This document shows, piece by piece, positions 1 to 64,000 of a stretch of 64,000 nt of DNA. The position numbers and the translations under genes are program-made. Within the stretch, counting starts at the first letter, position 1, and every line of letters begins with the position of its first letter. The notes beneath the pieces are model-generated. The model made no database searches. It was given only the letters and a program-made list of their open reading frames with translations, and had not been told where the DNA came from. The DNA is from Euzebyales bacterium (lineage in GTDB: Bacteria > Actinomycetota > Nitriliruptoria > Euzebyales > JAHELV01): NCBI GenBank assembly GCA_036374135.1, contig DASUUK010000113.1:62001-126000 (forward strand), given 5' to 3'.

Positions 1-1
1 C

Positions 2-349
2 CTCGGCGTGTTCGTCAAGGTGGACAAGGGGCCGTTCGTCGGGCGCGACGCCGCCAAGCGGATCCGGGACGAGGGACCGCAGCGGCGGCTGGTCACGTTC
101 GCCGTCGACGCCGACGACGCTGACGTCATCGGCGACGAACCGATCTGGCACGACGAGGAGGTCGTCGGCTGGGTGACCTCGGGCGGCTACGCGCATCCGT
201 CTGAGGCGTCCGTCGCGCTGGGCTACGTGCCGTCCGCCCTCGCCGACGCCGACGACGGCTTCTCGATCGAGGTCGTCGGCGTGCGCCGGCAGGCGATCCG
301 CCGGGACGCCTGCCTGTTCGATCCCTCGGGCTCGCGCATGCGCGCCTGA
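2..349 (+). CDS. C-terminal part of a GcvT-fold enzyme (dimethylglycine/sarcosine dehydrogenase-like), truncated by window edge
   Basis: The gene enters from the left edge, so only about 115 C-terminal codons are visible. They match the aminomethyltransferase C-terminal barrel that ends both the glycine-cleavage T protein and the FAD-dependent dimethylglycine/sarcosine dehydrogenases. Visible blocks are 'KGPFVGRDAA', 'GWVTSGGYAHPS', 'ALGYVPSA' and the closing 'LFDPSGSRMRA'. In the family this domain transfers the one-carbon unit of N-methylated amines to tetrahydrofolate. The 'HPSEASVALGYVP' region looks closer to the dehydrogenase type than to plain GcvT, but the catalytic N-terminal part that would decide this lies outside the window. 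Confidence 0.75.
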   Translation, partial: LGVFVKVDKGPFVGRDAAKRIRDEGPQRRLVTFAVDADDADVIGDEPIWHDEEVVGWVTSGGYAHPSEASVALGYVPSALADADDGFSIEVVGVRRQAIRRDACLFDPSGSRMRA

Positions 350-486
350 CGCCGCGGCGCCGCAGCGCGGGCACATGGGGGTGAAGTCCGTCACGACCGG
401 GGTGTTCGGCACGGGCACGATCGTGGCACCTCTCCGTTGGTACATTGCCGGCGGTGGCACGCGCAGGCCGACAGGAGGTGCAGCCG

Positions 487-1029
487 ATGGCACGTCGCAG
501 GCGGAAGCCGGAGCCCGACCCGGTGATCGCGCGGCCGCCGCGGTGGATGCTCTTCGGTTCGATCGGTCTGGTGGTGCTGCTGGTGTGGCCGCCGGTCGCC
601 GCGGTCGTCACCGGACAGGGCGGGCCGGGGATGATCCTGCTGGGCATCTGGCCGGTGCTCGTCGTCGTGCTGATCTGGCGCTCGCGCCTGGTCGTCGACA
701 GCGACGGCGTGGCCTTCACGTTCCTGGCGACCCGGCAGGTCCCGTGGTCGGGGATCGAGGCGCTGGTCGGTGTGACGTCGAAGTCCGGGCTCCGGAGTCC
801 GTACCTCCGTGTGCGCGACGATCGACCAATACCCATCAACCCGTTCTGGCGCGCGGACGGCGGCTCGGTCACCGCGGCGATCGAACCGTGGGCGCGCCGC
901 AAGGGCGTGCGCGTCGAGGGCCCCGTGGGCGAGGCCGAGCAGCGCCGCCCGCGGTTCGTGTTCATCGGCCTGCTGATCCTGCTCGGCGGTGTCATCGGTC
1001 TGATCGCCGCCCGCTTGACCGCCACCTGA
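487..1029 (+). CDS. Small membrane protein with PH-like domain
   Basis: This 180-residue protein has a basic N-terminus and two adjacent membrane segments (about residues 22-42 and 48-64). A beta-rich section of about 100 residues follows, beginning 'RLVVDSDGVAFTFL' and including 'VPWSGIEAL', the pattern of the bacterial PH-like domain family (PF10756 type). A last membrane segment lies near residues 157-175. The start is the ATG at 487 because a strong AGGAGGTG lies at 473-480, six bases upstream. The family is common in Actinobacteria but has no assigned biochemical role. It stands alone between two genes of unrelated function. Confidence 0.7.
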   Translation: MARRRRKPEPDPVIARPPRWMLFGSIGLVVLLVWPPVAAVVTGQGGPGMILLGIWPVLVVVLIWRSRLVVDSDGVAFTFLATRQVPWSGIEALVGVTSKSGLRSPYLRVRDDRPIPINPFWRADGGSVTAAIEPWARRKGVRVEGPVGEAEQRRPRFVFIGLLILLGGVIGLIAARLTAT

Positions 1030-1180
1030 CGACGCCGCCAGCAGGACGGGGTGGTCGCGCGGGTTGCGCGCCTCCGGCGTGGCTGTTCGGGGCTGGGCAC
1101 GCGGACACGCCAACGCGCGCCTGGCCGGTCGGGCGGCCGGATAGGGTTGATCGGCCCGCAACTCGTCCCCGGAGGTGCGG

Positions 1181-2113
1181 ATGACAGCCACGACCACCCT
1201 CGACGCAGGCTCGGTCGGTTTCGCGCTGCCCGGGGTGTTGCGTCTCGACGCCGGCACCGCGCTCGGACTGCTGGAGCATGTGGTGGACGCCGGCTTCGAT
1301 CCCGTGCTGTTCACGGAGGTCTGCGGCTTCCACGCTCCTGCACTGGCCTCGGCGCTGGCGGCGCGCCGCCCCGGCCACCGGCTCGGCACCGCGATCCTGC
1401 CCCTGGGCTCGCGCACGTCGGCGACGATGGCCATGGCCGCGACGACCGTGTCGCAGATCTCGGGCGCGCCGTTCCTGTTGGGGGTCGGCACGTCGTCGCC
1501 GCGGATCCTGCGCGACTGGCACGGTCGTCCACACGACGCGACCATCGACACGACCAGGCGCCGGCTCGTGACACTGCGCGCGATGCTCGACGGAGGACGT
1601 CGCGGTGCCTTCCGCCTGCCGGTCCCGGCGGCTTCGCAGGCGAGGGTGCTGTTGGCGGCGCTCGGTCCGAGAATGACGGAGCTCGCGTTCGAGGCGGCCG
1701 ACGGCGTCGTGGTCAACCACGTGCCGGCCGACCTGGTGCCGGCCGCGCTGCCCGGTGCCGAGGTCCTCGCGTTCGTCTGGGTCACGACGACCGCGGACGG
1801 TCCCGCCAGGGCCCGGCGCGATCTGACGTCGTACATCATGGCGCCGCCGTACGCCCGTCACTACCGCCGGCAGGGCTACGGCGACGCGGTCGACCGCGTG
1901 CTCGCGCTCCACACCGAGGGCCGGTTGCGCGAGGCGCCCGCCACGCTGCCCGACGGGATGGTCGACGCCTTCTACGTCGATCCCGACGGCCTCGCTGCCC
2001 GCTGCGCCGCGTACCGTTCCGCAGGCGCGGTTCCGGTGATCGTGCCGGTGAGCGGCGACGATCCTCTCGACGAGATCGGTGCGGTCGTGGCGGGCCGCGC
2101 CTGGGAGACCTGA
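1181..2113 (+). CDS. Luciferase-like (LLM class) F420-dependent oxidoreductase
   Basis: A 310-residue TIM-barrel protein of the bacterial luciferase superfamily. Family features visible are an N-terminal strand 'SVGFALPGVLRLD', the 'LGTAILPLGSRT' strand, the strongly conserved 'PFLLGVGTSSPRIL' glycine-rich turn, and 'LAALGPRMTELAFEAADGVVVNH' spread over strands 5-6. In Actinobacteria most such proteins use coenzyme F420 rather than FMN, so F420 is inferred; the substrate cannot be read from sequence. GGAGG at 1171-1175 favours the ATG at 1181 over the in-frame GTG at 1175. It is transcribed alone. Confidence 0.8.
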   Translation: MTATTTLDAGSVGFALPGVLRLDAGTALGLLEHVVDAGFDPVLFTEVCGFHAPALASALAARRPGHRLGTAILPLGSRTSATMAMAATTVSQISGAPFLLGVGTSSPRILRDWHGRPHDATIDTTRRRLVTLRAMLDGGRRGAFRLPVPAASQARVLLAALGPRMTELAFEAADGVVVNHVPADLVPAALPGAEVLAFVWVTTTADGPARARRDLTSYIMAPPYARHYRRQGYGDAVDRVLALHTEGRLREAPATLPDGMVDAFYVDPDGLAARCAAYRSAGAVPVIVPVSGDDPLDEIGAVVAGRAWET

Positions 2114-2183
2114 CACGGCCCCGGCGACCGTCACACTGTCACATGCGTTGCGATCAGTCCGGAACGCTCGATGACCGCGCCGG

Positions 2184-2189
2184 TATCCT
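2184..2189 (+). promoter_or_regulatory. TATCCT -10 box, probable leaderless start of the selenothioredoxin gene
   Basis: TATCCT is followed by seven bases and then the GTG at 2197. No Shine-Dalgarno sequence is visible. The spacing puts the predicted transcription start on the start codon, as seen for several genes of this window. Confidence 0.5.
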
Positions 2190-2196
2190 TCCGACC

Positions 2197-2817
2197 GTGC
2201 GACGACTGCTGCTGCTCACGGTCGTCGGTTTCGTCCTCGTGGGCTGCGGGGGATCCGCCACATCGGACACCGCGGCCGTCGATGTGGGTGACACCGACGA
2301 CGCCCCCTCCGCCCCGGCCGGTGATGAGGTGTCGACGCCGGCGGCGGCTCAGGAGGAATCCGATCGCGGCGAGGAGTCCGATTCCGGCCAGGGGTCCGAC
2401 ACGGCCGAGGCCCGAGCGCCGTTCGGGACCGTCACGACCGTCGCCGGTGAGAACCTCGACGGGTCGGTGTACGCGGGCGAGAGCCTTGCGCTGTGGTTCT
2501 GGGCCCCCTGGTGAACGACGTGCAATCGGGAGGCTCCCGAGGTTGCACAGGTGGTGCAGCAGTACGACGGCAAGATCGACATCATCGGCGTCGCCAGCCG
2601 TGACCAGGTGCCGGCCATGCAGGAGTTCGTGGCCCGCCACGGGCTCGAGGACATGGTCAACGTGGCCGACGTCGAGGGCGAGATCTGGCAGCGGTTCGGC
2701 GTGGTGGCCCAGCCCGCGTGGGTGTTCCTCGACGCGGAGACCGGCGAGGGGGAGCGGGTGCTCGGTGCGCTGTCCCGCGAGGACCTGGAGCAGCGGCTCG
2801 ACGCGCTGTCGAGCTGA
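2197..2817 (+). CDS. Thioredoxin-like lipoprotein with selenocysteine active site (UxxC), read through UGA at 2512-2514
   Basis: Read as one frame this is a 206-residue TlpA/ResA-type thioredoxin. The N-terminus is a signal peptide with lipobox L14-V-G-C17, so the protein should be anchored outside the membrane. An acidic Ser/Asp/Glu-rich linker (about 20-80) follows, then a thioredoxin fold. The active site is 'FWAPW-U106-T-T-C109', where relatives have 'FWAPWCPTC'. After the UGA the fold continues without a break: 'REAPEVAQV', 'IIGVAS', and the cis-proline loop 'VAQP173AWVF'. A conventional gene call would split it at 2514 into a truncated lipoprotein and an internal piece starting at the GTG at 2551. 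A hairpin right after the UGA fits a bacterial SECIS, and a tRNA-Sec gene lies at 28013-28107. A likely role is redox work on the outer face of the membrane; its partner is unknown. Confidence 0.88.
2512..2514 (+). other. UGA codon recoded as selenocysteine (U106)
   Basis: The codon occupies the position of the N-terminal, nucleophilic cysteine of the thioredoxin CxxC motif. Downstream codons ACG ACG TGC give U-T-T-C. The reading frame stays open and homologous for another 100 codons to a TGA at 2815-2817. Confidence 0.87.
2520..2548 (+). promoter_or_regulatory. Predicted bacterial SECIS hairpin inside the coding sequence
   Basis: The stem is GUGCAA (2520-2525) with UUGCAC (2543-2548), followed by UCGGGA (2526-2531) with UCCCGA (2535-2540). 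Two G residues bulge on the 3' side and the apical loop is GGC. The loop starts 17 nt after the UGA and has G in its first two positions. Both agree with what is known of bacterial SECIS elements bound by SelB (loop about 16-37 nt downstream, a G at loop position 1 or 2). The structure was folded by eye. Confidence 0.75.
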
Positions 2818-2822
2818 CGCCA

Positions 2823-2839
2823 CGTTCCAGCGCGGAACG
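2823..2839. terminator. Short hairpin between convergent genes
   Basis: CGTTCC and GGAACG form a 6-bp stem around the loop AGCGC, six bases after the stop of the selenothioredoxin gene and about 105 bp from the stop of the convergent pfkA. There is no U tract, so a terminator role is only suggested by position. Confidence 0.3.
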
Positions 2840-2943
2840 GACGACCTCGCTCCGCCCCGAAGCTCTCAGACATCTGCGGCAAGCCCGAGCTGGGGGCGTC
2901 ACGCAGGCGCTGAGGTGGGGGTCGGTGCGGACCCGATGCCCGC

Positions 2944-3915
2944 CTAGCGCGCGAGGCGGTCCATCAGGTCGAGCAGTTCCGGAGGCGTGCTGTGCACCGT
3001 GCTCCACGCCTCCTCCAGATCGGTCCGCACGACGCTCTGGTGGATCTCCCCGACCATGACCCGATCATCGCCGTCGAGCAGCGCGGTGACGGCCGCGTCG
3101 CCGAGGCGCGCGGCGAGGATGCGGTCGCGCATCGATGGTGGACCGCCACGCTGAACGTGGCCCAGTGTCGTGACGCGGTGGCTGAGGCTCGACAGCTTCT
3201 CGCCACACTGACGGGCGACCTCGAAGGCGCCGCCCGCGTCGTTTCCCTCGGCGACGACCACGAGGCAGTAGCGCTTGCCGATCTCGAAGGCCTTGTGGAT
3301 GCGTTCCTGGAGAACCTCGACATCTGTCGGTCGCTCGGGGACCAGCACCTCGGTGGCGCCACCGGCGATCGCCGAGCACAACGCGATCCATCCGCTGGCT
3401 CGGCCCATCACCTCGATGAAGAAGGCCCGCTGGTGGCTGGCGGCGGTGTCGCGGATGCGGTCGATCGCCTCGAGCGCGGTGTTGACCGCGGTGTCGAACC
3501 CGAGCGTGTAGTCGCATCCGGACAGGTCGTTGTCGATCGTGCCGGGTACGCCCACGACGGCCACGTCGCTCTCGCGCGACAGTGCGTCGGCGCCGCGGAA
3601 CGAACCGTCGCCACCGATCACGACCAGTCCTTCGATCTCGTGACGTTCGAGCTGGCTGATGGCCTGCCGGCGTCCGTCGAAGGTCTCGAAGCGTTCCGAC
3701 CGTGCGGAGCCGAGCATCGTGCCGCCCTGGTGCAGGATCCCCGAGACGCTACGCGGGCTGAGGTACGACATCCGACCGTCGATCAGTCCCTCGTACCCGC
3801 GGTGCACCCCGTAGACGTCGACGTCGCGCGCGTCGGCGGAGCGCACGACCGAACGGATGGCGGCGTTCATGCCCGGCGAGTCGCCACCGCTGGTCAGGAC
3901 TGCGATTCGTTGCAC
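2944..3915 (-). CDS. pfkA: ATP-dependent 6-phosphofructokinase
   Basis: A 323-residue group-A phosphofructokinase, catalysing the committed phosphorylation of fructose 6-phosphate in glycolysis. It shows 'LTSGGDSPGMNAAIR' at the N-terminus, 'GGDGS' at 101-105, 'PGTIDND' at 124-130 with the catalytic Asp128, and 'EVMGRASGW' near 175. Glycine at position 104 and in 'PGTIDND' is typical of ATP users; pyrophosphate-dependent enzymes have Asp and Lys at these places. 'MGRASGW' replaces the usual 'MGRHCGDLA', a variant of the F6P-binding loop. The start codon is GTG. The gene is monocistronic and convergent with the selenothioredoxin gene. Confidence 0.93.
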   Translation of the reverse strand: MQRIAVLTSGGDSPGMNAAIRSVVRSADARDVDVYGVHRGYEGLIDGRMSYLSPRSVSGILHQGGTMLGSARSERFETFDGRRQAISQLERHEIEGLVVIGGDGSFRGADALSRESDVAVVGVPGTIDNDLSGCDYTLGFDTAVNTALEAIDRIRDTAASHQRAFFIEVMGRASGWIALCSAIAGGATEVLVPERPTDVEVLQERIHKAFEIGKRYCLVVVAEGNDAGGAFEVARQCGEKLSSLSHRVTTLGHVQRGGPPSMRDRILAARLGDAAVTALLDGDDRVMVGEIHQSVVRTDLEEAWSTVHSTPPELLDLMDRLAR

Positions 3916-4074
3916 TACACACCGTCCGTCCTCGTCGAGGTCGTCGCCGGTGACCGCACGTGCGTGGGGCGCCCGTCACCGACATGGTTGCGTCGTCCGC
4001 CGACCGCGAAACGTGCCGGACGCCCACGGTCGATCCGGCGTCACCGGCGGCGTGCTGTCGAGGGAGGGCGTCCC

Positions 4075-4956
4075 TCAACCGACGGACACGTGATCCATCA
4101 GGTCCGCCAGGTCGGTGATCGCGATCGCGCCGGCGTTGGCCACCGCGTCACTGTCGACGCCCTGACCACCGAAGACGACGTCGGTTCCGGGCTCGACCTC
4201 GCGGCACGCGGTGACAAGCGCGACGTAGTCCTCGGCGACCATCGCCTGGGTGACCGAGAAGCAGACGAGGTCGGCGGGCACGACGTTGATGAACATCTGC
4301 AGGTCGGTGATCGGCACGTCGCCGCCGAGGTGGTGCACCATGTACCCGGCGGCCCGCAGGAAGTCCGACACCATGGCTGACGCGAGGTCGTGCTGCTCGC
4401 CCGGCGGGGTCACGGTGATCGCAATGCCGCGGGCCGGACCGTGCCGGCGGAACATGTCGCCGAGCTGGCTGACGATTGCGACGCAGATCTGGTGCGCGCG
4501 GTGCTCGACGGCGACGTTGATGTCGCCCCGCTCCCACGCGTGGCCGACGCGGTGCAGCGACGGCGTGATCAGGCGGACGTACGCGTTGCCGGCCGTCGCG
4601 CCGTCGGAGATGACGCTGCGCACCTCGTTGCGGGCCGAGGTCGCGTCCCCACCCAGCAGCGTCTGGGTCAGCCGATCGACGTGCCGGTCCCAGTCGGTGT
4701 CGGTGGCGGCATCGGTGTCGACCGCCACGTCGACCCGCCGAGCGGCGAGGAACCGGTCGACGTCGCTGGCGCGGACGCGCAGGCGACCGCCGGTCTTGAA
4801 GGCCGGAAGCTCGCCGCGCCGCACCCACCGGTACGCCGTCATGTAGTGCACGTTGAGGTGCTCCGCCGCCTCATGGAGCGTCAGGAGTCGCCCGCCGCCC
4901 GGACCGACCGACGGCCCTTCCGCGCGGTGAGCCATGTCCTGCGGCTGTTGCGCCAT
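4075..4956 (-). CDS. CarH-like B12-binding transcriptional regulator with excisionase/BldC-type HTH
   Basis: 293 residues. Residues 24-72 form an excisionase-family helix-turn-helix ('LLTLHEAAEHLNVHYMTAYR', then 'WVRRGELPAFKTGGRLRV'). Residues about 92-170 match the four-helix cap, and 176-293 a Rossmann-type cobalamin-binding domain. Hallmarks of the CarH/LitR photoreceptors are present: W141-x9-E151-H152 in the cap, E187-x-H189 as lower-ligand motif, 'FSVTQ' and 'VVFGGQG' further on. In known family members light breaks the Co-C bond of adenosylcobalamin and releases DNA. Oddities are the BldC-like instead of MerR HTH, and 'EQHDLA', where the last Gly of ExHxxG is Ala. No carotenoid or photolyase gene is nearby. 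The ATG at 4956 has GAGGAG twelve bases upstream. Confidence 0.8.
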   Translation of the reverse strand: MAQQPQDMAHRAEGPSVGPGGGRLLTLHEAAEHLNVHYMTAYRWVRRGELPAFKTGGRLRVRASDVDRFLAARRVDVAVDTDAATDTDWDRHVDRLTQTLLGGDATSARNEVRSVISDGATAGNAYVRLITPSLHRVGHAWERGDINVAVEHRAHQICVAIVSQLGDMFRRHGPARGIAITVTPPGEQHDLASAMVSDFLRAAGYMVHHLGGDVPITDLQMFINVVPADLVCFSVTQAMVAEDYVALVTACREVEPGTDVVFGGQGVDSDAVANAGAIAITDLADLMDHVSVG

Positions 4957-5022
4957 CTACCGGCTGGGCTCCTCTGCCGTTGGACCTATTCAACCGCCCA
5001 CGACGGCAGCCGTAAAGCGGTC

Positions 5023-5036
5023 TACAGACAACTGTA
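5023..5036. promoter_or_regulatory. Inverted repeat, candidate operator of the CarH-like regulator
   Basis: TACAG-ACAA-CTGTA is a perfect 5-bp inverted repeat with a 4-bp spacer, about 70 bp upstream of the regulator's start. It lies in a locally AT-richer stretch (about 4985-5085) that must hold the regulator's promoter. Autoregulation through such palindromes is usual for this family, but binding here is inferred. Confidence 0.4.
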
Positions 5037-5203
5037 CCGTGGGAGGAACTAATGATTGATAACAGTGGCGATGGGGTACATACTTGGGCGAGTCCGCGTG
5101 AGCGGGCCAGCCGCAGATGGTGCCAACGAACGACCCCTCCGCCGCATCATCTGCGGCTCATTCGTGTCCGGACTGCGGACGCGACCCGGGCTCGAGCTGA
5201 CCA

Positions 5204-6694
5204 CTACGCCGGCGGCGCCGATGGCCGTGGAGCGCCGCAGATCCGCCGTTCCGGAGACCTGCGCGGGCGCTCGTCATGGGGCGGGGCGATGGAACCGCGG
5301 CAGCCGTCCTGCGCCGTCACCAACGCCAGGGCGAGGACATCGGCCAACCGCCGCGCTGCGAGCACGCCCGTGTAGCTGTGCAACCCGTTGGCGAGGACGG
5401 CGAGGTGGTGATCGACGCCGCCGGTGCCGGGGACCGTGCCGGCCAGCGCGCGGACGTCGCGCAGCGTGCCCGTCTTGGCGCGCACACGGCCGACGGCCTG
5501 CGTGCCGCTCAGTCGTGACGCGACGGTTCCCGAGCGTCCCGTGACCGGGAGCAGGCGGAGCCACGGCTCGCGTTGAGGACCGTTCGCCATCGTCCGCAGC
5601 AGTTCGACGAGCACGTCGGCGGTCAGGCGATTGGCGCGTGACAGCCCGGACCCGTCGGCCAGGCGGGTGCCGCGCCACGTGGCGTCGACGTCGGCGAGCG
5701 CAGCGCGGACGGCCCGCTCGCCGCCACGCCAGGTCGGGTCGCCGGTGGCGGCGCCGAGCATGCGGAACACGCCGTCGGCGAGGTGGTTGTCGCTCTCGCG
5801 CAGCATGTGCGCCAGCAGCACGGTCAGTGGTGGACTCGCGACCCGCGCCACCTCCGTGGCGTCGTCGGGGAGGAGGCCCGTCCGGTGGGTGCCGGTGATC
5901 ACGACGTCCGTCCCGTCGAGCAGCCGGCGCAGTTCGGCGGCGGCGCGTGCCGTCGGGTCGGCGGCCGCGGCGCCGTTGAGCTGGCCGGAGCGGCGGAACA
6001 GCCGCAGGCCGGCGTCGACTGTCAGGCCAGAGCTGCGGGTCGCATCGCGACTCGTCAGGTAGGCCGGCAGCCAACCGGTGGCCAGCGGCTGCCGTGCGAG
6101 GATCGATCCGTCACCCACGATCCGTCCACGCACGCGCGTCACCCTCGCGTCGGCGACACGGCGGGCCAGGCGCTGCAACGACGTTGCCGGGCGTGCCATG
6201 TCGACCCGGCGCCGGAACGCCGGCGTCGCGAGTACCGGGTCACCACCGCCGACCAGGACCAGATCACCGTCGAGGGTGCCCGCATCGTCGATCGGGCCCG
6301 TCGCGTACACCCGTGTGACGAAGCGGTGGTCGGGACCGAGTATGCGCAGGGCGGCCGCGGCCGTGAGCAGCTTCATCGTCGACGCCGGCAGCAGTGGTCG
6401 CTGCGCGCGCACCGAGTTCAACGACCGGCCGGTGGCGTCGATGACCGCCACGCCGGTCGTGCCATCCGGTGACGTCTGACCGAAGCCGTGCAACCGGTCG
6501 AGCAAGGTGACCAGACCGGTCGGCGTCGGCTGCTCGGGTGGAGACGGCGCCACACGCGCCGGCGGAGGGGGAGGCAGATCCAGCGGTTCCACGTCGTCGG
6601 CGGCTCCGGCCGACGGTGCCCCGGCCGTGGCGAGGACCACCGCGGTCATGACACCCGCGAGCGTCCGTGCGATGGCGGAGCGACGCACCCTCAT
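5204..6694 (-). CDS. dacB: D-alanyl-D-alanine carboxypeptidase/endopeptidase (PBP4 type, family S13)
   Basis: A 496-residue secreted low-molecular-weight penicillin-binding protein that trims or cleaves peptidoglycan cross-links. An N-terminal signal peptide ends about residue 31 ('AGAPSAGAA'), followed by a proline-rich linker. The three penicillin-binding motifs are intact: S105-T-M-K108, S301-D-N303 and K407-T-G409. The long insert between the first two motifs is typical of S13. The last 35 residues are Arg/Pro-rich and poorly conserved in character. Its ATG overlaps the stop of the RNA methyltransferase gene (ATGA), so it is the last gene of a translationally coupled operon starting at 9051. 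Confidence 0.9.
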   Translation of the reverse strand: MRVRRSAIARTLAGVMTAVVLATAGAPSAGAADDVEPLDLPPPPPARVAPSPPEQPTPTGLVTLLDRLHGFGQTSPDGTTGVAVIDATGRSLNSVRAQRPLLPASTMKLLTAAAALRILGPDHRFVTRVYATGPIDDAGTLDGDLVLVGGGDPVLATPAFRRRVDMARPATSLQRLARRVADARVTRVRGRIVGDGSILARQPLATGWLPAYLTSRDATRSSGLTVDAGLRLFRRSGQLNGAAAADPTARAAAELRRLLDGTDVVITGTHRTGLLPDDATEVARVASPPLTVLLAHMLRESDNHLADGVFRMLGAATGDPTWRGGERAVRAALADVDATWRGTRLADGSGLSRANRLTADVLVELLRTMANGPQREPWLRLLPVTGRSGTVASRLSGTQAVGRVRAKTGTLRDVRALAGTVPGTGGVDHHLAVLANGLHSYTGVLAARRLADVLALALVTAQDGCRGSIAPPHDERPRRSPERRICGAPRPSAPPA

Positions 6695-7938
6695 GCGGAC
6701 CGGGTGAAGCCGCCGACGAGCTCGACGTGGCCGGTGTGGGTGAACTGGTCGACGCCGACGAGGCTCGTCAGGCGGTAGCCCGAGGCGTCGAGCTGCCGCG
6801 CGTCGCGTGCGAACGTGGCCGGATCACATGACACGTACGCGATGCGTGCCGGCGACCGGTCGACGATCCACGCGATGGCGTCGGCACCTGCGCCGGTCCG
6901 TGGTGGGTCGAGCACCACGGCCGCGACACCGGTCGGCGTCACCGGGACGTCACCCACGCGCGCGCACACGACGTCGACCGGCATGCCCTGTGTGTTGCGG
7001 CGCGCGTCGGCGCAGGCCTCGGCGTCGCTCTCGATGGCCGTCACCCGCGCGCCCCGTGCGGCCAGGGCCACCGAGAACAGCCCGACACCCGCGTAGCAGT
7101 CGATCACCCGATCCCCGTGCGAGACGTCCGCGATGCGCACGACCCGGTCGACGAGCACCTCAGCCGCGGCGACGCTGGCCTGGAAGAAGCTGGTGGCACC
7201 CGCAACGAACGTGCGGCCGCCGACCGCGTGACGCACGCGCGCGTCACGCGACACCCGCCGGCGGCGGCCGCGGCGCGCCACGTGCACCGGCAGCGTCGAC
7301 GGCACGACAGGGTCGCGGCCGGTCGCGGTGACGGCCAGGGTGCCGGATCCGTCCGAACCGACCTGCAGCTGCACCTCGGTGACGTCGCGCCATCCCTGCG
7401 TCATCACGGCCTGCAACTCGCGCGCCCGCGCGGTCAGCAGCGGACAATCCTCGACCACGATCGGGTCGTGGCTGCGTGCCCGGCGGAACGCCAGGCGACC
7501 ATCGTCGGTGACGGTGAAGCGCGCGCGGTTGCGGTAGCCCAGACCATCCCCGGTGTGGGGCGTCAGCACGTCGACCACGCCACCCGGGACCTCGAGCCGC
7601 GCGATGCGCTGCACCTGATCGGAGATCACCTCGCCAAGCAGCGCGGCCTGGCGGTCGACCGCGATGTGCTGCATGGTGCAGCCCCCACAGCGCCCCGGGC
7701 CGAACAGCGGGCACGGAGGTGCCACGCGGTCGGGTGACGCGTCCAGCACCTCCACGACGGTCCCGCGCGCCCAGCGGCGGCGTACGTCGGTGACCTCCAC
7801 CATCACCCGCTCTCCCGGGATGCCGTAGGCCACGAAGCAGGCGCGTCCATCGGGCAGTCGCCCGACGGCGCGGCCCCCGTGGGCGAACCCGTCGAGCGTC
7901 ATCTCGACCGGCCCGGTCCGATCCGCCCCAGCGGTCAT
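6691..7938 (-). CDS. 23S rRNA/tRNA (uracil-5-)-methyltransferase family protein (TrmA/RlmD type)
   Basis: 415 residues: an N-terminal TRAM RNA-binding domain (about 10-70, 'GFAHGGRAVGRLPDGR'), a four-cysteine iron-sulfur motif in 'CPLFGPGRCGGCTMQH', and a Rossmann methyltransferase domain with 'VIDCYAGVGLFS' binding S-adenosylmethionine. 'LDPPRTGAG' and the nucleophile loop 'YVSCDPATFARD' complete the m5U catalytic centre. The choice between the tRNA and rRNA target cannot be made from sequence. The start is the ATG at 7938, four bases of which overlap the prmA stop (ATGA); the longer frame upstream runs through prmA in another frame and is not used. Confidence 0.88.
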   Translation of the reverse strand: MTAGADRTGPVEMTLDGFAHGGRAVGRLPDGRACFVAYGIPGERVMVEVTDVRRRWARGTVVEVLDASPDRVAPPCPLFGPGRCGGCTMQHIAVDRQAALLGEVISDQVQRIARLEVPGGVVDVLTPHTGDGLGYRNRARFTVTDDGRLAFRRARSHDPIVVEDCPLLTARARELQAVMTQGWRDVTEVQLQVGSDGSGTLAVTATGRDPVVPSTLPVHVARRGRRRRVSRDARVRHAVGGRTFVAGATSFFQASVAAAEVLVDRVVRIADVSHGDRVIDCYAGVGLFSVALAARGARVTAIESDAEACADARRNTQGMPVDVVCARVGDVPVTPTGVAAVVLDPPRTGAGADAIAWIVDRSPARIAYVSCDPATFARDARQLDASGYRLTSLVGVDQFTHTGHVELVGGFTRSA

Positions 7939-8729
7939 GCGGGCCGCCGCCGCGCTCTGACCAGCGTCCACTCGGCCCCGGGTGCCACGGTCACGTCCAT
8001 GCCGACACGGGTCAGGGCGGCGCCCACCTGGTCGCTGCGCTCGTTGCCGACGCCGCTGGCCAGCAACGTCCCCCCGGCTGCGACGGCCCGCGCGAGGTCA
8101 GCGGCCGACGCGACGAGGGTGGCGGTGTCGAGGTTGGCCACCACCACGTCGAACGTGCGGCCGCGGACGGCGTCGATGCTGCCGTGTGCCACCGTCACCT
8201 CCGCACCGTTGCGGACGGCGTTGGCGGACGCGGCAGCCACCGCCAACGGATCGGTGTCGACCGCTGTGACCGTCGCGCCGGCGTCGGCGGCGGCGATCGC
8301 CAGCACGCCGCTGCCGGTGCCGACGTCGAGCACTGTGCGACCGTCCAACGCGATCGTGGCGAGCGCATCGAGGCACGCCTGCGTCGTCTCGTGATGGCCG
8401 GTGCCGAACGCCTGTCCGGGGTCGAGCACCAACTCGTCCGCCGTCCCAGTCGCCAGCCACGAAGGCGTCACGGTCCAGCGCCCCGCACGCACCGGCGTGA
8501 GGCCGTCACGCCACTGTTCGTGCCAGTCGCGGTCGGGTATGTGCTCCCACGTCCCGGGCACAGCGAGGTCGTCGAGCCGGTGGGGGAAGTAGACGCCGGC
8601 GCGTCCGTCGACCTCCGCCGTGCCGATCATGCCGGCCGCCGTCAGCGCCGCCCAGTGGCGGTCCACCTCGTCGAGGTCACCGTCGAGGTGGAGCACCCAG
8701 TGCCCCACGCCGTCACGCGCTACGCCCAC
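7935..8729 (-). CDS. prmA: Ribosomal protein L11 methyltransferase-like
   Basis: 264 residues. The C-terminal two thirds carry the PrmA hallmarks 'LDPGQAFGTGHHETTQACL', 'VLDVGTGSGVLAIAA' and 'DVVVANL' (the Asn-containing motif IV); PrmA trimethylates ribosomal protein L11. The N-terminal substrate-binding part ('VGHWVLHLDGDLDEVD') is short, as usual for this family. The start is taken as GTG at 8729, eleven bases after the stop of the upstream monooxygenase gene. A downstream GTG is also possible. It is the second gene of the operon 9051-5204. Confidence 0.85.
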   Translation of the reverse strand: MGVARDGVGHWVLHLDGDLDEVDRHWAALTAAGMIGTAEVDGRAGVYFPHRLDDLAVPGTWEHIPDRDWHEQWRDGLTPVRAGRWTVTPSWLATGTADELVLDPGQAFGTGHHETTQACLDALATIALDGRTVLDVGTGSGVLAIAAADAGATVTAVDTDPLAVAAASANAVRNGAEVTVAHGSIDAVRGRTFDVVVANLDTATLVASAADLARAVAAGGTLLASGVGNERSDQVGAALTRVGMDVTVAPGAEWTLVRARRRPA

Positions 8730-8739
8730 CGGCGGCCCG

Positions 8740-9051
8740 CTACGCCCGCTCGCTGCGCTCGGCGACCTCGAACGTCCACAGCTCGGCGCCGGTCGCCGCT
8801 GGTCCGTCGGCCTGCTGCCGTGCGTGCCCCCGCCCGAACGCCTGCGACTCGGTCCATGCGGTGAACGCCTCTCTGGAGTCCCAGCGCGTGTAGACCAGAT
8901 AGCGGTCCTCGCCGTCGACCGGACGCAGCAGCTCGAACGCCTGGAAGCCGGGCGTGCGGTCGACCTCACCGGCGCGGCTCGCGAACCGCTGCTCCAACAC
9001 GTCCCGGCGCTCGGCTGGGACGGTGAGGACGTTGATCGCGACGAAGGCCAT
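8740..9051 (-). CDS. IsdG/MhuD-family heme-degrading monooxygenase
   Basis: A 103-residue dimeric ferredoxin-like (ABM) domain. The three residues that define the IsdG/MhuD heme oxygenases are all in register: N7 in 'VAINVLTVP', W66 in 'EAFTAW', and H76 in 'FGRGH'. Those enzymes cleave heme with a ruffled substrate to liberate iron. Length equals that of mycobacterial MhuD. No heme transporter gene is nearby, so iron acquisition or heme turnover is inferred. It is the first gene of the operon with prmA, the RNA methyltransferase and dacB, and it is divergent from the gene at 9205. Confidence 0.8.
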   Translation of the reverse strand: MAFVAINVLTVPAERRDVLEQRFASRAGEVDRTPGFQAFELLRPVDGEDRYLVYTRWDSREAFTAWTESQAFGRGHARQQADGPAATGAELWTFEVAERSERA

Positions 9052-9204
9052 GGCAGCGCTCCTGCAGCTCGTGGGGGGACACCGACGATCGTGCCACGTC
9101 GCGGGCACCGGGGCGCACGGTGTCGGCGGTGATCGGGCGACGTCGGCATCCGTCACACAGCGGCCACCGCGGTCACTGCCCGGCGGCCACCGTAGCCCGC
9201 GCCG

Positions 9205-10083
9205 GTGTCCAGCCCGGCGTCGTCGGGTGCATGGGTGGTCGGTGCGCTGGGCACGTACCCCGGGATGGCTGCCTCCCACACCCTGCTCGCCCGGGCCACC
9301 CGCTGCCTGATCGCGTACCGGGTCAGTGACGGGCCGGCGATGACGCCGATGGCCTGCTGGTCCGACGGCGGTGGGTTGTGGATGACCACGTCCCGCCACG
9401 CGGCCAAGGTGGCGGCGCTGCGCCGTGACCCGCGATGTGCGCTGTGGATCGAACCCGACGACCCGTCGGATCCTGGCGTCGCGGTGGACGGCACCGCACG
9501 CGTCCACGACCTGTCCGATCCGCTCGGGCTCGCGCTGCACGCACCGACCATCTCCGCGGCCCTCGCGGCCATGGCCGTGACCCACCGGACAGCGCTGACG
9601 GGTTACGTGCGCGACCTGTCCCAGCTGCCGGGACGGTGGCGTCCGCACAGCCGGGTGCTCATCCGGGTCCGCGTCGACCGTGCGCGCAGCCGGCTGGCGC
9701 CACAGCGCCGCAGCGGTGTCGGGCCGCTGCTGCCCTCCGAACTGCCCGCGGCGGTGCGGCGCGCCGTCACGGGGGCACGGCTGGTGACTCTGGCGCTCCA
9801 GCGCGGCGACGCGTTGTCGGTGCAGCCCGCCGTGTGGAACGCCGGCTTCGCACTCGACGTCGGCGCCAGCGCGGTCCCCGAGGCACCGACGCCGGCCTGC
9901 GTGGTCATCGACGCGCACGACGACGCGCGGCCGTCGAGCAAGGTGGGCGTGCTGCTACGGGGCCATGTGGATCCCAGCCTGACGTTCCACCCGCGCCGCG
10001 CGGTCTGGTGGGAGGGGTTCTCCTCGGATGCGGGTCCCGTCACCCCACCGACGAGTGCGAGCGGGATCAGACTCCCGGACTGA
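9205..10083 (+). CDS. Pyridoxamine 5'-phosphate oxidase-like (FMN/F420-binding split barrel) protein
   Basis: 292 residues. The N-terminal half (about 20-150) has the split-barrel pattern 'LIAYRVSDGPAMTPMACW', 'LWMTTSRHAAKVAAL' and 'ALWIEP', seen in flavin- or F420-binding PPOX proteins. The second half ('VTLALQRGDALSVQPAVWN', 'SSKVGVLLRGHVD') looks like a second, diverged copy, giving a tandem-domain protein. Substrate and cofactor cannot be assigned. The start GTG at 9205 follows a TAGCCC box by six bases, consistent with a leaderless transcript. It is divergent from the heme monooxygenase operon. Confidence 0.65.
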   Translation: MSSPASSGAWVVGALGTYPGMAASHTLLARATRCLIAYRVSDGPAMTPMACWSDGGGLWMTTSRHAAKVAALRRDPRCALWIEPDDPSDPGVAVDGTARVHDLSDPLGLALHAPTISAALAAMAVTHRTALTGYVRDLSQLPGRWRPHSRVLIRVRVDRARSRLAPQRRSGVGPLLPSELPAAVRRAVTGARLVTLALQRGDALSVQPAVWNAGFALDVGASAVPEAPTPACVVIDAHDDARPSSKVGVLLRGHVDPSLTFHPRRAVWWEGFSSDAGPVTPPTSASGIRLPD

Positions 10084-10109
10084 GGCGTCGGTCCTGGACC
10101 GCGCTGGTC

Positions 10110-10115
10110 TAAGCT
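10110..10115 (+). promoter_or_regulatory. TAAGCT -10 box upstream of pabC
   Basis: TAAGCT lies ten bases before the ATG at 10126 with no ribosome-binding site between, suggesting a very short or absent leader. Confidence 0.4.
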
Positions 10116-10125
10116 AACGCGACCG

Positions 10126-10941
10126 ATGGTCACGCAGATCGCGCTGGTCGATGGCGCCTCATCGCCGCTCGAGCGGGCATCGCTGGCGATCACTGACGCC
10201 GGCGTCGCGCGCGGTGACGGCGCGTTCGAGACGGTCGGCATCTGGGACGGGGCACCGTTCCGCCTCGACGACCACCTCGAACGGCTGGACCGGTCATTGC
10301 GCTCGATCGGTCTTTCCCCCGCACCGTCCGCGGTGCTACGTGACGACATCGCACGCGTGCTCGACGGGCAGCGGGGCGACGGCGCGCTACGCCTGTTCGT
10401 GACCGCGACCGGCACACGCATCGTGACGGTCACCGAGCCGCCGGCGCGGGCCACGCTGCGACGTCTGGTCAGTCAGCCGGCACCGTGGATCCGACCGCTC
10501 GGCAGCTACGGGCCCGCGTCGGCGAAGACGATGTCGTACGGTCCCAACATGGCCGCGTCACGAGCGGCGCAGGCGGCCGGTGGGGACGACGCCCTGCTGA
10601 TCTCGCTCGAGCACCTGGTGCTGGAGGGCCCCACGTTCACGGTGCTGTGGATCCGTGACGGCGAACTGTACGCGCCCGCGCTCGACCTGGGGCTCGTCGA
10701 CTCGATCAGCAGGCGCAGCATCGTCGAGCTCGCGGTGGCCGACGGGACCGTCTGCCACACGGGCGACTACGAGCGTGACGCGGTCCTGTCGGCCGACGAG
10801 GTGCTCACCTGTTCGTCGGTGCGCCCCGTACATCCGCTCGCGAGCATCGACCGCTGCGAGCTGCCGACCGCGACGCCCGTCACGAACCGCCTCGCCGCGG
10901 CGCTCGACCACTGGCGCCGTGGCCGTGGGGACGGCCCGTGA
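10126..10941 (+). CDS. pabC: Aminodeoxychorismate lyase / class IV aminotransferase
   Basis: A 271-residue fold-type IV PLP enzyme. 'VARGDGAFETVGIWDGAPF' near the N-terminus and 'LDDHLERLDRSL' are class IV signatures. The PLP lysine is in 'SAKTMSYGPNMAASRAA', and 'LVLEGPTFTVLWI' (normally 'EG..SNIF') contacts the substrate. In folate synthesis PabC releases p-aminobenzoate from aminodeoxychorismate; branched-chain or D-amino acid transaminases share the fold, so the exact reaction is inferred from size and motifs. Its stop overlaps the start of the biotin carrier gene (GTGA). Confidence 0.78.
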   Translation: MVTQIALVDGASSPLERASLAITDAGVARGDGAFETVGIWDGAPFRLDDHLERLDRSLRSIGLSPAPSAVLRDDIARVLDGQRGDGALRLFVTATGTRIVTVTEPPARATLRRLVSQPAPWIRPLGSYGPASAKTMSYGPNMAASRAAQAAGGDDALLISLEHLVLEGPTFTVLWIRDGELYAPALDLGLVDSISRRSIVELAVADGTVCHTGDYERDAVLSADEVLTCSSVRPVHPLASIDRCELPTATPVTNRLAAALDHWRRGRGDGP

Positions 10942-11171
10942 CGCGCCACGTCACCGCGGACATCGCCGCCAGCGTCGTGCGGATCGCCGTCGCCGAGGGT
11001 GAGCAGGTCACCGTCGAGCAGCCGCTGGTCGTGCTCGAGTCGATGAAGATGGAGATTCCCGTGCTGGCGGTGGTCGCCGGACGCATCGCGAAGGTCGGCG
11101 TACAGGTCGGTGACACCGTGCTCGAGGGAGACCTGCTCGTGTCGATCGACCCGTCAGATGTCGCGAGGTAG
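10938..11171 (+). CDS. Biotin carboxyl carrier-type protein (short actinobacterial form)
   Basis: 77 residues forming a single biotinyl/lipoyl domain. The biotinylation site is the classic 'LESMKMEIP'. Stand-alone carriers of this size accompany acyl-CoA carboxylases in Actinobacteria. The gene overlaps the end of pabC by four bases and is followed 30 bp later by an RDD membrane protein. No carboxylase subunit is encoded in the window, so its partner is elsewhere. Confidence 0.85.
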   Translation: MTRHVTADIAASVVRIAVAEGEQVTVEQPLVVLESMKMEIPVLAVVAGRIAKVGVQVGDTVLEGDLLVSIDPSDVAR

Positions 11172-11201
11172 GTCCTCGACCTTTCCCGGTCGGAGCGTCG
11201 G

Positions 11202-12113
11202 ATGAGGACCAGGAAGGCGCGCTGGACGCTGTTCGCGATCGCGGGCGTGTCCGACCGGGCGGTCGCCTTCGTGATCGACGCCGCGATCTTCTGGGTCGTC
11301 TGGATGGGCGGCGTGATCTGGCTGGTCGAGTCCGGAGAGCTCGGGACGGCGCCCCGGCCGTGGGCGCCCCGGGCGCTGGTGTGGGCGGTGGTCGTGCTGG
11401 TCGGCTGGCTGGCGTATGACGCGTTGAGCATCGCGGCCTGGGGCGGCACGGCGGGTCGACGCGTCATGGGGATCGAGGTCCGTGACGTCGGAGGTGGACT
11501 GCCGGGCCGGCGGGCGGCCGCGATCCGTTCGTGTGTCCGTGCCGCTGTCGCCGTCGCGCTCGCCGTGCGGCCGTCGCTGCTGGCGGGACCGGAGCGGCGC
11601 GGCCCGCACGACCGGGTCGCGGGGACCGTGGTGGTCAGCAGCGCGGAGCTCGAGCCCGCCGGGGACGATCCCGGTGGACGCAGCGACGCCGCTGCGCCCG
11701 CCGACGCGACGGAGACGGCGATCCGCGCCGGTGCCCCGGACGCGGCGATGGCCGGCTGGTTGCGCGCGATCGCCCAGCAGACCGGCTCACGCCTCGACGT
11801 CGCCGCACCATCGTGGCGGCGCAGCGATGACCCGGACGACATCCGTGACCGCGCCTTCTGTCTGCTGCTGGCGGCGCTCGCACCCCGCCATCCCGACCAC
11901 CGCGATGTGCTCGTGGCGGTGATCGACGCCCATGCGGCGCTCGACGACCTGGGGCAGGGGCGGCTCCGCCACCTCACGGCGCTGGTCGCCGATCACGGCC
12001 GCGCGCGGGACTGGCTGCGGCTGCCCGAGTCAGCCCGCCTCGCCGTGCTCCTCGACACGACGACACGCCTGCGTGCAGGCGTGGGTCAGGCCACCGATCC
12101 CCACCGCAGGTAG
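11202..12113 (+). CDS. RDD-family membrane protein with C-terminal helical extension
   Basis: 303 residues. The first 150 have the RDD layout: 'SDRAVAFVIDAAIFWVV' (R and D in the first membrane helix), a second helix 'RALVWAVVVLVGWLAYDAL', and 'GGTAGRRVMGIEV' followed by a third, weaker membrane segment near 110-130. From about residue 155 it is soluble, Ala/Asp/Arg-rich and helical, with no family I can name. RDD proteins have been linked to ion exchange, but function is not established here. The last 28 bases overlap the convergent AI-2E-type gene. Confidence 0.75.
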   Translation: MRTRKARWTLFAIAGVSDRAVAFVIDAAIFWVVWMGGVIWLVESGELGTAPRPWAPRALVWAVVVLVGWLAYDALSIAAWGGTAGRRVMGIEVRDVGGGLPGRRAAAIRSCVRAAVAVALAVRPSLLAGPERRGPHDRVAGTVVVSSAELEPAGDDPGGRSDAAAPADATETAIRAGAPDAAMAGWLRAIAQQTGSRLDVAAPSWRRSDDPDDIRDRAFCLLLAALAPRHPDHRDVLVAVIDAHAALDDLGQGRLRHLTALVADHGRARDWLRLPESARLAVLLDTTTRLRAGVGQATDPHRR

Positions 12114-13300
12114 GAGATCGCCCGCCAGGCGCTGGCGGCGACCGGGACCGCGATGAACGCGCCCAGGATGCCGAGCAGCGAACCACCTGCGAGCAGCGCC
12201 GCGACGACCGCCAGGGGGTGCAGTTGTGTCGCGCGGCCGAGGATGAGCGGTTGCAGCAGGTTGCCCTCGAGCTGCTGCACGCCGAGCACGATGGCCAGCA
12301 CGATCAGCGCGGTGACCAACCCCTGCGTGGCCAGCGCGACCAGCACGGCCAGCAGCCCGCTGACGAAGGCACCGACGACCGGGAACAGGCTGCCGAACAG
12401 GACGAGGACGCCGATCGGCAGTGCGAGCGGCACACGGAGCACGAGCAGGCCGATCGTGATGCCGACCGCGTCGATCAACGCCACGAGCAGCTGCCCGCGG
12501 AAGTATGAGCCGATGGTCGTCCACACCAGCCCACCGATGGCGGACGCGTCGTCGCGCGCGCCGGACGGGAACAGGCGGCGTAGCCAGGCGGCGAGGGCCG
12601 GTCCGTCCTTCAGGTAGAAGAACAGGGCGATGATGAACGCGATGAGCCCTGCCAGGAACCGGCCGGCCTGACCCGCCACGCTGCCGACGGTGCCGGAGCT
12701 GACCACGTCGGCCGACTGCACCTGCTCGCGGGCACGATCGATGAGCTCGTCGAGGTCGAACGGGTCGAGCCCGAACGGGCCGCGCGCGAGGTAGTTGCGC
12801 AGCTCGTCGACGCCTTCGCGGAAATCCTCCGTGATGTCATCGATCTGATCGGCCACCACGGGCACGAGCACCGTGATGATGCCGCTGATCACCAGCACCG
12901 TGCCGACCACCAGCAGCGTCGCGACGAGCGCATCGCGCATCCCGCGTTCCTTCAGCCGGTCCGCCAGCGGCGTCAGCACCGCGGCCGGGAACAACGCGAG
13001 GACGAGGGGGATCGCGACGATAGACACGCGGCCGATGATCTGCCCGAGGATGATCAGGACGACCACCACGCCGACGACCGCCCACGCGTACGCGCCGACG
13101 CGGACGGTCGCGCGTTGGCTCAATGGGACGGGGGTCTCGCGCGACCTCGACCGACGGTGCACCGCGTCGCCACCCCTGCCGGCGGCGTTCCCGTCCTGCT
13201 CGGCCTCGTCACCGCCATCGGGACCGTGGTCGGCGTCGACCACGTCTCCGTCGGCCTCACGACCGGCGGCAGCGGTGCGCTCGCGTCGTCGGAACTGCAC
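12086..13300 (-). CDS. AI-2E family transporter-like membrane protein
   Basis: 404 residues. After a charged 65-residue N-terminus come paired helices 'VVGVVVVLIILGQII' and 'AIPLVLALFPAAVLTPLADRL', the characteristic 'ALVATLLVVGTVL' segment, an extended helical domain, and three or four C-terminal helices with 'LFYLKDG'-like and 'FGSLFPVVGAFVSG' motifs ending in 'GGSLLGILGAFIAVPVAA'. This matches PF01594. Members export small molecules or act in sodium/proton exchange; the substrate is unknown here. The GTG start has GGGGAG nine bases upstream. The 3' end overlaps the convergent RDD gene by 28 bp. Confidence 0.82.
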   Translation of the reverse strand: MQFRRRERTAAAGREADGDVVDADHGPDGGDEAEQDGNAAGRGGDAVHRRSRSRETPVPLSQRATVRVGAYAWAVVGVVVVLIILGQIIGRVSIVAIPLVLALFPAAVLTPLADRLKERGMRDALVATLLVVGTVLVISGIITVLVPVVADQIDDITEDFREGVDELRNYLARGPFGLDPFDLDELIDRAREQVQSADVVSSGTVGSVAGQAGRFLAGLIAFIIALFFYLKDGPALAAWLRRLFPSGARDDASAIGGLVWTTIGSYFRGQLLVALIDAVGITIGLLVLRVPLALPIGVLVLFGSLFPVVGAFVSGLLAVLVALATQGLVTALIVLAIVLGVQQLEGNLLQPLILGRATQLHPLAVVAALLAGGSLLGILGAFIAVPVAASAWRAISYLRWGSVA

Positions 13301-13443
13301 GGCTTCGATCTCCCCGTCGGGTCGGTCGCCGTCACGGGTCGGCGGCGTTTGGACCGCTGCAACGTACCCCCACCGCCGTGCGGTCCACGCGCAGCCACCC
13401 CGACCGCTACGCGGTCACGTGCGGCACGCACTGTCGGTGCAGC

Positions 13444-14727
13444 CTAGGGCACCGACGCCTCGAGGTGTGCGCCGAGCACGCGGACGAGCGGGGCGACGTC
13501 CGCTGTGCTCGCCTGCTCGCGGCACGAGTGCATCGACAGCATCGGGTTGCCCACGTCGACGGTCTGCACGCCCAGGCGCGCCGCGGTCAGCGGTCCGATC
13601 GTCGAGCCGCAGGGCAGGTCGGCGCGCACGACGAAGTGCTGGACGTCGACGCCGACGTCGCGCGCCCGGGCCGTGAACCAGCCGATCGACCCAGCGTCGG
13701 AGGCGTACGACTGGTTGGCGTTGAGCTTGATCACGGGACCGCCTCCGAGGCGGGGCCGGTGCTCGGTCTCGTGGCGGTCCGCGTAGTTGGGGTGCACCGC
13801 GTGGGCCATGTCGCACGACACCAGCAGGGATCGCGCGAGCGCGCGCGCCCGCGCCTGTGGATCCGGTCCGTCGACGACCTGGACGAGGCGCATGATCGTG
13901 TCGTCGAGGAACGACCCGCGCGCGCCCTCGGCGGTCGTGCTCCCGACCTCCTCGTGGTCGTTGGCCACGAGCACCTGCGTCGCATCCCCGTCGTCGGCGT
14001 TGCACAGCGCCAACAGCGCCGCGTGGCACGACGCCAGGTTGTCCAGCCGCGGCGCGTGGATCGCGGTGCCGTCGATCCCGCCCCGGGCCGGCGGCTGGGT
14101 GTCGGCGGTCACCAGGTCGTGACCGACCACGGCGTCGGCGTCGACGCCGGCGGACTCCGCGACGACGCTGCGCAGCGCGGGCGCGCTGGGGGGACCGAGC
14201 ACCGGCACCAGGTGCTTCTGTGGGTCGAGGCGCAGGCCGGTGTCGCGCAACTCGCGAAACAGATGGATCGCCAGTGAGGGCACCCGCAGGACGGGACGCT
14301 CGAGGTGCACGAGTCGGGTCGACACGACGCCGTCGTCGTCGAGCACCGCCAGGCGCCCGGCAAGCGTCAGGTCGCGGTCCAGCCAGGTGTGGGCGAGCAG
14401 TCCGCCGTACGGTTCGACGCCCACCTGCGCGTACCCGTGACGCCTGACGTCCTCGATCGGCCGGACCTTCAACGTCGGGCTGTCGGTGTGGGTGCCGATC
14501 AGTCGCACGCCGGCGTCGGCGAGGGGTTGGCCACCCACGCGCAGGGCGATCAGGCTGCCGCCGTCGCGGACCACGTACCGTCGGTCGCCGGGCGCGAGGT
14601 TCCACGGCGTGGTCTCGGACAGCGGGGCGAAGCCTGCACGGTCGAGGCGGCGGGCCATCTCGGCGACCGCGTGGTAGGGCGACGGCGCGGCGGCGATGAA
14701 GGCCAACAGGTCATCGGCTGGATCCAT
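13444..14727 (-). CDS. apeB: M18-family aminopeptidase (aspartyl aminopeptidase type)
   Basis: A 427-residue dinuclear zinc aminopeptidase removing N-terminal residues, typically acidic ones, from peptides in the cytoplasm. Metal-site motifs are in order: 'GTHTDSP' (His), 'APRLDNLASC' (bridging Asp), 'VANDHEEVGS' (Glu-Glu), 'SCDMAHAVHPNY' (Asp) and 'MLSMHSCREQ' (His). The N-terminal 'FIAAAPSPYHAVAEMARRL' is the M18 signature. The ATG at 14727 gives the usual family length; the longer frame back to 14772 adds unconserved residues. It is divergent from the VWA gene. Confidence 0.9.
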   Translation of the reverse strand: MDPADDLLAFIAAAPSPYHAVAEMARRLDRAGFAPLSETTPWNLAPGDRRYVVRDGGSLIALRVGGQPLADAGVRLIGTHTDSPTLKVRPIEDVRRHGYAQVGVEPYGGLLAHTWLDRDLTLAGRLAVLDDDGVVSTRLVHLERPVLRVPSLAIHLFRELRDTGLRLDPQKHLVPVLGPPSAPALRSVVAESAGVDADAVVGHDLVTADTQPPARGGIDGTAIHAPRLDNLASCHAALLALCNADDGDATQVLVANDHEEVGSTTAEGARGSFLDDTIMRLVQVVDGPDPQARARALARSLLVSCDMAHAVHPNYADRHETEHRPRLGGGPVIKLNANQSYASDAGSIGWFTARARDVGVDVQHFVVRADLPCGSTIGPLTAARLGVQTVDVGNPMLSMHSCREQASTADVAPLVRVLGAHLEASVP

Positions 14728-14775
14728 GACGGAGCAGGATAGAACGGAGCCGGTCACGGCGGTCGTCCCCACATC

Positions 14776-14805
14776 GCGGGTCGCCGATTCGCGGGTCGCC
14801 GATTC
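14776..14805. repeat. Tandem 15-bp direct repeat in the divergent promoter region
   Basis: The unit GCGGGTCGCCGATTC occurs twice without a gap (14776-14790 and 14791-14805). It is followed six bases later by a TAGAGT box at 14812-14817. The position between the M18 peptidase and the VWA gene makes it a candidate pair of regulator sites. Confidence 0.55.
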
Positions 14806-14927
14806 GGTTTGTAGAGTCCATGCCCATTCGCAAACCGGCCGGATCGCGCGAGCCGTTTGGGACGGGCCGCTGCGCAGGGTGCGCGGTGGGGTACCGTTGG
14901 GGGCCGTTGCGCGACGGCGTATCTACT

Positions 14928-16814
14928 ATGGCGGGCGTAGCTTTGTCATCATCGCGAGAGGGGTCCCGAGGATTCGTCGGCGTGTGGCCGAAGGCCGGCG
15001 TCGCTGTCCTCATCCTGTTGACCGGCATGGCACTGGGTGTCGGGCTGGGCAACGTGATCACGGGGGACGAACCGACACCGAAGGACGAACCATCCGAGGT
15101 CGCGGCCGACTGCGACGCCGGCAACGAGACAATCGACATCGCGGCCGACGACGCCGTCGTGCCGATCGTCCGGGAGCTGGCCGACGGCTACACGGCCGAC
15201 CTGCGCGCCTCCGGGCGGGACTGCATCCCGATCAGGGTCCGACCGGTCAGCTCGTCGGCGGTCGTGGGCCGACTGATCAACGGATGGCGCTCGGACACGC
15301 ACGGCCCACGGCCGGACGTCTGGATCCCGCAGTCGACGCTGTGGACGGAGCTGGCTCGACTCCAGCTCGACGACCCGACGATCCTCCCGGACGATCCCAC
15401 GGTGCTCGCGCGGTCGCCCACGGTGCTCGCGGTGCCTCGACCGATGGCCGAGGAGCTCGGCTGGCCGGACGAGCGGTTGAACTGGAAGCAGTTCTTCGAC
15501 CTCGCCGATTCCGACGCGGGGTGGAGCGAGTACGGCAAGCGCGAGTGGGGTTCGTTCCGACTCGAGATGACCGATCCCCGCTACACGACCACCGGGCTGC
15601 AGGCGCTGCTGGCGCTCGATGCCGCAAACGGCGGTTCGCGTTCCCAGTCGGCGACGCCGCTCAGCCTGTTCCGGGTGCAACGCGTCCTGTCGAACATCGA
15701 CGCGAGCTCGGTCGAGACGCTCGAGCGATACGCCTCGGCGGACGCGCCCCTCAGCGCGTTGTCGGCGACGCCGCTGGAGGAGCGCGAGGTCTGGCGCTTC
15801 AACCAGAGTGGTGCACCTGCGCCCGACGAGCCGTCGGAGAGCTCCGTGAGTCCTCCGAGCGCGTCCTCCGAGCTGCCCGAGCTCGTGGCGATGTACCCCG
15901 ACAGTGGCCGCGACGACATCGCGATGGAGTCCAACTATCCCTACGTGCTGCTCAACACGTCGTGGGTGAGCAACGACGTGCTGCAGGTCGCCGACGAGTT
16001 CGGCGACTACCTCCTCAGCGACGCCGGCGTGAAGATGTTCACAGACGCCGGGTTCCGCACCCGTGACAACGAGGCCAGCGACGTCCTGCGCGACGAGGAC
16101 TGCATGCGCGCGATGGATCAGATCGCCGCGGAGCCACCGGGAGATCTGCCGGACGTCGATTCGTTCCGCAAGCTGCGCTCGTCGTGGGTGACCGTCCCGC
16201 GCTTCAGCCGCACGCTGTTCCTGGTCGACGTGTCCGGCTCGATGAACGTGCTGGTCGCGGACGGCAGGAAGACGCGGTTGGAAGCCACCGTGCGCGCGGC
16301 GCAGCGCAGCCTCGACGTCATCCCGAACGGCAGTGACGTCGGCCTGTGGGAGTTCTCGACCGACCTGCCGGGCGGTCAGCACGGCGGCGACTATCGCGAG
16401 CTCGCGGCGCCGGGGCCGCTCAACGAGATCGTGGACGGCCGCCAGCGCAAGCGCGTGATCGTCGACGAGCTCGATGCGCTCGACCCCGAGAACGACACGG
16501 CACTCAACGACACGGTGGTCGCGGCGTACCGGTCGATGCGGCGACGGTACGAACCGGGTTCGCAGCACACCATCGTGCTGCTCACCGACGGGCGCAACGA
16601 CGATGACAACAGCATCGGCCACGAGCAGATGCTGCGGCGGTTGCAGTCGATGGGCAAGCCCGGTCAGCCGATCGACGTCGTGTCGATCGCATACGGGGAG
16701 GGACCCGACCTGGACAAGCTCGCCGACATCAGCGAGGTCGTCGGTGGACGGGTCATCTCGTCACCGCAGGTGGCCAGGCTCGACCGACTCTTCATCGAGG
16801 CCCTCCGCCGCTGA
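14928..16814 (+). CDS. Membrane-anchored solute-binding-like protein fused to a von Willebrand factor A domain
   Basis: 628 residues. A single membrane anchor lies at about 24-42 ('VAVLILLTGMALGVGLGNVI'). Residues about 70-400 resemble the extracellular substrate-binding fold: 'VVPIVRELADGYTADLRASG', 'RPDVWIPQSTLWTEL', and 'SYPYVLLNTSW'-like blocks. Residues 425-628 are a VWA domain with intact metal site D434-V-S436-G-S438, 'ALNDTVVAAY' and 'VLLTDGRND'. VWA domains bind protein ligands through a divalent metal. The fused binding/VWA layout is known in Actinobacteria but without a proven function. The ATG at 14928 is chosen because the upstream frame to 14820 looks non-coding; a start at 14820 cannot be excluded. 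Confidence 0.78.
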   Translation: MAGVALSSSREGSRGFVGVWPKAGVAVLILLTGMALGVGLGNVITGDEPTPKDEPSEVAADCDAGNETIDIAADDAVVPIVRELADGYTADLRASGRDCIPIRVRPVSSSAVVGRLINGWRSDTHGPRPDVWIPQSTLWTELARLQLDDPTILPDDPTVLARSPTVLAVPRPMAEELGWPDERLNWKQFFDLADSDAGWSEYGKREWGSFRLEMTDPRYTTTGLQALLALDAANGGSRSQSATPLSLFRVQRVLSNIDASSVETLERYASADAPLSALSATPLEEREVWRFNQSGAPAPDEPSESSVSPPSASSELPELVAMYPDSGRDDIAMESNYPYVLLNTSWVSNDVLQVADEFGDYLLSDAGVKMFTDAGFRTRDNEASDVLRDEDCMRAMDQIAAEPPGDLPDVDSFRKLRSSWVTVPRFSRTLFLVDVSGSMNVLVADGRKTRLEATVRAAQRSLDVIPNGSDVGLWEFSTDLPGGQHGGDYRELAAPGPLNEIVDGRQRKRVIVDELDALDPENDTALNDTVVAAYRSMRRRYEPGSQHTIVLLTDGRNDDDNSIGHEQMLRRLQSMGKPGQPIDVVSIAYGEGPDLDKLADISEVVGGRVISSPQVARLDRLFIEALRR

Positions 16815-16844
16815 CGCTTTCGCCCAGTTGCTGGACGCCGCTCG

Positions 16845-19800
16845 CTAGTCCAGGTCGGCGAATGCGGCGTCCAGCAGCAGCTGCTCCTCCTGCTTGTGGA
16901 TCTGGGAGCCGCCGGCGGCCGGGCTCGCGCTCTCGGCGCGCGTGCGGTGCGTCAGCACGCGCGCTGCTCCGCCCGCGTCGCTGACGAGCTCGTGCAGGCG
17001 CGCCTGGACGAACGGCCACGGACCCATGTTCTCGGGTTCGTCCTGCACCCACACCACCTCGCGCGCGTCGTAGCGGTCGAGGATCTCGGCGAGCTGCCCG
17101 GCCGGCCACGGGTACAACTGCTCGACCCGCACGACGGCCGCCGGCGCCTCACGGGACGTGCGTTCGGCGCGCAGCTGGTGCGCGAGCTTGCCCGAGCACA
17201 GGACGACGCGTCCCACGTCCTCGGGCGCGTCGGCGTCGTCGAGCACCTCCGCGAAGCTGCCTTCGAGGAAGTCCTTGGCCGGGCTGGTCGCCGGCCTGGC
17301 CCGCAGCATCCCCTTCGGCGTGAACACGATGAGCGGTCTGCGCACGTCGCGGTGCATCTGGCGGCGCAAGAGGTGGAACAACTGCGCGGCCGTGCTCGGC
17401 TGGGCGATCTGGATGTTGTCCTCTGCCGCGGCCTGCAGGAACCGCTCGATGTGGGCCGACGAGTGCTCGGGACCCTGCCCCTCGTAACCGTGCGGGAGGA
17501 ACATCACCAGCCCGCTGGTCTGCCCCCACTTGTCCCGGGCGGCGGTGATGAACTGGTCGATGATCACCTGTGCGCCGTTGACGAAGTCGCCGAACTGTGC
17601 CTCCCAGATCACCAGCGTGTCGTTGCGCGTGACCGAATAGCCGTACTCGAAGCCGAGCGCGGCGAACTCGTTGAGCGGCGAGTCGTAGATCTTCAGGGTC
17701 GCCTGATCGTCCGACAGGTGCGCGAGCGGCACGTACTCGGCCGCGGTCTCGTGGTCGATCAGCACGGCGTGTCGCTGGCTGAAGGTGCCGCGCCGCGAGT
17801 CCTGCCCGGTCATGCGCACCGGCGTGCCCTCCATCAGCAGCGACCCGAACGCCAGCGCCTCGGCCATCGCCCAGTCGACCGCGTCACGGTCGAGCAGGTC
17901 GCGGCGCTTCTCCAGTTGCCTGCCCAGCTTGGGGTGTGCGGAGAAGTCGTCCGGCCACGAGGTGATCGTGCGGGCGATGTGATCGAGGCGCTCCCTGTCG
18001 ACACCGGTGTCGACGTGCGGCAGCACGCCGTCCACGTCGACCTCGAGCGAGACCTCCGGCGCATGCGGTGCGGACTCGCGCGTCTCCTCGAGCGCGGTGT
18101 CCAGCTGGGCGCGGAAGTCCTCGAGCGCCTCCTCGGCCTCGTCCAGCGTGAGGTCACCGCGCGTCACCAGTTCCTCGGTGTACAGCTTGCGGACGCTGCG
18201 CCGGTTCTCGATGGCCTCGTACATGATCGGCTGCGTGTAGCTGGGCTCGTCGCTCTCGTTGTGGCCGTGACGGCGGTAGCACACCATGTCGACCACGACG
18301 TCCTTGCCGAACGCCTGGCGGAACTCGAACGCCAGCCGGATGACACGCACGCACGCCTCGGGGTCGTCCCCGTTGACGTGGAAGATCGGTGCCTGCACGG
18401 TCTTGGCCACGTCGGTGGCGTACTGGCTGGACCTGCTCTGGTGGGGTGCGGTGGTGAAGCCCAGCTGGTTGTTGACGATGATGTGCACCGTCCCGCCGAC
18501 CCGGTAGCCACGCAGCTGGCTCATCGACATGGTCTCGAACACCACGCCCTGGCCGGCGAACGCGGCGTCACCGTGGACGAGCACGGGTAGCACCGGGTAC
18601 TGGTCGTGGTGCCCGAGCACGTCGAGCTTGGCGCGGGCCATGCCGACGACCACGGGGTCCACGGCCTCGAGGTGGCTCGGGTTGCCCGACAGGAAGACAT
18701 CGATGGTGTTGCCCGCCGGCGACGTGTGCCGGCCCCGCGTCCCCATGTGGTACTTGACGTCGCCGGAGCCCTGCACGGTGTCGGGATCGATGTGACCCTC
18801 GAACTCGGTGAAGATCTTCTCGTAGCTCTTGCCCAGGATGTTGGTCAGCACGTTGAGCCGCCCACGGTGGGCCATGCCCATCACCGCGTCGCCGATCCCG
18901 ACGTCGGCCGCGGCGGAGAACAGCGCGTCGAGCATGGGGATGACCGACTCGGCACCCTCGAGCGAGAACCGCTTCTGTCCCAGGAACTTGGTGTGGAGGA
19001 ACTTCTCGAAGGCTTCCGCGTTGTTCAACCGGCCCAGGATGTGACGCTGTCCGGCGACGTCGAGCTCGGTCGACACACCCTCGACCCGCTCCTGGATCCA
19101 GGCCTTCTGCTCGGGCTCCTGGATGTGCATGTACTCGATGCCGATGGTCCGGCAGTAGGCGTCGCGCAGCAGACCCAGCAGGTCGCCCAGGCGCATCAGT
19201 GGTTCACCGGCGGGCAGGCCGGTCAGGTACTCGCGGTCGAGGTCCCAGATCGTCAGCCCGTAGGTCAGGATGTCCAGCTCCGGGTGCAGGCGCTGGAAGT
19301 CGTGCATCAGCGGGTTGAGGTTGGCGATCAGGTGCCCGCGCACGCGGTACATGTTGATCAGCTGCTGCACCGCGATCTGCTTGGCGCCGAGGTTGTCGTG
19401 TCCGCGGTCGGCGACCCGGGGGTTGTCGTCGGTGCGCCATCGCGCCGGCTCGTAGGGGATCCGCAGGCTCGTGAAGATCTCGTCGTAGAACTTGTGCTCA
19501 CCGAGCAGCAGCTCCTCGATGTACGACAGGAACAGGCCGGACTCGGCCCCCTGGATCACGCGGTGGTCGTAGGTCGACGTCAACGTGACGACCTTGCCGA
19601 CGCCCAGCTCGGCCAGTGTGCGCGGGTCGGTGGCCTGGTACTCGCTGGGGTGGCCGATCGCGCCGACCCCGAGGATCATGCTCTGACCCGACATCAACCG
19701 CGGCACGCTGCCGACCGTGCCGACGGTGCCCGGGTTGGTCAGCGTCGCCGTCGTGTCCGCGAACAGCTCCATCGACAGCTCGTTGCGCCGGACCTTGCGC

Positions 19801-20495
19801 ACGACCTCCTCGTACGTACGGAAGAACCCGCCGAAATCCAGGGTCCCGACGTCCTTGATGTTCGGCACGAGCAGGGTCCGCGAGCCGTCCTTGCGCTCGA
19901 GGTCCATCGCCAGACCCAGGTTGATCTGGTCCGGTCGTCGGACGTAGCCCTTGCCGTCGGCGTCCTCGTGGTAGCTGGATGTCATGGCCGGCATCTGGCG
20001 CATCCCCTGCACCATCGCCCAGCCGATCAGATGCGTGAAGCTGACCTTGCCGCCACGGGTCCGCCGCAACTGGTTGTTGATGATCTTGCGGTTGACCTCG
20101 AGCAGCTTGGCGGGGACCACGCGGATCGACGTGGCGGTGGGCACCGAGAGGCTCTCGCTCATGTTCTCGGCGATGGTCGACGCCACACCGCGCAACGGCG
20201 ACGCATCGTCGGGCACCGCGGCCGCGCCGTCGTCGGTCCCGCTCGACGAGGCGGTGTCGTCCGCGGTGGACGGCCGCGCCTTCCCGCCGGACGTCGCGAG
20301 CCCGCTCCGCCCGTCGTAGCGGCCTTCAGCAGCGCCGTCGCGCGCCGCACGACCCTCGCGGGGCTCCCATGCCGGCCGGTAGTCGCTGAAGAACTCCTGC
20401 CAGGTGTCGCTCACCGACTCCGGCTGCTCGAGGTACTGCTGATACATCTCGTCGACGAGCCAGAGGTTGGCTCCGAACTGCTGCCTGTCCGCCAT
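16845..20495 (-). CDS. kgd: Multifunctional 2-oxoglutarate metabolism enzyme (E1/E2 fusion, Kgd/OdhA type)
   Basis: 1216 residues, the length of mycobacterial Kgd. Order: a short SucA-like N-terminus ('ANLWLVDEMYQQYLEQP'), an Asp/Ser-rich linker, and an E2-type acyltransferase domain (about 100-335) with the catalytic histidine in 'TYDHRVIQGAESG'. The thiamine-diphosphate E1 part follows to the C-terminus ('GMAHRGRLNVL', 'MWFEVQE'-like region, 'VVWVQDEPENMGPW'). There is no lipoyl domain, as in the actinobacterial enzymes that work with the pyruvate dehydrogenase complex. It decarboxylates 2-oxoglutarate in the TCA cycle. The first residues 'MADRQQFG' at 20495 fit the family start; the frame upstream is not coding-like. 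Confidence 0.93.
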   Translation of the reverse strand: MADRQQFGANLWLVDEMYQQYLEQPESVSDTWQEFFSDYRPAWEPREGRAARDGAAEGRYDGRSGLATSGGKARPSTADDTASSSGTDDGAAAVPDDASPLRGVASTIAENMSESLSVPTATSIRVVPAKLLEVNRKIINNQLRRTRGGKVSFTHLIGWAMVQGMRQMPAMTSSYHEDADGKGYVRRPDQINLGLAMDLERKDGSRTLLVPNIKDVGTLDFGGFFRTYEEVVRKVRRNELSMELFADTTATLTNPGTVGTVGSVPRLMSGQSMILGVGAIGHPSEYQATDPRTLAELGVGKVVTLTSTYDHRVIQGAESGLFLSYIEELLLGEHKFYDEIFTSLRIPYEPARWRTDDNPRVADRGHDNLGAKQIAVQQLINMYRVRGHLIANLNPLMHDFQRLHPELDILTYGLTIWDLDREYLTGLPAGEPLMRLGDLLGLLRDAYCRTIGIEYMHIQEPEQKAWIQERVEGVSTELDVAGQRHILGRLNNAEAFEKFLHTKFLGQKRFSLEGAESVIPMLDALFSAAADVGIGDAVMGMAHRGRLNVLTNILGKSYEKIFTEFEGHIDPDTVQGSGDVKYHMGTRGRHTSPAGNTIDVFLSGNPSHLEAVDPVVVGMARAKLDVLGHHDQYPVLPVLVHGDAAFAGQGVVFETMSMSQLRGYRVGGTVHIIVNNQLGFTTAPHQSRSSQYATDVAKTVQAPIFHVNGDDPEACVRVIRLAFEFRQAFGKDVVVDMVCYRRHGHNESDEPSYTQPIMYEAIENRRSVRKLYTEELVTRGDLTLDEAEEALEDFRAQLDTALEETRESAPHAPEVSLEVDVDGVLPHVDTGVDRERLDHIARTITSWPDDFSAHPKLGRQLEKRRDLLDRDAVDWAMAEALAFGSLLMEGTPVRMTGQDSRRGTFSQRHAVLIDHETAAEYVPLAHLSDDQATLKIYDSPLNEFAALGFEYGYSVTRNDTLVIWEAQFGDFVNGAQVIIDQFITAARDKWGQTSGLVMFLPHGYEGQGPEHSSAHIERFLQAAAEDNIQIAQPSTAAQLFHLLRRQMHRDVRRPLIVFTPKGMLRARPATSPAKDFLEGSFAEVLDDADAPEDVGRVVLCSGKLAHQLRAERTSREAPAAVVRVEQLYPWPAGQLAEILDRYDAREVVWVQDEPENMGPWPFVQARLHELVSDAGGAARVLTHRTRAESASPAAGGSQIHKQEEQLLLDAAFADLD

Positions 20496-20703
20496 TGGGC
20501 GCTCCACCGATCGTGCTCGCGGTCGTCGACATCGTTCCCGTTCGCAGAGGTGTTCGACCGCGCAGCGCACAACCGTTACGCGTCGTTGTCGACCCGTGGT
20601 CCGATGGTATCCAGAACGGCCTCTGTGGCATCCCGTCGGCGTGGGCCCTCATCGGTGTGATCGACGGCGGTGGCCGTGTGTGCCGAGGACGCCGTCGTCC
20701 TCC

Positions 20704-20709
20704 TACGAT
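20704..20709 (+). promoter_or_regulatory. TACGAT -10 box, leaderless start of the TrmH-type gene
   Basis: TACGAT is separated by seven bases from the ATG at 20717 and no ribosome-binding site is present. This favours 20717 over the in-frame ATG at 20708, which lies within the box. Confidence 0.45.
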
Positions 20710-20716
20710 GCGGGCC

Positions 20717-21376
20717 ATGGTGCCGCCCGAGGACCCGTCCGCCAGCACGCCCGTCGGCGTCGGGCCGCACCCGACGCCGTGGCCCGACGACCCCCGCCTG
20801 GATCCCGGACTGCTCGCCGACGGCGACCGCCGCAACGTGATCGACGACTACCGCTACTGGAGGGTCGAGGCGATCGTCGCTGATCTCGACCGCCGTCGTC
20901 ACCCGTTCCATGTCGCTGTGGAGAACTGGCAGAACGATCGCAACATCGGCGCCGTCGTACGCAACGCGAACGCGTTCCTGGCGGCGGCGGTCCACATCGT
21001 GGGGCGACGCCGGTGGAACCGTCGCGGAGCGATGGTCACCGAGCGGTACCAGCACGTGCGCCACCACGCCGATGTCGACGCGCTCGCGGCCTGGGCCGGC
21101 GCGCAACGCCTCCCGCTGATCGGGATCGACAACCTGCCGGGAGCCGTCGACCTGCGCACCGCGCACATTCCGGTGGCGTGCGTGCTGCTGTTCGGTCAGG
21201 AGGGTCCGGGGCTGTCAGCCGCGGCCCGCGACGCCGTCAGCACCGTGGTGTCGATCCCCCAGTTCGGCTCCACCCGGTCGATCAATGCCGGGGTCGCGTC
21301 GGGCATCGCGATGTACGAGTGGATACGGCGGCACACGGGCGGTCCCGCCGCCGACGATCAGGGCGGCAGGATGTAG
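20717..21376 (+). CDS. TrmH-family (SPOUT) RNA methyltransferase
   Basis: 219 residues with the knotted SPOUT fold. Motif 1 is 'WQNDRNIGAVVRNANAF', motif 2 'VLLFGQEGPGLS', motif 3 'GSTRSINAGVASGIAMYEW'. These bind S-adenosylmethionine and the RNA; members methylate the ribose 2'-OH of tRNA or rRNA. The exact target is not readable. The last 19 bases overlap the 3' end of the convergent hemolysin III gene. It is divergent from kgd. Confidence 0.87.
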   Translation: MVPPEDPSASTPVGVGPHPTPWPDDPRLDPGLLADGDRRNVIDDYRYWRVEAIVADLDRRRHPFHVAVENWQNDRNIGAVVRNANAFLAAAVHIVGRRRWNRRGAMVTERYQHVRHHADVDALAAWAGAQRLPLIGIDNLPGAVDLRTAHIPVACVLLFGQEGPGLSAAARDAVSTVVSIPQFGSTRSINAGVASGIAMYEWIRRHTGGPAADDQGGRM

Positions 21377-22011
21377 CGCCAGATCGCCAGGTAGTGGGCG
21401 GTCGAGGCGGCGACCACGAAGACGTGGAACACCTCGTGGAACCCGAACCAGCCAGGGATCGGATTGGGGCGGCGCATGCCGTAGATCACGGCGCCGATCG
21501 TGTACAGCACGCCACCGAGCACGATCAGCCCGGTGGCCTGCCACGGCAGGACCGTCATGATCTTGACCAGCGGCACGACGAGCAGCCAGCCGGTCGACGC
21601 TGCCGCCACGGTGCCGAGCCAGCGCGGCGGCTCCATCGGTGACAGGGCGAAGCCGGCGCCGGTGGCCGCGACCACCCATGCGATCACCAGGCTCACGGTC
21701 CGCCACGTCCCGGACAGCGTGTGGAACGCGATCGGTGTGAAGGTCCCCGCGATCATGATCTGGATCATCGCGCCGTCGCATCGCGAGAGGATCCGCCGGG
21801 CGCGCGCATTCCACGACGGCACGTGGTACAGCGAGCTGACGACGTACAGCCCCACCATGCTCGCGCCGAACACCATGACGGCGATCCTGCCGGCGGTGTC
21901 GAGGTGCGTGCCGGACTGCCACAGCACCGCCGCCCCGACGAGGGCGACCGGTACGGCCATCGCGTGCAGCCAGCCCCGCAGGCGTGGTCGGTGCAGCACG
22001 TACGTCGACAA
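21358..22011 (-). CDS. Hemolysin III / PAQR-family seven-helix membrane protein
   Basis: 217 residues with seven membrane segments. Family motifs are 'VSSLYHVPSW' (Ser and His), 'CDGAMIQIMIAGTFTPI' (Asp, central helix) and the C-terminal 'GFHEVFHVFVVAASTAHY' with paired histidines forming the predicted zinc site. Despite the name, the cellular role of bacterial members is not settled; membrane-lipid or fluidity functions are suggested for relatives. A TTG start at 22011 is preceded by GAGG at seven bases. The ATG-initiated longer frame upstream lacks family residues. Confidence 0.85.
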   Translation of the reverse strand: MSTYVLHRPRLRGWLHAMAVPVALVGAAVLWQSGTHLDTAGRIAVMVFGASMVGLYVVSSLYHVPSWNARARRILSRCDGAMIQIMIAGTFTPIAFHTLSGTWRTVSLVIAWVVAATGAGFALSPMEPPRWLGTVAAASTGWLLVVPLVKIMTVLPWQATGLIVLGGVLYTIGAVIYGMRRPNPIPGWFGFHEVFHVFVVAASTAHYLAIWRYILPP

Positions 22012-22160
22012 AGGGACGCCTCCCGATCCGTAGGCCTGCCGACCCCGGGCTCGGTCCGGGCCGGCCAATGAGAGTCTGACACGGCTGCCCGAGAGTTCAA
22101 GCGCCCGATCGGGATGGTGCCGGAGGTGTCGGACCCGACGCCATCGTCCACCTCCGGCCA

Positions 22161-22166
22161 TAGGCT
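22161..22166 (+). promoter_or_regulatory. TAGGCT -10 box, leaderless start of the ABC exporter gene
   Basis: TAGGCT followed by six bases and the GTG at 22173, with no Shine-Dalgarno sequence. Confidence 0.45.
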
Positions 22167-22172
22167 TGTGAC

Positions 22173-24158
22173 GTGCCCGCCCGAGACACCGAACTCGACC
22201 GCCGCGCAACCCTGCGCCGGGTCGTCCGGTTGTTCGCACCCCACCGCGCGCAGGCCGCCCTGGTCGCGGTGCTCATCGTCATCACCGGGGCGATGGAGCT
22301 GGTCAACCCCATCCTGACCAAGTGGATCTTCGACCGCGCGCTGTTCGTCGACGGCGGCCCGTACCTCGGTCTGCTGGTCACTCTGGTGGCGGCGATGGCG
22401 ACGGTCACGCTGACGTCGGCCGTGCTGGGCGTCTGGCAGACGTTGATCGCCAACCGGCTGGGCAATCGCGTGATGCAGGAGTTGCGCGACCGCCTGTTCG
22501 CGCACCTGCAGGGTATGGACCTGGCATTCTTCACGGCGACGCGGACCGGGCAGATCCAGTCGCGGCTCGGCAACGACGTCGGGGGCGTGCAGACCGTCGT
22601 CACCGACACGGCATCGACCGTGCTGTCCAACATCGTGATCGTCGCGGGCGCGCTCGTCACGATGTTCGTGCTGTCGTGGCAGCTGACGGTCGTGTCACTG
22701 GTGCTGCTGCCGTTGTTCATCTACCTGCAGCTGCGCGTCGGCCGCGCGCGACGTGCCGTGGCCTCGGACACGCAGTCCTCGCTGGCCGAGATGACGGCGA
22801 TCACCGAGGAGTCGCTGTCGATCTCGGGCATGCTGCTGTCGAAGATCTTCAACCGCCAGGCCGCCGAGATCGCGCGCTACCGGGCGGAGAACGCCCGGCA
22901 GGCGGATCTGCAGGTCAGTCAGACGATGACGGGGCAGTGGTTCTTCGCCGTCGTGCGTTCGTTCTTCTCGCTGCTGCCGGCCATCATCTACCTCGTCACG
23001 GGCCTCGTGCTGGCCGGGGTCACGCTGTCGGGCAGCGCCGGGACGCTGACACCCGGCACGGTCGTGGCGTTCACGACCCTGCAGAGCCGTGTGCTGTTCC
23101 CGTTGATCCGCCTGCTGCAGGTCTCGGTCGAGGTGCAGACGTCGTTCGCCCTGTTCGGCCGGATCTTCGAGTACCTGGATCTGGAGCCGCAGATCGTCGA
23201 CCGTGAGGACGCGGTGGCGCTCGACGCGGATGCGGTGACCGGTGACGTGCGCTTCGACCGGGTGTGGTTCCGCTACCCCGCGGCGCCACGCGTCGCCGTC
23301 GAGGCGCCGGACGCACAACCGGGCGTGCCGACCGGCCAGCGCGTGGCCGGCGACGGTCAGGCCGGGACGCAGGACGGTCAGGCGGGTGGGCAGGCGCCGA
23401 CCGACCCGTGGGTGCTGCGGGATCTGAGCCTGCGCGTGCAGCCAGGACAGCTGGCCGCGCTCGTCGGTCCCTCGGGATCGGGCAAGACGACCACGTCGTA
23501 CCTGATCCCTCGGCTGTACGACGTCACCCGCGGGCACGTGACCGTCGACGGGACCGACGTGCGCGACGTCACGCTGGCGTCGCTGGCAGGCCTGATCGGC
23601 ATGGTGACCCAGGACACGTACCTGTTCCACGCCTCGGTCCGCGAGAACCTCCGCTACGCGAACCCGGACGCGACCGACGACGAACTGATCGCGGCGGCCC
23701 GCGCGGCGAACATCCACGACACGATCATGCGCTTCGCCGACGGGTACGACACGGTGGTCGGCGAACGCGGCTACCGCATGTCCGGCGGCGAGAAGCAGCG
23801 CCTGTCGATCGCACGCGTGATCCTTGCGGATCCGAAGATCCTGATCCTCGACGAGGCGACCTCGGCGCTCGACACGACGAGTGAGCGACTGGTCCAGCAG
23901 GCGCTCGAGCCGCTGATGGCCCAGCGGACGACGCTCGCCATCGCACACCGGCTGTCGACGATCCTGGCGGCCGACGTAATCTTCGTGCTCGTCGACGGTG
24001 TGCTGGTCGAGCAGGGCACCCACACCGAGTTGCTGGCTCGCGGAGGGCGTTACGCGCAACTGTACGAGGAGCAGTTCAGCGGTGGCGAGGTCGAGGCGCG
24101 CTGCGCCGACGGCGTGATCCTGCCGTCCGGCCGCGTGCTGGCCGACGCCGACCGCTGA
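22173..24158 (+). CDS. ABC transporter, fused permease and ATPase (ABCB-type exporter half)
   Basis: 661 residues. Six membrane helices span about 28-320, followed by an ATPase domain. Walker A 'GPSGSGKTT' lies near 431, the Q-loop is 'GMVTQDTYLFH', the signature 'MSGGEKQR', Walker B 'ILILDEATSALD', and the switch His is in 'AIAHRLST'. The signature has E in place of the usual Q. Between the first strand of the ATPase ('VWFRYPAAP') and 'WVLRDLSLRV' sits an unusual Gly/Gln/Asp-rich insert of about 40 residues with 'DGQAG' repeats. It would work as a homodimer or with a partner elsewhere; the substrate is unknown. Confidence 0.9.
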   Translation: MPARDTELDRRATLRRVVRLFAPHRAQAALVAVLIVITGAMELVNPILTKWIFDRALFVDGGPYLGLLVTLVAAMATVTLTSAVLGVWQTLIANRLGNRVMQELRDRLFAHLQGMDLAFFTATRTGQIQSRLGNDVGGVQTVVTDTASTVLSNIVIVAGALVTMFVLSWQLTVVSLVLLPLFIYLQLRVGRARRAVASDTQSSLAEMTAITEESLSISGMLLSKIFNRQAAEIARYRAENARQADLQVSQTMTGQWFFAVVRSFFSLLPAIIYLVTGLVLAGVTLSGSAGTLTPGTVVAFTTLQSRVLFPLIRLLQVSVEVQTSFALFGRIFEYLDLEPQIVDREDAVALDADAVTGDVRFDRVWFRYPAAPRVAVEAPDAQPGVPTGQRVAGDGQAGTQDGQAGGQAPTDPWVLRDLSLRVQPGQLAALVGPSGSGKTTTSYLIPRLYDVTRGHVTVDGTDVRDVTLASLAGLIGMVTQDTYLFHASVRENLRYANPDATDDELIAAARAANIHDTIMRFADGYDTVVGERGYRMSGGEKQRLSIARVILADPKILILDEATSALDTTSERLVQQALEPLMAQRTTLAIAHRLSTILAADVIFVLVDGVLVEQGTHTELLARGGRYAQLYEEQFSGGEVEARCADGVILPSGRVLADADR

Positions 24159-24211
24159 GCGCACCCGTCGGCGAGGCTGTAGGACGGCGCCGTGGGCCGC
24201 GCGCTCGCCGC

Positions 24212-24245
24212 TGCACCCTCGGTGCACGACCGGTCCTGGAGACCG
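24212..24245. terminator. Two adjacent hairpins between convergent genes
   Basis: TGCACC-CTC-GGTGCA (24212-24226) and CGGTC-CTGGA-GACCG (24231-24245) lie between the stop of the ABC exporter gene and the stop of the kinase gene. There is no U tract; assignment rests on position and pairing. Confidence 0.4.
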
Positions 24246-24248
24246 ACC

Positions 24249-25277
24249 CTAATTCGCGTCGTCCGCCTGGTCGGGGGGGATCTCGGACGCCATGACGCCT
24301 GGCGTGATCTCGGCCTGCGGTGGCTCCGACATGGCCGCGATCGGCCACGACACGACGAATCCCGCGATGGCCGCGGCGACCGTCACCGAGATGCGTGGAT
24401 GCCGGCGCACGAAGCCGCCGAGCCCTGCGCCCTGGTCGTCGTCGGCCTGCTGCTGTTGTTCGTCGGCCGTGTGCTCGAGCGGCGGGAGCTCCATCGCCTG
24501 GTACGCGTCGAGGTAGGCGGCGACCGTCGCGGCGCTCGGCCGCTTGGCCGGATCCCGTGCCGTCATCGCCGACAGCAGCTGCGGCCAGGGGGAGGGCAGG
24601 TCGGTCGGGATCGTCGGCTGACGACGCACCCGTGCCACGGCCGCAGCCAGCGGCGAGCCGTCGAACTCCTTGTGACCGGTGAGCGCCTCGAGCAGCACGA
24701 GTCCCAGCGCGTGCACGTCGGCGGCGGGGCAGATGGGCCCGCCCAGCAGTTGCTCGACGGCGGTGTAGCCCGAGGTGGTCACCAGTGACGTGTCGGCCTC
24801 GGCATCGATGCGTGGTGGCGTGCAGATGCCGAAGTCGGTCAGTCTGGCCCGGCCGTCCTCGTCGTCGAGCAGGATGTTCGTGGGCGTGACGTCCTGGTGC
24901 ACGAGGTTGTGCTCGTGGGCGTGGGCCAGCGCCTCGGCGATGTCGCGCCCGAGGATGCGCGCCTGCTCCAGCGTCAGCGGGCCGTAGGTCAGCCGTTCGC
25001 GGAGGGTCGGACCGCAGACCAGCTCGACGACGAGATAGGGTCGTTCGTCCTCGACCCCCGCGTCATACAGCCGGACGATCCCCGGATGATCGAGGCTCGA
25101 CAGGGCGCCGAGCTCGCGCGTCATGTTCTCGTCCATCTCGTGCCCGCGGGCGAAGCGCTTGATCGCCACGTCCCGCTGCAGCACGGTGTCCCTCGCCTGC
25201 CACACATCTGCGCTTCCGCCTGCGCCGATGTTGGTGAGCAACGCATATCTGCCTGCGATGGTCTCAGGCATGCGCAA
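24249..25277 (-). CDS. Membrane-anchored serine/threonine protein kinase (PknB-type)
   Basis: 342 residues: a kinase domain at about 8-265, a Gln/Asp-rich juxtamembrane stretch, one membrane helix (about 298-318) and a short outer tail of 24 residues with no sensor domain. Kinase motifs are 'IGAGGSADVW', the lysine 'VAIKRF', the catalytic loop 'HQDVTPTN' and 'DFG'. The catalytic loop has Gln where HRD kinases have Arg, and the usual APE is 'AVE'. Key Asp and Lys remain, so activity is likely. The short extracytoplasmic tail means the signal is not a PASTA-type ligand. Confidence 0.86.
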   Translation of the reverse strand: MRMPETIAGRYALLTNIGAGGSADVWQARDTVLQRDVAIKRFARGHEMDENMTRELGALSSLDHPGIVRLYDAGVEDERPYLVVELVCGPTLRERLTYGPLTLEQARILGRDIAEALAHAHEHNLVHQDVTPTNILLDDEDGRARLTDFGICTPPRIDAEADTSLVTTSGYTAVEQLLGGPICPAADVHALGLVLLEALTGHKEFDGSPLAAAVARVRRQPTIPTDLPSPWPQLLSAMTARDPAKRPSAATVAAYLDAYQAMELPPLEHTADEQQQQADDDQGAGLGGFVRRHPRISVTVAAAIAGFVVSWPIAAMSEPPQAEITPGVMASEIPPDQADDAN

Positions 25278-25570
25278 CCTCCCCGGGACGGCTCACTGTG
25301 AACGACGCGGCCGAGACCTCAGCCGTGGGATGCATCCCGCGGCGGGGTCGGCGGTGTGTGGTCGCGCGCTGTCAAGCGACGCCATTCAACGTGAACAACT
25401 CCTTGGCTTGCCGTGCTCGTCGGTCATCGACTGCAGTGCTCGGCGTGGGCCAGTTCGTGCCAGGTGTCGCACGGTTCCGTGTAGCACGAGCTGCGGTGGC
25501 GGGGAAGCGCCAGCGGCGACATTGTGCCCACAATCAGTCGATCATGCACGTCAAATATCCGGATGACCAG

Positions 25571-26878
25571 CTACGACAGCAGTCCGAGGACGTCCATCAC
25601 GCCGCCTTCCGCGTCGAAGTCGCTGGTCATCCCGGCGCGCAGATCGGCGTCGACGCAGATGTCCGCGGCCGTGCGCGCGAGGCCGATCGCGGCGTCGACC
25701 GTTGCGTCGTCGGCGCGCTCGGACGCGGCCCACTCGGCGAACTGGGCGGTGTGGATGGTGACGTCGGCCGGCGCGACCGCCAGCAGCGGGTGGATGGACG
25801 GCACGCGCACCGAGATGTTGCCCATGTCGGTGGACGCGGCCAGCGAGGTCGGCGCGACACCCCGCGGCAGCACCTGTCTGCCACGGTCCACCAGGTTCAC
25901 GGCGTACCGCGCCGCCAACGGGTGGTTGGTGCGGACCGGCAGGTACACCGGGCACGGGTCCCATGTCACCTCCGCCGTCGTGCCTGTCGCGGTGGCCGCC
26001 GACCGCAGCACGTCGTCGACCCGGTCGGCCAGCGTCATGAGGGTCTCGGGCTCCGCGGAGCGCACGTAGAAGCGCGCCGTCGCGCGTTCCGGGACGATGT
26101 TGGGTGCCTGGCCGCCGTCGGTGATGATCCCGTGGACGCGGTCGTCGGAGAGCATGTGCTGGCGCAGCTGCCCGACACCGGTGTAGGCGAGCACGGCGGC
26201 GTCCAGGGCGTTGCGACCGAGGAAGGGCATCATCGACGCGTGCGCCGACAGGCCGTGGTAGGTCACCTCGACCTGGCGGACACCCAGCCACGGGTGGTCG
26301 GCGACGTCCATCCCGAACGGGTGCACCATCAGCGCGGCCGTCACGCCGTCGAAGCCTCCGGCACGGGCGATCAGCTCCTTGCCGCCACCGCCCTCCTCGG
26401 CCGGCGTCCCGATCAGCTCCACCGTCCCCGGGCACTCGTCGCCGAGGCGGTGCAGGGCGAGGAAGGCGCCGACGGCTGCGGCGCAGATGACGTTGTGCCC
26501 ACACGCGTGCCCGATCTCGGGCAGCGCGTCGTACTCCGCGATCAGCGCGATCGTGGGCTCGCCCTCGCCGGTGGTCGCGCGCAGCGCGGTGTCGAGCCCC
26601 CATCCGCCGCCCTCTGCCTCGACGCCGTGTCCGGCAAGTGTTCGGCTGACGGCATCCACCGCGCCCCGCTCGGCGAAGCCGAGCTCCGGGTTGGCGTGCA
26701 CGTCGTGTGACAGCTCGAGCAGCGTCCCGCGCATCCCGTCGACGAGCTCGGCGATGCGGTCACCGATCTGCGGTGCCGCGCCCTCGTGGTCAGAGGTGAT
26801 CGGCGGTGGATCGGCGCGGCGGATGCGATCTGCGATCCGTTCGAGGTAGCCGGGATAGGGGCGCTCGGGCGGCTGCAT
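25571..26878 (-). CDS. M20-family metallo-amidohydrolase (aminoacylase / AbgB-like)
   Basis: 435 residues. Metal and catalytic motifs are 'LSHDVHANPELGF', 'ALIAEYDALPEIGHACGHNV' (given here in two overlapping parts), 'GTPAEEGGGGK' with the general-base Glu-Glu, and 'STDMGNIS' near the C-terminus. The central lid domain has 'VEVTYHGLSAHASMMPFLGRNALDA'-like spacing. The pattern 'AEYDALP...GHACGHN' points to the amidohydrolase/p-aminobenzoyl-glutamate hydrolase branch, which cleaves N-acyl amino acids or folate breakdown products. The start ATG at 26878 gives the family N-terminus. Confidence 0.85.
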   Translation of the reverse strand: MQPPERPYPGYLERIADRIRRADPPPITSDHEGAAPQIGDRIAELVDGMRGTLLELSHDVHANPELGFAERGAVDAVSRTLAGHGVEAEGGGWGLDTALRATTGEGEPTIALIAEYDALPEIGHACGHNVICAAAVGAFLALHRLGDECPGTVELIGTPAEEGGGGKELIARAGGFDGVTAALMVHPFGMDVADHPWLGVRQVEVTYHGLSAHASMMPFLGRNALDAAVLAYTGVGQLRQHMLSDDRVHGIITDGGQAPNIVPERATARFYVRSAEPETLMTLADRVDDVLRSAATATGTTAEVTWDPCPVYLPVRTNHPLAARYAVNLVDRGRQVLPRGVAPTSLAASTDMGNISVRVPSIHPLLAVAPADVTIHTAQFAEWAASERADDATVDAAIGLARTAADICVDADLRAGMTSDFDAEGGVMDVLGLLS

Positions 26879-26915
26879 GCGGAGCAGCGTAGCTGCTGGG
26901 TCGGGGGGCGTGACG

Positions 26916-27914
26916 TCAGGTCGCCAGCACCCACAGGCCCGTGAGCACCGAGATGACCACCGCGGTCCGTGGGAGGAACTGCACCGCACGCGCGGTCCGG
27001 GGATCGTGCCGGGCGATCGCCTGCCGGTGGAGCACGGCGATCGCGACCGCGTGGAGGGCGACGAAGGCCAGCAGATCCACCGGAGCCAGCCAGCGGCCGG
27101 CCGCGATCAGGCCGTACGCCGCCGCGACGGGGGCAAGAACCCCCGTGAAGTAGGGGCGGAAGATCCCCACGCGCAGGACCGCCCCGGCGCCGAGGGTCGC
27201 GGCCGCCAGCGTCGGGCCGGGTGGCGTGGGCGCGTGACCGGCCAGCGCCAGTCCGGCGACGACTGCGGTCAGCCACAGCGCCGGGTGCGGCAGCGCCGCG
27301 TGTGCCGCGTTGACGACGGGGTTGCGCCAGGCCGGACGTCCCTGCTGGTCACGCCCGAGCGGCGCGAGGTGTCCGACGATCGCCATCAACGCCGCCAGTG
27401 GCCCGTGGTGGGCGACCGGCGTGGGCGGCGTCCGCCGCGCCAGCGCGAGCAGCAGTGCGACGTGGGCGACGAGCACGCCCGCCAGCACCGGTCCGGTGCT
27501 CGTCGACAGCGCGATCAACGCGAGTGCCACGAACCAGGCCACTGCGGTCCATCCGGGCACGGCCGACCCGGGAACGGGCGCCGTCGCCGCGGTGGCCGGG
27601 TGATCGGTGCCGATGATCACTGTGCCGCCCACCAGCGCCGCCGACGTCACCGCTGGGACGACGACGCGGGCGTCGACGGGCGCCGTGGCCATGACCAGCG
27701 CACCGACCAGACCGACCAGTGCCACGACGGCGCACGTCCGTAGCAGGCGCAGCGTGGTGGCGCTGTCGACCAGTCCGGCCAGCGTGGGTGGCAGCTGGCG
27801 GTACCACCGTGCGGCGGGCAGGTCGGGGCGGGCCGCCGCACGGGTCGACAGCAGGGCGGCGGTGCCCAACACCACACCGGCGCCGCCCGCGAGCACAGCG
27901 GGCAGCGCGAACAC
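26916..27914 (-). CDS. Polytopic membrane protein of unknown function
   Basis: About 332 residues with roughly nine or ten hydrophobic helices, very rich in Ala, Val and Leu. Recognisable stretches are 'LLRTCAVVALVGLVGALVMA', 'WTAVAWFVALALIALS', 'VLAGVLVAHVALLLALARR' and a C-terminal 'AVVISVLTGLWVLA'. I recognise no family and no catalytic motif. The start is uncertain: the frame stays open through the tRNA-Sec gene, so it must begin downstream of it, and GTG at 27914 is the best candidate. The only protein neighbours are an M20 hydrolase downstream and ggt beyond the tRNA. Confidence 0.5.
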   Translation of the reverse strand: MFALPAVLAGGAGVVLGTAALLSTRAAARPDLPAARWYRQLPPTLAGLVDSATTLRLLRTCAVVALVGLVGALVMATAPVDARVVVPAVTSAALVGGTVIIGTDHPATAATAPVPGSAVPGWTAVAWFVALALIALSTSTGPVLAGVLVAHVALLLALARRTPPTPVAHHGPLAALMAIVGHLAPLGRDQQGRPAWRNPVVNAAHAALPHPALWLTAVVAGLALAGHAPTPPGPTLAAATLGAGAVLRVGIFRPYFTGVLAPVAAAYGLIAAGRWLAPVDLLAFVALHAVAIAVLHRQAIARHDPRTARAVQFLPRTAVVISVLTGLWVLAT

Positions 27915-28012
27915 CTCACTGATCGGCAGGGCCGTGGTCCTCCCCGGCAGGTCGGCGGCGGGTCGGGCGCGCGCCGTCGGGACGGTGGTCGGTGACAGCG
28001 GTCGCCGTGTCG

Positions 28013-28107
28013 CGGAGGCGAACGGGAATCGAACCCGCCAACCGGTGTGTGACACCGGTTCATCGGTTTTGAAGACCGTGGGACCCACCAGGAATCCAGA
28101 CGCCTCC
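28013..28107 (-). tRNA. selC: tRNA-Sec (UCA anticodon)
   Basis: Read on the minus strand this folds into a selenocysteine tRNA. The acceptor is GGAGGCG (28107-28101) with CGCCTCC (28020-28014). A six-pair D stem GGATTC/GGGTCC follows, then anticodon loop CTTCAAA with anticodon TCA. A nine-pair long variable arm AACCGGTGT-CAC-ACACCGGTT and a five-pair T stem around TTCGATT complete it. The 95-nt length, long D stem and long variable arm are diagnostic. The discriminator is G and CCA is not encoded. It provides the decoder for the UGA in the thioredoxin-like gene at 2197-2817. Confidence 0.95.
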
Positions 28108-28143
28108 GCGCGCAACCCTACCGGCCGGCGGGAGGTGCGGGGC

Positions 28144-28173
28144 GACCCCGCCACCGCGGCGGGTGGCGGGGTC
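28144..28173 (-). terminator. Strong hairpin downstream of ggt
   Basis: GACCCCGCCACC and GGTGGCGGGGTC pair perfectly over 12 bp around a 6-nt loop, 14 bases after the ggt stop codon. There is no U tract, as is common in high-GC Actinobacteria. Confidence 0.6.
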
Positions 28174-28186
28174 GGTGGGCGTTCGC

Positions 28187-30565
<2,379 letters not shown>

Positions 30566-30609
30566 CCAGCGCACCGCTATCGTTCGCGCAGGGCGACCAG
30601 GGGGCCACC

Positions 30610-30930
30610 GTGGCCGAGATCGTATGCACGCATCTGGCCGACGTCGATGCGGACGGCGTGGCGCCACGACCTCCGGACGGCTGTGCGGAGTGTCAGGAGA
30701 CGGGCGGCACATGGGTGCACCTGCGCATGTGTGCGGTGTGTGGCCATGTCGGCTGCTGCGACTCGTCGCCCAGCCGCCATGCGTCCGCACACGCGCGGCA
30801 CGGCGGGCATCCGCTGGTCCGCTCCTACGAGCCGGGTGAGGCCTGGTGGTGGTGCTATGTCGACGAGGTCGCGTTCGAGCTCGCAGGCCGCGGTCCGTTG
30901 ACCGACCGCCACCACGCACCCGGCGGCTGA
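30610..30930 (+). CDS. UBP-type zinc finger protein
   Basis: 106 residues forming one zf-UBP domain (PF02148 type): 'CTHLADVDADG', 'CAECQETGGTWVHLRMCAVC', 'GHVGCCDSSPSRHASAH' and 'HPLVRSYEPGEAWWWCYVDE'. The Cys/His ligands for the zinc sites are all present. In eukaryotes this fold binds the ubiquitin C-terminus; in bacteria small stand-alone versions are frequent and of unknown function. The start is GTG at 30610, preceded by AGGGGG. The actinobacterial proteasome/Pup setting of the neighbourhood is suggestive only. Confidence 0.83.
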   Translation: MAEIVCTHLADVDADGVAPRPPDGCAECQETGGTWVHLRMCAVCGHVGCCDSSPSRHASAHARHGGHPLVRSYEPGEAWWWCYVDEVAFELAGRGPLTDRHHAPGG

Positions 30931-31120
30931 CGTTCCGAGCCGCGCGATGCGTCGTCGCCCCCGGCACACGTAGTCCGGACCGGTCGAGGGCGCACAGTCA
31001 CATCGGTCTGGATCGGGCGTTCCGCTGGCACCACAAACCGACTAGCCTGGGGACGCGCAGCCACACGGGGTACGCGCAGCATCACCCGGCTGCCGGCGGA
31101 AGGCAGGTCGAGGAGCTTCG

Positions 31121-31756
31121 ATGAACTATTGGGACAGTGTGGGCCGTTGGATCAACACCCTGTTGGTCTTCATTGTCGGCGTCCTCGCGTTCGATGCGCT
31201 CTTCCGGCTGCTCGAGGCCAACGAGGACAATGTCATCGTCGCCGTCGTCCGAGTGCTCTCAGTCGTCTTCCTGGTGCCGTTCCAGGGCATGTTCGGTGAC
31301 CAGGACTACGTGCTCACGACGCTCGTGGGTGTGTTGGGCTACGCGCTGCTCGCCGGGATCGCGCTCGGTGTTCTTCGTAGCCTCCAGGCATCGCTGTCAC
31401 AACCCGCGCCGCCCGTGCGGCCCGAACCTCCCGACGAGCGTGTGACGGACGTCGAGCCGGTGGTCGACCAGGAGGGGTCTGACCGTCCGCAGGCGGTCAC
31501 GTCGGACGGCGACGGGACGTCGCGGCGGTCGCGCCGCGCGAACCGGCGCGGCCGGGCGGCGCGCCGGGACGCCTCCGATGCCGACGTGCGGCCGGCGCAG
31601 GCCGATGAGGCGCGTGGCAACGGCAGCGACAGCGGGACGACCGGAAGCCGCCTCGCACGCGGTTCCACGCCGGAGCAGCCCCGTCGTGCCACGTCGCTGC
31701 GCGGCCGCGCCGCCGCACGGCGTGGGGCATCCGGGGCCTCGGACACCGACGCCTGA
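31121..31756 (+). CDS. Small membrane protein with disordered Arg/Ser-rich tail
   Basis: 211 residues. Two membrane helices occur at about 12-32 and 68-88, with a conserved-looking 'VVFLVPFQGMFGDQDYVLTT' between. The C-terminal 120 residues are hydrophilic and rich in Arg, Ser, Asp and Gly. The ATG at 31121 is preceded by GAGGAG. I do not recognise a family. It precedes the PAC2 gene on the same strand, 131 bp away. Confidence 0.65.
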   Translation: MNYWDSVGRWINTLLVFIVGVLAFDALFRLLEANEDNVIVAVVRVLSVVFLVPFQGMFGDQDYVLTTLVGVLGYALLAGIALGVLRSLQASLSQPAPPVRPEPPDERVTDVEPVVDQEGSDRPQAVTSDGDGTSRRSRRANRRGRAARRDASDADVRPAQADEARGNGSDSGTTGSRLARGSTPEQPRRATSLRGRAAARRGASGASDTDA

Positions 31757-31874
31757 TCGCCGGATGACGCCCGGCCTGCGCGGCGGCCGTGCATCCGTGG
31801 AGAGCGTCGCGGCCCGCCGGGCCTGAGCCCGCCGGTCGTGACGACCGGCGCTCTCCACCGGTCGTCACCGCCGC

Positions 31875-31880
31875 TAGCCT
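31875..31880 (+). promoter_or_regulatory. TAGCCT -10 box, leaderless start of the PAC2 gene
   Basis: TAGCCT with seven bases to the ATG at 31888 and no ribosome-binding site. Confidence 0.45.
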
Positions 31881-31887
31881 GGCGGGC

Positions 31888-32754
31888 ATGTCCGAGTTGC
31901 TGCATTGGGTCCGTCAACCGCCGACCGTGCGCCGCGCGGTCCTGATCGTCGCGCTCGACGGCTTCGTCGACACCGGCTCGGCCGCCTCGAACGCTTCGGC
32001 CTTCCTCCGCCACCGCTGGCGGGCGGAGCTGATCGGACGGTTCGACGGCGACGAGCTGATCGACTACCGCGCGCGCCGGCCGACCGCCGTGGTCGACTCC
32101 GGCGTGGTCCGCCGCATCGACTGGCCGGAGCTCGAACTGCTGGCCGCACCACTCGAGGACGCATCCCACGACGTCCTCATGCTGCTGGGCCCTGAGCCCG
32201 ACATGCGCTGGCACGCCTTCGCCGACGAGGTGGCACGGCTGTGTGCGGACCTCGGCGTTGAGCAGGTCGTGCAGCTCGGGTCGTATCCCGCGGCTGCCCC
32301 CCACACCCGGCCGGTGTCGGTGACGTGCGCGCGCAACCGCGTCGACCAGGCGCTCGAGTTCAACGCCACCGACGTGGGTGGCTACACGGGTCCGATCAAC
32401 GCCAGCACCGTGCTGCAGGTGGCGTTGACCGACCACGACATCCCGGCTGTCGGACTGTGGGCGGAGGTGCCGCACTACATCGCGACCAACCCCCACCCGC
32501 CCGCGGCGCTGGCGTTGGCCGAGCGCATCGCCGGCGCCCTCGGCGTCGACATCGATACCACCGAGCTGCGCGCCGCGGCCACCCTGCACCTCGAGCAGGT
32601 CGCTGAGGCGGTCGCCGAGCACGAGGAGGCGGCGTCGATGGTCAGCGCGCTCGAGGAGATGGTCGACGCGGACGACGACGAGGAGGAACTGCCGACCGGC
32701 GACGACCTCGCCGCCGAGATCGAGTTGTTCCTCGAGGCCAACAGCGATGACTGA
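31888..32754 (+). CDS. PAC2-family protein (proteasome assembly chaperone-like)
   Basis: 288 residues matching the PAC2 fold (PF09754): 'RRAVLIVALDGFVDTGSAAS', 'ELIGRFDGDELIDYRARRP', 'MLLGPEPDMRWHAFADEV' and 'GLWAEVPHYIATNPHPPAAL'. The C-terminus is a Glu/Asp-rich helical tail. Archaeal and eukaryotic relatives chaperone proteasome assembly; actinobacterial members are widespread but unproven in that role. The stop overlaps the next gene by eight bases, and Bpa, a proteasome activator, lies 1.4 kb downstream, which supports a proteostasis link. Confidence 0.83.
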   Translation: MSELLHWVRQPPTVRRAVLIVALDGFVDTGSAASNASAFLRHRWRAELIGRFDGDELIDYRARRPTAVVDSGVVRRIDWPELELLAAPLEDASHDVLMLLGPEPDMRWHAFADEVARLCADLGVEQVVQLGSYPAAAPHTRPVSVTCARNRVDQALEFNATDVGGYTGPINASTVLQVALTDHDIPAVGLWAEVPHYIATNPHPPAALALAERIAGALGVDIDTTELRAAATLHLEQVAEAVAEHEEAASMVSALEEMVDADDDEEELPTGDDLAAEIELFLEANSDD

Positions 32755-33178
32755 GGTCGGCGACCTGGGCGACATGCTGCCGGTCGCGCTCGACGGCCAT
32801 CCGCACGGTCGCGGCTTCACGACCGGCCTTGGGCTCACCCTGGTCGACCTGACGCCGACCAAAGCCCGCGCGACGGCCGAGATCGGCCCGGAGCACCACC
32901 AGGAGGCCGGCATCCTCCACGGCGGCTGGCACGCGGCCGTGGTCGAGACCGTCGGCAGCCTCGGCGCACACCTCAAGGCCAGCGAGGACGGCCAGACGGT
33001 CGTCGGCGTCTCCAACCTCACGGAGTTCTTCCGGCCCGTCGTCGACGGTGCGCTCGACGTCGAGGCGGCGCCGGTGCACCAGGGCCGCACCCAGCAGGTC
33101 TGGGAGGTCCGCATCACACGGCCTGACGGGAAGCTGGTCGCACGGGGCCAGCTCCGCCTGGCGAACATTGACCACTGA
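32747..33178 (+). CDS. PaaI-type hotdog-fold thioesterase
   Basis: 143 residues with the single hotdog domain. The family core is 'EIGPEHHQEAGILHGGWHAAVVETVGSLG' spread over residues 46-74 (catalytic 'HHQEAGILHGG'), followed by 'GVSNLTEFFRPVVDGALDVEA'. Such enzymes hydrolyse acyl- or aryl-CoA thioesters; the substrate is unknown. It overlaps the end of the PAC2 gene and precedes the YbbN-like gene by 28 bp, forming a likely operon. Confidence 0.82.
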   Translation: MTEVGDLGDMLPVALDGHPHGRGFTTGLGLTLVDLTPTKARATAEIGPEHHQEAGILHGGWHAAVVETVGSLGAHLKASEDGQTVVGVSNLTEFFRPVVDGALDVEAAPVHQGRTQQVWEVRITRPDGKLVARGQLRLANIDH

Positions 33179-33206
33179 CCGCAACGCAACGAGGTTCTGG
33201 TAACCA

Positions 33207-34025
33207 ATGTCCACCGTCACCGTCCCCGCCGTCACCGAGGCGAGCTTCACGCGCGATGTGGTCGAGGCGAGCGCCACACGGCCCGTCGTCGTCGACTTCT
33301 GGGCGCCGTGGTGCGGCCCGTGCCGGCAGCTGTCCCCCTTGCTCGAGCAGATGGCGCAGCGTTTCGCCGGCGACGTGGCGGTCGTCAAGCTGAACGTCGA
33401 CGAGGCGCCGCGCCTGGCGCAGCAGTTCCGGGTGCAGGGCATCCCCTCCGTCAAGGCGTTCCGCGACGGGCGCGTCGTCGACGAGTTCGTCGGGTTGCAG
33501 CCGGCGCCGGCGATCGAGCAGTTCTTCGCCGCGCTGGCGCCCAGCACGGCGGACCGGCTGGTCACCCGCGCGGCCGCGGAGCCGGAGCGAGCCGAGGCGT
33601 TGCTCGGTGAGGCGCTCGACGCCGAGCCGGCGCACCCCGGCGCGCTGATCGCCCTGGCGCGGCTGCGCCGTGATCAGGGCAGCCTCGACGAGGCGCGGGC
33701 GCTGCTGGCACGGGCGTCCGAGCATGACGAGGCGCAGCGCCTGCTGGCGGAGCTGCGGTTGGCGGACAATGGAGACGGGTCCGACCTCGACGCGCTGGCC
33801 GCCCACGCCGACCGCTCCCCGCAGGACCGGGTGGCCTACGGCCGCGCGTTGGTCGCCGCTGGTCGCCACGACAAGGCCGCCGACGTCCTGCTCGACGCCG
33901 TGACCGTGCCCGAGACGCGTGACGAGGCCCGCACGTTGCTGCTCGACCTGTTCCGGGTACTTGGCGACCAGCACGACATCACCCGGCGCACACGCCCGCG
34001 GCTGGCCAGCGCCCTGTTCGCCTGA
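33207..34025 (+). CDS. YbbN/CnoX-like thioredoxin fused to a TPR-like domain
   Basis: 272 residues. Residues 10-112 are a thioredoxin domain with an intact C36-G-P-C39 site in 'VDFWAPWCGPC' and the cis-Pro loop 'VQGIPSVKAF'. Residues 120-272 are TPR-like helices ('EPAHPGALIALARLRRDQGS', 'YGRALVAAGRHDKAADVLL') ending in the family's 'ARTLLLDLFRVLG' helix. Escherichia coli CnoX/YbbN is a redox-regulated holdase that hands clients to chaperonins. It closes the PAC2-hotdog-ybbN operon and is followed by a hairpin. Confidence 0.88.
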   Translation: MSTVTVPAVTEASFTRDVVEASATRPVVVDFWAPWCGPCRQLSPLLEQMAQRFAGDVAVVKLNVDEAPRLAQQFRVQGIPSVKAFRDGRVVDEFVGLQPAPAIEQFFAALAPSTADRLVTRAAAEPERAEALLGEALDAEPAHPGALIALARLRRDQGSLDEARALLARASEHDEAQRLLAELRLADNGDGSDLDALAAHADRSPQDRVAYGRALVAAGRHDKAADVLLDAVTVPETRDEARTLLLDLFRVLGDQHDITRRTRPRLASALFA

Positions 34026-34031
34026 GCGTCA

Positions 34032-34054
34032 CGCGCCGCACGCTACGCGGCGCG
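34032..34054 (+). terminator. GC hairpin after the ybbN-like gene
   Basis: CGCGCCGC (34032-34039) and GCGGCGCG (34047-34054) pair perfectly, with the 7-nt loop ACGCTAC, six bases past the stop. There is no U tract. Confidence 0.45.
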
Positions 34055-34129
34055 GGCGCACGCCCCCCGGACGGCCACACAATGTCAGGCACCGGGGTAG
34101 CGTGAACCGCGGACGACAAGGATGAGACC

Positions 34130-34675
34130 GTGACCGATCAGCCCCACCCTCCGATCGAGCCGGACGCGGTGTCCGCCGGTGCCGACCCCGGCCTGGACGG
34201 CGACACCGCCGGCGACGACGATGCGCAACAGGTCGAGGTCGTCGACGAGGAGCAGCCCGACGCCATCACAGAGCCGGGCAAGCTGCTGCGGATCGCCCTC
34301 ATGCTGCGCGAGATGCAGGAGGAGGTGCGCCGCGCCGATCCCGACGAGGCGGGCCGGCAGCGGCTGCGCCAGATCCACGAGACCTCGTTGAGCCAGATGC
34401 GGTCCGTGCTGACCGGTGGCCTGCAGGAGGAGCTGGACGCGCTCACCCTGCCGTTCGACAGCGAGACGCCCACCGAGTCGGAGATCCGCATCGCGCAGGC
34501 GCAGCTCATCGGCTGGCTCGAGGGCCTGTTCCAGGGCATCCAGGCTGCGATCGCCAGCCAGCAGATGAGCGCGCGCCAACAGCTCGAGCGGATGCGGCGC
34601 GGTCTGCCGCCCGGCATGCAGGCCGGACGCGCGGCCGGTCAGCGCGACGACAGCCCGACGGGTCAGTACCTGTAG
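34130..34675 (+). CDS. bpa: Bacterial proteasome activator Bpa
   Basis: 181 residues of the DUF2587/Bpa family. The N-terminal 45 residues are acidic and disordered. The body is helical ('PGKLLRIALMLREMQEEVRR', 'LTLPFDSETPTESEIRIAQA', 'QLIGWLEGLFQGIQAAIASQ') and builds the dodecameric ring. The protein ends in 'GQYL', the motif that docks into pockets of the 20S proteasome and opens its gate without ATP. Start GTG at 34130 has AAGGATGAG just upstream. The organism must therefore have a 20S proteasome, not seen in this window. Confidence 0.92.
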   Translation: MTDQPHPPIEPDAVSAGADPGLDGDTAGDDDAQQVEVVDEEQPDAITEPGKLLRIALMLREMQEEVRRADPDEAGRQRLRQIHETSLSQMRSVLTGGLQEELDALTLPFDSETPTESEIRIAQAQLIGWLEGLFQGIQAAIASQQMSARQQLERMRRGLPPGMQAGRAAGQRDDSPTGQYL

Positions 34676-34857
34676 GGAGGTCGAGCGCGCCAGGCGGGCG
34701 TCCGGCGCGTTCGACGGTGTCGGTGGGCACGGCCTTTGGCCGGGCGCGGTGCCGCGGATATCGTTGCGGCCTGACGCGGTGTCGTGGTCCACGGCGGCGC
34801 GGGCTGGCAATCCAACGGCCGCGACCATCAGCGGACGCGGCACGCCGAGGAGATGCG

Positions 34858-35205
34858 ATGGGTCGAGCACGGGAACTGTGGGAGCAGCTCAGCGCTGCGA
34901 TGGAGAAGCATGACGACACCGCCGTCGCCGAGCTCTACGCGACCGAGTCGATGTTCCTCGAGCCCAACAACCCGCCGCACGAGGGCCGCACGCTCATCCG
35001 GTCGTATCTGAACTCCTGGATGCAGGCCCGCGAGGATCTCGACATCACCGTCGAGCGCATCCTCGAGTCCGAGGACGGCTCGACGGTCGCGGTCGAGTGG
35101 AAGATGAGCTACACGGCGGCGGGACGACGGTGGTCGAGCCTGCCACGCAGCAGTTGGATCGAGGTCGACTCGGGTGGGATCCGCTACCACCGCGACTACT
35201 ACTAG
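34858..35205 (+). CDS. SnoaL/NTF2-like domain protein
   Basis: 115 residues with the cone-shaped NTF2-like pattern: an N-terminal helix pair 'ELWEQLSAAMEKHDDTAVAE', 'LYATESMFLEPNNPPHEGR', then 'TVAVEWKMSYTAAGRRWSSL' and a closing 'IRYHRDYY'. Members include polyketide cyclases, ketosteroid isomerases and carriers; no catalytic residue set can be asserted here. GAGGAG lies six bases before the ATG at 34858. It stands alone between bpa and the Tad locus. Confidence 0.75.
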   Translation: MGRARELWEQLSAAMEKHDDTAVAELYATESMFLEPNNPPHEGRTLIRSYLNSWMQAREDLDITVERILESEDGSTVAVEWKMSYTAAGRRWSSLPRSSWIEVDSGGIRYHRDYY

Positions 35206-35407
35206 GTCCCGAGGTTCGACTCTCCGGCGCTCGAGGCGACCGGGTCGCCCCGGCGAACGCGCCTGTCCTGACACACGAATGCTGACGGTCGACCGCCCGC
35301 ACTCCTGACGTCGTCATCCACAGGCGGGCAGCCCGTCGACGGGCGTAGCTCGCCGATCGCTCCTACCGTGCGCTGCCGTCACGACGGACTGCACGGCAGG
35401 AGCCAGC

Positions 35408-36268
35408 ATGATCGACGACCTTCCGGTGTCGGTGGCGCTGCCCGCGCCGCTCGACGCCGAGGTGGTCGCGTGGGTAGAGGGCGACCTCGGCTGGCAGGTC
35501 GTCGATGCGGGCGGGTCGCTGGCACCGGTGCTCGCGCTGGCCGACGCGCCGCAGGGTGGCGATCCGTGGATCGCCATCGTCGACGGGGTCCCGGGCGATG
35601 TGGCGGTCACGGCGTTGCTGACGGCCGGCGCCGAGGATGTCGTCGGCTGGCCGGACGACCGCGAGCGGATCCCGCTGATCGCCACGCGGATCGACGTGCA
35701 CCGCCGCGTGGCGCCGCGGGGCGCCCGGCTGGAGATCGCCGGCGTCGCCGGTGGCGTGGGCACGTCGACCCTGGCACTCGCGTTGGGCGGGTTGCTGGCG
35801 TGGGGTGGCGCCGCGGCGCTCGTGGTCGGCGGTGACGGCATGCTGGCGCTCGTCGGCGACGCGGGGCGACGTGCTGGTGGCGGGACCCACGTCGCTGTCG
35901 ACGGCGTGCCACGGCTGTCCGTCGCCGGCCGCCACGGCGCGACCGCGCCGGCGGCGTGGAGCGGCGACGTCGTGGTGGTCGACGCCGGCACGCGGGTGAC
36001 ACCGTCGACCACCCTGGTCGTCGCACGCCCGGACGGCGCGCTGCGTCGGGCCGCCCGCGGCGACCACCCTGTGGTCGTCAACGGTGACCGGCCGGTCGTG
36101 GCCGCCGACGTCCGCCGTCTGCTCGGCAGGCCGCCCATCGCGCACCTGCCGTGGTCGGCGCGCGTGGCGCGGGCCGCCGTCGCGGGACGCGTGCCGTCGG
36201 CTCTGCCCGGCCGGTGGCTTCGCGACCTCGGTGACGGGCTGCGCCGGGTGGACGGGTGGGCGCGATGA
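35408..36268 (+). CDS. CpaE/TadZ-like (septum-site-determining-like) P-loop protein of the Tad locus
   Basis: 286 residues. An N-terminal receiver-like part (1-110, 'DPWIAIVDGVPGDVAVTALL') is followed by a diverged MinD/ParA-type ATPase: 'EIAGVAGGVGTSTLALALGG' replaces the usual deviant Walker A, which normally has a Lys. The signature lysine of active members is absent, so ATP binding is doubtful. Such proteins localise Tad pilus machinery. The gene starts the locus, with GGCAGGAG a few bases before the ATG, and its TGA overlaps the tadA start. Confidence 0.75.
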   Translation: MIDDLPVSVALPAPLDAEVVAWVEGDLGWQVVDAGGSLAPVLALADAPQGGDPWIAIVDGVPGDVAVTALLTAGAEDVVGWPDDRERIPLIATRIDVHRRVAPRGARLEIAGVAGGVGTSTLALALGGLLAWGGAAALVVGGDGMLALVGDAGRRAGGGTHVAVDGVPRLSVAGRHGATAPAAWSGDVVVVDAGTRVTPSTTLVVARPDGALRRAARGDHPVVVNGDRPVVAADVRRLLGRPPIAHLPWSARVARAAVAGRVPSALPGRWLRDLGDGLRRVDGWAR

Positions 36269-37404
36269 GCGTCGACCTCGATCGCATCCGCCGACGGGTG
36301 GCCGACGATCCCGCCCTGCAGGCCGCGGGGCCGGCGGCGGCGCGCGGACCTGCGCTGCGCGCGGCGATCGCCCGCGCGGTGCGTGCCGAGCAGCTGCTGC
36401 TCGACGACCGCGGGCTCGCCGCCGTCGTCCGGGACGTGACCGATCTGTTCACCGGACTGGGTCCCGCCGAGCGCCTGCTCCGCGCACCCGATGTCACCGA
36501 CGTGATGATCAACGGGCCCGGTGAGGTGTGGATCGAGCGTGCGGGTCGGCTGGAACGCACCGACGTCACCTATCCGGACGCCGACGCGGTGCGCGCGGCC
36601 GTCCTGCGTGTCGTCGGCCCGCAGGGTCTGCGCTTCGACCGCGCCCACCCGACCGTCGACACGCGTCTCGCCGACGGTAGCCGCCTGCACGCCGTGGGAG
36701 CGCCGCTGACGTCGGCTGGCCCACTTGTGACCGTACGCAGATTCGCGACGGTGGCCCACTCGTGGGACGACCTCGAGGCCGGCGACGCCGTGCCTCCCGT
36801 AGCGCGCCGCCTGCTCACGGAAGCAGTCGCCGATCGTCGCGCCATCGTGTGCTGCGGACGTACCGGGACGGGCAAGACCACGCTGCTCGGCGTGCTGCTC
36901 TCAGAGGTGTCAGCGGCCGAGCGGGTCGTCGTCGTCGAGGACGCGCCCGAGCTCGCGCTGCGTTGCCCGCATGCGGTCCGCCTCGAGACGCGCCCGGCGA
37001 CCGGGGAGGGTACGGCAGCGATCGACTTCCGCGACCTGGTGCGCCAGGCGTTGCGGATGCGGCCCGACCGCATCGTGGTCGGCGAGGTGCGCGGTACCGA
37101 GGTCGTCGACGTGCTCGCCGCACTCGCGACCGGCCACGAGGGGTGCATGACCACGGTGCACGCGCGCGCCGCCGACGAGGCGTTGGTGCGTCTCGAGGGC
37201 ATGGCGCTGCTCGCGGGGTTGCCGCTGGCGGCCATCCGCGCCCAGCTGGCCGTGAGCCTGGACCTGCTGGTCGTCCTCGACCGTGACAGCGATGGCGCCC
37301 GCGGGGTCCGTCAGATCGCTGAGGTCGAGGGGCTGACGGCCGACGGTCGACTCGACTGGCGGGACGTCTGGCGTCGGCAGCCGGTGGCCGGAGGTGGGCG
37401 GTGA
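36265..37404 (+). CDS. tadA: TadA/CpaF-type secretion ATPase
   Basis: 379 residues. It carries an N-terminal domain with 'APDVTDVMINGPGEVWIERA', the Walker A 'GRTGTGKTT' (Lys204), the Asp-box 'VVVVEDAPELAL', Walker B 'RPDRIVVGEVRG' and His-box 'GHEGCMTTVHARAADEAL'. These are the marks of the type II/IV secretion ATPase family that powers Flp/Tad pilus assembly. It overlaps the upstream CpaE-like gene by four bases and the downstream tadB/C gene by four (GTGA), so all three are translationally coupled. Confidence 0.92.
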   Translation: MSVDLDRIRRRVADDPALQAAGPAAARGPALRAAIARAVRAEQLLLDDRGLAAVVRDVTDLFTGLGPAERLLRAPDVTDVMINGPGEVWIERAGRLERTDVTYPDADAVRAAVLRVVGPQGLRFDRAHPTVDTRLADGSRLHAVGAPLTSAGPLVTVRRFATVAHSWDDLEAGDAVPPVARRLLTEAVADRRAIVCCGRTGTGKTTLLGVLLSEVSAAERVVVVEDAPELALRCPHAVRLETRPATGEGTAAIDFRDLVRQALRMRPDRIVVGEVRGTEVVDVLAALATGHEGCMTTVHARAADEALVRLEGMALLAGLPLAAIRAQLAVSLDLLVVLDRDSDGARGVRQIAEVEGLTADGRLDWRDVWRRQPVAGGGR

Positions 37405-38501
37405 CGTCGGTGTCGACGACCGATCTGCTGCGCGTCCGTGCTGCGTTGGCGGTCGGGGTCCCACCATCGCACGCGTTGCGCGCCGCGACCGGTGCCGCGC
37501 TCGCTGACGTCGGGCGTCAGGTCGCCCTGGGCCGCGGGCTGGCGGACGCGGCGCGCGCGTCCACGCAGGCACCCGGCCCCCTGGGCGCCGGCCCGTTGCT
37601 GCGCGCGCTGGCGCTGGCCGAGCGCTGCGGGCACGGTGCCGTCGATGCGGTCGACGTGGCCCTGGGCACGCGGCAGGACGCCGTGGCCGATGACCAGAGG
37701 TTGCGGGCCCGCTCCGCGCAGGCCACCGGCACGGCACGCCTGCTCGCTGTGCTGCCGGTCGTCGCCTGGGCGCTGCTGGTGGCGCTGGATCCCAGCGCGC
37801 TGCGCTTCTATGCGGCACCGCCCGGTTGGGTGTGCGCCACCGCCACCGTCGTGTTGACCGTCGCGGCGAGGTGGTGGTCGCGGCGACTGGTCGCACGCGC
37901 CGAGCGCGCCGCGGCGCTGGCCGATCCGCTGGCCGTCGCGCCGACCGGGTTCGACCGCATGCGGGCGGCCGTGGCCGCCGGCCCTGCCTTCGTGACGGCG
38001 GTGCTCGTGGCGGGGCCGGTCGCGGGACTCGCCGTCGGTGCGGCGATCGCCGCGCTCAGTGGCCGGCCCCGTACCGCCGGCACGCCGTCACCGCTCGGCG
38101 CCGTCGAGATGGTGGAACTGCTGCGGATGCTGCTCGGTGTGGGCATCGCCCTGCCCGCTGCGCTCGACGACCTCGCCGCGGTCGTGCAGGCGCCCGTCGA
38201 CGCCCGGTTGCGCGCGGTCGCGCGCCGCCTTCGGGCGGGAGAGGATGTCGAACCCTCCTTCGACGCCTCCGGGCTCGCCGAGATCGGTGCCGTCCTGGCC
38301 ATCTCCGAGCGCTGGGGCGTGGCGGCCGGGGAACCGCTGCGACGGCTCGGTGAGACGTTCCGTGCCCGTCAACGCGCCGCCGCGGAGACCGCCGCCGAGC
38401 GCGTCCAACTTGCTCTCGTCTTCCCCACCACCCTGCTGACGCTTCCGGCATTCGTCATCGCGATCGTCCCGCCGCTGGTGTGGGCCGCGTTGTCGCCGTG
38501 A
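37401..38501 (+). CDS. Fused TadB-TadC-like inner-membrane platform protein
   Basis: 366 residues. Two GspF-like units follow each other: 'LRVRAALAVGVPPSHALRAA...ALAERCGHG' in the first half and 'VEMVELLRMLLGVGIALPAA...ISERWGVAAGEPLRRL' in the second. Each is followed by membrane helices, the last pair being 'TLLTLPAFVIAIVPPLVWAA'. In most Tad loci TadB and TadC are separate genes of about 300 residues, so this compact fusion is unusual outside Actinobacteria. It overlaps tadA by four bases. Confidence 0.8.
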   Translation: MTSVSTTDLLRVRAALAVGVPPSHALRAATGAALADVGRQVALGRGLADAARASTQAPGPLGAGPLLRALALAERCGHGAVDAVDVALGTRQDAVADDQRLRARSAQATGTARLLAVLPVVAWALLVALDPSALRFYAAPPGWVCATATVVLTVAARWWSRRLVARAERAAALADPLAVAPTGFDRMRAAVAAGPAFVTAVLVAGPVAGLAVGAAIAALSGRPRTAGTPSPLGAVEMVELLRMLLGVGIALPAALDDLAAVVQAPVDARLRAVARRLRAGEDVEPSFDASGLAEIGAVLAISERWGVAAGEPLRRLGETFRARQRAAAETAAERVQLALVFPTTLLTLPAFVIAIVPPLVWAALSP

Positions 38502-38529
38502 GGCGTCGGCCCGACATGAAAGGAACAGC

Positions 38530-38796
38530 ATGAGCCTGACCACGATCGTGCGGCGCGTCGACGCCGCGTCACGGATCGGCGCTGCGGGCGCAGGCACCGC
38601 GCTCGAACGCCGCGTCGCCGCGCTGCGTGCCCGGTCGGAGCGCGGTGCGCAGGCCGCGGAGTACGCGATGCTCGGCGGCGTCAGCGCTGCCGCCTGCACA
38701 GGCCTCGTCGCCCTGTTCAAGAACAGGGAGACGTTGCGGGTGTTGGTCGATGCAGTGATCGGCACGCTCGGCAGGGTCATCGAGGGATGGTTCTGA
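38530..38796 (+). CDS. DUF4244/Flp pilin-like protein
   Basis: 88 residues. A basic N-terminus with 'ALRARSERGAQAAEYAMLGG' precedes a single membrane helix ('VSAAACTGLVALFK'), as in type IV pilins where processing occurs before a Glu at +5. Here 'G-AQAAE' places the glutamate five residues after the glycine, so cleavage by a prepilin peptidase is plausible. AAAGGAACAGC precedes the ATG. The last ten bases overlap the tadE gene. Confidence 0.8.
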   Translation: MSLTTIVRRVDAASRIGAAGAGTALERRVAALRARSERGAQAAEYAMLGGVSAAACTGLVALFKNRETLRVLVDAVIGTLGRVIEGWF

Positions 38797-39224
38797 CGAG
38801 GCCGCCCGGGGGTGTGGCCGGTCTCGGCCATGCCCCCACCTCCTGCCGGTTGCCGCAGGCGGGAGGCGAGTCGGGCAGCCAGGCGTTGGAGTTCGCCATG
38901 GTGGTGCCGTTGCTGGGGCTGCTGCTGGGTCTGGTGATCCAGACCGGGTTGCTGTTGACGGACGTGGTGGTGGCGCAGGGCATCGCCCGCGAGGTGGGAC
39001 GCACGGCCGCGGTCGACGGTGATGCGCAGGCGAGGAGGGTCGCCGAACGCCTGGCGGGTGATCGCGGGGTGCGCATTGACCTCGACGATGACGGCGGCGC
39101 GGTCGAGGTCCGCCTCGAGCTGGCGACCGGCGCGTTCGCGGCGTTCGGGGTGGATCTGTGGCTGCCCGCGCGGGCGACGTTCCGGCGGGAGACGCCCTTC
39201 GGAGCGGAGGCCGGCGGTGGCTGA
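38787..39224 (+). CDS. tadE: TadE-like pseudopilin
   Basis: 145 residues. After about 30 residues of leader comes 'GSQALEFAMVVPLLGLLLGL' (Glu in the TadE signature and hydrophobic helix), then a periplasmic/outer domain with 'GIAREVGRTAAVDGDAQARR'. TadE-family minor pilins assemble with Flp pili. The gene overlaps its upstream neighbour by ten bases and the next gene by eight. Confidence 0.85.
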   Translation: MVLTRPPGGVAGLGHAPTSCRLPQAGGESGSQALEFAMVVPLLGLLLGLVIQTGLLLTDVVVAQGIAREVGRTAAVDGDAQARRVAERLAGDRGVRIDLDDDGGAVEVRLELATGAFAAFGVDLWLPARATFRRETPFGAEAGGG

Positions 39225-40032
39225 TCGCCGCCGGCAGGGCGCCGATGACGGGTCGGTGGGGCTGCTGGCGCTGCTCGGAGGCGGTCTGGTCCTGTTCGTC
39301 GCCTTGGTGCCGTTGGTGGTCGTCGGCGATCTGGTGGTGACGCGTGCGCGGGCGCAGACGGCGGCGGATGCCGCCGCGCTCGCGGCGATGGCTGATCCGC
39401 TCGGCGGCGGTCGCCGCGCGGCGCGGGAGTTGGCGAAGGCCAACGGTGGGCGTCTGGTGTCGTGCTGTGGCGACCGGCCCGACCGGCGGGAGGTGACCGT
39501 TGCCGTCAGGTCAGCGTCGCGGCTGCTCGCCGCGGTCGTGCCATGGATCGAGGCGCGGGCCGCCGCTGGGCTGGTCGCGCCGCCTTCGGTCGCCGCGGCG
39601 CCGGCGGCGCGGTCGGGCGCGACGCCCGTCGGGGCGGGCGCGGCAACCGGGGGTCGGGTGTGGCCGCTCTCGGCGCCGGTGACCAGCGGGTTCGGCACGC
39701 GGACGCACCCGATCACTGGTGAGGTGCGGTTGCACACGGGTCTGGACCTCGGCGCGCCGTCCGGCACGCCGGTGGCCGCGGCCGCGGCGGGTGTCGTCGC
39801 GTCCGCTGGGTGGATGGGAGGCTACGGCAACGCCATCGATGTCCGACACCCCGACGGGACGACGACCCGGTACGCGCACCTGTCGCGCATCCTGGTGCGC
39901 GGCGGACAACGGGTCGCCGCCGGGCAGGGCATCGGCCTGGTCGGGTCGACCGGCCTGTCAACCGGGCCGCACCTGCACTTCGAGGTCCGCACCGCCGCCG
40001 GCCCCACCGACCCCCACACCTGGCTGCCCTGA
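39217..40032 (+). CDS. TadG-like helper domain fused to an M23 (LytM) peptidase
   Basis: 271 residues. Residues 1-105 resemble TadG/Rv3656c-like proteins: a membrane helix 'VGLLALLGGGLVLFVALVPL' and 'TRARAQTAADAAALAAMAD'. An Ala-rich linker leads to a complete M23 endopeptidase domain (145-271): 'SGFGTRTHPITG', H173-x3-D177 in 'HTGLDLG', and H252-L-H254 in 'PHLHFEV'. Both zinc-ligand sets are intact, so peptidoglycan cleavage outside the membrane is predicted. The domain combination would let the pilus make its own opening in the thick wall. The GTG start overlaps tadE by eight bases. Confidence 0.85.
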   Translation: MADRRRQGADDGSVGLLALLGGGLVLFVALVPLVVVGDLVVTRARAQTAADAAALAAMADPLGGGRRAARELAKANGGRLVSCCGDRPDRREVTVAVRSASRLLAAVVPWIEARAAAGLVAPPSVAAAPAARSGATPVGAGAATGGRVWPLSAPVTSGFGTRTHPITGEVRLHTGLDLGAPSGTPVAAAAAGVVASAGWMGGYGNAIDVRHPDGTTTRYAHLSRILVRGGQRVAAGQGIGLVGSTGLSTGPHLHFEVRTAAGPTDPHTWLP

Positions 40033-40040
40033 CGCCGCCA

Positions 40041-40060
40041 CAGCGGTCAGGTCACCGCTG
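40041..40060 (+). terminator. Hairpin at the end of the Tad operon
   Basis: CAGCGGT and ACCGCTG form a perfect 7-bp stem around CAGGTC, nine bases after the stop of the TadG-M23 gene. Confidence 0.45.
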
Positions 40061-40199
40061 AGACGTTTCGACCGATCATGTATCACCCGACGGGTCTGCG
40101 ATCTCATCGAGTCGACCGGGCATGCAGCTGACCGCGCGCCTCCACGCGCAGTGAATGCCGGCTGTTCGCCACCGACATCCGGCCACATGGGAGTGGATG

Positions 40200-41408
40200 A
40201 TGGACAGCTATGTGATTCTGCGCAACCTCGAGCGTGCCCCCGCCGGTGACCCGTCTGGCGGACCTCTCCTCGGACCGGCGGGAGGTACGCGTGGTGCGCC
40301 CGCACCCCCACCGGAACCGCGGGTCGAGGTCGAGACACTCGAACGCCGAGAGCGCGCCGACCTGATGCGTGATCCTGAGGTTGCTGGAATCGCGCGTCAG
40401 ATGCCGACCCGGTTGATAGCGCCGTTCGCCAGCACAGCCAGCGGCGACGGCGGCAGTACCGCCGAGAATGGCGCTGCGTGGGGCATCTCCGCCGTGAAGG
40501 CCGACGGATCGGAGTTCACGGGCGATGGTGTCGTGGTCTCGGTGCTCGACACGGGCATCGACGCGTCGCATCCCGCCTTCGACGGCGTGCAACTGGTCCA
40601 GAAAGACTTCAGCGGAAGCGGGAACGGCGATGTCCAAGGGCACGGTACGCACTGTGCCGGCACGATCTTCGGGCGCGACGTCGACGGCACGAGGATCGGC
40701 ATCGCGCGTGGCGTGACGAAGGCGCTGATCGGCAAGGTGCTGGGCGACGACGGCCGCGGGAACTCTGACATGATCTTCCGCGGCATCACCTGGGCGGTCG
40801 ACCAGGGTGCGAACATCATCTCCATGTCGCTCGGTTTCGACTTCCCGGGGTACGTCAAGTTCCTGACGGATCAGGGAATGCCGGTCGAGCTCGCCACGTC
40901 ACAGGCGCTCGAGGCGTACCGCAGCAACCTGCGGGTCTTCGACTCGCTCATGGCGATGGTGAGGGCCCGTGAGGCGTTCGGGGCGGGCACGGTGCTGGTG
41001 GCCGCGGCGGGCAACGAGAGCCGCCGCGACGTGAGCGCTGACTTCGAGATCGCCGCGTCCCTGCCGGCCGCCGCGGAGGGAATGGTGTCTGTCGGTGCGC
41101 TGGGCCGTAGCGGCTCCGTGCTCTCGGTCGCGCCGTTCTCGAACACGTTCCCGGTCGTGAGCGCTCCTGGCGTCGATGTGCTGTCCGCGAATGCCGGAGG
41201 AGGGTTGCGCAGCCTCAACGGCACGAGCATGGCCACGCCACACGTGGCAGGTGTTGCCGCGCTCTGGTGGGAGTCCGTGCAGTCGCTGGGATTGCGGACG
41301 TTCGCCCCGACGGTGGCGGCGAAGCTGCGCGCCAACGCCCGCATCGACGTGTTCGAAGACGGACATGACGCCGTCGACCGTGGAGCCGGCATCGTCACCG
41401 CGCCCTGA
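40200..41408 (+). CDS. S8-family subtilisin-like protease without signal peptide
   Basis: 402 residues. No Sec or lipoprotein signal is present, so it should act in the cytoplasm. Residues about 1-90 look like an I9-type prodomain ('SYVILRNLERAP', 'VEVETLERRERADLMRDPEV'). The triad is complete: D117 in 'SVLDTGID', H148 in 'GHGTHCAG' and S343 in 'NGTSMATPHVAG', with the oxyanion Asn in 'AAAGNESR'. The catalytic core ends close to the C-terminus with no extra domain. GGGAG six bases before the ATG at 40200 favours it over the ATG at 40197. The CHAT/hydrolase gene follows after 237 bp on the same strand. Confidence 0.9.
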   Translation: MDSYVILRNLERAPAGDPSGGPLLGPAGGTRGAPAPPPEPRVEVETLERRERADLMRDPEVAGIARQMPTRLIAPFASTASGDGGSTAENGAAWGISAVKADGSEFTGDGVVVSVLDTGIDASHPAFDGVQLVQKDFSGSGNGDVQGHGTHCAGTIFGRDVDGTRIGIARGVTKALIGKVLGDDGRGNSDMIFRGITWAVDQGANIISMSLGFDFPGYVKFLTDQGMPVELATSQALEAYRSNLRVFDSLMAMVRAREAFGAGTVLVAAAGNESRRDVSADFEIAASLPAAAEGMVSVGALGRSGSVLSVAPFSNTFPVVSAPGVDVLSANAGGGLRSLNGTSMATPHVAGVAALWWESVQSLGLRTFAPTVAAKLRANARIDVFEDGHDAVDRGAGIVTAP

Positions 41409-41525
41409 TTGCAGGGCGACCCTTCTCGTTTCGCCCGTGAAGGCAGATCGCACTCAGAAATCGGTAGAATCAGTCAGCGATACACCATTTATGCGATCGT
41501 GTGCGGATTGGGTCCTTGTTGCATG

Positions 41526-41554
41526 TTGACTGTCGGGGTTCCCTGATGAATGAT
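41526..41554 (+). promoter_or_regulatory. Candidate promoter for the CHAT/hydrolase gene
   Basis: TTGACT (41526-41531), a 17-bp spacer and AATGAT (41549-41554) lie about 90 bp upstream of the gene, in a locally AT-rich stretch. The giant gene may thus be transcribed apart from the protease gene. Confidence 0.5.
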
Positions 41555-41645
41555 CGGACGCACCTGTGTCCGTTTGAGGTTGTGACGAGCTCGTTGACCT
41601 CTCGGCGTTCCGGTGGCGGGTTGGCATCGTTCGGAGATGGTGCGA

Positions 41646-44600
41646 ATGTCTGAGACGATCAGGTTCCTGGGCCGGCGGACGGAACCGCGCGCCGACAATG
41701 ACGTTGATCGGCTGCTCGATGACGTCGACTACGAGGTGGTCGACGAGATCCGGTCGGTGTCTGCGCGCGACGCCGTCGAGGAGGTGTCGTTCGAGCCCGC
41801 GCCTGACGACGTCGTCGAGATTCAGGATGTGGATGGCTTCACGACCTTCCGGCGTGCCGATTCGATGCTGGCGGATGCGGGCGACGGCGACGCTCGCGCA
41901 GCCGAGACGGCGGTACATCGTGCGGCGACCCGCGACGGACTCGGCCGGGTCGCCAGCGTGCGACGTGCCCGGGTGTCGTTGCCGGACGACATCGTTGCGG
42001 CGGCCAACAAGATTCACGAGCTGCTGACCGATGCGGCGCGTGATCGCCTCGTCGACATGGTCATCGACCCGGCGCTGAAGAAGGCGGCCAGCGAGATCAC
42101 GAAGTGGGTGGACCGACCGGCGGAGGAGGGCGACGAGCACTGGCACGACAAGCCCAAGCCGCGCGGGATCTACCGGATCGGACCGGACATACGGCTGACG
42201 GCGTCGAACCGCGTCGAGGCGGGGGACCTCCCGCCGTCCCGCAAGCCGTATCTGCTCCTGATCCATGGCACGTTCTCGCACACGGAAGCCGGGTTCGGGG
42301 GTATCCGGGGCGTGGACTTCGGTCGGTTCGCGCGCGCGTACGGCGATCGCATCATCGCGCTCGAGCACGCCACTCTGGGGTTGACACCGTCCGAGAACGC
42401 CGTGATGGCCGCCGACCTGTTGCCCGACGGCGCGACGCTGCACATCGTCAGCCACAGCCGCGGAGGCCTGGTCGGTGAGGCGCTCTCGCTGGCAGCCGCG
42501 GAGGCGTGGCCCGGGACGTCCCTGTACGAGCAGCGTGATCAGCACGGCCATCCCGACGTCGCGGCGCTTCGTCGGCTGCGCGAACTCGTCGGGGGCAAGG
42601 GGATCGAAGTCACGCGCTTCGCGCGGGTCGCGTGTCCCGCGCGCGGGACGACGCTGGCGTCACGTCGCCTCGACCGCTACGCGAGCTATCTCTTCAACGC
42701 CTTGAACATGATTCCCGCCGTGCGTGCGGCGGGCGTCGCCGCTGTCGTCAAGAAGTTGCTGCTGGCACTGCTCGACAAGCGTTCCGATCCACGGCTGGTG
42801 CCCGGCGTCGAGGCGATGATGCCGGAGTCGACGTTCGTCGCGCTGCTCAACACCGCGCAGTCGATCGATGACGGCATGGCGGCGATCTCCGGTGACGTCG
42901 AGGCGGGTGGGATCTTCCACCGTCTGAAGGTCTTCGGCGCCGATCTCTTCTATCGGGAGGACCACGACTTCGTGGTCAACACCACCGCGATGGCCGGCGG
43001 GGTGCCACGCAGGACCGCCCGTCAGGCGTTCTACCGGGGCCCGGAGGTCGTGCACTCCGCCTACTTCATGCGCGCGGCGACGCGGCGCGCGGTGATCCGC
43101 TGGCTTGAGGCCGAGGCCGGCGCCGAGGTGGACGAGTTCGTTGCGCCCGGCGGCCCACCGATCGTCTCCCGCGCGCGACAGCGAAGCGCCGGCGTGGCGG
43201 ACGGCGGCACCGTGGTCGTCGTCCCCGACGTCTTCGGCACGGTGCTCGCACGCAACAACGAGCCCGTGTGGCCGGCGGTTCGACCACTCGTCGGCGGGGT
43301 TGCGCGTCTGCTGGAAGCCACGACCCAGGCGACCGCCGAGCTGGCGGGCGTCCACGACCCGTTGATCGAGCAGCTCAGCGCACAGTTCACGGTACAGGCG
43401 CTCGCATATGACTGGCGGGAGGGCGCTCAGGACACGGCCGCCCGAATGGCGGGGCGTCTGCATGAGATCCTCGACGGCGCGACGGGTCCGGTGCATGTCG
43501 TGGCACTGGGTGGCGGCGGGCTTCGTGTGCTCGCGGCGTACGCGTCGCTGCCGAGCCTCCCGGCCGGCGTGAAGGCCAGCGGAGGACGCACGCTGCTCCT
43601 CAGTCCGCCGGTCGATGGGTCGTGGCGGATGGCCAGCGTCCTGTCCGGCCACCACGAGCTCGCCGCACAGCTCGCGCTCGTCGATCCGGCGTGCGACGCC
43701 GAACAGATCGGCGCGACGCTCGGTGCCGCGCGTGGCCTCGCCGAGCTCGTGCCAGAGGGCGCACCCTTTGACGATGAGGTTCTGGACGCCGGTCGTCGGC
43801 TGCGTGACGTGTTGGCGACCGACGGGAGCGGCTGCGTCGTACTGTTCGGATCGGGCGTCGCCACGATCAGTGGATGGTCGACGGACGACGAACGGTACGT
43901 CACGACCTCAGGTGACGGGTACGCGACGGTCGCCGCAGAGCGGCTCGCGGAAGCCACCGTCCGGTACGCCCCCATGCCGTACGCGAGCATGTTGGTCGAG
44001 CCTCGGGGGTTGGCATTCGTCTCTGGCCTGTTGAGCGACGGCACTTCCGACGGCCTGCTGCGGTCGGCGCCGGTCGCGGCGGTCCGCAACGGCCTGTTCC
44101 GCCCGGCTGCCCATCGCGTCGACTTCCCGACCGACACCGACGTCGCCGATGCGGCGCTCGATCTCAGTGTGTTCGCGCCGGCCAGTCAACGGGACGCGGT
44201 GTCGCTGGCTGTCGTGCACGGCGACCTGCAGCAGGTCGAAGGCCCCGTGCTGGTGGGGGTGTACGACGGTACGCCGATCGGCGGCGCCGAGCAGGCGCTG
44301 GACCGCCAGTTCGGTGGTGCGATCAGCCATCGGCTGGCGCTGGGGCAGCTGGCGGGTCCATTGGGCTCCGCTGACGTGATCGGACCGGACAGCTCGGGCG
44401 CCGCGGGCGTCGTCGTCGGCATGGGCAACCCTGGCGATCTGTCGGCCAACGGCCTTGCAGCCGGTGTCACGAACGGCATCGTCAACCTCGCTCTCGCCTT
44501 CCGCGACGCGAACAGCGATGTGCAGGCGCTGACCGTGTCGACGGTGCTGGTCGGTGCCGGCAGCAGCGGCGGACTGCCCGTACCCGTCTCGCTGACGAGC

Positions 44601-47072
44601 GTCGTCAACGGCGTGCATCGTGCGAACCGGTCGCTCGCGGACGCCGACCTCGACATCCGCGTGGAAACGCTGCAGATCATCGAGCTGTACGAGGACCGCG
44701 CGATCGAGGCGGCCGAGGCGGCCATCGCTCTGGCCAGGCAGCCGTCCGCGGACGGTCCGACCGTGGTGGCTGAGCAGATCCTGCTCGACGGGTGCGGCGG
44801 TCGGCCAGGACTGCCGCCGCCCGACTACCAGTCCGACGCGTGGCGCACCGTGCGCGTCGTCGCCGTCCCCGACGCTGACCCCCAGGACGACCTGGTGGAC
44901 CTGTCGTTCACCAGTGTCGGCCGGGCTGCGCGCGCAGAGCAGCTCGTGACAACGACCCAGCGGAAGATCATCAGCGCGCTGATCGAGCAGAGCGTCGCCG
45001 AGCCGCGCCCGGACCCACAGCTGTACAACACGCTGTATGAGCTGTTGATCCCCCGGTCGATGAAGAGCCACGGGCCGGAGGACGACAACCTGATGTTCGT
45101 CGTCGACCAACATGCCTCGACGCTGCCGCTCGAGTTGCTCGGCACGAGGGCGTGGACCGGTAACACCACGCCGCTGGCGGTCACAACGGGGTTGCTTCGT
45201 CGTCTCGAGACCAGCACGTTCCGGCAGATCGTCCGCCCCGCGGCGGGGCATCGCGCGCTGGTGATCGGCGATCCGGCGGTCGCGCCGCCGTTGCCGCGGT
45301 TGGCCGGCGCCCGCCAAGAGGCACAGCGCGTCGCGGACACGCTCCGCGCCGCCGGTTACGACGTGACGGCGCTGATCTCGGTCGACGGCGACGATCAGTC
45401 GGTCACCGTCACGCGCGTGATGAACGCCCTGTTCGCCCACGACTATCGGATCATCCACATCGCGGCGCACGGCGAGTACGAATCGCCGACCCGCAACGGC
45501 GTGCTGCTCGGCGACGGCGTACGCCTGTCCGCGGCCGAGGTCGGTCAGATGCGTTCCACGCCGGACCTCGTGTTCCTCAACGCCTGTCACATCGGGTCGA
45601 TGCTGCTGCGGTCGCAGTTCGACCCCGACAGCGAACCGGGTGATGAAGCAGCAACGTCGCGCACCGATCAGCGCGAGTCGGACGATGACACGGTGACGCC
45701 GCGTACCGCCCGCAGCGACTCTGGCGACGGCACCGCGACATCGCGTACCAACCGCGCCGGCCGGCTGGCGTCCAGCATCGCCCGGCAGCTGATCAATGAC
45801 GGCGTGCGCGCCGTCGTGGCGGCCGGCTGGGCTGTCGACGATGCGGCTGCTTCGGCCTTCGCGACCGAGTTCTACCGGCGCCTGCTGGGCACCGATGACC
45901 TGGGCACCGCGACGCACGGAGCCCGGGCGGCGATCTACCGCAATCATCCGCACGTCAACACCTGGGGTGCGTACCAGGTCTACGGACCGCCGGCCATGCG
46001 CATCCACGCCGCGAAGGCCGGCGCGCGTGAGGACCCCACGATCGTGTCCCGCAAGCAGTACGGGCAACGGCTCAAGGCCATACAGCGCGCCGCAGACGAG
46101 GCGACGGGTGACGCGGTCGAGCAGACGTGGCGACGGGTCGCGGACCTCGCCCCCGTCGTGCCGGACCATTGGCGCGGGGGCGCTGAGGTCGCCGCGGAGG
46201 CGGCGATCGCTTTCACGCTCGGCCGCTACGCGGACGCCATCGACCGGTACCACATCGCACGCAGCCGTTGGGACGGAAGGCTGCCGCTGCAGGCCGTCGA
46301 ACAGCTCGCCAACGCCTACGCCAAGCACGCGGTCCAGCTCCGCCGGGACGCCGATGCGCTGGAACAGCGGGCCAGGACCGAGGGCGGTGCCGACGACGGG
46401 GACCGCAGGGACGCCGATGATCGCGGCGTGGTGGAGGATGACGCCACCACGGTGGCGATGAAGCGGTCGGACGCGGCGCGCTACGACCGCGATGCGGAGA
46501 AGCTCATCGACGCCATGCTCGTCGTCGGCGGAGGGACACCCGAGCGGCTGGCCATGAAGGGCAGCTTCTGGCGGCGCCGCGCAGTCGTGCACGACGACCC
46601 ATCGCATGCGCTGCGGGAAGCCAGGGACGCCTACCACGAGGCCGCCGAACACTACCGCGACCGGCGGGGGTCACTGGACTTCTACACAGGGATCAACGGG
46701 GCGCTCCTCGACTGGCTGGTGGCGGTGCGCGGCAGCCAGCCGATCGATGCGGAGGATCTGCTCGCACGCATCGAGGAGTGCCGGGCCGACGCGGATGCCC
46801 AGCCGTGCTCCAACTTCTGGACGCGCAGCGCCGCCGGTGACGCGCTGCTGCTCCAGTGCCTCGTCGAGAACTCGGTCGCCGCCCGCACGGACGAGATCGT
46901 CGCTGCGTACAGCGATGCGGCTGCGCAGGGTGCGAGCCGCCGGGAACGACTGTCGATCGTTGAGCACATCGACATCGTCATCGCGTCACTGAGCACGGCG
47001 CACCGAAAGCCAGAGGCCGTTGACGCGCTCAGGACCATCGCTGCGCAACTGCACCCGGACGCCGACTCCTGA
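41646..47072 (+). CDS. Giant hydrolase/CHAT caspase-like protease with helical C-terminus
   Basis: 1808 residues, cytoplasmic. Domains in order: an acidic N-terminus and helical region (1-190); an alpha/beta-hydrolase (about 195-480) with nucleophile S271 in 'SHSRGG' and a candidate His470 ('VVHSAYF'); a second lecithin:cholesterol-acyltransferase-like domain (about 520-670, 'VVVVPDVFGTVL', 'LAYDWREG') whose elbow is 'ALGGGG', with Gly622 in place of Ser; a region resembling an M17 aminopeptidase N-domain (about 865-1030, 'PVLVGVYDGTPIGG'); a CHAT domain (about 1125-1455) with His1275 in 'IIHIAAHGEY' and Cys1314 in 'VFLNACHIGS'; and a TPR-like helical C-terminus. The CHAT domain carries a repetitive Asp/Ser/Thr insert (about 1325-1372). 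The ATG at 41646 has GGAG upstream. Substrates are unknown; a conflict or suicide role is inferred from the architecture. Confidence 0.85.
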   Translation: MSETIRFLGRRTEPRADNDVDRLLDDVDYEVVDEIRSVSARDAVEEVSFEPAPDDVVEIQDVDGFTTFRRADSMLADAGDGDARAAETAVHRAATRDGLGRVASVRRARVSLPDDIVAAANKIHELLTDAARDRLVDMVIDPALKKAASEITKWVDRPAEEGDEHWHDKPKPRGIYRIGPDIRLTASNRVEAGDLPPSRKPYLLLIHGTFSHTEAGFGGIRGVDFGRFARAYGDRIIALEHATLGLTPSENAVMAADLLPDGATLHIVSHSRGGLVGEALSLAAAEAWPGTSLYEQRDQHGHPDVAALRRLRELVGGKGIEVTRFARVACPARGTTLASRRLDRYASYLFNALNMIPAVRAAGVAAVVKKLLLALLDKRSDPRLVPGVEAMMPESTFVALLNTAQSIDDGMAAISGDVEAGGIFHRLKVFGADLFYREDHDFVVNTTAMAGGVPRRTARQAFYRGPEVVHSAYFMRAATRRAVIRWLEAEAGAEVDEFVAPGGPPIVSRARQRSAGVADGGTVVVVPDVFGTVLARNNEPVWPAVRPLVGGVARLLEATTQATAELAGVHDPLIEQLSAQFTVQALAYDWREGAQDTAARMAGRLHEILDGATGPVHVVALGGGGLRVLAAYASLPSLPAGVKASGGRTLLLSPPVDGSWRMASVLSGHHELAAQLALVDPACDAEQIGATLGAARGLAELVPEGAPFDDEVLDAGRRLRDVLATDGSGCVVLFGSGVATISGWSTDDERYVTTSGDGYATVAAERLAEATVRYAPMPYASMLVEPRGLAFVSGLLSDGTSDGLLRSAPVAAVRNGLFRPAAHRVDFPTDTDVADAALDLSVFAPASQRDAVSLAVVHGDLQQVEGPVLVGVYDGTPIGGAEQALDRQFGGAISHRLALGQLAGPLGSADVIGPDSSGAAGVVVGMGNPGDLSANGLAAGVTNGIVNLALAFRDANSDVQALTVSTVLVGAGSSGGLPVPVSLTSVVNGVHRANRSLADADLDIRVETLQIIELYEDRAIEAAEAAIALARQPSADGPTVVAEQILLDGCGGRPGLPPPDYQSDAWRTVRVVAVPDADPQDDLVDLSFTSVGRAARAEQLVTTTQRKIISALIEQSVAEPRPDPQLYNTLYELLIPRSMKSHGPEDDNLMFVVDQHASTLPLELLGTRAWTGNTTPLAVTTGLLRRLETSTFRQIVRPAAGHRALVIGDPAVAPPLPRLAGARQEAQRVADTLRAAGYDVTALISVDGDDQSVTVTRVMNALFAHDYRIIHIAAHGEYESPTRNGVLLGDGVRLSAAEVGQMRSTPDLVFLNACHIGSMLLRSQFDPDSEPGDEAATSRTDQRESDDDTVTPRTARSDSGDGTATSRTNRAGRLASSIARQLINDGVRAVVAAGWAVDDAAASAFATEFYRRLLGTDDLGTATHGARAAIYRNHPHVNTWGAYQVYGPPAMRIHAAKAGAREDPTIVSRKQYGQRLKAIQRAADEATGDAVEQTWRRVADLAPVVPDHWRGGAEVAAEAAIAFTLGRYADAIDRYHIARSRWDGRLPLQAVEQLANAYAKHAVQLRRDADALEQRARTEGGADDGDRRDADDRGVVEDDATTVAMKRSDAARYDRDAEKLIDAMLVVGGGTPERLAMKGSFWRRRAVVHDDPSHALREARDAYHEAAEHYRDRRGSLDFYTGINGALLDWLVAVRGSQPIDAEDLLARIEECRADADAQPCSNFWTRSAAGDALLLQCLVENSVAARTDEIVAAYSDAAAQGASRRERLSIVEHIDIVIASLSTAHRKPEAVDALRTIAAQLHPDADS

Positions 47073-47131
47073 AGCGCGCTGTGATCCGTGCGCGCCGGCG
47101 GCGGACCGCGATCGCCGTTCTCGCGTCGGCG

Positions 47132-49417
47132 TCAGCCGCTGTCGTGGTCGGCGAGCGCCGCCGTGAGCAATGCGATCGCCCCGCGCTTGTCGAGGGGTTC
47201 GTTGCCGTTGCCACACTTGGGCGACTGGACGCAGGACGGGCAGCCGTCGTCGCACGGACACGCGTCGATGGCATCGCGGGTCGCCTGCCACCACAGCGCG
47301 TCGGTGTCGAAGGCACGGGCCGTGATGCCCGCGCCACCGGGGATGCCGTCGTAGACGAAGATCGTCGGGTTCGCCGTGTCGGCGTGCCACGCCGTCGACA
47401 CTCCTCCGATGTCCCACCTGTCGCACATCGCGAACAGCGGCAGCAGCCCGATCGCGGCGTGCTCGGCGGCGTGCAGGGATCCTGGCCACCGCTGCGTGCT
47501 CAGCGCTGCGGCATCCATGACGGCTTGCGGTACGGTCAGCCACACCGCGGTCGTCGCCAGTCGCTGGCGTGGCAGGTCCAACTCGGTGACGCCCAGCGAC
47601 TCGCCGGAGAAGACGTGCCGGCGTTCGAAGGCCAGCACCTGCGTGGACACCTCGACACGACCTGACGACAGCGTGCACCTGCCCCACCGACGGCGTCGCT
47701 CCTCAGCCAGCACGTAGATGTCGGTGTCGCTACGCGCTCTGGTGTAGGTGGTGCCGTCGTCGCGCTCGACCGCCGCGACCCCACGGTCGAGATCAAGCTC
47801 CGACACACGCCAGCTGCGGCCCTGGTGGAGGTAGTTGGCGCCGGGATGCACCGTTGCCGGCGCGCGCGCCGCGTCCACGTCACCCACCACCACGCCGGTC
47901 GCGGCCTCGACGATGGTCACCGGTGCCCCCGCCGTGGATCTGATGTGCACGCTGGCCGCCGGTGATCCGCGACCGGCCCAGTACACGCGTCCAGCGCGTC
48001 GCCGCAACCTGCCCTGGGCGATGCCGGCCTCGATCAGCGGGGTCGTGTCCGCCGGCGCGAACCACGCGTCGTCGGCGTCGAGCGGCAGCTCCCACGCCGC
48101 GCAGTCGAGGTGCGGCCCGAGGATGTACGGGTTCGTGACGTCGCTGCGCGCGTGCTCGAGCGGCCGGCCGAGGAGGCGTTCGGGATGGGCGAGCAGGTAG
48201 TGGTCGAGCGGGTTGTCGTCACCCACGAAGATGACGAGTGCCTCGTTGCCGCGACGTCCCGCCCTGCCGGCCTGCTGCCAGAAGGACGCCGCCGTGCCCG
48301 GCCAGCCGACCACGATGACGGCGTCGAGTCGGCCGATGTCGACGCCGAGCTCCAGCGCGTCGGTCGCGGCGACCGCCTGGATCGTCCCGTCGATCAGGCC
48401 GCGCTCGACCGCGCGTCGCTCGTCGGCGAGCAGGCCGGCGCGGTAGGCACGGACCTCCAGGTCCGGCGCGACACGACGTGCGTGCAACGCGAGCAGCTCG
48501 ACCCCGGCGCGTGACCGGGCGAACGCGAGCGTCGAGCGCTCCGCGGCCGCCACCGCACCCAGCAGGTCCGACGCTTCCGCCAGGGTCGACCGGCGGGTGC
48601 GCAGCTGGTCGTCCATGAGCGGCGGCTCCCACAGGCCGATCACCGATCGCGGCCGGGCCGAACCGTCGACAGCGACCGCCTCGACCGGGGCGCCGACCAA
48701 CGACGCGGCGTGCTCGGCCGGGTTGCCGATGGTCGCGCTGGCGAGCGCGAACACCGGGTCGGCGCCGTAGTACGAGCAGATCCGGCGGAGCCGCCGCAGG
48801 ATCGCGGCCACGTGTGAACCGAACACGCCCCGCGCAACGTGGCACTCGTCGACGATCACCAGTTGCAGCCGGTGCAGGAAATCACCCCAGCGCCGGTGGT
48901 TCGGCAGGATGCCGATGTGCAGCATGTCGGGGTTGGTGAGGATCACGTTGGCGGTCCGCCGGATCGCGTCGCGCTCGGCGCGGGACAGGTCGCCGTCGTA
49001 CGCGGCGGCGCGCACCTGGGGCAGGCGGAACTCGCGCAGCGCGCGGACCTGGTCACGGGCGAGCGCCTTCGTGGGGGACAGGTACAGCGCCGTCGAGCGA
49101 TCGTCGTCGAGCACGGCCTGCAGCAGCGGGAGCTGGTAGCAGAGGCTCTTGCCACTGGCCGTGCCGGTCGCGACCACGGTGTGCCGCCCTGCGCGGATGC
49201 GCTCGGTTGCGTCGGCCTGGTGTTCGTACAGTGCGGTGATCCCTGCCAGCTCGAGTCGTGAGCGGAGCAGTGGTCCGATCCAGGACGGGAGGTCGGTCAT
49301 GCGCGGTGCTCTGGCGGGCAGGACCTCGAGCGCGGCCAACCTTGACCGCTCGAGCGCGTCGGGATGGGCCTCGGCGGCGTCGGCGGCCAGCAGTCTGAGC
49401 AGGGCGTCGCTGTCCAC
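47132..49417 (-). CDS. MrfA/YprA-like DExH helicase with C-terminal MZB zinc domain
   Basis: 761 residues of helicase superfamily 2. Motif I is 'ATGTASGKSLCYQLP', motif II 'VIVDECHV', motif III 'ALASATIGNP', motif VI 'QQAGRAGRRG'. The C-terminal third ends in the four-cysteine motif 'CPCDDGCPSCVQSPKC' of the MZB domain (DUF1998). Bacillus MrfA is a 3'-to-5' DNA helicase that works in repair of mitomycin-induced damage with a nuclease partner, MrfB. No such nuclease gene is adjacent here. It converges on the CHAT gene with 59 bp between stops. Confidence 0.9.
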   Translation of the reverse strand: MDSDALLRLLAADAAEAHPDALERSRLAALEVLPARAPRMTDLPSWIGPLLRSRLELAGITALYEHQADATERIRAGRHTVVATGTASGKSLCYQLPLLQAVLDDDRSTALYLSPTKALARDQVRALREFRLPQVRAAAYDGDLSRAERDAIRRTANVILTNPDMLHIGILPNHRRWGDFLHRLQLVIVDECHVARGVFGSHVAAILRRLRRICSYYGADPVFALASATIGNPAEHAASLVGAPVEAVAVDGSARPRSVIGLWEPPLMDDQLRTRRSTLAEASDLLGAVAAAERSTLAFARSRAGVELLALHARRVAPDLEVRAYRAGLLADERRAVERGLIDGTIQAVAATDALELGVDIGRLDAVIVVGWPGTAASFWQQAGRAGRRGNEALVIFVGDDNPLDHYLLAHPERLLGRPLEHARSDVTNPYILGPHLDCAAWELPLDADDAWFAPADTTPLIEAGIAQGRLRRRAGRVYWAGRGSPAASVHIRSTAGAPVTIVEAATGVVVGDVDAARAPATVHPGANYLHQGRSWRVSELDLDRGVAAVERDDGTTYTRARSDTDIYVLAEERRRRWGRCTLSSGRVEVSTQVLAFERRHVFSGESLGVTELDLPRQRLATTAVWLTVPQAVMDAAALSTQRWPGSLHAAEHAAIGLLPLFAMCDRWDIGGVSTAWHADTANPTIFVYDGIPGGAGITARAFDTDALWWQATRDAIDACPCDDGCPSCVQSPKCGNGNEPLDKRGAIALLTAALADHDSG

Positions 49418-49447
49418 GCAGCCAGGCTAGGACTCCGTGGCCCGGGT

Positions 49448-49539
49448 CGGTCCGCCGGTCGTTCGTGGAACCAGGCCCCACGTCGGGTTGGTGTCCGGCG
49501 GAGCCGGTCCGCCGGTCGTTCGTGGAACCAGGCCCCACG
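49448..49539. repeat. Two copies of a 35-bp direct repeat with internal palindrome
   Basis: A 35-bp unit beginning CGGTCCGCCGGTCGTTCGTG and ending ACCAGGCCCCACG occurs identically at 49448-49482 and 49505-49539, separated by 22 bp. Inside each copy CGTGG and CCACG can pair across a 9-nt loop. It lies between the helicase gene start and the STAS gene. Two copies are too few for a CRISPR array; a dispersed intergenic repeat family is more likely. Confidence 0.8.
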
Positions 49540-49664
49540 AAGTTTGTGCCCCTTCGCGCGCGGATAGACCACCACAGCAGAAGGCGCGGCGGTTCGTGCC
49601 CGCCACACAGCGCTCGCCGGACGACTTTCTCACGTCCCGGCTCGAAACAACCAAGGGGTACGAC

Positions 49665-49997
49665 GTGGAGTTGACGCTTGAACACCGTACCGAGGGCGAC
49701 AAGACCGTCCTCGACGTCGCCGGTGAGGTCGATGTCTACACCGCCCCCAAGCTGCGGGAGAAGCTCGTGGAGCTCGTCAGCGACGGGCACTACGACATCA
49801 TCGTCGACATGACGAAGGTCGAGTTCCTCGACTCGACCGGTCTCGGTGTGCTCGTCGGTGGCCTCAAGCGGGTGCGGTCCCACAACGGCTCGCTCGAGCT
49901 CGTGTGCAACCAGGAGCGGATCCTGAAGATCTTCCGCATCACCGGACTGACGAAGGTCTTCCCGATCCACGACACCCTCGAGGAGGCGCTGTCGTAG
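49665..49997 (+). CDS. STAS-domain anti-sigma factor antagonist (RsbV/SpoIIAA type)
   Basis: 110 residues, one STAS domain. '[19 protein letters not shown]' and the phosphorylation loop '[16 protein letters not shown]' (Ser of DSTG) are intact. The unphosphorylated form binds an anti-sigma kinase and frees its sigma factor. The start is GTG at 49665, preceded by AAGGGG at six bases; the longer frame upstream reads through the 35-bp repeats. An HATPase gene follows after 20 bp, the usual partner gene. Confidence 0.9.
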
Positions 49998-50017
49998 CGG
50001 TCGACCCGAGCGCGCCC

Positions 50018-50425
50018 ATGCGCGCCGAGCTGCGCATTCCCCGGGATCCCGCCTTCGTCGGGCTGGCCCGGCTCGTGGTGGCGCATGGCGCGCGCCTGGC
50101 GGGGGTCGCACAGGATCGGGTCGAGGACGTCAAGATCGCGGTGGCCGAGGCACTGGCAGTGGCCACCGTCGGCAGGGGTGCCGAGGGCGCGACCGATCAC
50201 ATCACCCTGCACTTCGGCGTGACGGACGCGGGGTTCGAGGTCACCGTGGTCGGGCTGGATGAGCCGGCCGTGGCCGCCGACGCCGAGGACTCGATGCGGC
50301 TCGACCTGCTCGACCTGCTCGACCCCAAGCTGGGCTTCACCCTCATCGAGGGGTTGACCGACGAGTTCGGCTTCGAGCCCGACGGTGACACGATGCGCGT
50401 GCGCTTCGTGGTCGGCGTCGGTTAG
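50018..50425 (+). CDS. RsbW/SpoIIAB-like HATPase protein with altered N-box
   Basis: 135 residues of the anti-sigma kinase type: 'RVEDVKIAVAEALAVATVGR' where active members have 'LAVSEAC.NA'. The metal-binding Asn of the N-box is replaced by Val, and the following G-box is not clear ('LDLLDLLDPKLGFTLIEGLT', though 'GFTLIEGLTDE' resembles 'GLLLI..L.D'). It may bind its partner without being a kinase. It lies directly behind the STAS gene and reads in the same direction. The assignment to the family comes from length, context and fold pattern. Confidence 0.7.
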   Translation: MRAELRIPRDPAFVGLARLVVAHGARLAGVAQDRVEDVKIAVAEALAVATVGRGAEGATDHITLHFGVTDAGFEVTVVGLDEPAVAADAEDSMRLDLLDLLDPKLGFTLIEGLTDEFGFEPDGDTMRVRFVVGVG

Positions 50426-50513
50426 CGCACGCTGTCCACGGGCCGGTCGCGGTCCGTGCGATGAGTTGGCATCATCGACGCTTCGGACTGATCCCCACAG
50501 ACTGGTGGATGGC

Positions 50514-51125
50514 GTGGATCCGCGAACCCAGGAGAGCATCGCGGCGTACGACCGTGCGGCCGAGCGCTACCACGAACTGTGGAAGGAGCGCCGGCCCCTC
50601 GACGCGGTGCGCACGTTCGGCACCCTCGCGGGGCGCAACGCCCGCGTGATCGACGTGGCCTGTGGCCCCGCGCTCGACGTGCGTGTGCTGCGCGACCAGG
50701 GGCTGGTCGTCTTCGCGGGCGATCGCAGCGAGGCACTGATGCGGATCGGGCACATGCTGTTCCCGAAACGGCCGCTCGCGCGCTGGGACCTCCGCCGGTT
50801 GCCGTTCGCCGATGACGTGTTCGAAGGGGTGTGGGCGGCGGCGGCGCTGCAGCACCTGCCACGTCGGGAGATGCGCGCGGCGCTGGGCGAACTGCGCCGC
50901 GTGCACGGCAAGGGCCCGATCTTCGTGTCGTTCCGTGAGGGACGTGATGACCTGCAGCTCGTCGACGAGCCGGAGCTCGGTCCCGTGCACGTGACCACCG
51001 TGACGGGCGACGAACTGAAGGCGCTGCTGCTCGACCAGGGCTACCAGCAGGTCGAGATCCAGGAGCGTCCAGATCCGCTGGGCCGGGCCGAGGTCACCTG
51101 GGTGTACGGCTGGGGACGGTGCTAG
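50514..51125 (+). CDS. Class I SAM-dependent methyltransferase
   Basis: 203 residues. An N-terminal helix 'ESIAAYDRAAERYHELW', motif I 'VIDVACGPALDVRVL', motif II 'VVFAGDRSEALMRIG' and 'LPFADDVFEGVWAAAALQHL' are the methyltransf_11 pattern. The substrate is unknown. Motif I has 'ACGPALD' instead of the usual 'GCGTG'. GTG at 50514 is the likelier start; GTG at 50505 is three codons upstream. It follows the HATPase gene after 88 bp. Confidence 0.8.
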   Translation: MDPRTQESIAAYDRAAERYHELWKERRPLDAVRTFGTLAGRNARVIDVACGPALDVRVLRDQGLVVFAGDRSEALMRIGHMLFPKRPLARWDLRRLPFADDVFEGVWAAAALQHLPRREMRAALGELRRVHGKGPIFVSFREGRDDLQLVDEPELGPVHVTTVTGDELKALLLDQGYQQVEIQERPDPLGRAEVTWVYGWGRC

Positions 51126-51192
51126 GCACAACCCGCGCGACCGTCTCCGTGGCCGCCCGCGGACGGTGGGGTCCAGCAGGCCGTCACGGTCG

Positions 51193-51498
51193 CTAGACGA
51201 CAGCGGTCCGTGCGGACCAGCGGTCGACGGCGCGCGTCCCGGGCGCCCGCCGGCGCCGAACGACGTGGCGTAGCGCCCGCCTGTGGGCGCGGCAGACGAA
51301 CAGGACGGCTGCCCGCCGGATGAAGCGCAGCGGGTCGTCGATGTCGCTCCAGTGCCCGGAGAGCTCGGAGAAGACGGCGTCGACGCAGGCGCTCGCGGTC
51401 ACGTGGTCACCGCTGTGGCGCAGTGCCAGGTCGAAGAGAAGTGGCGCCTGCTCCTGTCGGAACAGCTGGAATGCGTCGCTGCGCTGATCTGTGGCCAT
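51193..51498 (-). CDS. Sigma-70 region-2-like short protein
   Basis: 101 residues resembling only region 2 of an ECF sigma factor: 'FQLFRQEQAPLLFDLALRHS', then 'HVTASACVDAVFSELSGHW' and 'DPLRFIRRAAVLFVCRAHRR'. Region 4, which would contact the -35 box, is missing, so this is either a truncated factor, a modified regulator, or a protein that only resembles sigma. The ATG at 51498 is followed by an ordinary coding pattern. The nearby STAS/HATPase pair makes a regulatory link possible but unproven. Confidence 0.45.
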   Translation of the reverse strand: MATDQRSDAFQLFRQEQAPLLFDLALRHSGDHVTASACVDAVFSELSGHWSDIDDPLRFIRRAAVLFVCRAHRRALRHVVRRRRAPGTRAVDRWSARTAVV

Positions 51499-51607
51499 CG
51501 GTGCTCCGTGCCCCCGGCTGCGGATGTCACACCGGCGTCCGTGGCCGCCGGCAGAAGCATCGTGCATCACGGGCGGGGTGCGCCACATTGGCCGATCCGA
51601 CACGACA

Positions 51608-51630
51608 GAACCCGCCACGCAGGCGGGTTC
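51608..51630 (-). terminator. Hairpin terminator downstream of hppA
   Basis: GAACCCGCC (51608-51616) and GGCGGGTTC (51622-51630) pair perfectly over 9 bp around a 5-nt loop, 41 bases past the hppA stop on the minus strand, followed by TGTCGTGT. Confidence 0.65.
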
Positions 51631-51670
51631 CGTCCAACCTGGCCGGCCGCACAGTGTGCGGCGCCAGCTC

Positions 51671-53782
<2,112 letters not shown>

Positions 53783-53805
53783 CGGGCCTGGTTCTCCTCT
53801 CGGGG

Positions 53806-53827
53806 ACTCGGCGCTCGCCCGCCGAGT
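53806..53827 (-). promoter_or_regulatory. Leader hairpin abutting the hppA ribosome-binding site
   Basis: ACTCGGCG and CGCCGAGT form a perfect 8-bp stem around CTCGCC. It ends five bases before the GAGAGGAG element of hppA (complement of 53793-53800). Confidence 0.45.
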
Positions 53828-53999
53828 GGCCACGTCGCGCGTGGTACGCGCCGGAGAAGCGTGCGCGGGGGCGACCGTGCGCCCTGGAACGTTGTATGGC
53901 GGAGCAGGACGTCCACGTGGATCGTGGCGCCGGGCTCCGCATGGTGTGGGCGTTCCGCGGCCCGGTTCCGGCGGATCAGGCTGTCGTGGAACCCCGCCG

Positions 54000-54027
54000 A
54001 GTATAGGGAACCCGTCCCTGCCCGCAA
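54000..54027 (-). promoter_or_regulatory. Promoter of hppA
   Basis: On the minus strand TTGCGG (54027-54022), a 16-bp spacer and TATACT (54005-54000) make a good sigma-70 promoter, predicting a transcript leader of about 210 nt. Confidence 0.65.
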
Positions 54028-54078
54028 TGTGACAGCCTGCCGGTGCGGCACCTGTCGACCGGCGCTCGTCGGTGCCGC

Positions 54079-56586
54079 TCAGTCCAGGGTGACGGCGCGC
54101 AGCACGTCGACGTGGCTGGCGCGCCGTGCCGGGACCACCGACGCCACGACGCCGGCCACAAGCATCACCCCGACCGCGATCGCGAGCTGGAGCGTAGGCA
54201 GCGAGAAGGTGGTCAGCCCCTCGTCGCGCAGCACGCGCACACCAAGCCAGCCGAACACCGTCCCCAGCCCGAGGCCGACCACCGACCCGAGCACGGTGAT
54301 GATGACCGACTCCCACCGCACCATCTGCCGGGCCTGCCGCCGCGACATGCCCAACGCCTGGAGCAGGCCGAGCTCTCCGCTGCGTTCGACGACGGACAGC
54401 CCCAGTGCGTTCACGACGCCGACGAACGAGATGATGACCGACAGCAGGACCAGGCCGATCACCAGGCCGAGCAGCCGGTCGGTCTGTTCGCGAACCTGCG
54501 CACGCAGCTCGCCGGTGTCCGCGACCCGCACATCGGGCCGGTCGGTGACGACGTCATCCAGGGCGGCGCGCACCGCTGCGACATCGGCCGAGGGCGCGAC
54601 CTTCACGAAGGTCACGAGATCCTGCCGCTCCGTCGCGCCCTCGGTCACCGACGCGTCGATCAGGACCCGCGCGACGCGTGTGGTGCCCGGGAGGTGGACA
54701 TCGTCGGTGAGCGCGACGACGGGCCGTGCCGCCGCGCCCGCACCGTCGATCCGGACGGCGACCTGGGCGCCCAGCGGGATGCCCAGCGTGCGCGAAACCG
54801 CGATGCCACCGTCGGCCAGGCCGTCCAGCCTGCCGTCCACGACGGTGACGTCGTAGACGTCGGGCAACGTGACGCTGTCGATGACGAACGTCGTGCGGGC
54901 CGCGCCGTCGACATCGGCGCGGGTCACCCCGGCCGCGCTGGCAACGTCGACTCCGTCGATCTCCCGCGCACGCTCGGTGACCGCATGCGGGAACCCGATC
55001 TGATCCACGGCCTGCAACTGGTAGTCGGCGCGGAACTGCTCGACGATCACCCGATCCAGTGACGCTCTGAACGACGAGACCAGGATCAACACGAACGTGA
55101 CGAGGCCCAGTCCGATCAGCAGGGCGGACGCGGTGGCGGCGGTCCTGCCCGGGTTGCGGACCGCGTTCGCCCGTGCGAGCAGCCCCGGCAGGCGGCGGAG
55201 TGCGCGGACCGGCATCCCGATCATCGCCGTCAGCGGCCCCGCCACCAACGGTGACAGCAGTATGACCGCAAGCGTGAGCGCCGCCGCACCGACGGCGAAC
55301 GTGACGAGGCTTCCCCGCTCGAGCCCGGTGCCGATCAGCAGCGATGCGGACAGTCCCCCGACAAGCATCCCAACGGTCAGCCGCGCGGTCGAGATCACGG
55401 TGCGGGCACCGGCCGAGGCGCTGCGCATGGCGTCCACGGGCGCGCGGCGGGACGCCCGCAGCGCTGGCGCGAGCGCGGCCAGGATCGTCACGGCGATGCC
55501 GATGGCGAACGCGATCACGGCGGTGCGTGGCGCGACGACCAGGCCGGTGGCCGGCAGCGGCTGAGCGACGAACGCCAGCAGTTCCCGCAGGCCGATCGCG
55601 GTGCCGATGCCGACACCAACCCCCAGGACAGACCCGATGACCCCGATGAGTGCGGCCTCGGCGAGCACGGCGCTCAGCACCTGCCGGCCATCGGCGCCGA
55701 CCGCCTGCATCAGCGCCAGCTCGCGTGTGCGCTGTGCGACGGTGATGCCGAACGTGTTGAAGATGATGATCGCGCCGACCAGCAGGGCGGCACCGGCGAA
55801 GACGAGCAGGCCCCGCGTCAGGAAGCTCAGGAAGTCACCGACCTGCGCGACGGAGTCGGTGACGAGCTCGTCGACGGTCAGCACCTCCACGCCGGATCCG
55901 AGCTGCCTGGTCAGTGCGTCGCCCAACGCCGCGAGGTCGCCATCGTCGCTCCGAACGGCGATGTATGTCGCGCCGTCAGTCCCGTACAGCCGCTCGGCCG
56001 CGGCGTCGCTGAACACCACGGTGGTGGATCCCGCCAGGTCGCGGACGGCCGCCGGCGGATCGATCAGGCCCGTGATCCGATACGTCTCGACCGCTCCGTC
56101 GAGCAGGACGCCGGTCTCGTCGTCGACGGCTCGCCCGAGCTCGTCGGCGCTTGCGGCGTCGATGGCGATCTCGTCGTCCGCCGACGGCATCCTTCCGTCC
56201 CGCAGGTCGAGTGCCCCCGGCATGGTCGTCGCGTCGATGCCCTGCGTGACCGCCCCGAAGCCGCCCAGGAAGGCGCCGTCGTCGCGGGCGAGCCTGGCCA
56301 GGCCGCGGTAGCGGGGCTCAGCTTCGGCGACCCCGGGCACCTCGGAGATCTGCTCGGCCATCTGCGACGGCACGCCGCGCTGGCCGCTGTCGGCCCCTGC
56401 CGCCGACGACACGATCAGATCGGCACCTTCGACGGTCGAGCCGAACAACGCTTCGAAGGCGTCGCGGACCGTGTCGGTGAAGACGAACGTCCCGGTCACG
56501 AAGGCGACCCCGAACACGACCGACACCGCGGTGGCGACGGTGCGCAGCAGGTGTCCGCGCACGCTGCCCCAGGCGATCCGCCACAT
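54079..56586 (-). CDS. ABC transporter permease, MacB/FtsX type
   Basis: 835 residues with two FtsX-type modules. N-terminal helix 'VATAVSVVFGVAFVTGTFVF', then a large extracytoplasmic domain. A first FtsX core follows: 'GAALLVGAIIIFNTFGITVA', 'RTRELALMQAVGADGRQVLS'. A second extracytoplasmic domain and a second core ('VNALGLSVVERSGELGLLQA', 'LGMSRRQARQMVRWE') complete it, with the last helix 'QLAIAVGVMLVAGVVASVVP'. These proteins use ATP outside-in to move lipoproteins, peptides or signals rather than translocating through a pore. It starts two bases after the stop of its ATPase. Confidence 0.9.
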   Translation of the reverse strand: MWRIAWGSVRGHLLRTVATAVSVVFGVAFVTGTFVFTDTVRDAFEALFGSTVEGADLIVSSAAGADSGQRGVPSQMAEQISEVPGVAEAEPRYRGLARLARDDGAFLGGFGAVTQGIDATTMPGALDLRDGRMPSADDEIAIDAASADELGRAVDDETGVLLDGAVETYRITGLIDPPAAVRDLAGSTTVVFSDAAAERLYGTDGATYIAVRSDDGDLAALGDALTRQLGSGVEVLTVDELVTDSVAQVGDFLSFLTRGLLVFAGAALLVGAIIIFNTFGITVAQRTRELALMQAVGADGRQVLSAVLAEAALIGVIGSVLGVGVGIGTAIGLRELLAFVAQPLPATGLVVAPRTAVIAFAIGIAVTILAALAPALRASRRAPVDAMRSASAGARTVISTARLTVGMLVGGLSASLLIGTGLERGSLVTFAVGAAALTLAVILLSPLVAGPLTAMIGMPVRALRRLPGLLARANAVRNPGRTAATASALLIGLGLVTFVLILVSSFRASLDRVIVEQFRADYQLQAVDQIGFPHAVTERAREIDGVDVASAAGVTRADVDGAARTTFVIDSVTLPDVYDVTVVDGRLDGLADGGIAVSRTLGIPLGAQVAVRIDGAGAAARPVVALTDDVHLPGTTRVARVLIDASVTEGATERQDLVTFVKVAPSADVAAVRAALDDVVTDRPDVRVADTGELRAQVREQTDRLLGLVIGLVLLSVIISFVGVVNALGLSVVERSGELGLLQALGMSRRQARQMVRWESVIITVLGSVVGLGLGTVFGWLGVRVLRDEGLTTFSLPTLQLAIAVGVMLVAGVVASVVPARRASHVDVLRAVTLD

Positions 56587-56588
56587 GA

Positions 56589-59500
56589 TCAGCCCGGCGG
56601 GCGTCGATTCGTGCCGCGGGGCGTCCCGGGTCGCGGGCGCGGACCGCCGCGCCGCCCGGCGCGACCCGACAGGCGGTCGAGTTGCTGCTGGAGCGACTCG
56701 AGTGCCGCCCGCGCATCGTCGGCCCCGTCGGCGCGACGCGTGTTGCGCAGGGACGCCAGGGGAGCAGGGACCGGCGGTTCGTCCACCGGCTCGGCGGACC
56801 GTTCGACGCGAGGCTCCCCCCCGTCGCCCGCCGCCCGCGGCCGCACCGGCGCGACGTCGTCGGCGGGGGCGGGGGCGTCGTCGGCGTCATCAACGACACC
56901 GTGGTCAACGGCCCATCGATGGTCGGCCGTCCGGTTGACATCCGGCGCGTGCGCGTCCGATCGCCACGTGTCCTGCGGCTCCCGATCGTGGGGCAGGCCA
57001 GCGTCGTCGTGCGGATCGCGTGACTGCATCGCCGCGTGCCGTGGCCACCCGGCGCCGTCCTCGTCGTCGACAGGCGCGGCGCTGTCGGCGACGTGCGTCC
57101 CGGATCCCACGGACTGCGACGCGTGCCCGAACGTCGGCATCCACACCTCGTCGAGTGCCGGGTCCGCGTCACCGTCCCAGGCGGAACCCCACTGATCGCT
57201 GTCGTCGCCCGCGGGGGTGACCCCGGGCGCGGCCGGCGCGGCGTCCCCGCCAGTGGTCGGCTCGTCGATCGGACCCACGGAGTCGTCGCCGAGGTCGTGC
57301 GTTGCCGGCTCGTGGATCGCCCGGTCGGGCCGGTCGGTGGAGTCGTCGTCGCCCGGACCGGCCTGTTGGGCCGACGGGCCGTACGACGGCGCGGCGAGGG
57401 CGGGCGGCGCCTCGTGGGTCGGTTCGGCGGGGTGGTCCGCGAGTGCCGGGGCCGCCTCGTGGGTCGGTTCGGCGAGATCGTCATCGATCGCTGCGACGGC
57501 CGGGTCGTCGACCGGTTCGGCGGACCGGTCGACGGCGGCCGACGGCACGTCCTCGACCGTGTCCGCCTCCTCGGGCGTGGACGCCGCAGCCTGCACCACG
57601 TCCCGATCGAACCGCGCGGTGGCCCACAGATCTCCGCTGTCGTGGGACAAGTTGCTACCGCGCCGGACCGCGCCCTGCTCGGTGCGGTACTCCTCGGCCT
57701 TCCGCGCGTCCGGCGGAGCCCACGGGTCGGCCGAGTCGTGATCGGGCCCAGCGGCCGTCGATCCGATCCGTGCCGTCGAGGTCAGCGGGTCGGTCTCTGG
57801 TCGCGACCACGGTGCGTCGACCTGGTCCGACGCCCCATGCGGGGTGGGGTGGTGCGCGGCGTCCGGATCGTCGTGGCTGACGTCTCGGTACGTGTCCTCG
57901 GGGTCGTGGTCATGGCCGGCCCACCGCCGGTCTGGGTCGGCGTACCGCCCGTACCCGTCGGGGGGACCCCCGCGGCGGTAGCTGTCGGCGTGGTGCTGGT
58001 GGGTGTCGGCGGGCTCGCGGTAGCCGTCGGCGTGGTGCTGGTGGGCGTCGGCCGGTGCGTCGTACGTGTCGGTCTGGTGCTGGTGGGCGCCCGGCAGATC
58101 CTCGTGGTCGTGTGTGCGGGGGTGGCCGTCCGTCCGGTGCCCCCTGCTGGGCGCGCGGTCGCTGTGGGCGTCAGCCGGAACGGCGTCGGCGTACCGGTCG
58201 TCGACCCACGACCGCATCGCAGGCAACCAGTCACCGTCAGTCGGCGCGACGGGGTGGTCGGTCGCACCCCACGTGCCGTTGCGGGTGGACCGCGCCGGGT
58301 CGTCATCGCGGTCGTTCCATGTGGCGCGGCTGCCGTCTCGGGCCGCCGGATCGTGGTCCCGGTTCCACTCGACCGCGTGTCGGTGATGGCCGTTCGTGGC
58401 GGCGCCGTTCACCTGGTGTGGCGCCGGCGTCGGTGGCGGCGGAGTTCGGAAGCGGCGTCGTGTGTCGTGGCCGTCCGCGTCGTCAGTCTCGGCTCGGAGA
58501 CGGTCGTCCTCTGCACGGGCTTGTTGCTCCTGCCAGAACGACGCCTCGTGGCTGCGGTCGGCCGGGTGCGGTTCAGGATCGTGCTGCGGTCGGCGGCGAG
58601 CCGCGTTGTCGGCCGGTCGGCGCGTCACCGGCTGTTCGATCGGCGGGTCGTCCCACTGCGCACCAGCGTCGCGCGGACCTTGGTCGAACGCCGCGTCACT
58701 GTCCTGCTCGGCCTCGAACTGCTCCCTGATGCGCTGCAGCCAACGTTCCTGGCGGGCGACCTCGACCTCGTCATCGGATCCCACCATCGGACGGCCTGGG
58801 TTCGGCTCGCCCGGCTGTCGTCTCCTTCGACTGCGCATGGTGTGCTGCCCATCTGGTCGTGGTGGTGTGTCGGCCGGGCCGCGGTGATCCGGGCCGCCGG
58901 AACCGGCGACATCGCTGTCATGGTGGGGGTCGGACCCCTCTCCGACGGCCCGCCGATCGTGGCGGTCGACGACCCTGCCGTCCGAGAACTGCAGGATCTG
59001 ATCGGCGTACCTGGCGACCGACGGATCGTGTGTGACCGTCACCACCGTCTGTTCGAACTGATCGACGGCGTCCCTGAGGAGTGTAAGCATCTCGCCGCTG
59101 GTCGTGGTGTCGAGGTTGCCTGTCGGCTCGTCGGCGAAGATGACCTCGGGTCGTCCGGCCAGGGCCCGCGCCAACGCGATGCGCTGCTGCTGACCCCCGG
59201 ACAGCTCGTCGGGGCGGTGGTGGATCCGGTCGCCGAGCCCCATCCGACTGATCACGTGGTCCAGCCACTCGTGGTCGGGCGACCGTCCGGCCAGCAGCTG
59301 CGGCAGCGTGATGTTCTCCAACGCGTCGAGGGTCGGCACCAGGTTGTAGGCCTGGAACACGAAGCCGATGCGGTCGCGTCGGACCCGGGCCTGCCGGCGT
59401 CGGCTCAGCGCGGTCAGCTCGGTGTCGCCCAGGAACACCCGGCCCGACGTCGGCGTGTCGAGCGCGGCGAGGCAGTGCAGCAGGGTCGACTTGCCCGAGC

Positions 59501-59672
59501 CTGACGGACCCATGATGGCGGTGAAGGAGCGACGGGGGATGTCGAGGGTGACGTCACGCAGTGCGTGGACCGCTGTGTCGTCCGTGCCGTACACCTTGCT
59601 CAGCGCCTCCGCGTGGCACGCGCTCGCCCCATCGACGTCGCGACGGTCGTCGGCGTCTGCACGTAGGACCAT
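56589..59672 (-). CDS. ABC transporter ATPase (LolD/MacB type) with a very long disordered C-terminal tail
   Basis: 1027 residues. Residues about 20-240 are a complete ATPase: Walker A 'GPSGSGKST', Q-loop 'GFVFQAYNLVPTL', signature 'ELSGGQQQRIALARAL', Walker B 'VIFADEPTGNLD' and His-loop 'VVTVTHD'. The remaining roughly 790 residues are low in complexity, rich in Asp, His, Pro, Arg and Gly, with repeats such as 'DAHQHHADGYREPAD/THQHHADSYRR' and 'AEPTHEAPPALA'. There is no stop codon in between. The last 40 residues include a Gln/Leu helix ('ALESLQQQLDRLSG'). The pair works with the permease starting at 56586. The start is the ATG at 59672. Confidence 0.85.
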   Translation of the reverse strand: MVLRADADDRRDVDGASACHAEALSKVYGTDDTAVHALRDVTLDIPRRSFTAIMGPSGSGKSTLLHCLAALDTPTSGRVFLGDTELTALSRRRQARVRRDRIGFVFQAYNLVPTLDALENITLPQLLAGRSPDHEWLDHVISRMGLGDRIHHRPDELSGGQQQRIALARALAGRPEVIFADEPTGNLDTTTSGEMLTLLRDAVDQFEQTVVTVTHDPSVARYADQILQFSDGRVVDRHDRRAVGEGSDPHHDSDVAGSGGPDHRGPADTPPRPDGQHTMRSRRRRQPGEPNPGRPMVGSDDEVEVARQERWLQRIREQFEAEQDSDAAFDQGPRDAGAQWDDPPIEQPVTRRPADNAARRRPQHDPEPHPADRSHEASFWQEQQARAEDDRLRAETDDADGHDTRRRFRTPPPPTPAPHQVNGAATNGHHRHAVEWNRDHDPAARDGSRATWNDRDDDPARSTRNGTWGATDHPVAPTDGDWLPAMRSWVDDRYADAVPADAHSDRAPSRGHRTDGHPRTHDHEDLPGAHQHQTDTYDAPADAHQHHADGYREPADTHQHHADSYRRGGPPDGYGRYADPDRRWAGHDHDPEDTYRDVSHDDPDAAHHPTPHGASDQVDAPWSRPETDPLTSTARIGSTAAGPDHDSADPWAPPDARKAEEYRTEQGAVRRGSNLSHDSGDLWATARFDRDVVQAAASTPEEADTVEDVPSAAVDRSAEPVDDPAVAAIDDDLAEPTHEAAPALADHPAEPTHEAPPALAAPSYGPSAQQAGPGDDDSTDRPDRAIHEPATHDLGDDSVGPIDEPTTGGDAAPAAPGVTPAGDDSDQWGSAWDGDADPALDEVWMPTFGHASQSVGSGTHVADSAAPVDDEDGAGWPRHAAMQSRDPHDDAGLPHDREPQDTWRSDAHAPDVNRTADHRWAVDHGVVDDADDAPAPADDVAPVRPRAAGDGGEPRVERSAEPVDEPPVPAPLASLRNTRRADGADDARAALESLQQQLDRLSGRAGRRGGPRPRPGTPRGTNRRPPG

Positions 59673-59805
59673 GAGCGCGACCCGCCTCCTGTGTCGTGTC
59701 GGCATGGTGCGACGGCGGTGCGTGGAGTGCTCCCGTACGCTCCACACGGGTCGGCCGGCGGCGCGTCGTCGACCCTGACGGACGCGGACCTGCCGGCGAT
59801 CGGCT

Positions 59806-59811
59806 TAGGCT
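59806..59811 (+). promoter_or_regulatory. TAGGCT -10 box upstream of dgt
   Basis: TAGGCT is nine bases before the ATG at 59821 with no ribosome-binding site between. Confidence 0.4.
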
Positions 59812-59820
59812 CTGACCATC

Positions 59821-60834
59821 ATGCCCGCTCAGTACAGGTACCGTGATCGGTCGATCCGACAGGTACAGGAACGACAGTTGGCGCCGGCGGCCACCCGGTC
59901 GTGCGCGTCCCGCGGCCGTCCGCGCTCCGAGGAGGAGGATCCCGACCGCACCTGCTTCGAGGTGGATCGTGACCGGATCCTTCACTCCAAGGCGTTCCGC
60001 CGGCTCAAGCATAAGACGCAGGTGTTCATCGACCCCGATGGTGACCACTACGTCACGCGCATGACCCATGCCCTCCAGGTGACCCAGGTGACGCGCGCGC
60101 TGGCGGTCACCCTCGGACTCAACGAGCCGCTCGCCGAGGCGATCGCGCTGGGCCACGACGTGGGGCACACGCCGTTCGGTCACGCGGGCGAGGACGTGCT
60201 CGCCGAGGTGATCCCGGGCTGGCAGCACGGCGCCCAGGGGGTCCGGATCTTCGATGTCCTCGAGCCTGCGAACCTCACGTGGGAGGTCCGCGACGGCATC
60301 CGGGCGCACACGTGGCGCGTCACACCGGGCCCGGCGACGGCCGAGGGCGCCTGCGTGCGGTGGGGCGACCGCATCGCGTACCTCACGCACGACGCCCGTG
60401 ACGCTGTCCGCGCCGGCTTCCTGACGATCGATGAGCTGCCGCGCGAGGTGGTGGAGCGCCTCGGTGCGCCGAGCGGCGCGTGGATCGGTCAACTGCTCCG
60501 GGCTATCGTCGATCACACGGTCGCCACGGACGAACTGGCGATGGATCCTGAGATGGCGGGAATGATGCAGCGTCTGCGGACGTTCATGTTCGAGCGGGTC
60601 TACCTCAGTGAGCGGCTCGCCGAGCACAAACTGGCGGCGACCACCGTCACCCGCCAGCTGATCGAGTACCACCTGGACTACCCGGAACAGATCCCGGACA
60701 CGTATCGTGAACACGATGCGGACCGGTTGCGGCAGGTGGCCGACTACGTCGCCGGCATGACCGACCGGTACGCCCTGACCACGTACGAGCGGTGCATCGG
60801 TCCGGTTCCCACCATCGCGAGGGTCGACTCCTGA
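59821..60834 (+). CDS. dgt: Deoxyguanosinetriphosphate triphosphohydrolase-like protein
   Basis: 337 residues of the HD-domain dNTPase family, which removes triphosphate from dNTPs to control pools and fidelity. Metal-binding motifs are 'HYVTRMTHALQVTQVTRALA' (the first His), 'ALGHDVGHTPFGHAGE' (HD) and 'WGDRIAYLTHDARDAV' (the last Asp). The N-terminus carries 'DRTCFEVDRDRILHSKAFRR', the conserved DNA/allosteric region. It is separated by about 240 bp from topA, which follows in the same direction. Confidence 0.9.
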   Translation: MPAQYRYRDRSIRQVQERQLAPAATRSCASRGRPRSEEEDPDRTCFEVDRDRILHSKAFRRLKHKTQVFIDPDGDHYVTRMTHALQVTQVTRALAVTLGLNEPLAEAIALGHDVGHTPFGHAGEDVLAEVIPGWQHGAQGVRIFDVLEPANLTWEVRDGIRAHTWRVTPGPATAEGACVRWGDRIAYLTHDARDAVRAGFLTIDELPREVVERLGAPSGAWIGQLLRAIVDHTVATDELAMDPEMAGMMQRLRTFMFERVYLSERLAEHKLAATTVTRQLIEYHLDYPEQIPDTYREHDADRLRQVADYVAGMTDRYALTTYERCIGPVPTIARVDS

Positions 60835-61072
60835 GCCGGTGCGCGCCGCCCCTCGGCGGGGCGCTGGCGGTGGGGCGCTGTGGACAGCGGGGTTGTGCGA
60901 CGCTCGCCATGGCGTGTAGGAGTGGTAGGGACGCGGGGCAACAGTGGGCGTCACCGAGGGTGTGACGTCGGTCCGGCGTCGACATGGTGCGGCCGTGCCA
61001 CACACGGATCGCCGTGTCGGAGGGTCCGCGGTAGTTCTGAGAAGCAGCGCGCAGTGCAGATCTGGAGAGCTC

Positions 61073-63484
61073 TTGGCGAAGAACCTGGTGATCGTCGAGT
61101 CGCCGGCGAAGGCGAAGACGATCGAGAAGTACCTCGGCGGCAACTACAAGGTGTTGGCGTCGGTCGGGCACATCCGTGACCTGCCGCGCAGCGACTTCGC
61201 CGTCGACACGTCCGCCGAAGACGTCTCCCTGCGCTACGAGGTCCCGAAGGGCTCGTCGAAGGTCGTGACGTCGATCCGAAGGGCTGCGAAGGCCGCCGAC
61301 CACGTGTTCCTCGCGACCGACCTCGATCGTGAGGGCGAGGCGATCGCCTGGCACGTGGCCGAGGTCGCCGACATCGACACCGCGACCGAGAACCGCGTGG
61401 TGTTCAGCGAGATCACGAGGGATGCCGTGCTCGCGGCCTTCGACCAGCCGCGCCGCATCGACCAGCACCTGGTCGATGCCCAGCAGGCACGCCGCGCGGT
61501 CGACCGCATCGTCGGGTACCGCGTGTCGCCCACGCTGTGGCGCAACGTCGCGAGCGGCATCTCAGCCGGCCGCGTCCAGTCGGTCGCGCTGCGCATGATC
61601 GTCGACCGCGAGGACGAGATCCGCCGCTTCGTCGCGCAGGAGTACTGGAGCCTGCACGGTGACTTCGACCGCGACGGCACCGCGTTCGCGTCGGAGCTCT
61701 ACAGCGTCGACGACCAACGGATCACCGACCCCAAGAAGTACGACGAGGCCATCGACAAGGACGCGTCCCCGGACCTCCGCGGCGGCAATCGGACCGCGAA
61801 GCTGCATGTCATCCGCGACGTCGACGAGGCCCGGCGTCTCGAGGGCCTGAGCCGCGCGGTCGACGGGTGGACGGTCACGGACGTCACGCGGCGCGAGACC
61901 AGGAAGAATCCCGCGCCGCCGTTCACCACGTCGACGCTGCAGCAGGAGGCGGAGCGCAAGCTGGGCTTCGCGCCCGGGCGGACCATGCGGATCGCCCAGC
62001 AGCTGTACGAGGGCATCGCACTCGGCGACGAGGGTCCGACCGGACTCATCTCATACATGCGTACCGACTCGACGAACCTGTCCAACACGGCGCTCGGCGA
62101 GCTGTCGGAGCTGGTGCGAACCGACTACGGCGAACGCTATTCGCTGGACAGGCCGAGGCGGTACTCGCGCAGCAGCAGGAACGCCCAAGAGGCGCACGAG
62201 GCGATCCGCCCGACGAGCGCCATGCGCCGCCCGACGCGGGTCGCGCGTCACCTCGACCGTGACCAGGCCGCACTGTACGAACTGATCTGGAAGCGCACCG
62301 TCGCCACCCAGATGGCGCCGGCGGTCTACGACTCGGTGCGCGCCGACATCGTGGGCACCGCCACCCCCACCGGCGGGAAAGCAACGGAGCTGACGTACCG
62401 GGTCACCGGACGCATCCTCAAGTTCGACGGCTTCATCGCCGTCTACGTCGAGGGCACCGACGACGGCACGGTCGACGAGGTCACTGCATCCCTGCCCGAC
62501 CTGGTCGACGGGCAGACGCTGGCCCTGGTCGACGTCCGCGGTGAGCAGCACTTCACATCCCCGCCGTCGCGCTACACGGGATCCAGCCTGGTCAAGGCGC
62601 TGGAGTCGGAGGGTATCGGTCGGCCGTCGACGTACGCCTCGATCATCCAGACGCTGCTCAACCGCGAGTACGTGCGGCTCGAGTCGCGCCGGTTCTTCCC
62701 GACCGCGCTCGGCGAGGTCGTGACCGCCTACCTCAAGCAGCACTTCGCCGAGGTCGTCGACACCAGCTTCACCGCGCGCATGGAGGACGAGCTGGACGAG
62801 ATCGCGGCCGGCAGCCAGGCGTGGGGCCCCATGGTGCGTGAATTCCTGGGCGAGGTCGACGAGTGGATCGCCGACCGCAAGCCGGAGCGCCCGCGCCTGC
62901 CGTTGGACGGCGCGACGTGCCCCACGTGCGACGCGCCGATGGAGAAGGTGTTCAGCGGCAAGTCGCGCCAGTGGTTCGCGTCGTGCAGCCGGTGGCCCGA
63001 GTGCGACGGCACGCTGCCGCTCGACGCCGAGGGCAACGTGACGACGATCGAGGAGCTGCAGCCCGACGAGAGCGTGCGCTGTCCCGAGTGCGGCAAGGCG
63101 ATGATCCGTCGCGAGGGGCGGTACGGGCCCTTCTACGGCTGCCAGGACTACCCGAAGTGCAAGGGCATCGTCAACGTCGAAATGCACATCGGCTTCGACT
63201 GCCCGAAGTGCGGGATGGGGCAGCTCACCGAACGGCGCAGCCGGCACGGCAAGCCGTTCTACGGCTGCAACCGGTACCCGGACTGCGACTTCGCGATGTG
63301 GACGACCCCGCTGGCCCAGCCGTGTCCGAACTGCGGTGGCCCACTGAAGCCGCCACGCAAGAACGCCAAGAACCCGGTCGGCACGTGCGCGCACTGCGGC
63401 GAGAAGACGCCGGTCGACGCCGATCCACCGCGCGTCGGAACGACCGAGGTCGTGCCCGGCCGGGACGAGTCCGCGGCGGCCTGA
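61073..63484 (+). CDS. topA: DNA topoisomerase I
   Basis: A 803-residue type IA topoisomerase that relaxes negative supercoils. The Toprim domain begins 'KNLVIVESPAKAKTIEKYLG' and contains 'FLATDLDREGEAIAWH'. The catalytic tyrosine is Y328 in 'LISYMRTDSTN'. The C-terminus has four zinc-ribbon units, beginning 'CPTCDAPMEKV', 'CPECGKAMIRR', 'CPKCGMGQLTE' and 'CPNCGGPLKPP'. A start at TTG 61073 ('LAKNLV') gives the family N-terminus and is preceded by GGAGAG at 61064-61069. The upstream frame to 60944 is unlike coding sequence. Confidence 0.94.
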   Translation: MAKNLVIVESPAKAKTIEKYLGGNYKVLASVGHIRDLPRSDFAVDTSAEDVSLRYEVPKGSSKVVTSIRRAAKAADHVFLATDLDREGEAIAWHVAEVADIDTATENRVVFSEITRDAVLAAFDQPRRIDQHLVDAQQARRAVDRIVGYRVSPTLWRNVASGISAGRVQSVALRMIVDREDEIRRFVAQEYWSLHGDFDRDGTAFASELYSVDDQRITDPKKYDEAIDKDASPDLRGGNRTAKLHVIRDVDEARRLEGLSRAVDGWTVTDVTRRETRKNPAPPFTTSTLQQEAERKLGFAPGRTMRIAQQLYEGIALGDEGPTGLISYMRTDSTNLSNTALGELSELVRTDYGERYSLDRPRRYSRSSRNAQEAHEAIRPTSAMRRPTRVARHLDRDQAALYELIWKRTVATQMAPAVYDSVRADIVGTATPTGGKATELTYRVTGRILKFDGFIAVYVEGTDDGTVDEVTASLPDLVDGQTLALVDVRGEQHFTSPPSRYTGSSLVKALESEGIGRPSTYASIIQTLLNREYVRLESRRFFPTALGEVVTAYLKQHFAEVVDTSFTARMEDELDEIAAGSQAWGPMVREFLGEVDEWIADRKPERPRLPLDGATCPTCDAPMEKVFSGKSRQWFASCSRWPECDGTLPLDAEGNVTTIEELQPDESVRCPECGKAMIRREGRYGPFYGCQDYPKCKGIVNVEMHIGFDCPKCGMGQLTERRSRHGKPFYGCNRYPDCDFAMWTTPLAQPCPNCGGPLKPPRKNAKNPVGTCAHCGEKTPVDADPPRVGTTEVVPGRDESAAA

Positions 63485-63611
63485 GCCGGGGCGCCCGCGC
63501 GCCTCGACCGCGGCGGCCCTCGCCGTCGCGCGCCTGCCTCGACCTGTGCGGCCCTTGCGGCCCTGTCCGCGCCGCCGTGCGTCGCCCGCCCGTGCCGCAG
63601 GCTCATCGGTG

Positions 63612-64000
63612 CTACGTGTCGGGGATGTGCACCGCCGCCAGCAGGCCCGTGCCGGCGCCGTCGGAAGTGGCGAGGGTGACCGTGAACGCGTCGTCCGGTG
63701 GGCCCGGGTCGAACGCGTCCGCGCCGCCGCGACGGCGTCGTCCCACGACACCGGCCAGGCGGTGGGTCACACCGGGCAGACGCGACTGCACCGTCGCCCA
63801 CACGCGGTTGGCGATCGGTTCGCCGACGCGCTGCAGGCGGCCCAGGCGGAAGCCCGGCCCGTCGATGCGCCACACGTCGACCGGCAGCCCGCCGGCGTTG
63901 TGCAGCAGGGTGCGCAGGCTCACGGCGTCCAGCGTCCCGATGTGCGGGGCATAGCCCGACCACCCACCGAGGTAGCCGCGCTCGTCGGGTGTGGAGCAGA
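63612..64000 (-). CDS. C-terminal part of an unidentified protein, truncated by window edge
   Basis: The frame is open from the right edge to a TAG at 63612-63614, about 129 codons. Visible stretches are 'TPDERGYLGGWSGYAPHIGT', 'LDAVSLRTLLHNAGGLPVDV' and a final 'GTGLLAAVHIPDT'. The pattern 'PHIGTLDAVSLRTLLHNAG' is how many class I methyltransferases end, but this is a weak resemblance. It is convergent with topA. No other assignment can be supported. Confidence 0.45.
   Translation of the reverse strand, partial: CSTPDERGYLGGWSGYAPHIGTLDAVSLRTLLHNAGGLPVDVWRIDGPGFRLGRLQRVGEPIANRVWATVQSRLPGVTHRLAGVVGRRRRGGADAFDPGPPDDAFTVTLATSDGAGTGLLAAVHIPDT

Follow-up and report, generated by a model that had tools for sequence, protein, structure and literature searches.

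In the window, by which we mean the whole stretch of 64,000 nucleotides analysed here, the in-frame UGA of one forward-strand gene is very probably decoded as selenocysteine (Sec) in a DsbE/DsbF-like lipoprotein; judged from the sequence and its relatives, we put the probability of this reading at about 0.96. Translation of positions 2197–2817 gives a single frame of 206 amino acids, in which the only internal TGA is codon 106 (Table 1). The lipobox LVGC occupies residues 14–17, as seen by inspection (MRRLLLLTVVGFVLVGC), and most relatives whose N-terminus was inspected carry comparable lipoprotein signals. The start position is coded by GTG (a valine codon), which is kept in four congeneric genomes. 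The AhpC-TSA/Redoxin domain of Pfam runs uninterrupted over the UGA (residues 73–180, 3.5e-11). The sequence-only reading had described a lipoprotein signal, an acidic linker and a thioredoxin fold continuous in one frame, with the UGA exactly at the first active-site cysteine (U106-T-T-C109), and its coordinates, lipobox, linker and motif were correct. It had also expected standard annotation to yield two pieces, and standard ORF calling indeed splits the gene into 1051–2514 and 2551–2817. The gene stands alone, with a luciferase-like monooxygenase on one side and a phosphofructokinase on the other.

Table 1. Features of the predicted selenolipoprotein gene and of the selenocysteine machinery on the same contig (window positions unless a contig is named).
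Feature	Position	Strand	Basis or remark
Sec-containing DsbE/DsbF-like lipoprotein (predicted), complete CDS	2197..2817	+	GTG start, TGA stop 2815–2817; frame, Pfam, homologues
Lipoprotein signal peptide, lipobox L-V-G-C17	2197..2247	+	sequence; like signals in relatives; C17 is the predicted lipidated residue
Acidic disordered linker, residues 18–71	2248..2409	+	sequence; low structure-model confidence over the linker
Thioredoxin-fold domain, residues 72–206	2410..2814	+	Pfam; AlphaFold model pLDDT ~97; match to 3ios with TMt 0.91, 1.5 Å
In-frame UGA, predicted selenocysteine 106 (WFWAPW-U-TTC)	2512..2514	+	154 hits, aligned codon TGA (59) or Cys (95)
Resolving cysteine C109, UxxC motif	2521..2523	+	invariant in 20-sequence alignment
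First hairpin after the UGA, UCGGGA-GGC-UCCCGA	2526..2540	+	folding; extendable to 2520–2548, alternative to the SECIS hairpin
Predicted bacterial SECIS hairpin, GUUGCAC-AGGUG-GUGCAGC	2542..2560	+	covariation; common in Sec forms, nearly absent in Cys forms
Q172-P173, cis-proline loop position of thioredoxin folds (role of P173 presumed from the fold)	2710..2715	+	both invariant in 20-sequence alignment
Selenocysteine tRNA gene, anticodon TCA	28014..28107	-	Rfam RF01852, 69 bits; ARAGORN
selB	C113:25668-27506		window's own contig
selA	C113:29695-30999		window's own contig

The TGA is tied to one codon of the family. Among 61 related Actinomycetota genomes (the window's own and 60 relatives), 20 have as best match a homologue in which just one in-frame TGA occurs, and in all 20 homologues, read on the correct strand, this TGA lies at W[FML]W[AT]PW-U-xx-C. 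A profile applied to 158 loci gave 154 hits, in which the codon aligned to residue 106 is TGC or TGT (95) or TGA (59, of which 55 distinct) and never another; none of the TGA forms has a further TGA inside the domain. Cys and TGA interchange at this active-site position, which is the pattern that marks a bacterial selenoprotein, and the search for homologues with Cys or Sec at residue 106, proposed in the sequence-only reading, was answered by many that span the UGA. As the TGAs of the homologues all fall on one codon in independent genomes, an assembly error is not the cause, and the agreement is far beyond chance. The alignment of the 20 sequences has 17 invariant positions, including C109, E112-A113-P114, Q172 and P173.

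The Sec form of the family was found in 42 of the 397 Actinomycetota genomes sampled. The viral contigs searched held no relatives, and on plasmids the relatives are only more distant ones (<45% identity). In one genome, a Cys-type and a Sec-type member of the family lie in tandem (L123, G204:C154:60460-60975 and 61147-61719). A separate Sec TlpA-like group with the motif NFWESWU or NFFESWU is present in other Actinomycetota families (L139, L140, L141, L144, L147, L150, L145 and L148).

The RNA downstream of the UGA can form a SECIS-type hairpin. The bSECIS model allows an apical loop of 3–9 nt with G in the first two positions, a spacing of 16–37 nt and a stem of at least 4 bp (PMC13188914), and the hairpin of the window gene, with the loop AGGUG (2549–2553) on a 7 bp stem 34 nt past the UGA, lies within these limits. 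Two layouts recur in the family: class I has a 5-nt loop, mostly A-G-[GU]-N-N, at 34 nt with a stem of 5–8 bp (31 sequences, including the window gene), and class II has a GGUC loop 26 nt from the UGA (15 sequences). A scan at those two positions, which were picked after inspection, finds the hairpin in 46/55 Sec forms and in no Cys form (0/94); a free scan over the whole 16–37 nt range was therefore added, and it finds one in 47/55 Sec forms, whereas it is nearly absent (4/94) from the Cys group that contains DsbF and DsbE (p=1e-25, relatedness ignored). In the class I stem, 92.6% of the cells are paired against 81.4% in shuffles, a percentage inflated by the choice of the 31 sequences for having the stem, and double-change cells, partly inflated likewise, number 23 against 5.4; the comparison of Sec with Cys forms is free of this bias. 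The covariation score of class I is 0.42 (0.20 in shuffles, at most 0.12 with the partner slid), and RNAalifold recovers the helix unaided. By eye, a similar hairpin with one mismatch can be seen at the same place in six Sec sequences from the NFWESWU group.

The minimum-energy fold of the window gene contains both the SECIS hairpin and the first hairpin after the UGA, although in the ensemble fold the longer form of the first hairpin is favoured (pair probability 0.74, versus 0.24 for the SECIS hairpin). A rare GCT alanine codon is found at the first-hairpin site, and against synonymous recoding the folding of the first 39 nt is borderline (z=-1.6, p=0.057). A 12 bp hairpin starting 8 nt past the UGA was also considered as the SECIS and was rejected, since covariation is seen in 1 of its 9 pairs and is strong at 34 nt. 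These data bear on the possibility that the UGA is a true stop, in a decayed or frame-broken gene or between two separate short pieces. The two pieces given by ORF calling would agree with such a stop, but 20 relatives and 55 distinct sequences share the TGA at this codon, with the flanking protein conserved, and the RNA structure past the UGA covaries, which makes a true stop very improbable; codon conservation and the RNA evidence together exclude a decayed gene.

The genome is equipped for selenocysteine insertion. The sequence-only reading had made its case dependent on selA, selB and selD, and all three are present along with tRNA-Sec. The selD gene lies elsewhere in the genome and has its own TGA, in a GAGUACKL site, while two formate dehydrogenase alpha subunits have TGA in RTUHAPS and RIUHSST; SelD and the two dehydrogenases share one contig (G000:C74:8268-9188, 21275-22018 and 27005-28891), with UGA at canonical Sec sites, and the apical loops of their hairpins contain G. 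Across the 397 Actinomycetota genomes, selA is found in 38 of the 42 with a TGA form, a selA hit being lacking in the other 4, and in 193 of the 355 others (p=2e-6, relatedness ignored). In the 61 close genomes, selA or tRNA-Sec is present in 20/20 with the Sec form versus 28/41 without. One Sec-form genome, G018, has selA in two adjacent pieces (contig C20:345521-346817) and no convincing tRNA-Sec, which reflects either sequencing errors or a Sec trait being lost.

A suppressor or an altered code that puts a selenium-free residue (Cys, Trp or some other) at the UGA would equally leave the frame open, as would any reassignment of TGA. Nevertheless, the window gene and most of its relatives terminate at TGA as a real stop, the TGA stands in for Cys only and at one active-site codon, and tRNA-Sec, selA, selB and selD are in the genome, so that readthrough of this kind is hardly credible and decoding as selenocysteine is the preferred reading.

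The solved structures closest to the protein are those of Mycobacterium tuberculosis DsbF (3ios, 4.1e-31) and DsbE/MPT53 (1lu4, 2.3e-25), followed by ResA (4nmu, 1.9e-10), and the DsbF and DsbE structures also take ranks 1 and 2 in Foldseek, so that sequence and fold both place the protein closest to the DsbE/DsbF group. Both mycobacterial proteins share with it the thioredoxin domain and the motif (WFWAPWCxxC or WFWTPWCxxC), at 40–41% identity in structural alignment and TMt 0.90–0.91; they differ in having Cys in place of Sec, and a lipobox together with a long acidic linker further distinguishes the window protein. The CxxC with both cysteines, typical of the group, is not found here, as the predicted Sec replaces the first cysteine and the second is invariant. 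By sequence, the window protein is thus the predicted Sec counterpart of actinobacterial DsbE/DsbF and neither DsbE/DsbF proper nor ResA. The assignment to a TlpA/ResA-like family in the sequence-only reading holds in that one thioredoxin-type domain extends on both sides of the UGA, but by E-values DsbE/DsbF are closer than ResA.

No NCBIfam model scores above its cut-off (ResA 55.7 bits of the 170 required, DsbE 41.7 of 123, StoA 39.2 of 210). ResA, StoA and the CcmG/DsbE of other bacteria resemble the window protein in fold, in predicted membrane-side location and in the CxxC-type site, but have Cys at the active site, and the protein stays below their cut-offs. The Rcas_1661 family thioredoxin-like (seleno)lipoprotein (NF041057) is likewise a Sec-containing thioredoxin-like lipoprotein; its match is weak and N-terminal (18.9 bits, cut-off 190) and falls short of the active site.

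On a tree of 150 sequences, Sec/Cys changes number 4, against 45 in shuffles. The window gene and 31 further Sec forms group together, next to a Cys clade of 80 members, mycobacterial and pseudonocardial proteins among them. A nesting of mycobacterial DsbE/DsbF inside the Sec forms was considered and is unsupported, trees that hold the Sec forms together being no worse (AU p=0.62 and 0.70). Tentatively, the Sec forms may constitute a large, unnamed selenoprotein family of Actinomycetota-wide distribution, whose SECIS comes in two layouts (loop AGG/UU, 34 nt; loop GGUC, 26 nt); the Cys-containing DsbE/DsbF of mycobacteria would be the Cys relatives of this family, perhaps of Sec ancestry.

For the working of the protein we propose that SelB and Sec-tRNA would decode the UGA under the direction of the SECIS hairpin, and that the product would be exported and, with a lipid on Cys17, would stay anchored at the outer side of the cell membrane, its thioredoxin domain carried on a flexible acidic linker. 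The selenolate of Sec106 would attack an exported protein at a disulfide (or an oxidised thiol), Cys109 would resolve the mixed selenosulfide, and the resulting U106-C109 selenenylsulfide would be recycled by a membrane thiol carrier. Selenocysteine has a lower pKa than cysteine and resists irreversible oxidation; that it would make a faster, lower-potential redox centre, as the sequence-only reading had it, is general chemistry.

One membrane thiol carrier was found in the genome, CcdA, in a cluster elsewhere with a Cys-type ResA-like protein and a cytochrome c gene; no hit to VKOR was obtained in this one genome, which is 96% complete. Given CcdA and the missing VKOR hit in this single 96%-complete genome, reduction or isomerisation is favoured over oxidation and is the somewhat likelier direction. 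Action as an oxidase that inserts disulfides into exported proteins is possible but rather doubtful: the nearest solved relatives are DsbF and DsbE, and those of M. tuberculosis reportedly put disulfides into exported proteins, but VKOR, the usual actinobacterial re-oxidant, seems absent, and the reducing carrier CcdA is there, though beside another, Cys-type ResA-like protein. Papers on the function of DsbE/DsbF are cited in PMC12421883.

A role as the thiol reductase of cytochrome c maturation, like ResA or CcmG, would suit the fold and the distant similarity to both proteins, and a Sec paralogue in another genome (L121) adjoins ccmF and ccmH. For the window protein such a role is unlikely, as the cluster of Cys-type ResA-like protein, CcdA and cytochrome c lies apart in the same genome and the neighbours of the gene are the monooxygenase and the phosphofructokinase. 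L121 (G006:C4:370638-371150) is the second Sec paralogue in G006 and also lies beside a ferric-reductase-like membrane protein; from this neighbourhood, cytochrome c maturation may be the task of some Sec forms. For the window protein, reduction or isomerisation of exported proteins remains the favoured direction.

Sec UxxC proteins of TlpA/redoxin type were catalogued in 2026 (PMC13188914), so this kind of protein is already known. The UxxC 'thiol-disulfide isomerase-like' (cd02966) and 'Redoxin family' (PF08534) selenoproteins of that review, in which Actinomycetota go unmentioned, have Sec-x-x-Cys and a TlpA/redoxin-type fold as the window protein does; compared with the window family by description only, they may include the same family. 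Our literature search found no paper describing an actinobacterial Sec DsbE/DsbF-like family. Routine annotation still cuts selenoproteins in two, and the Sec DsbE/DsbF-like lipoprotein is without an NCBIfam model. The Cys side of the family includes M. tuberculosis proteins with solved structures, and the occurrence of Sec and Cys forms in one family, once side by side in a genome, would offer a direct test of the benefit of selenium in an exported thioredoxin.
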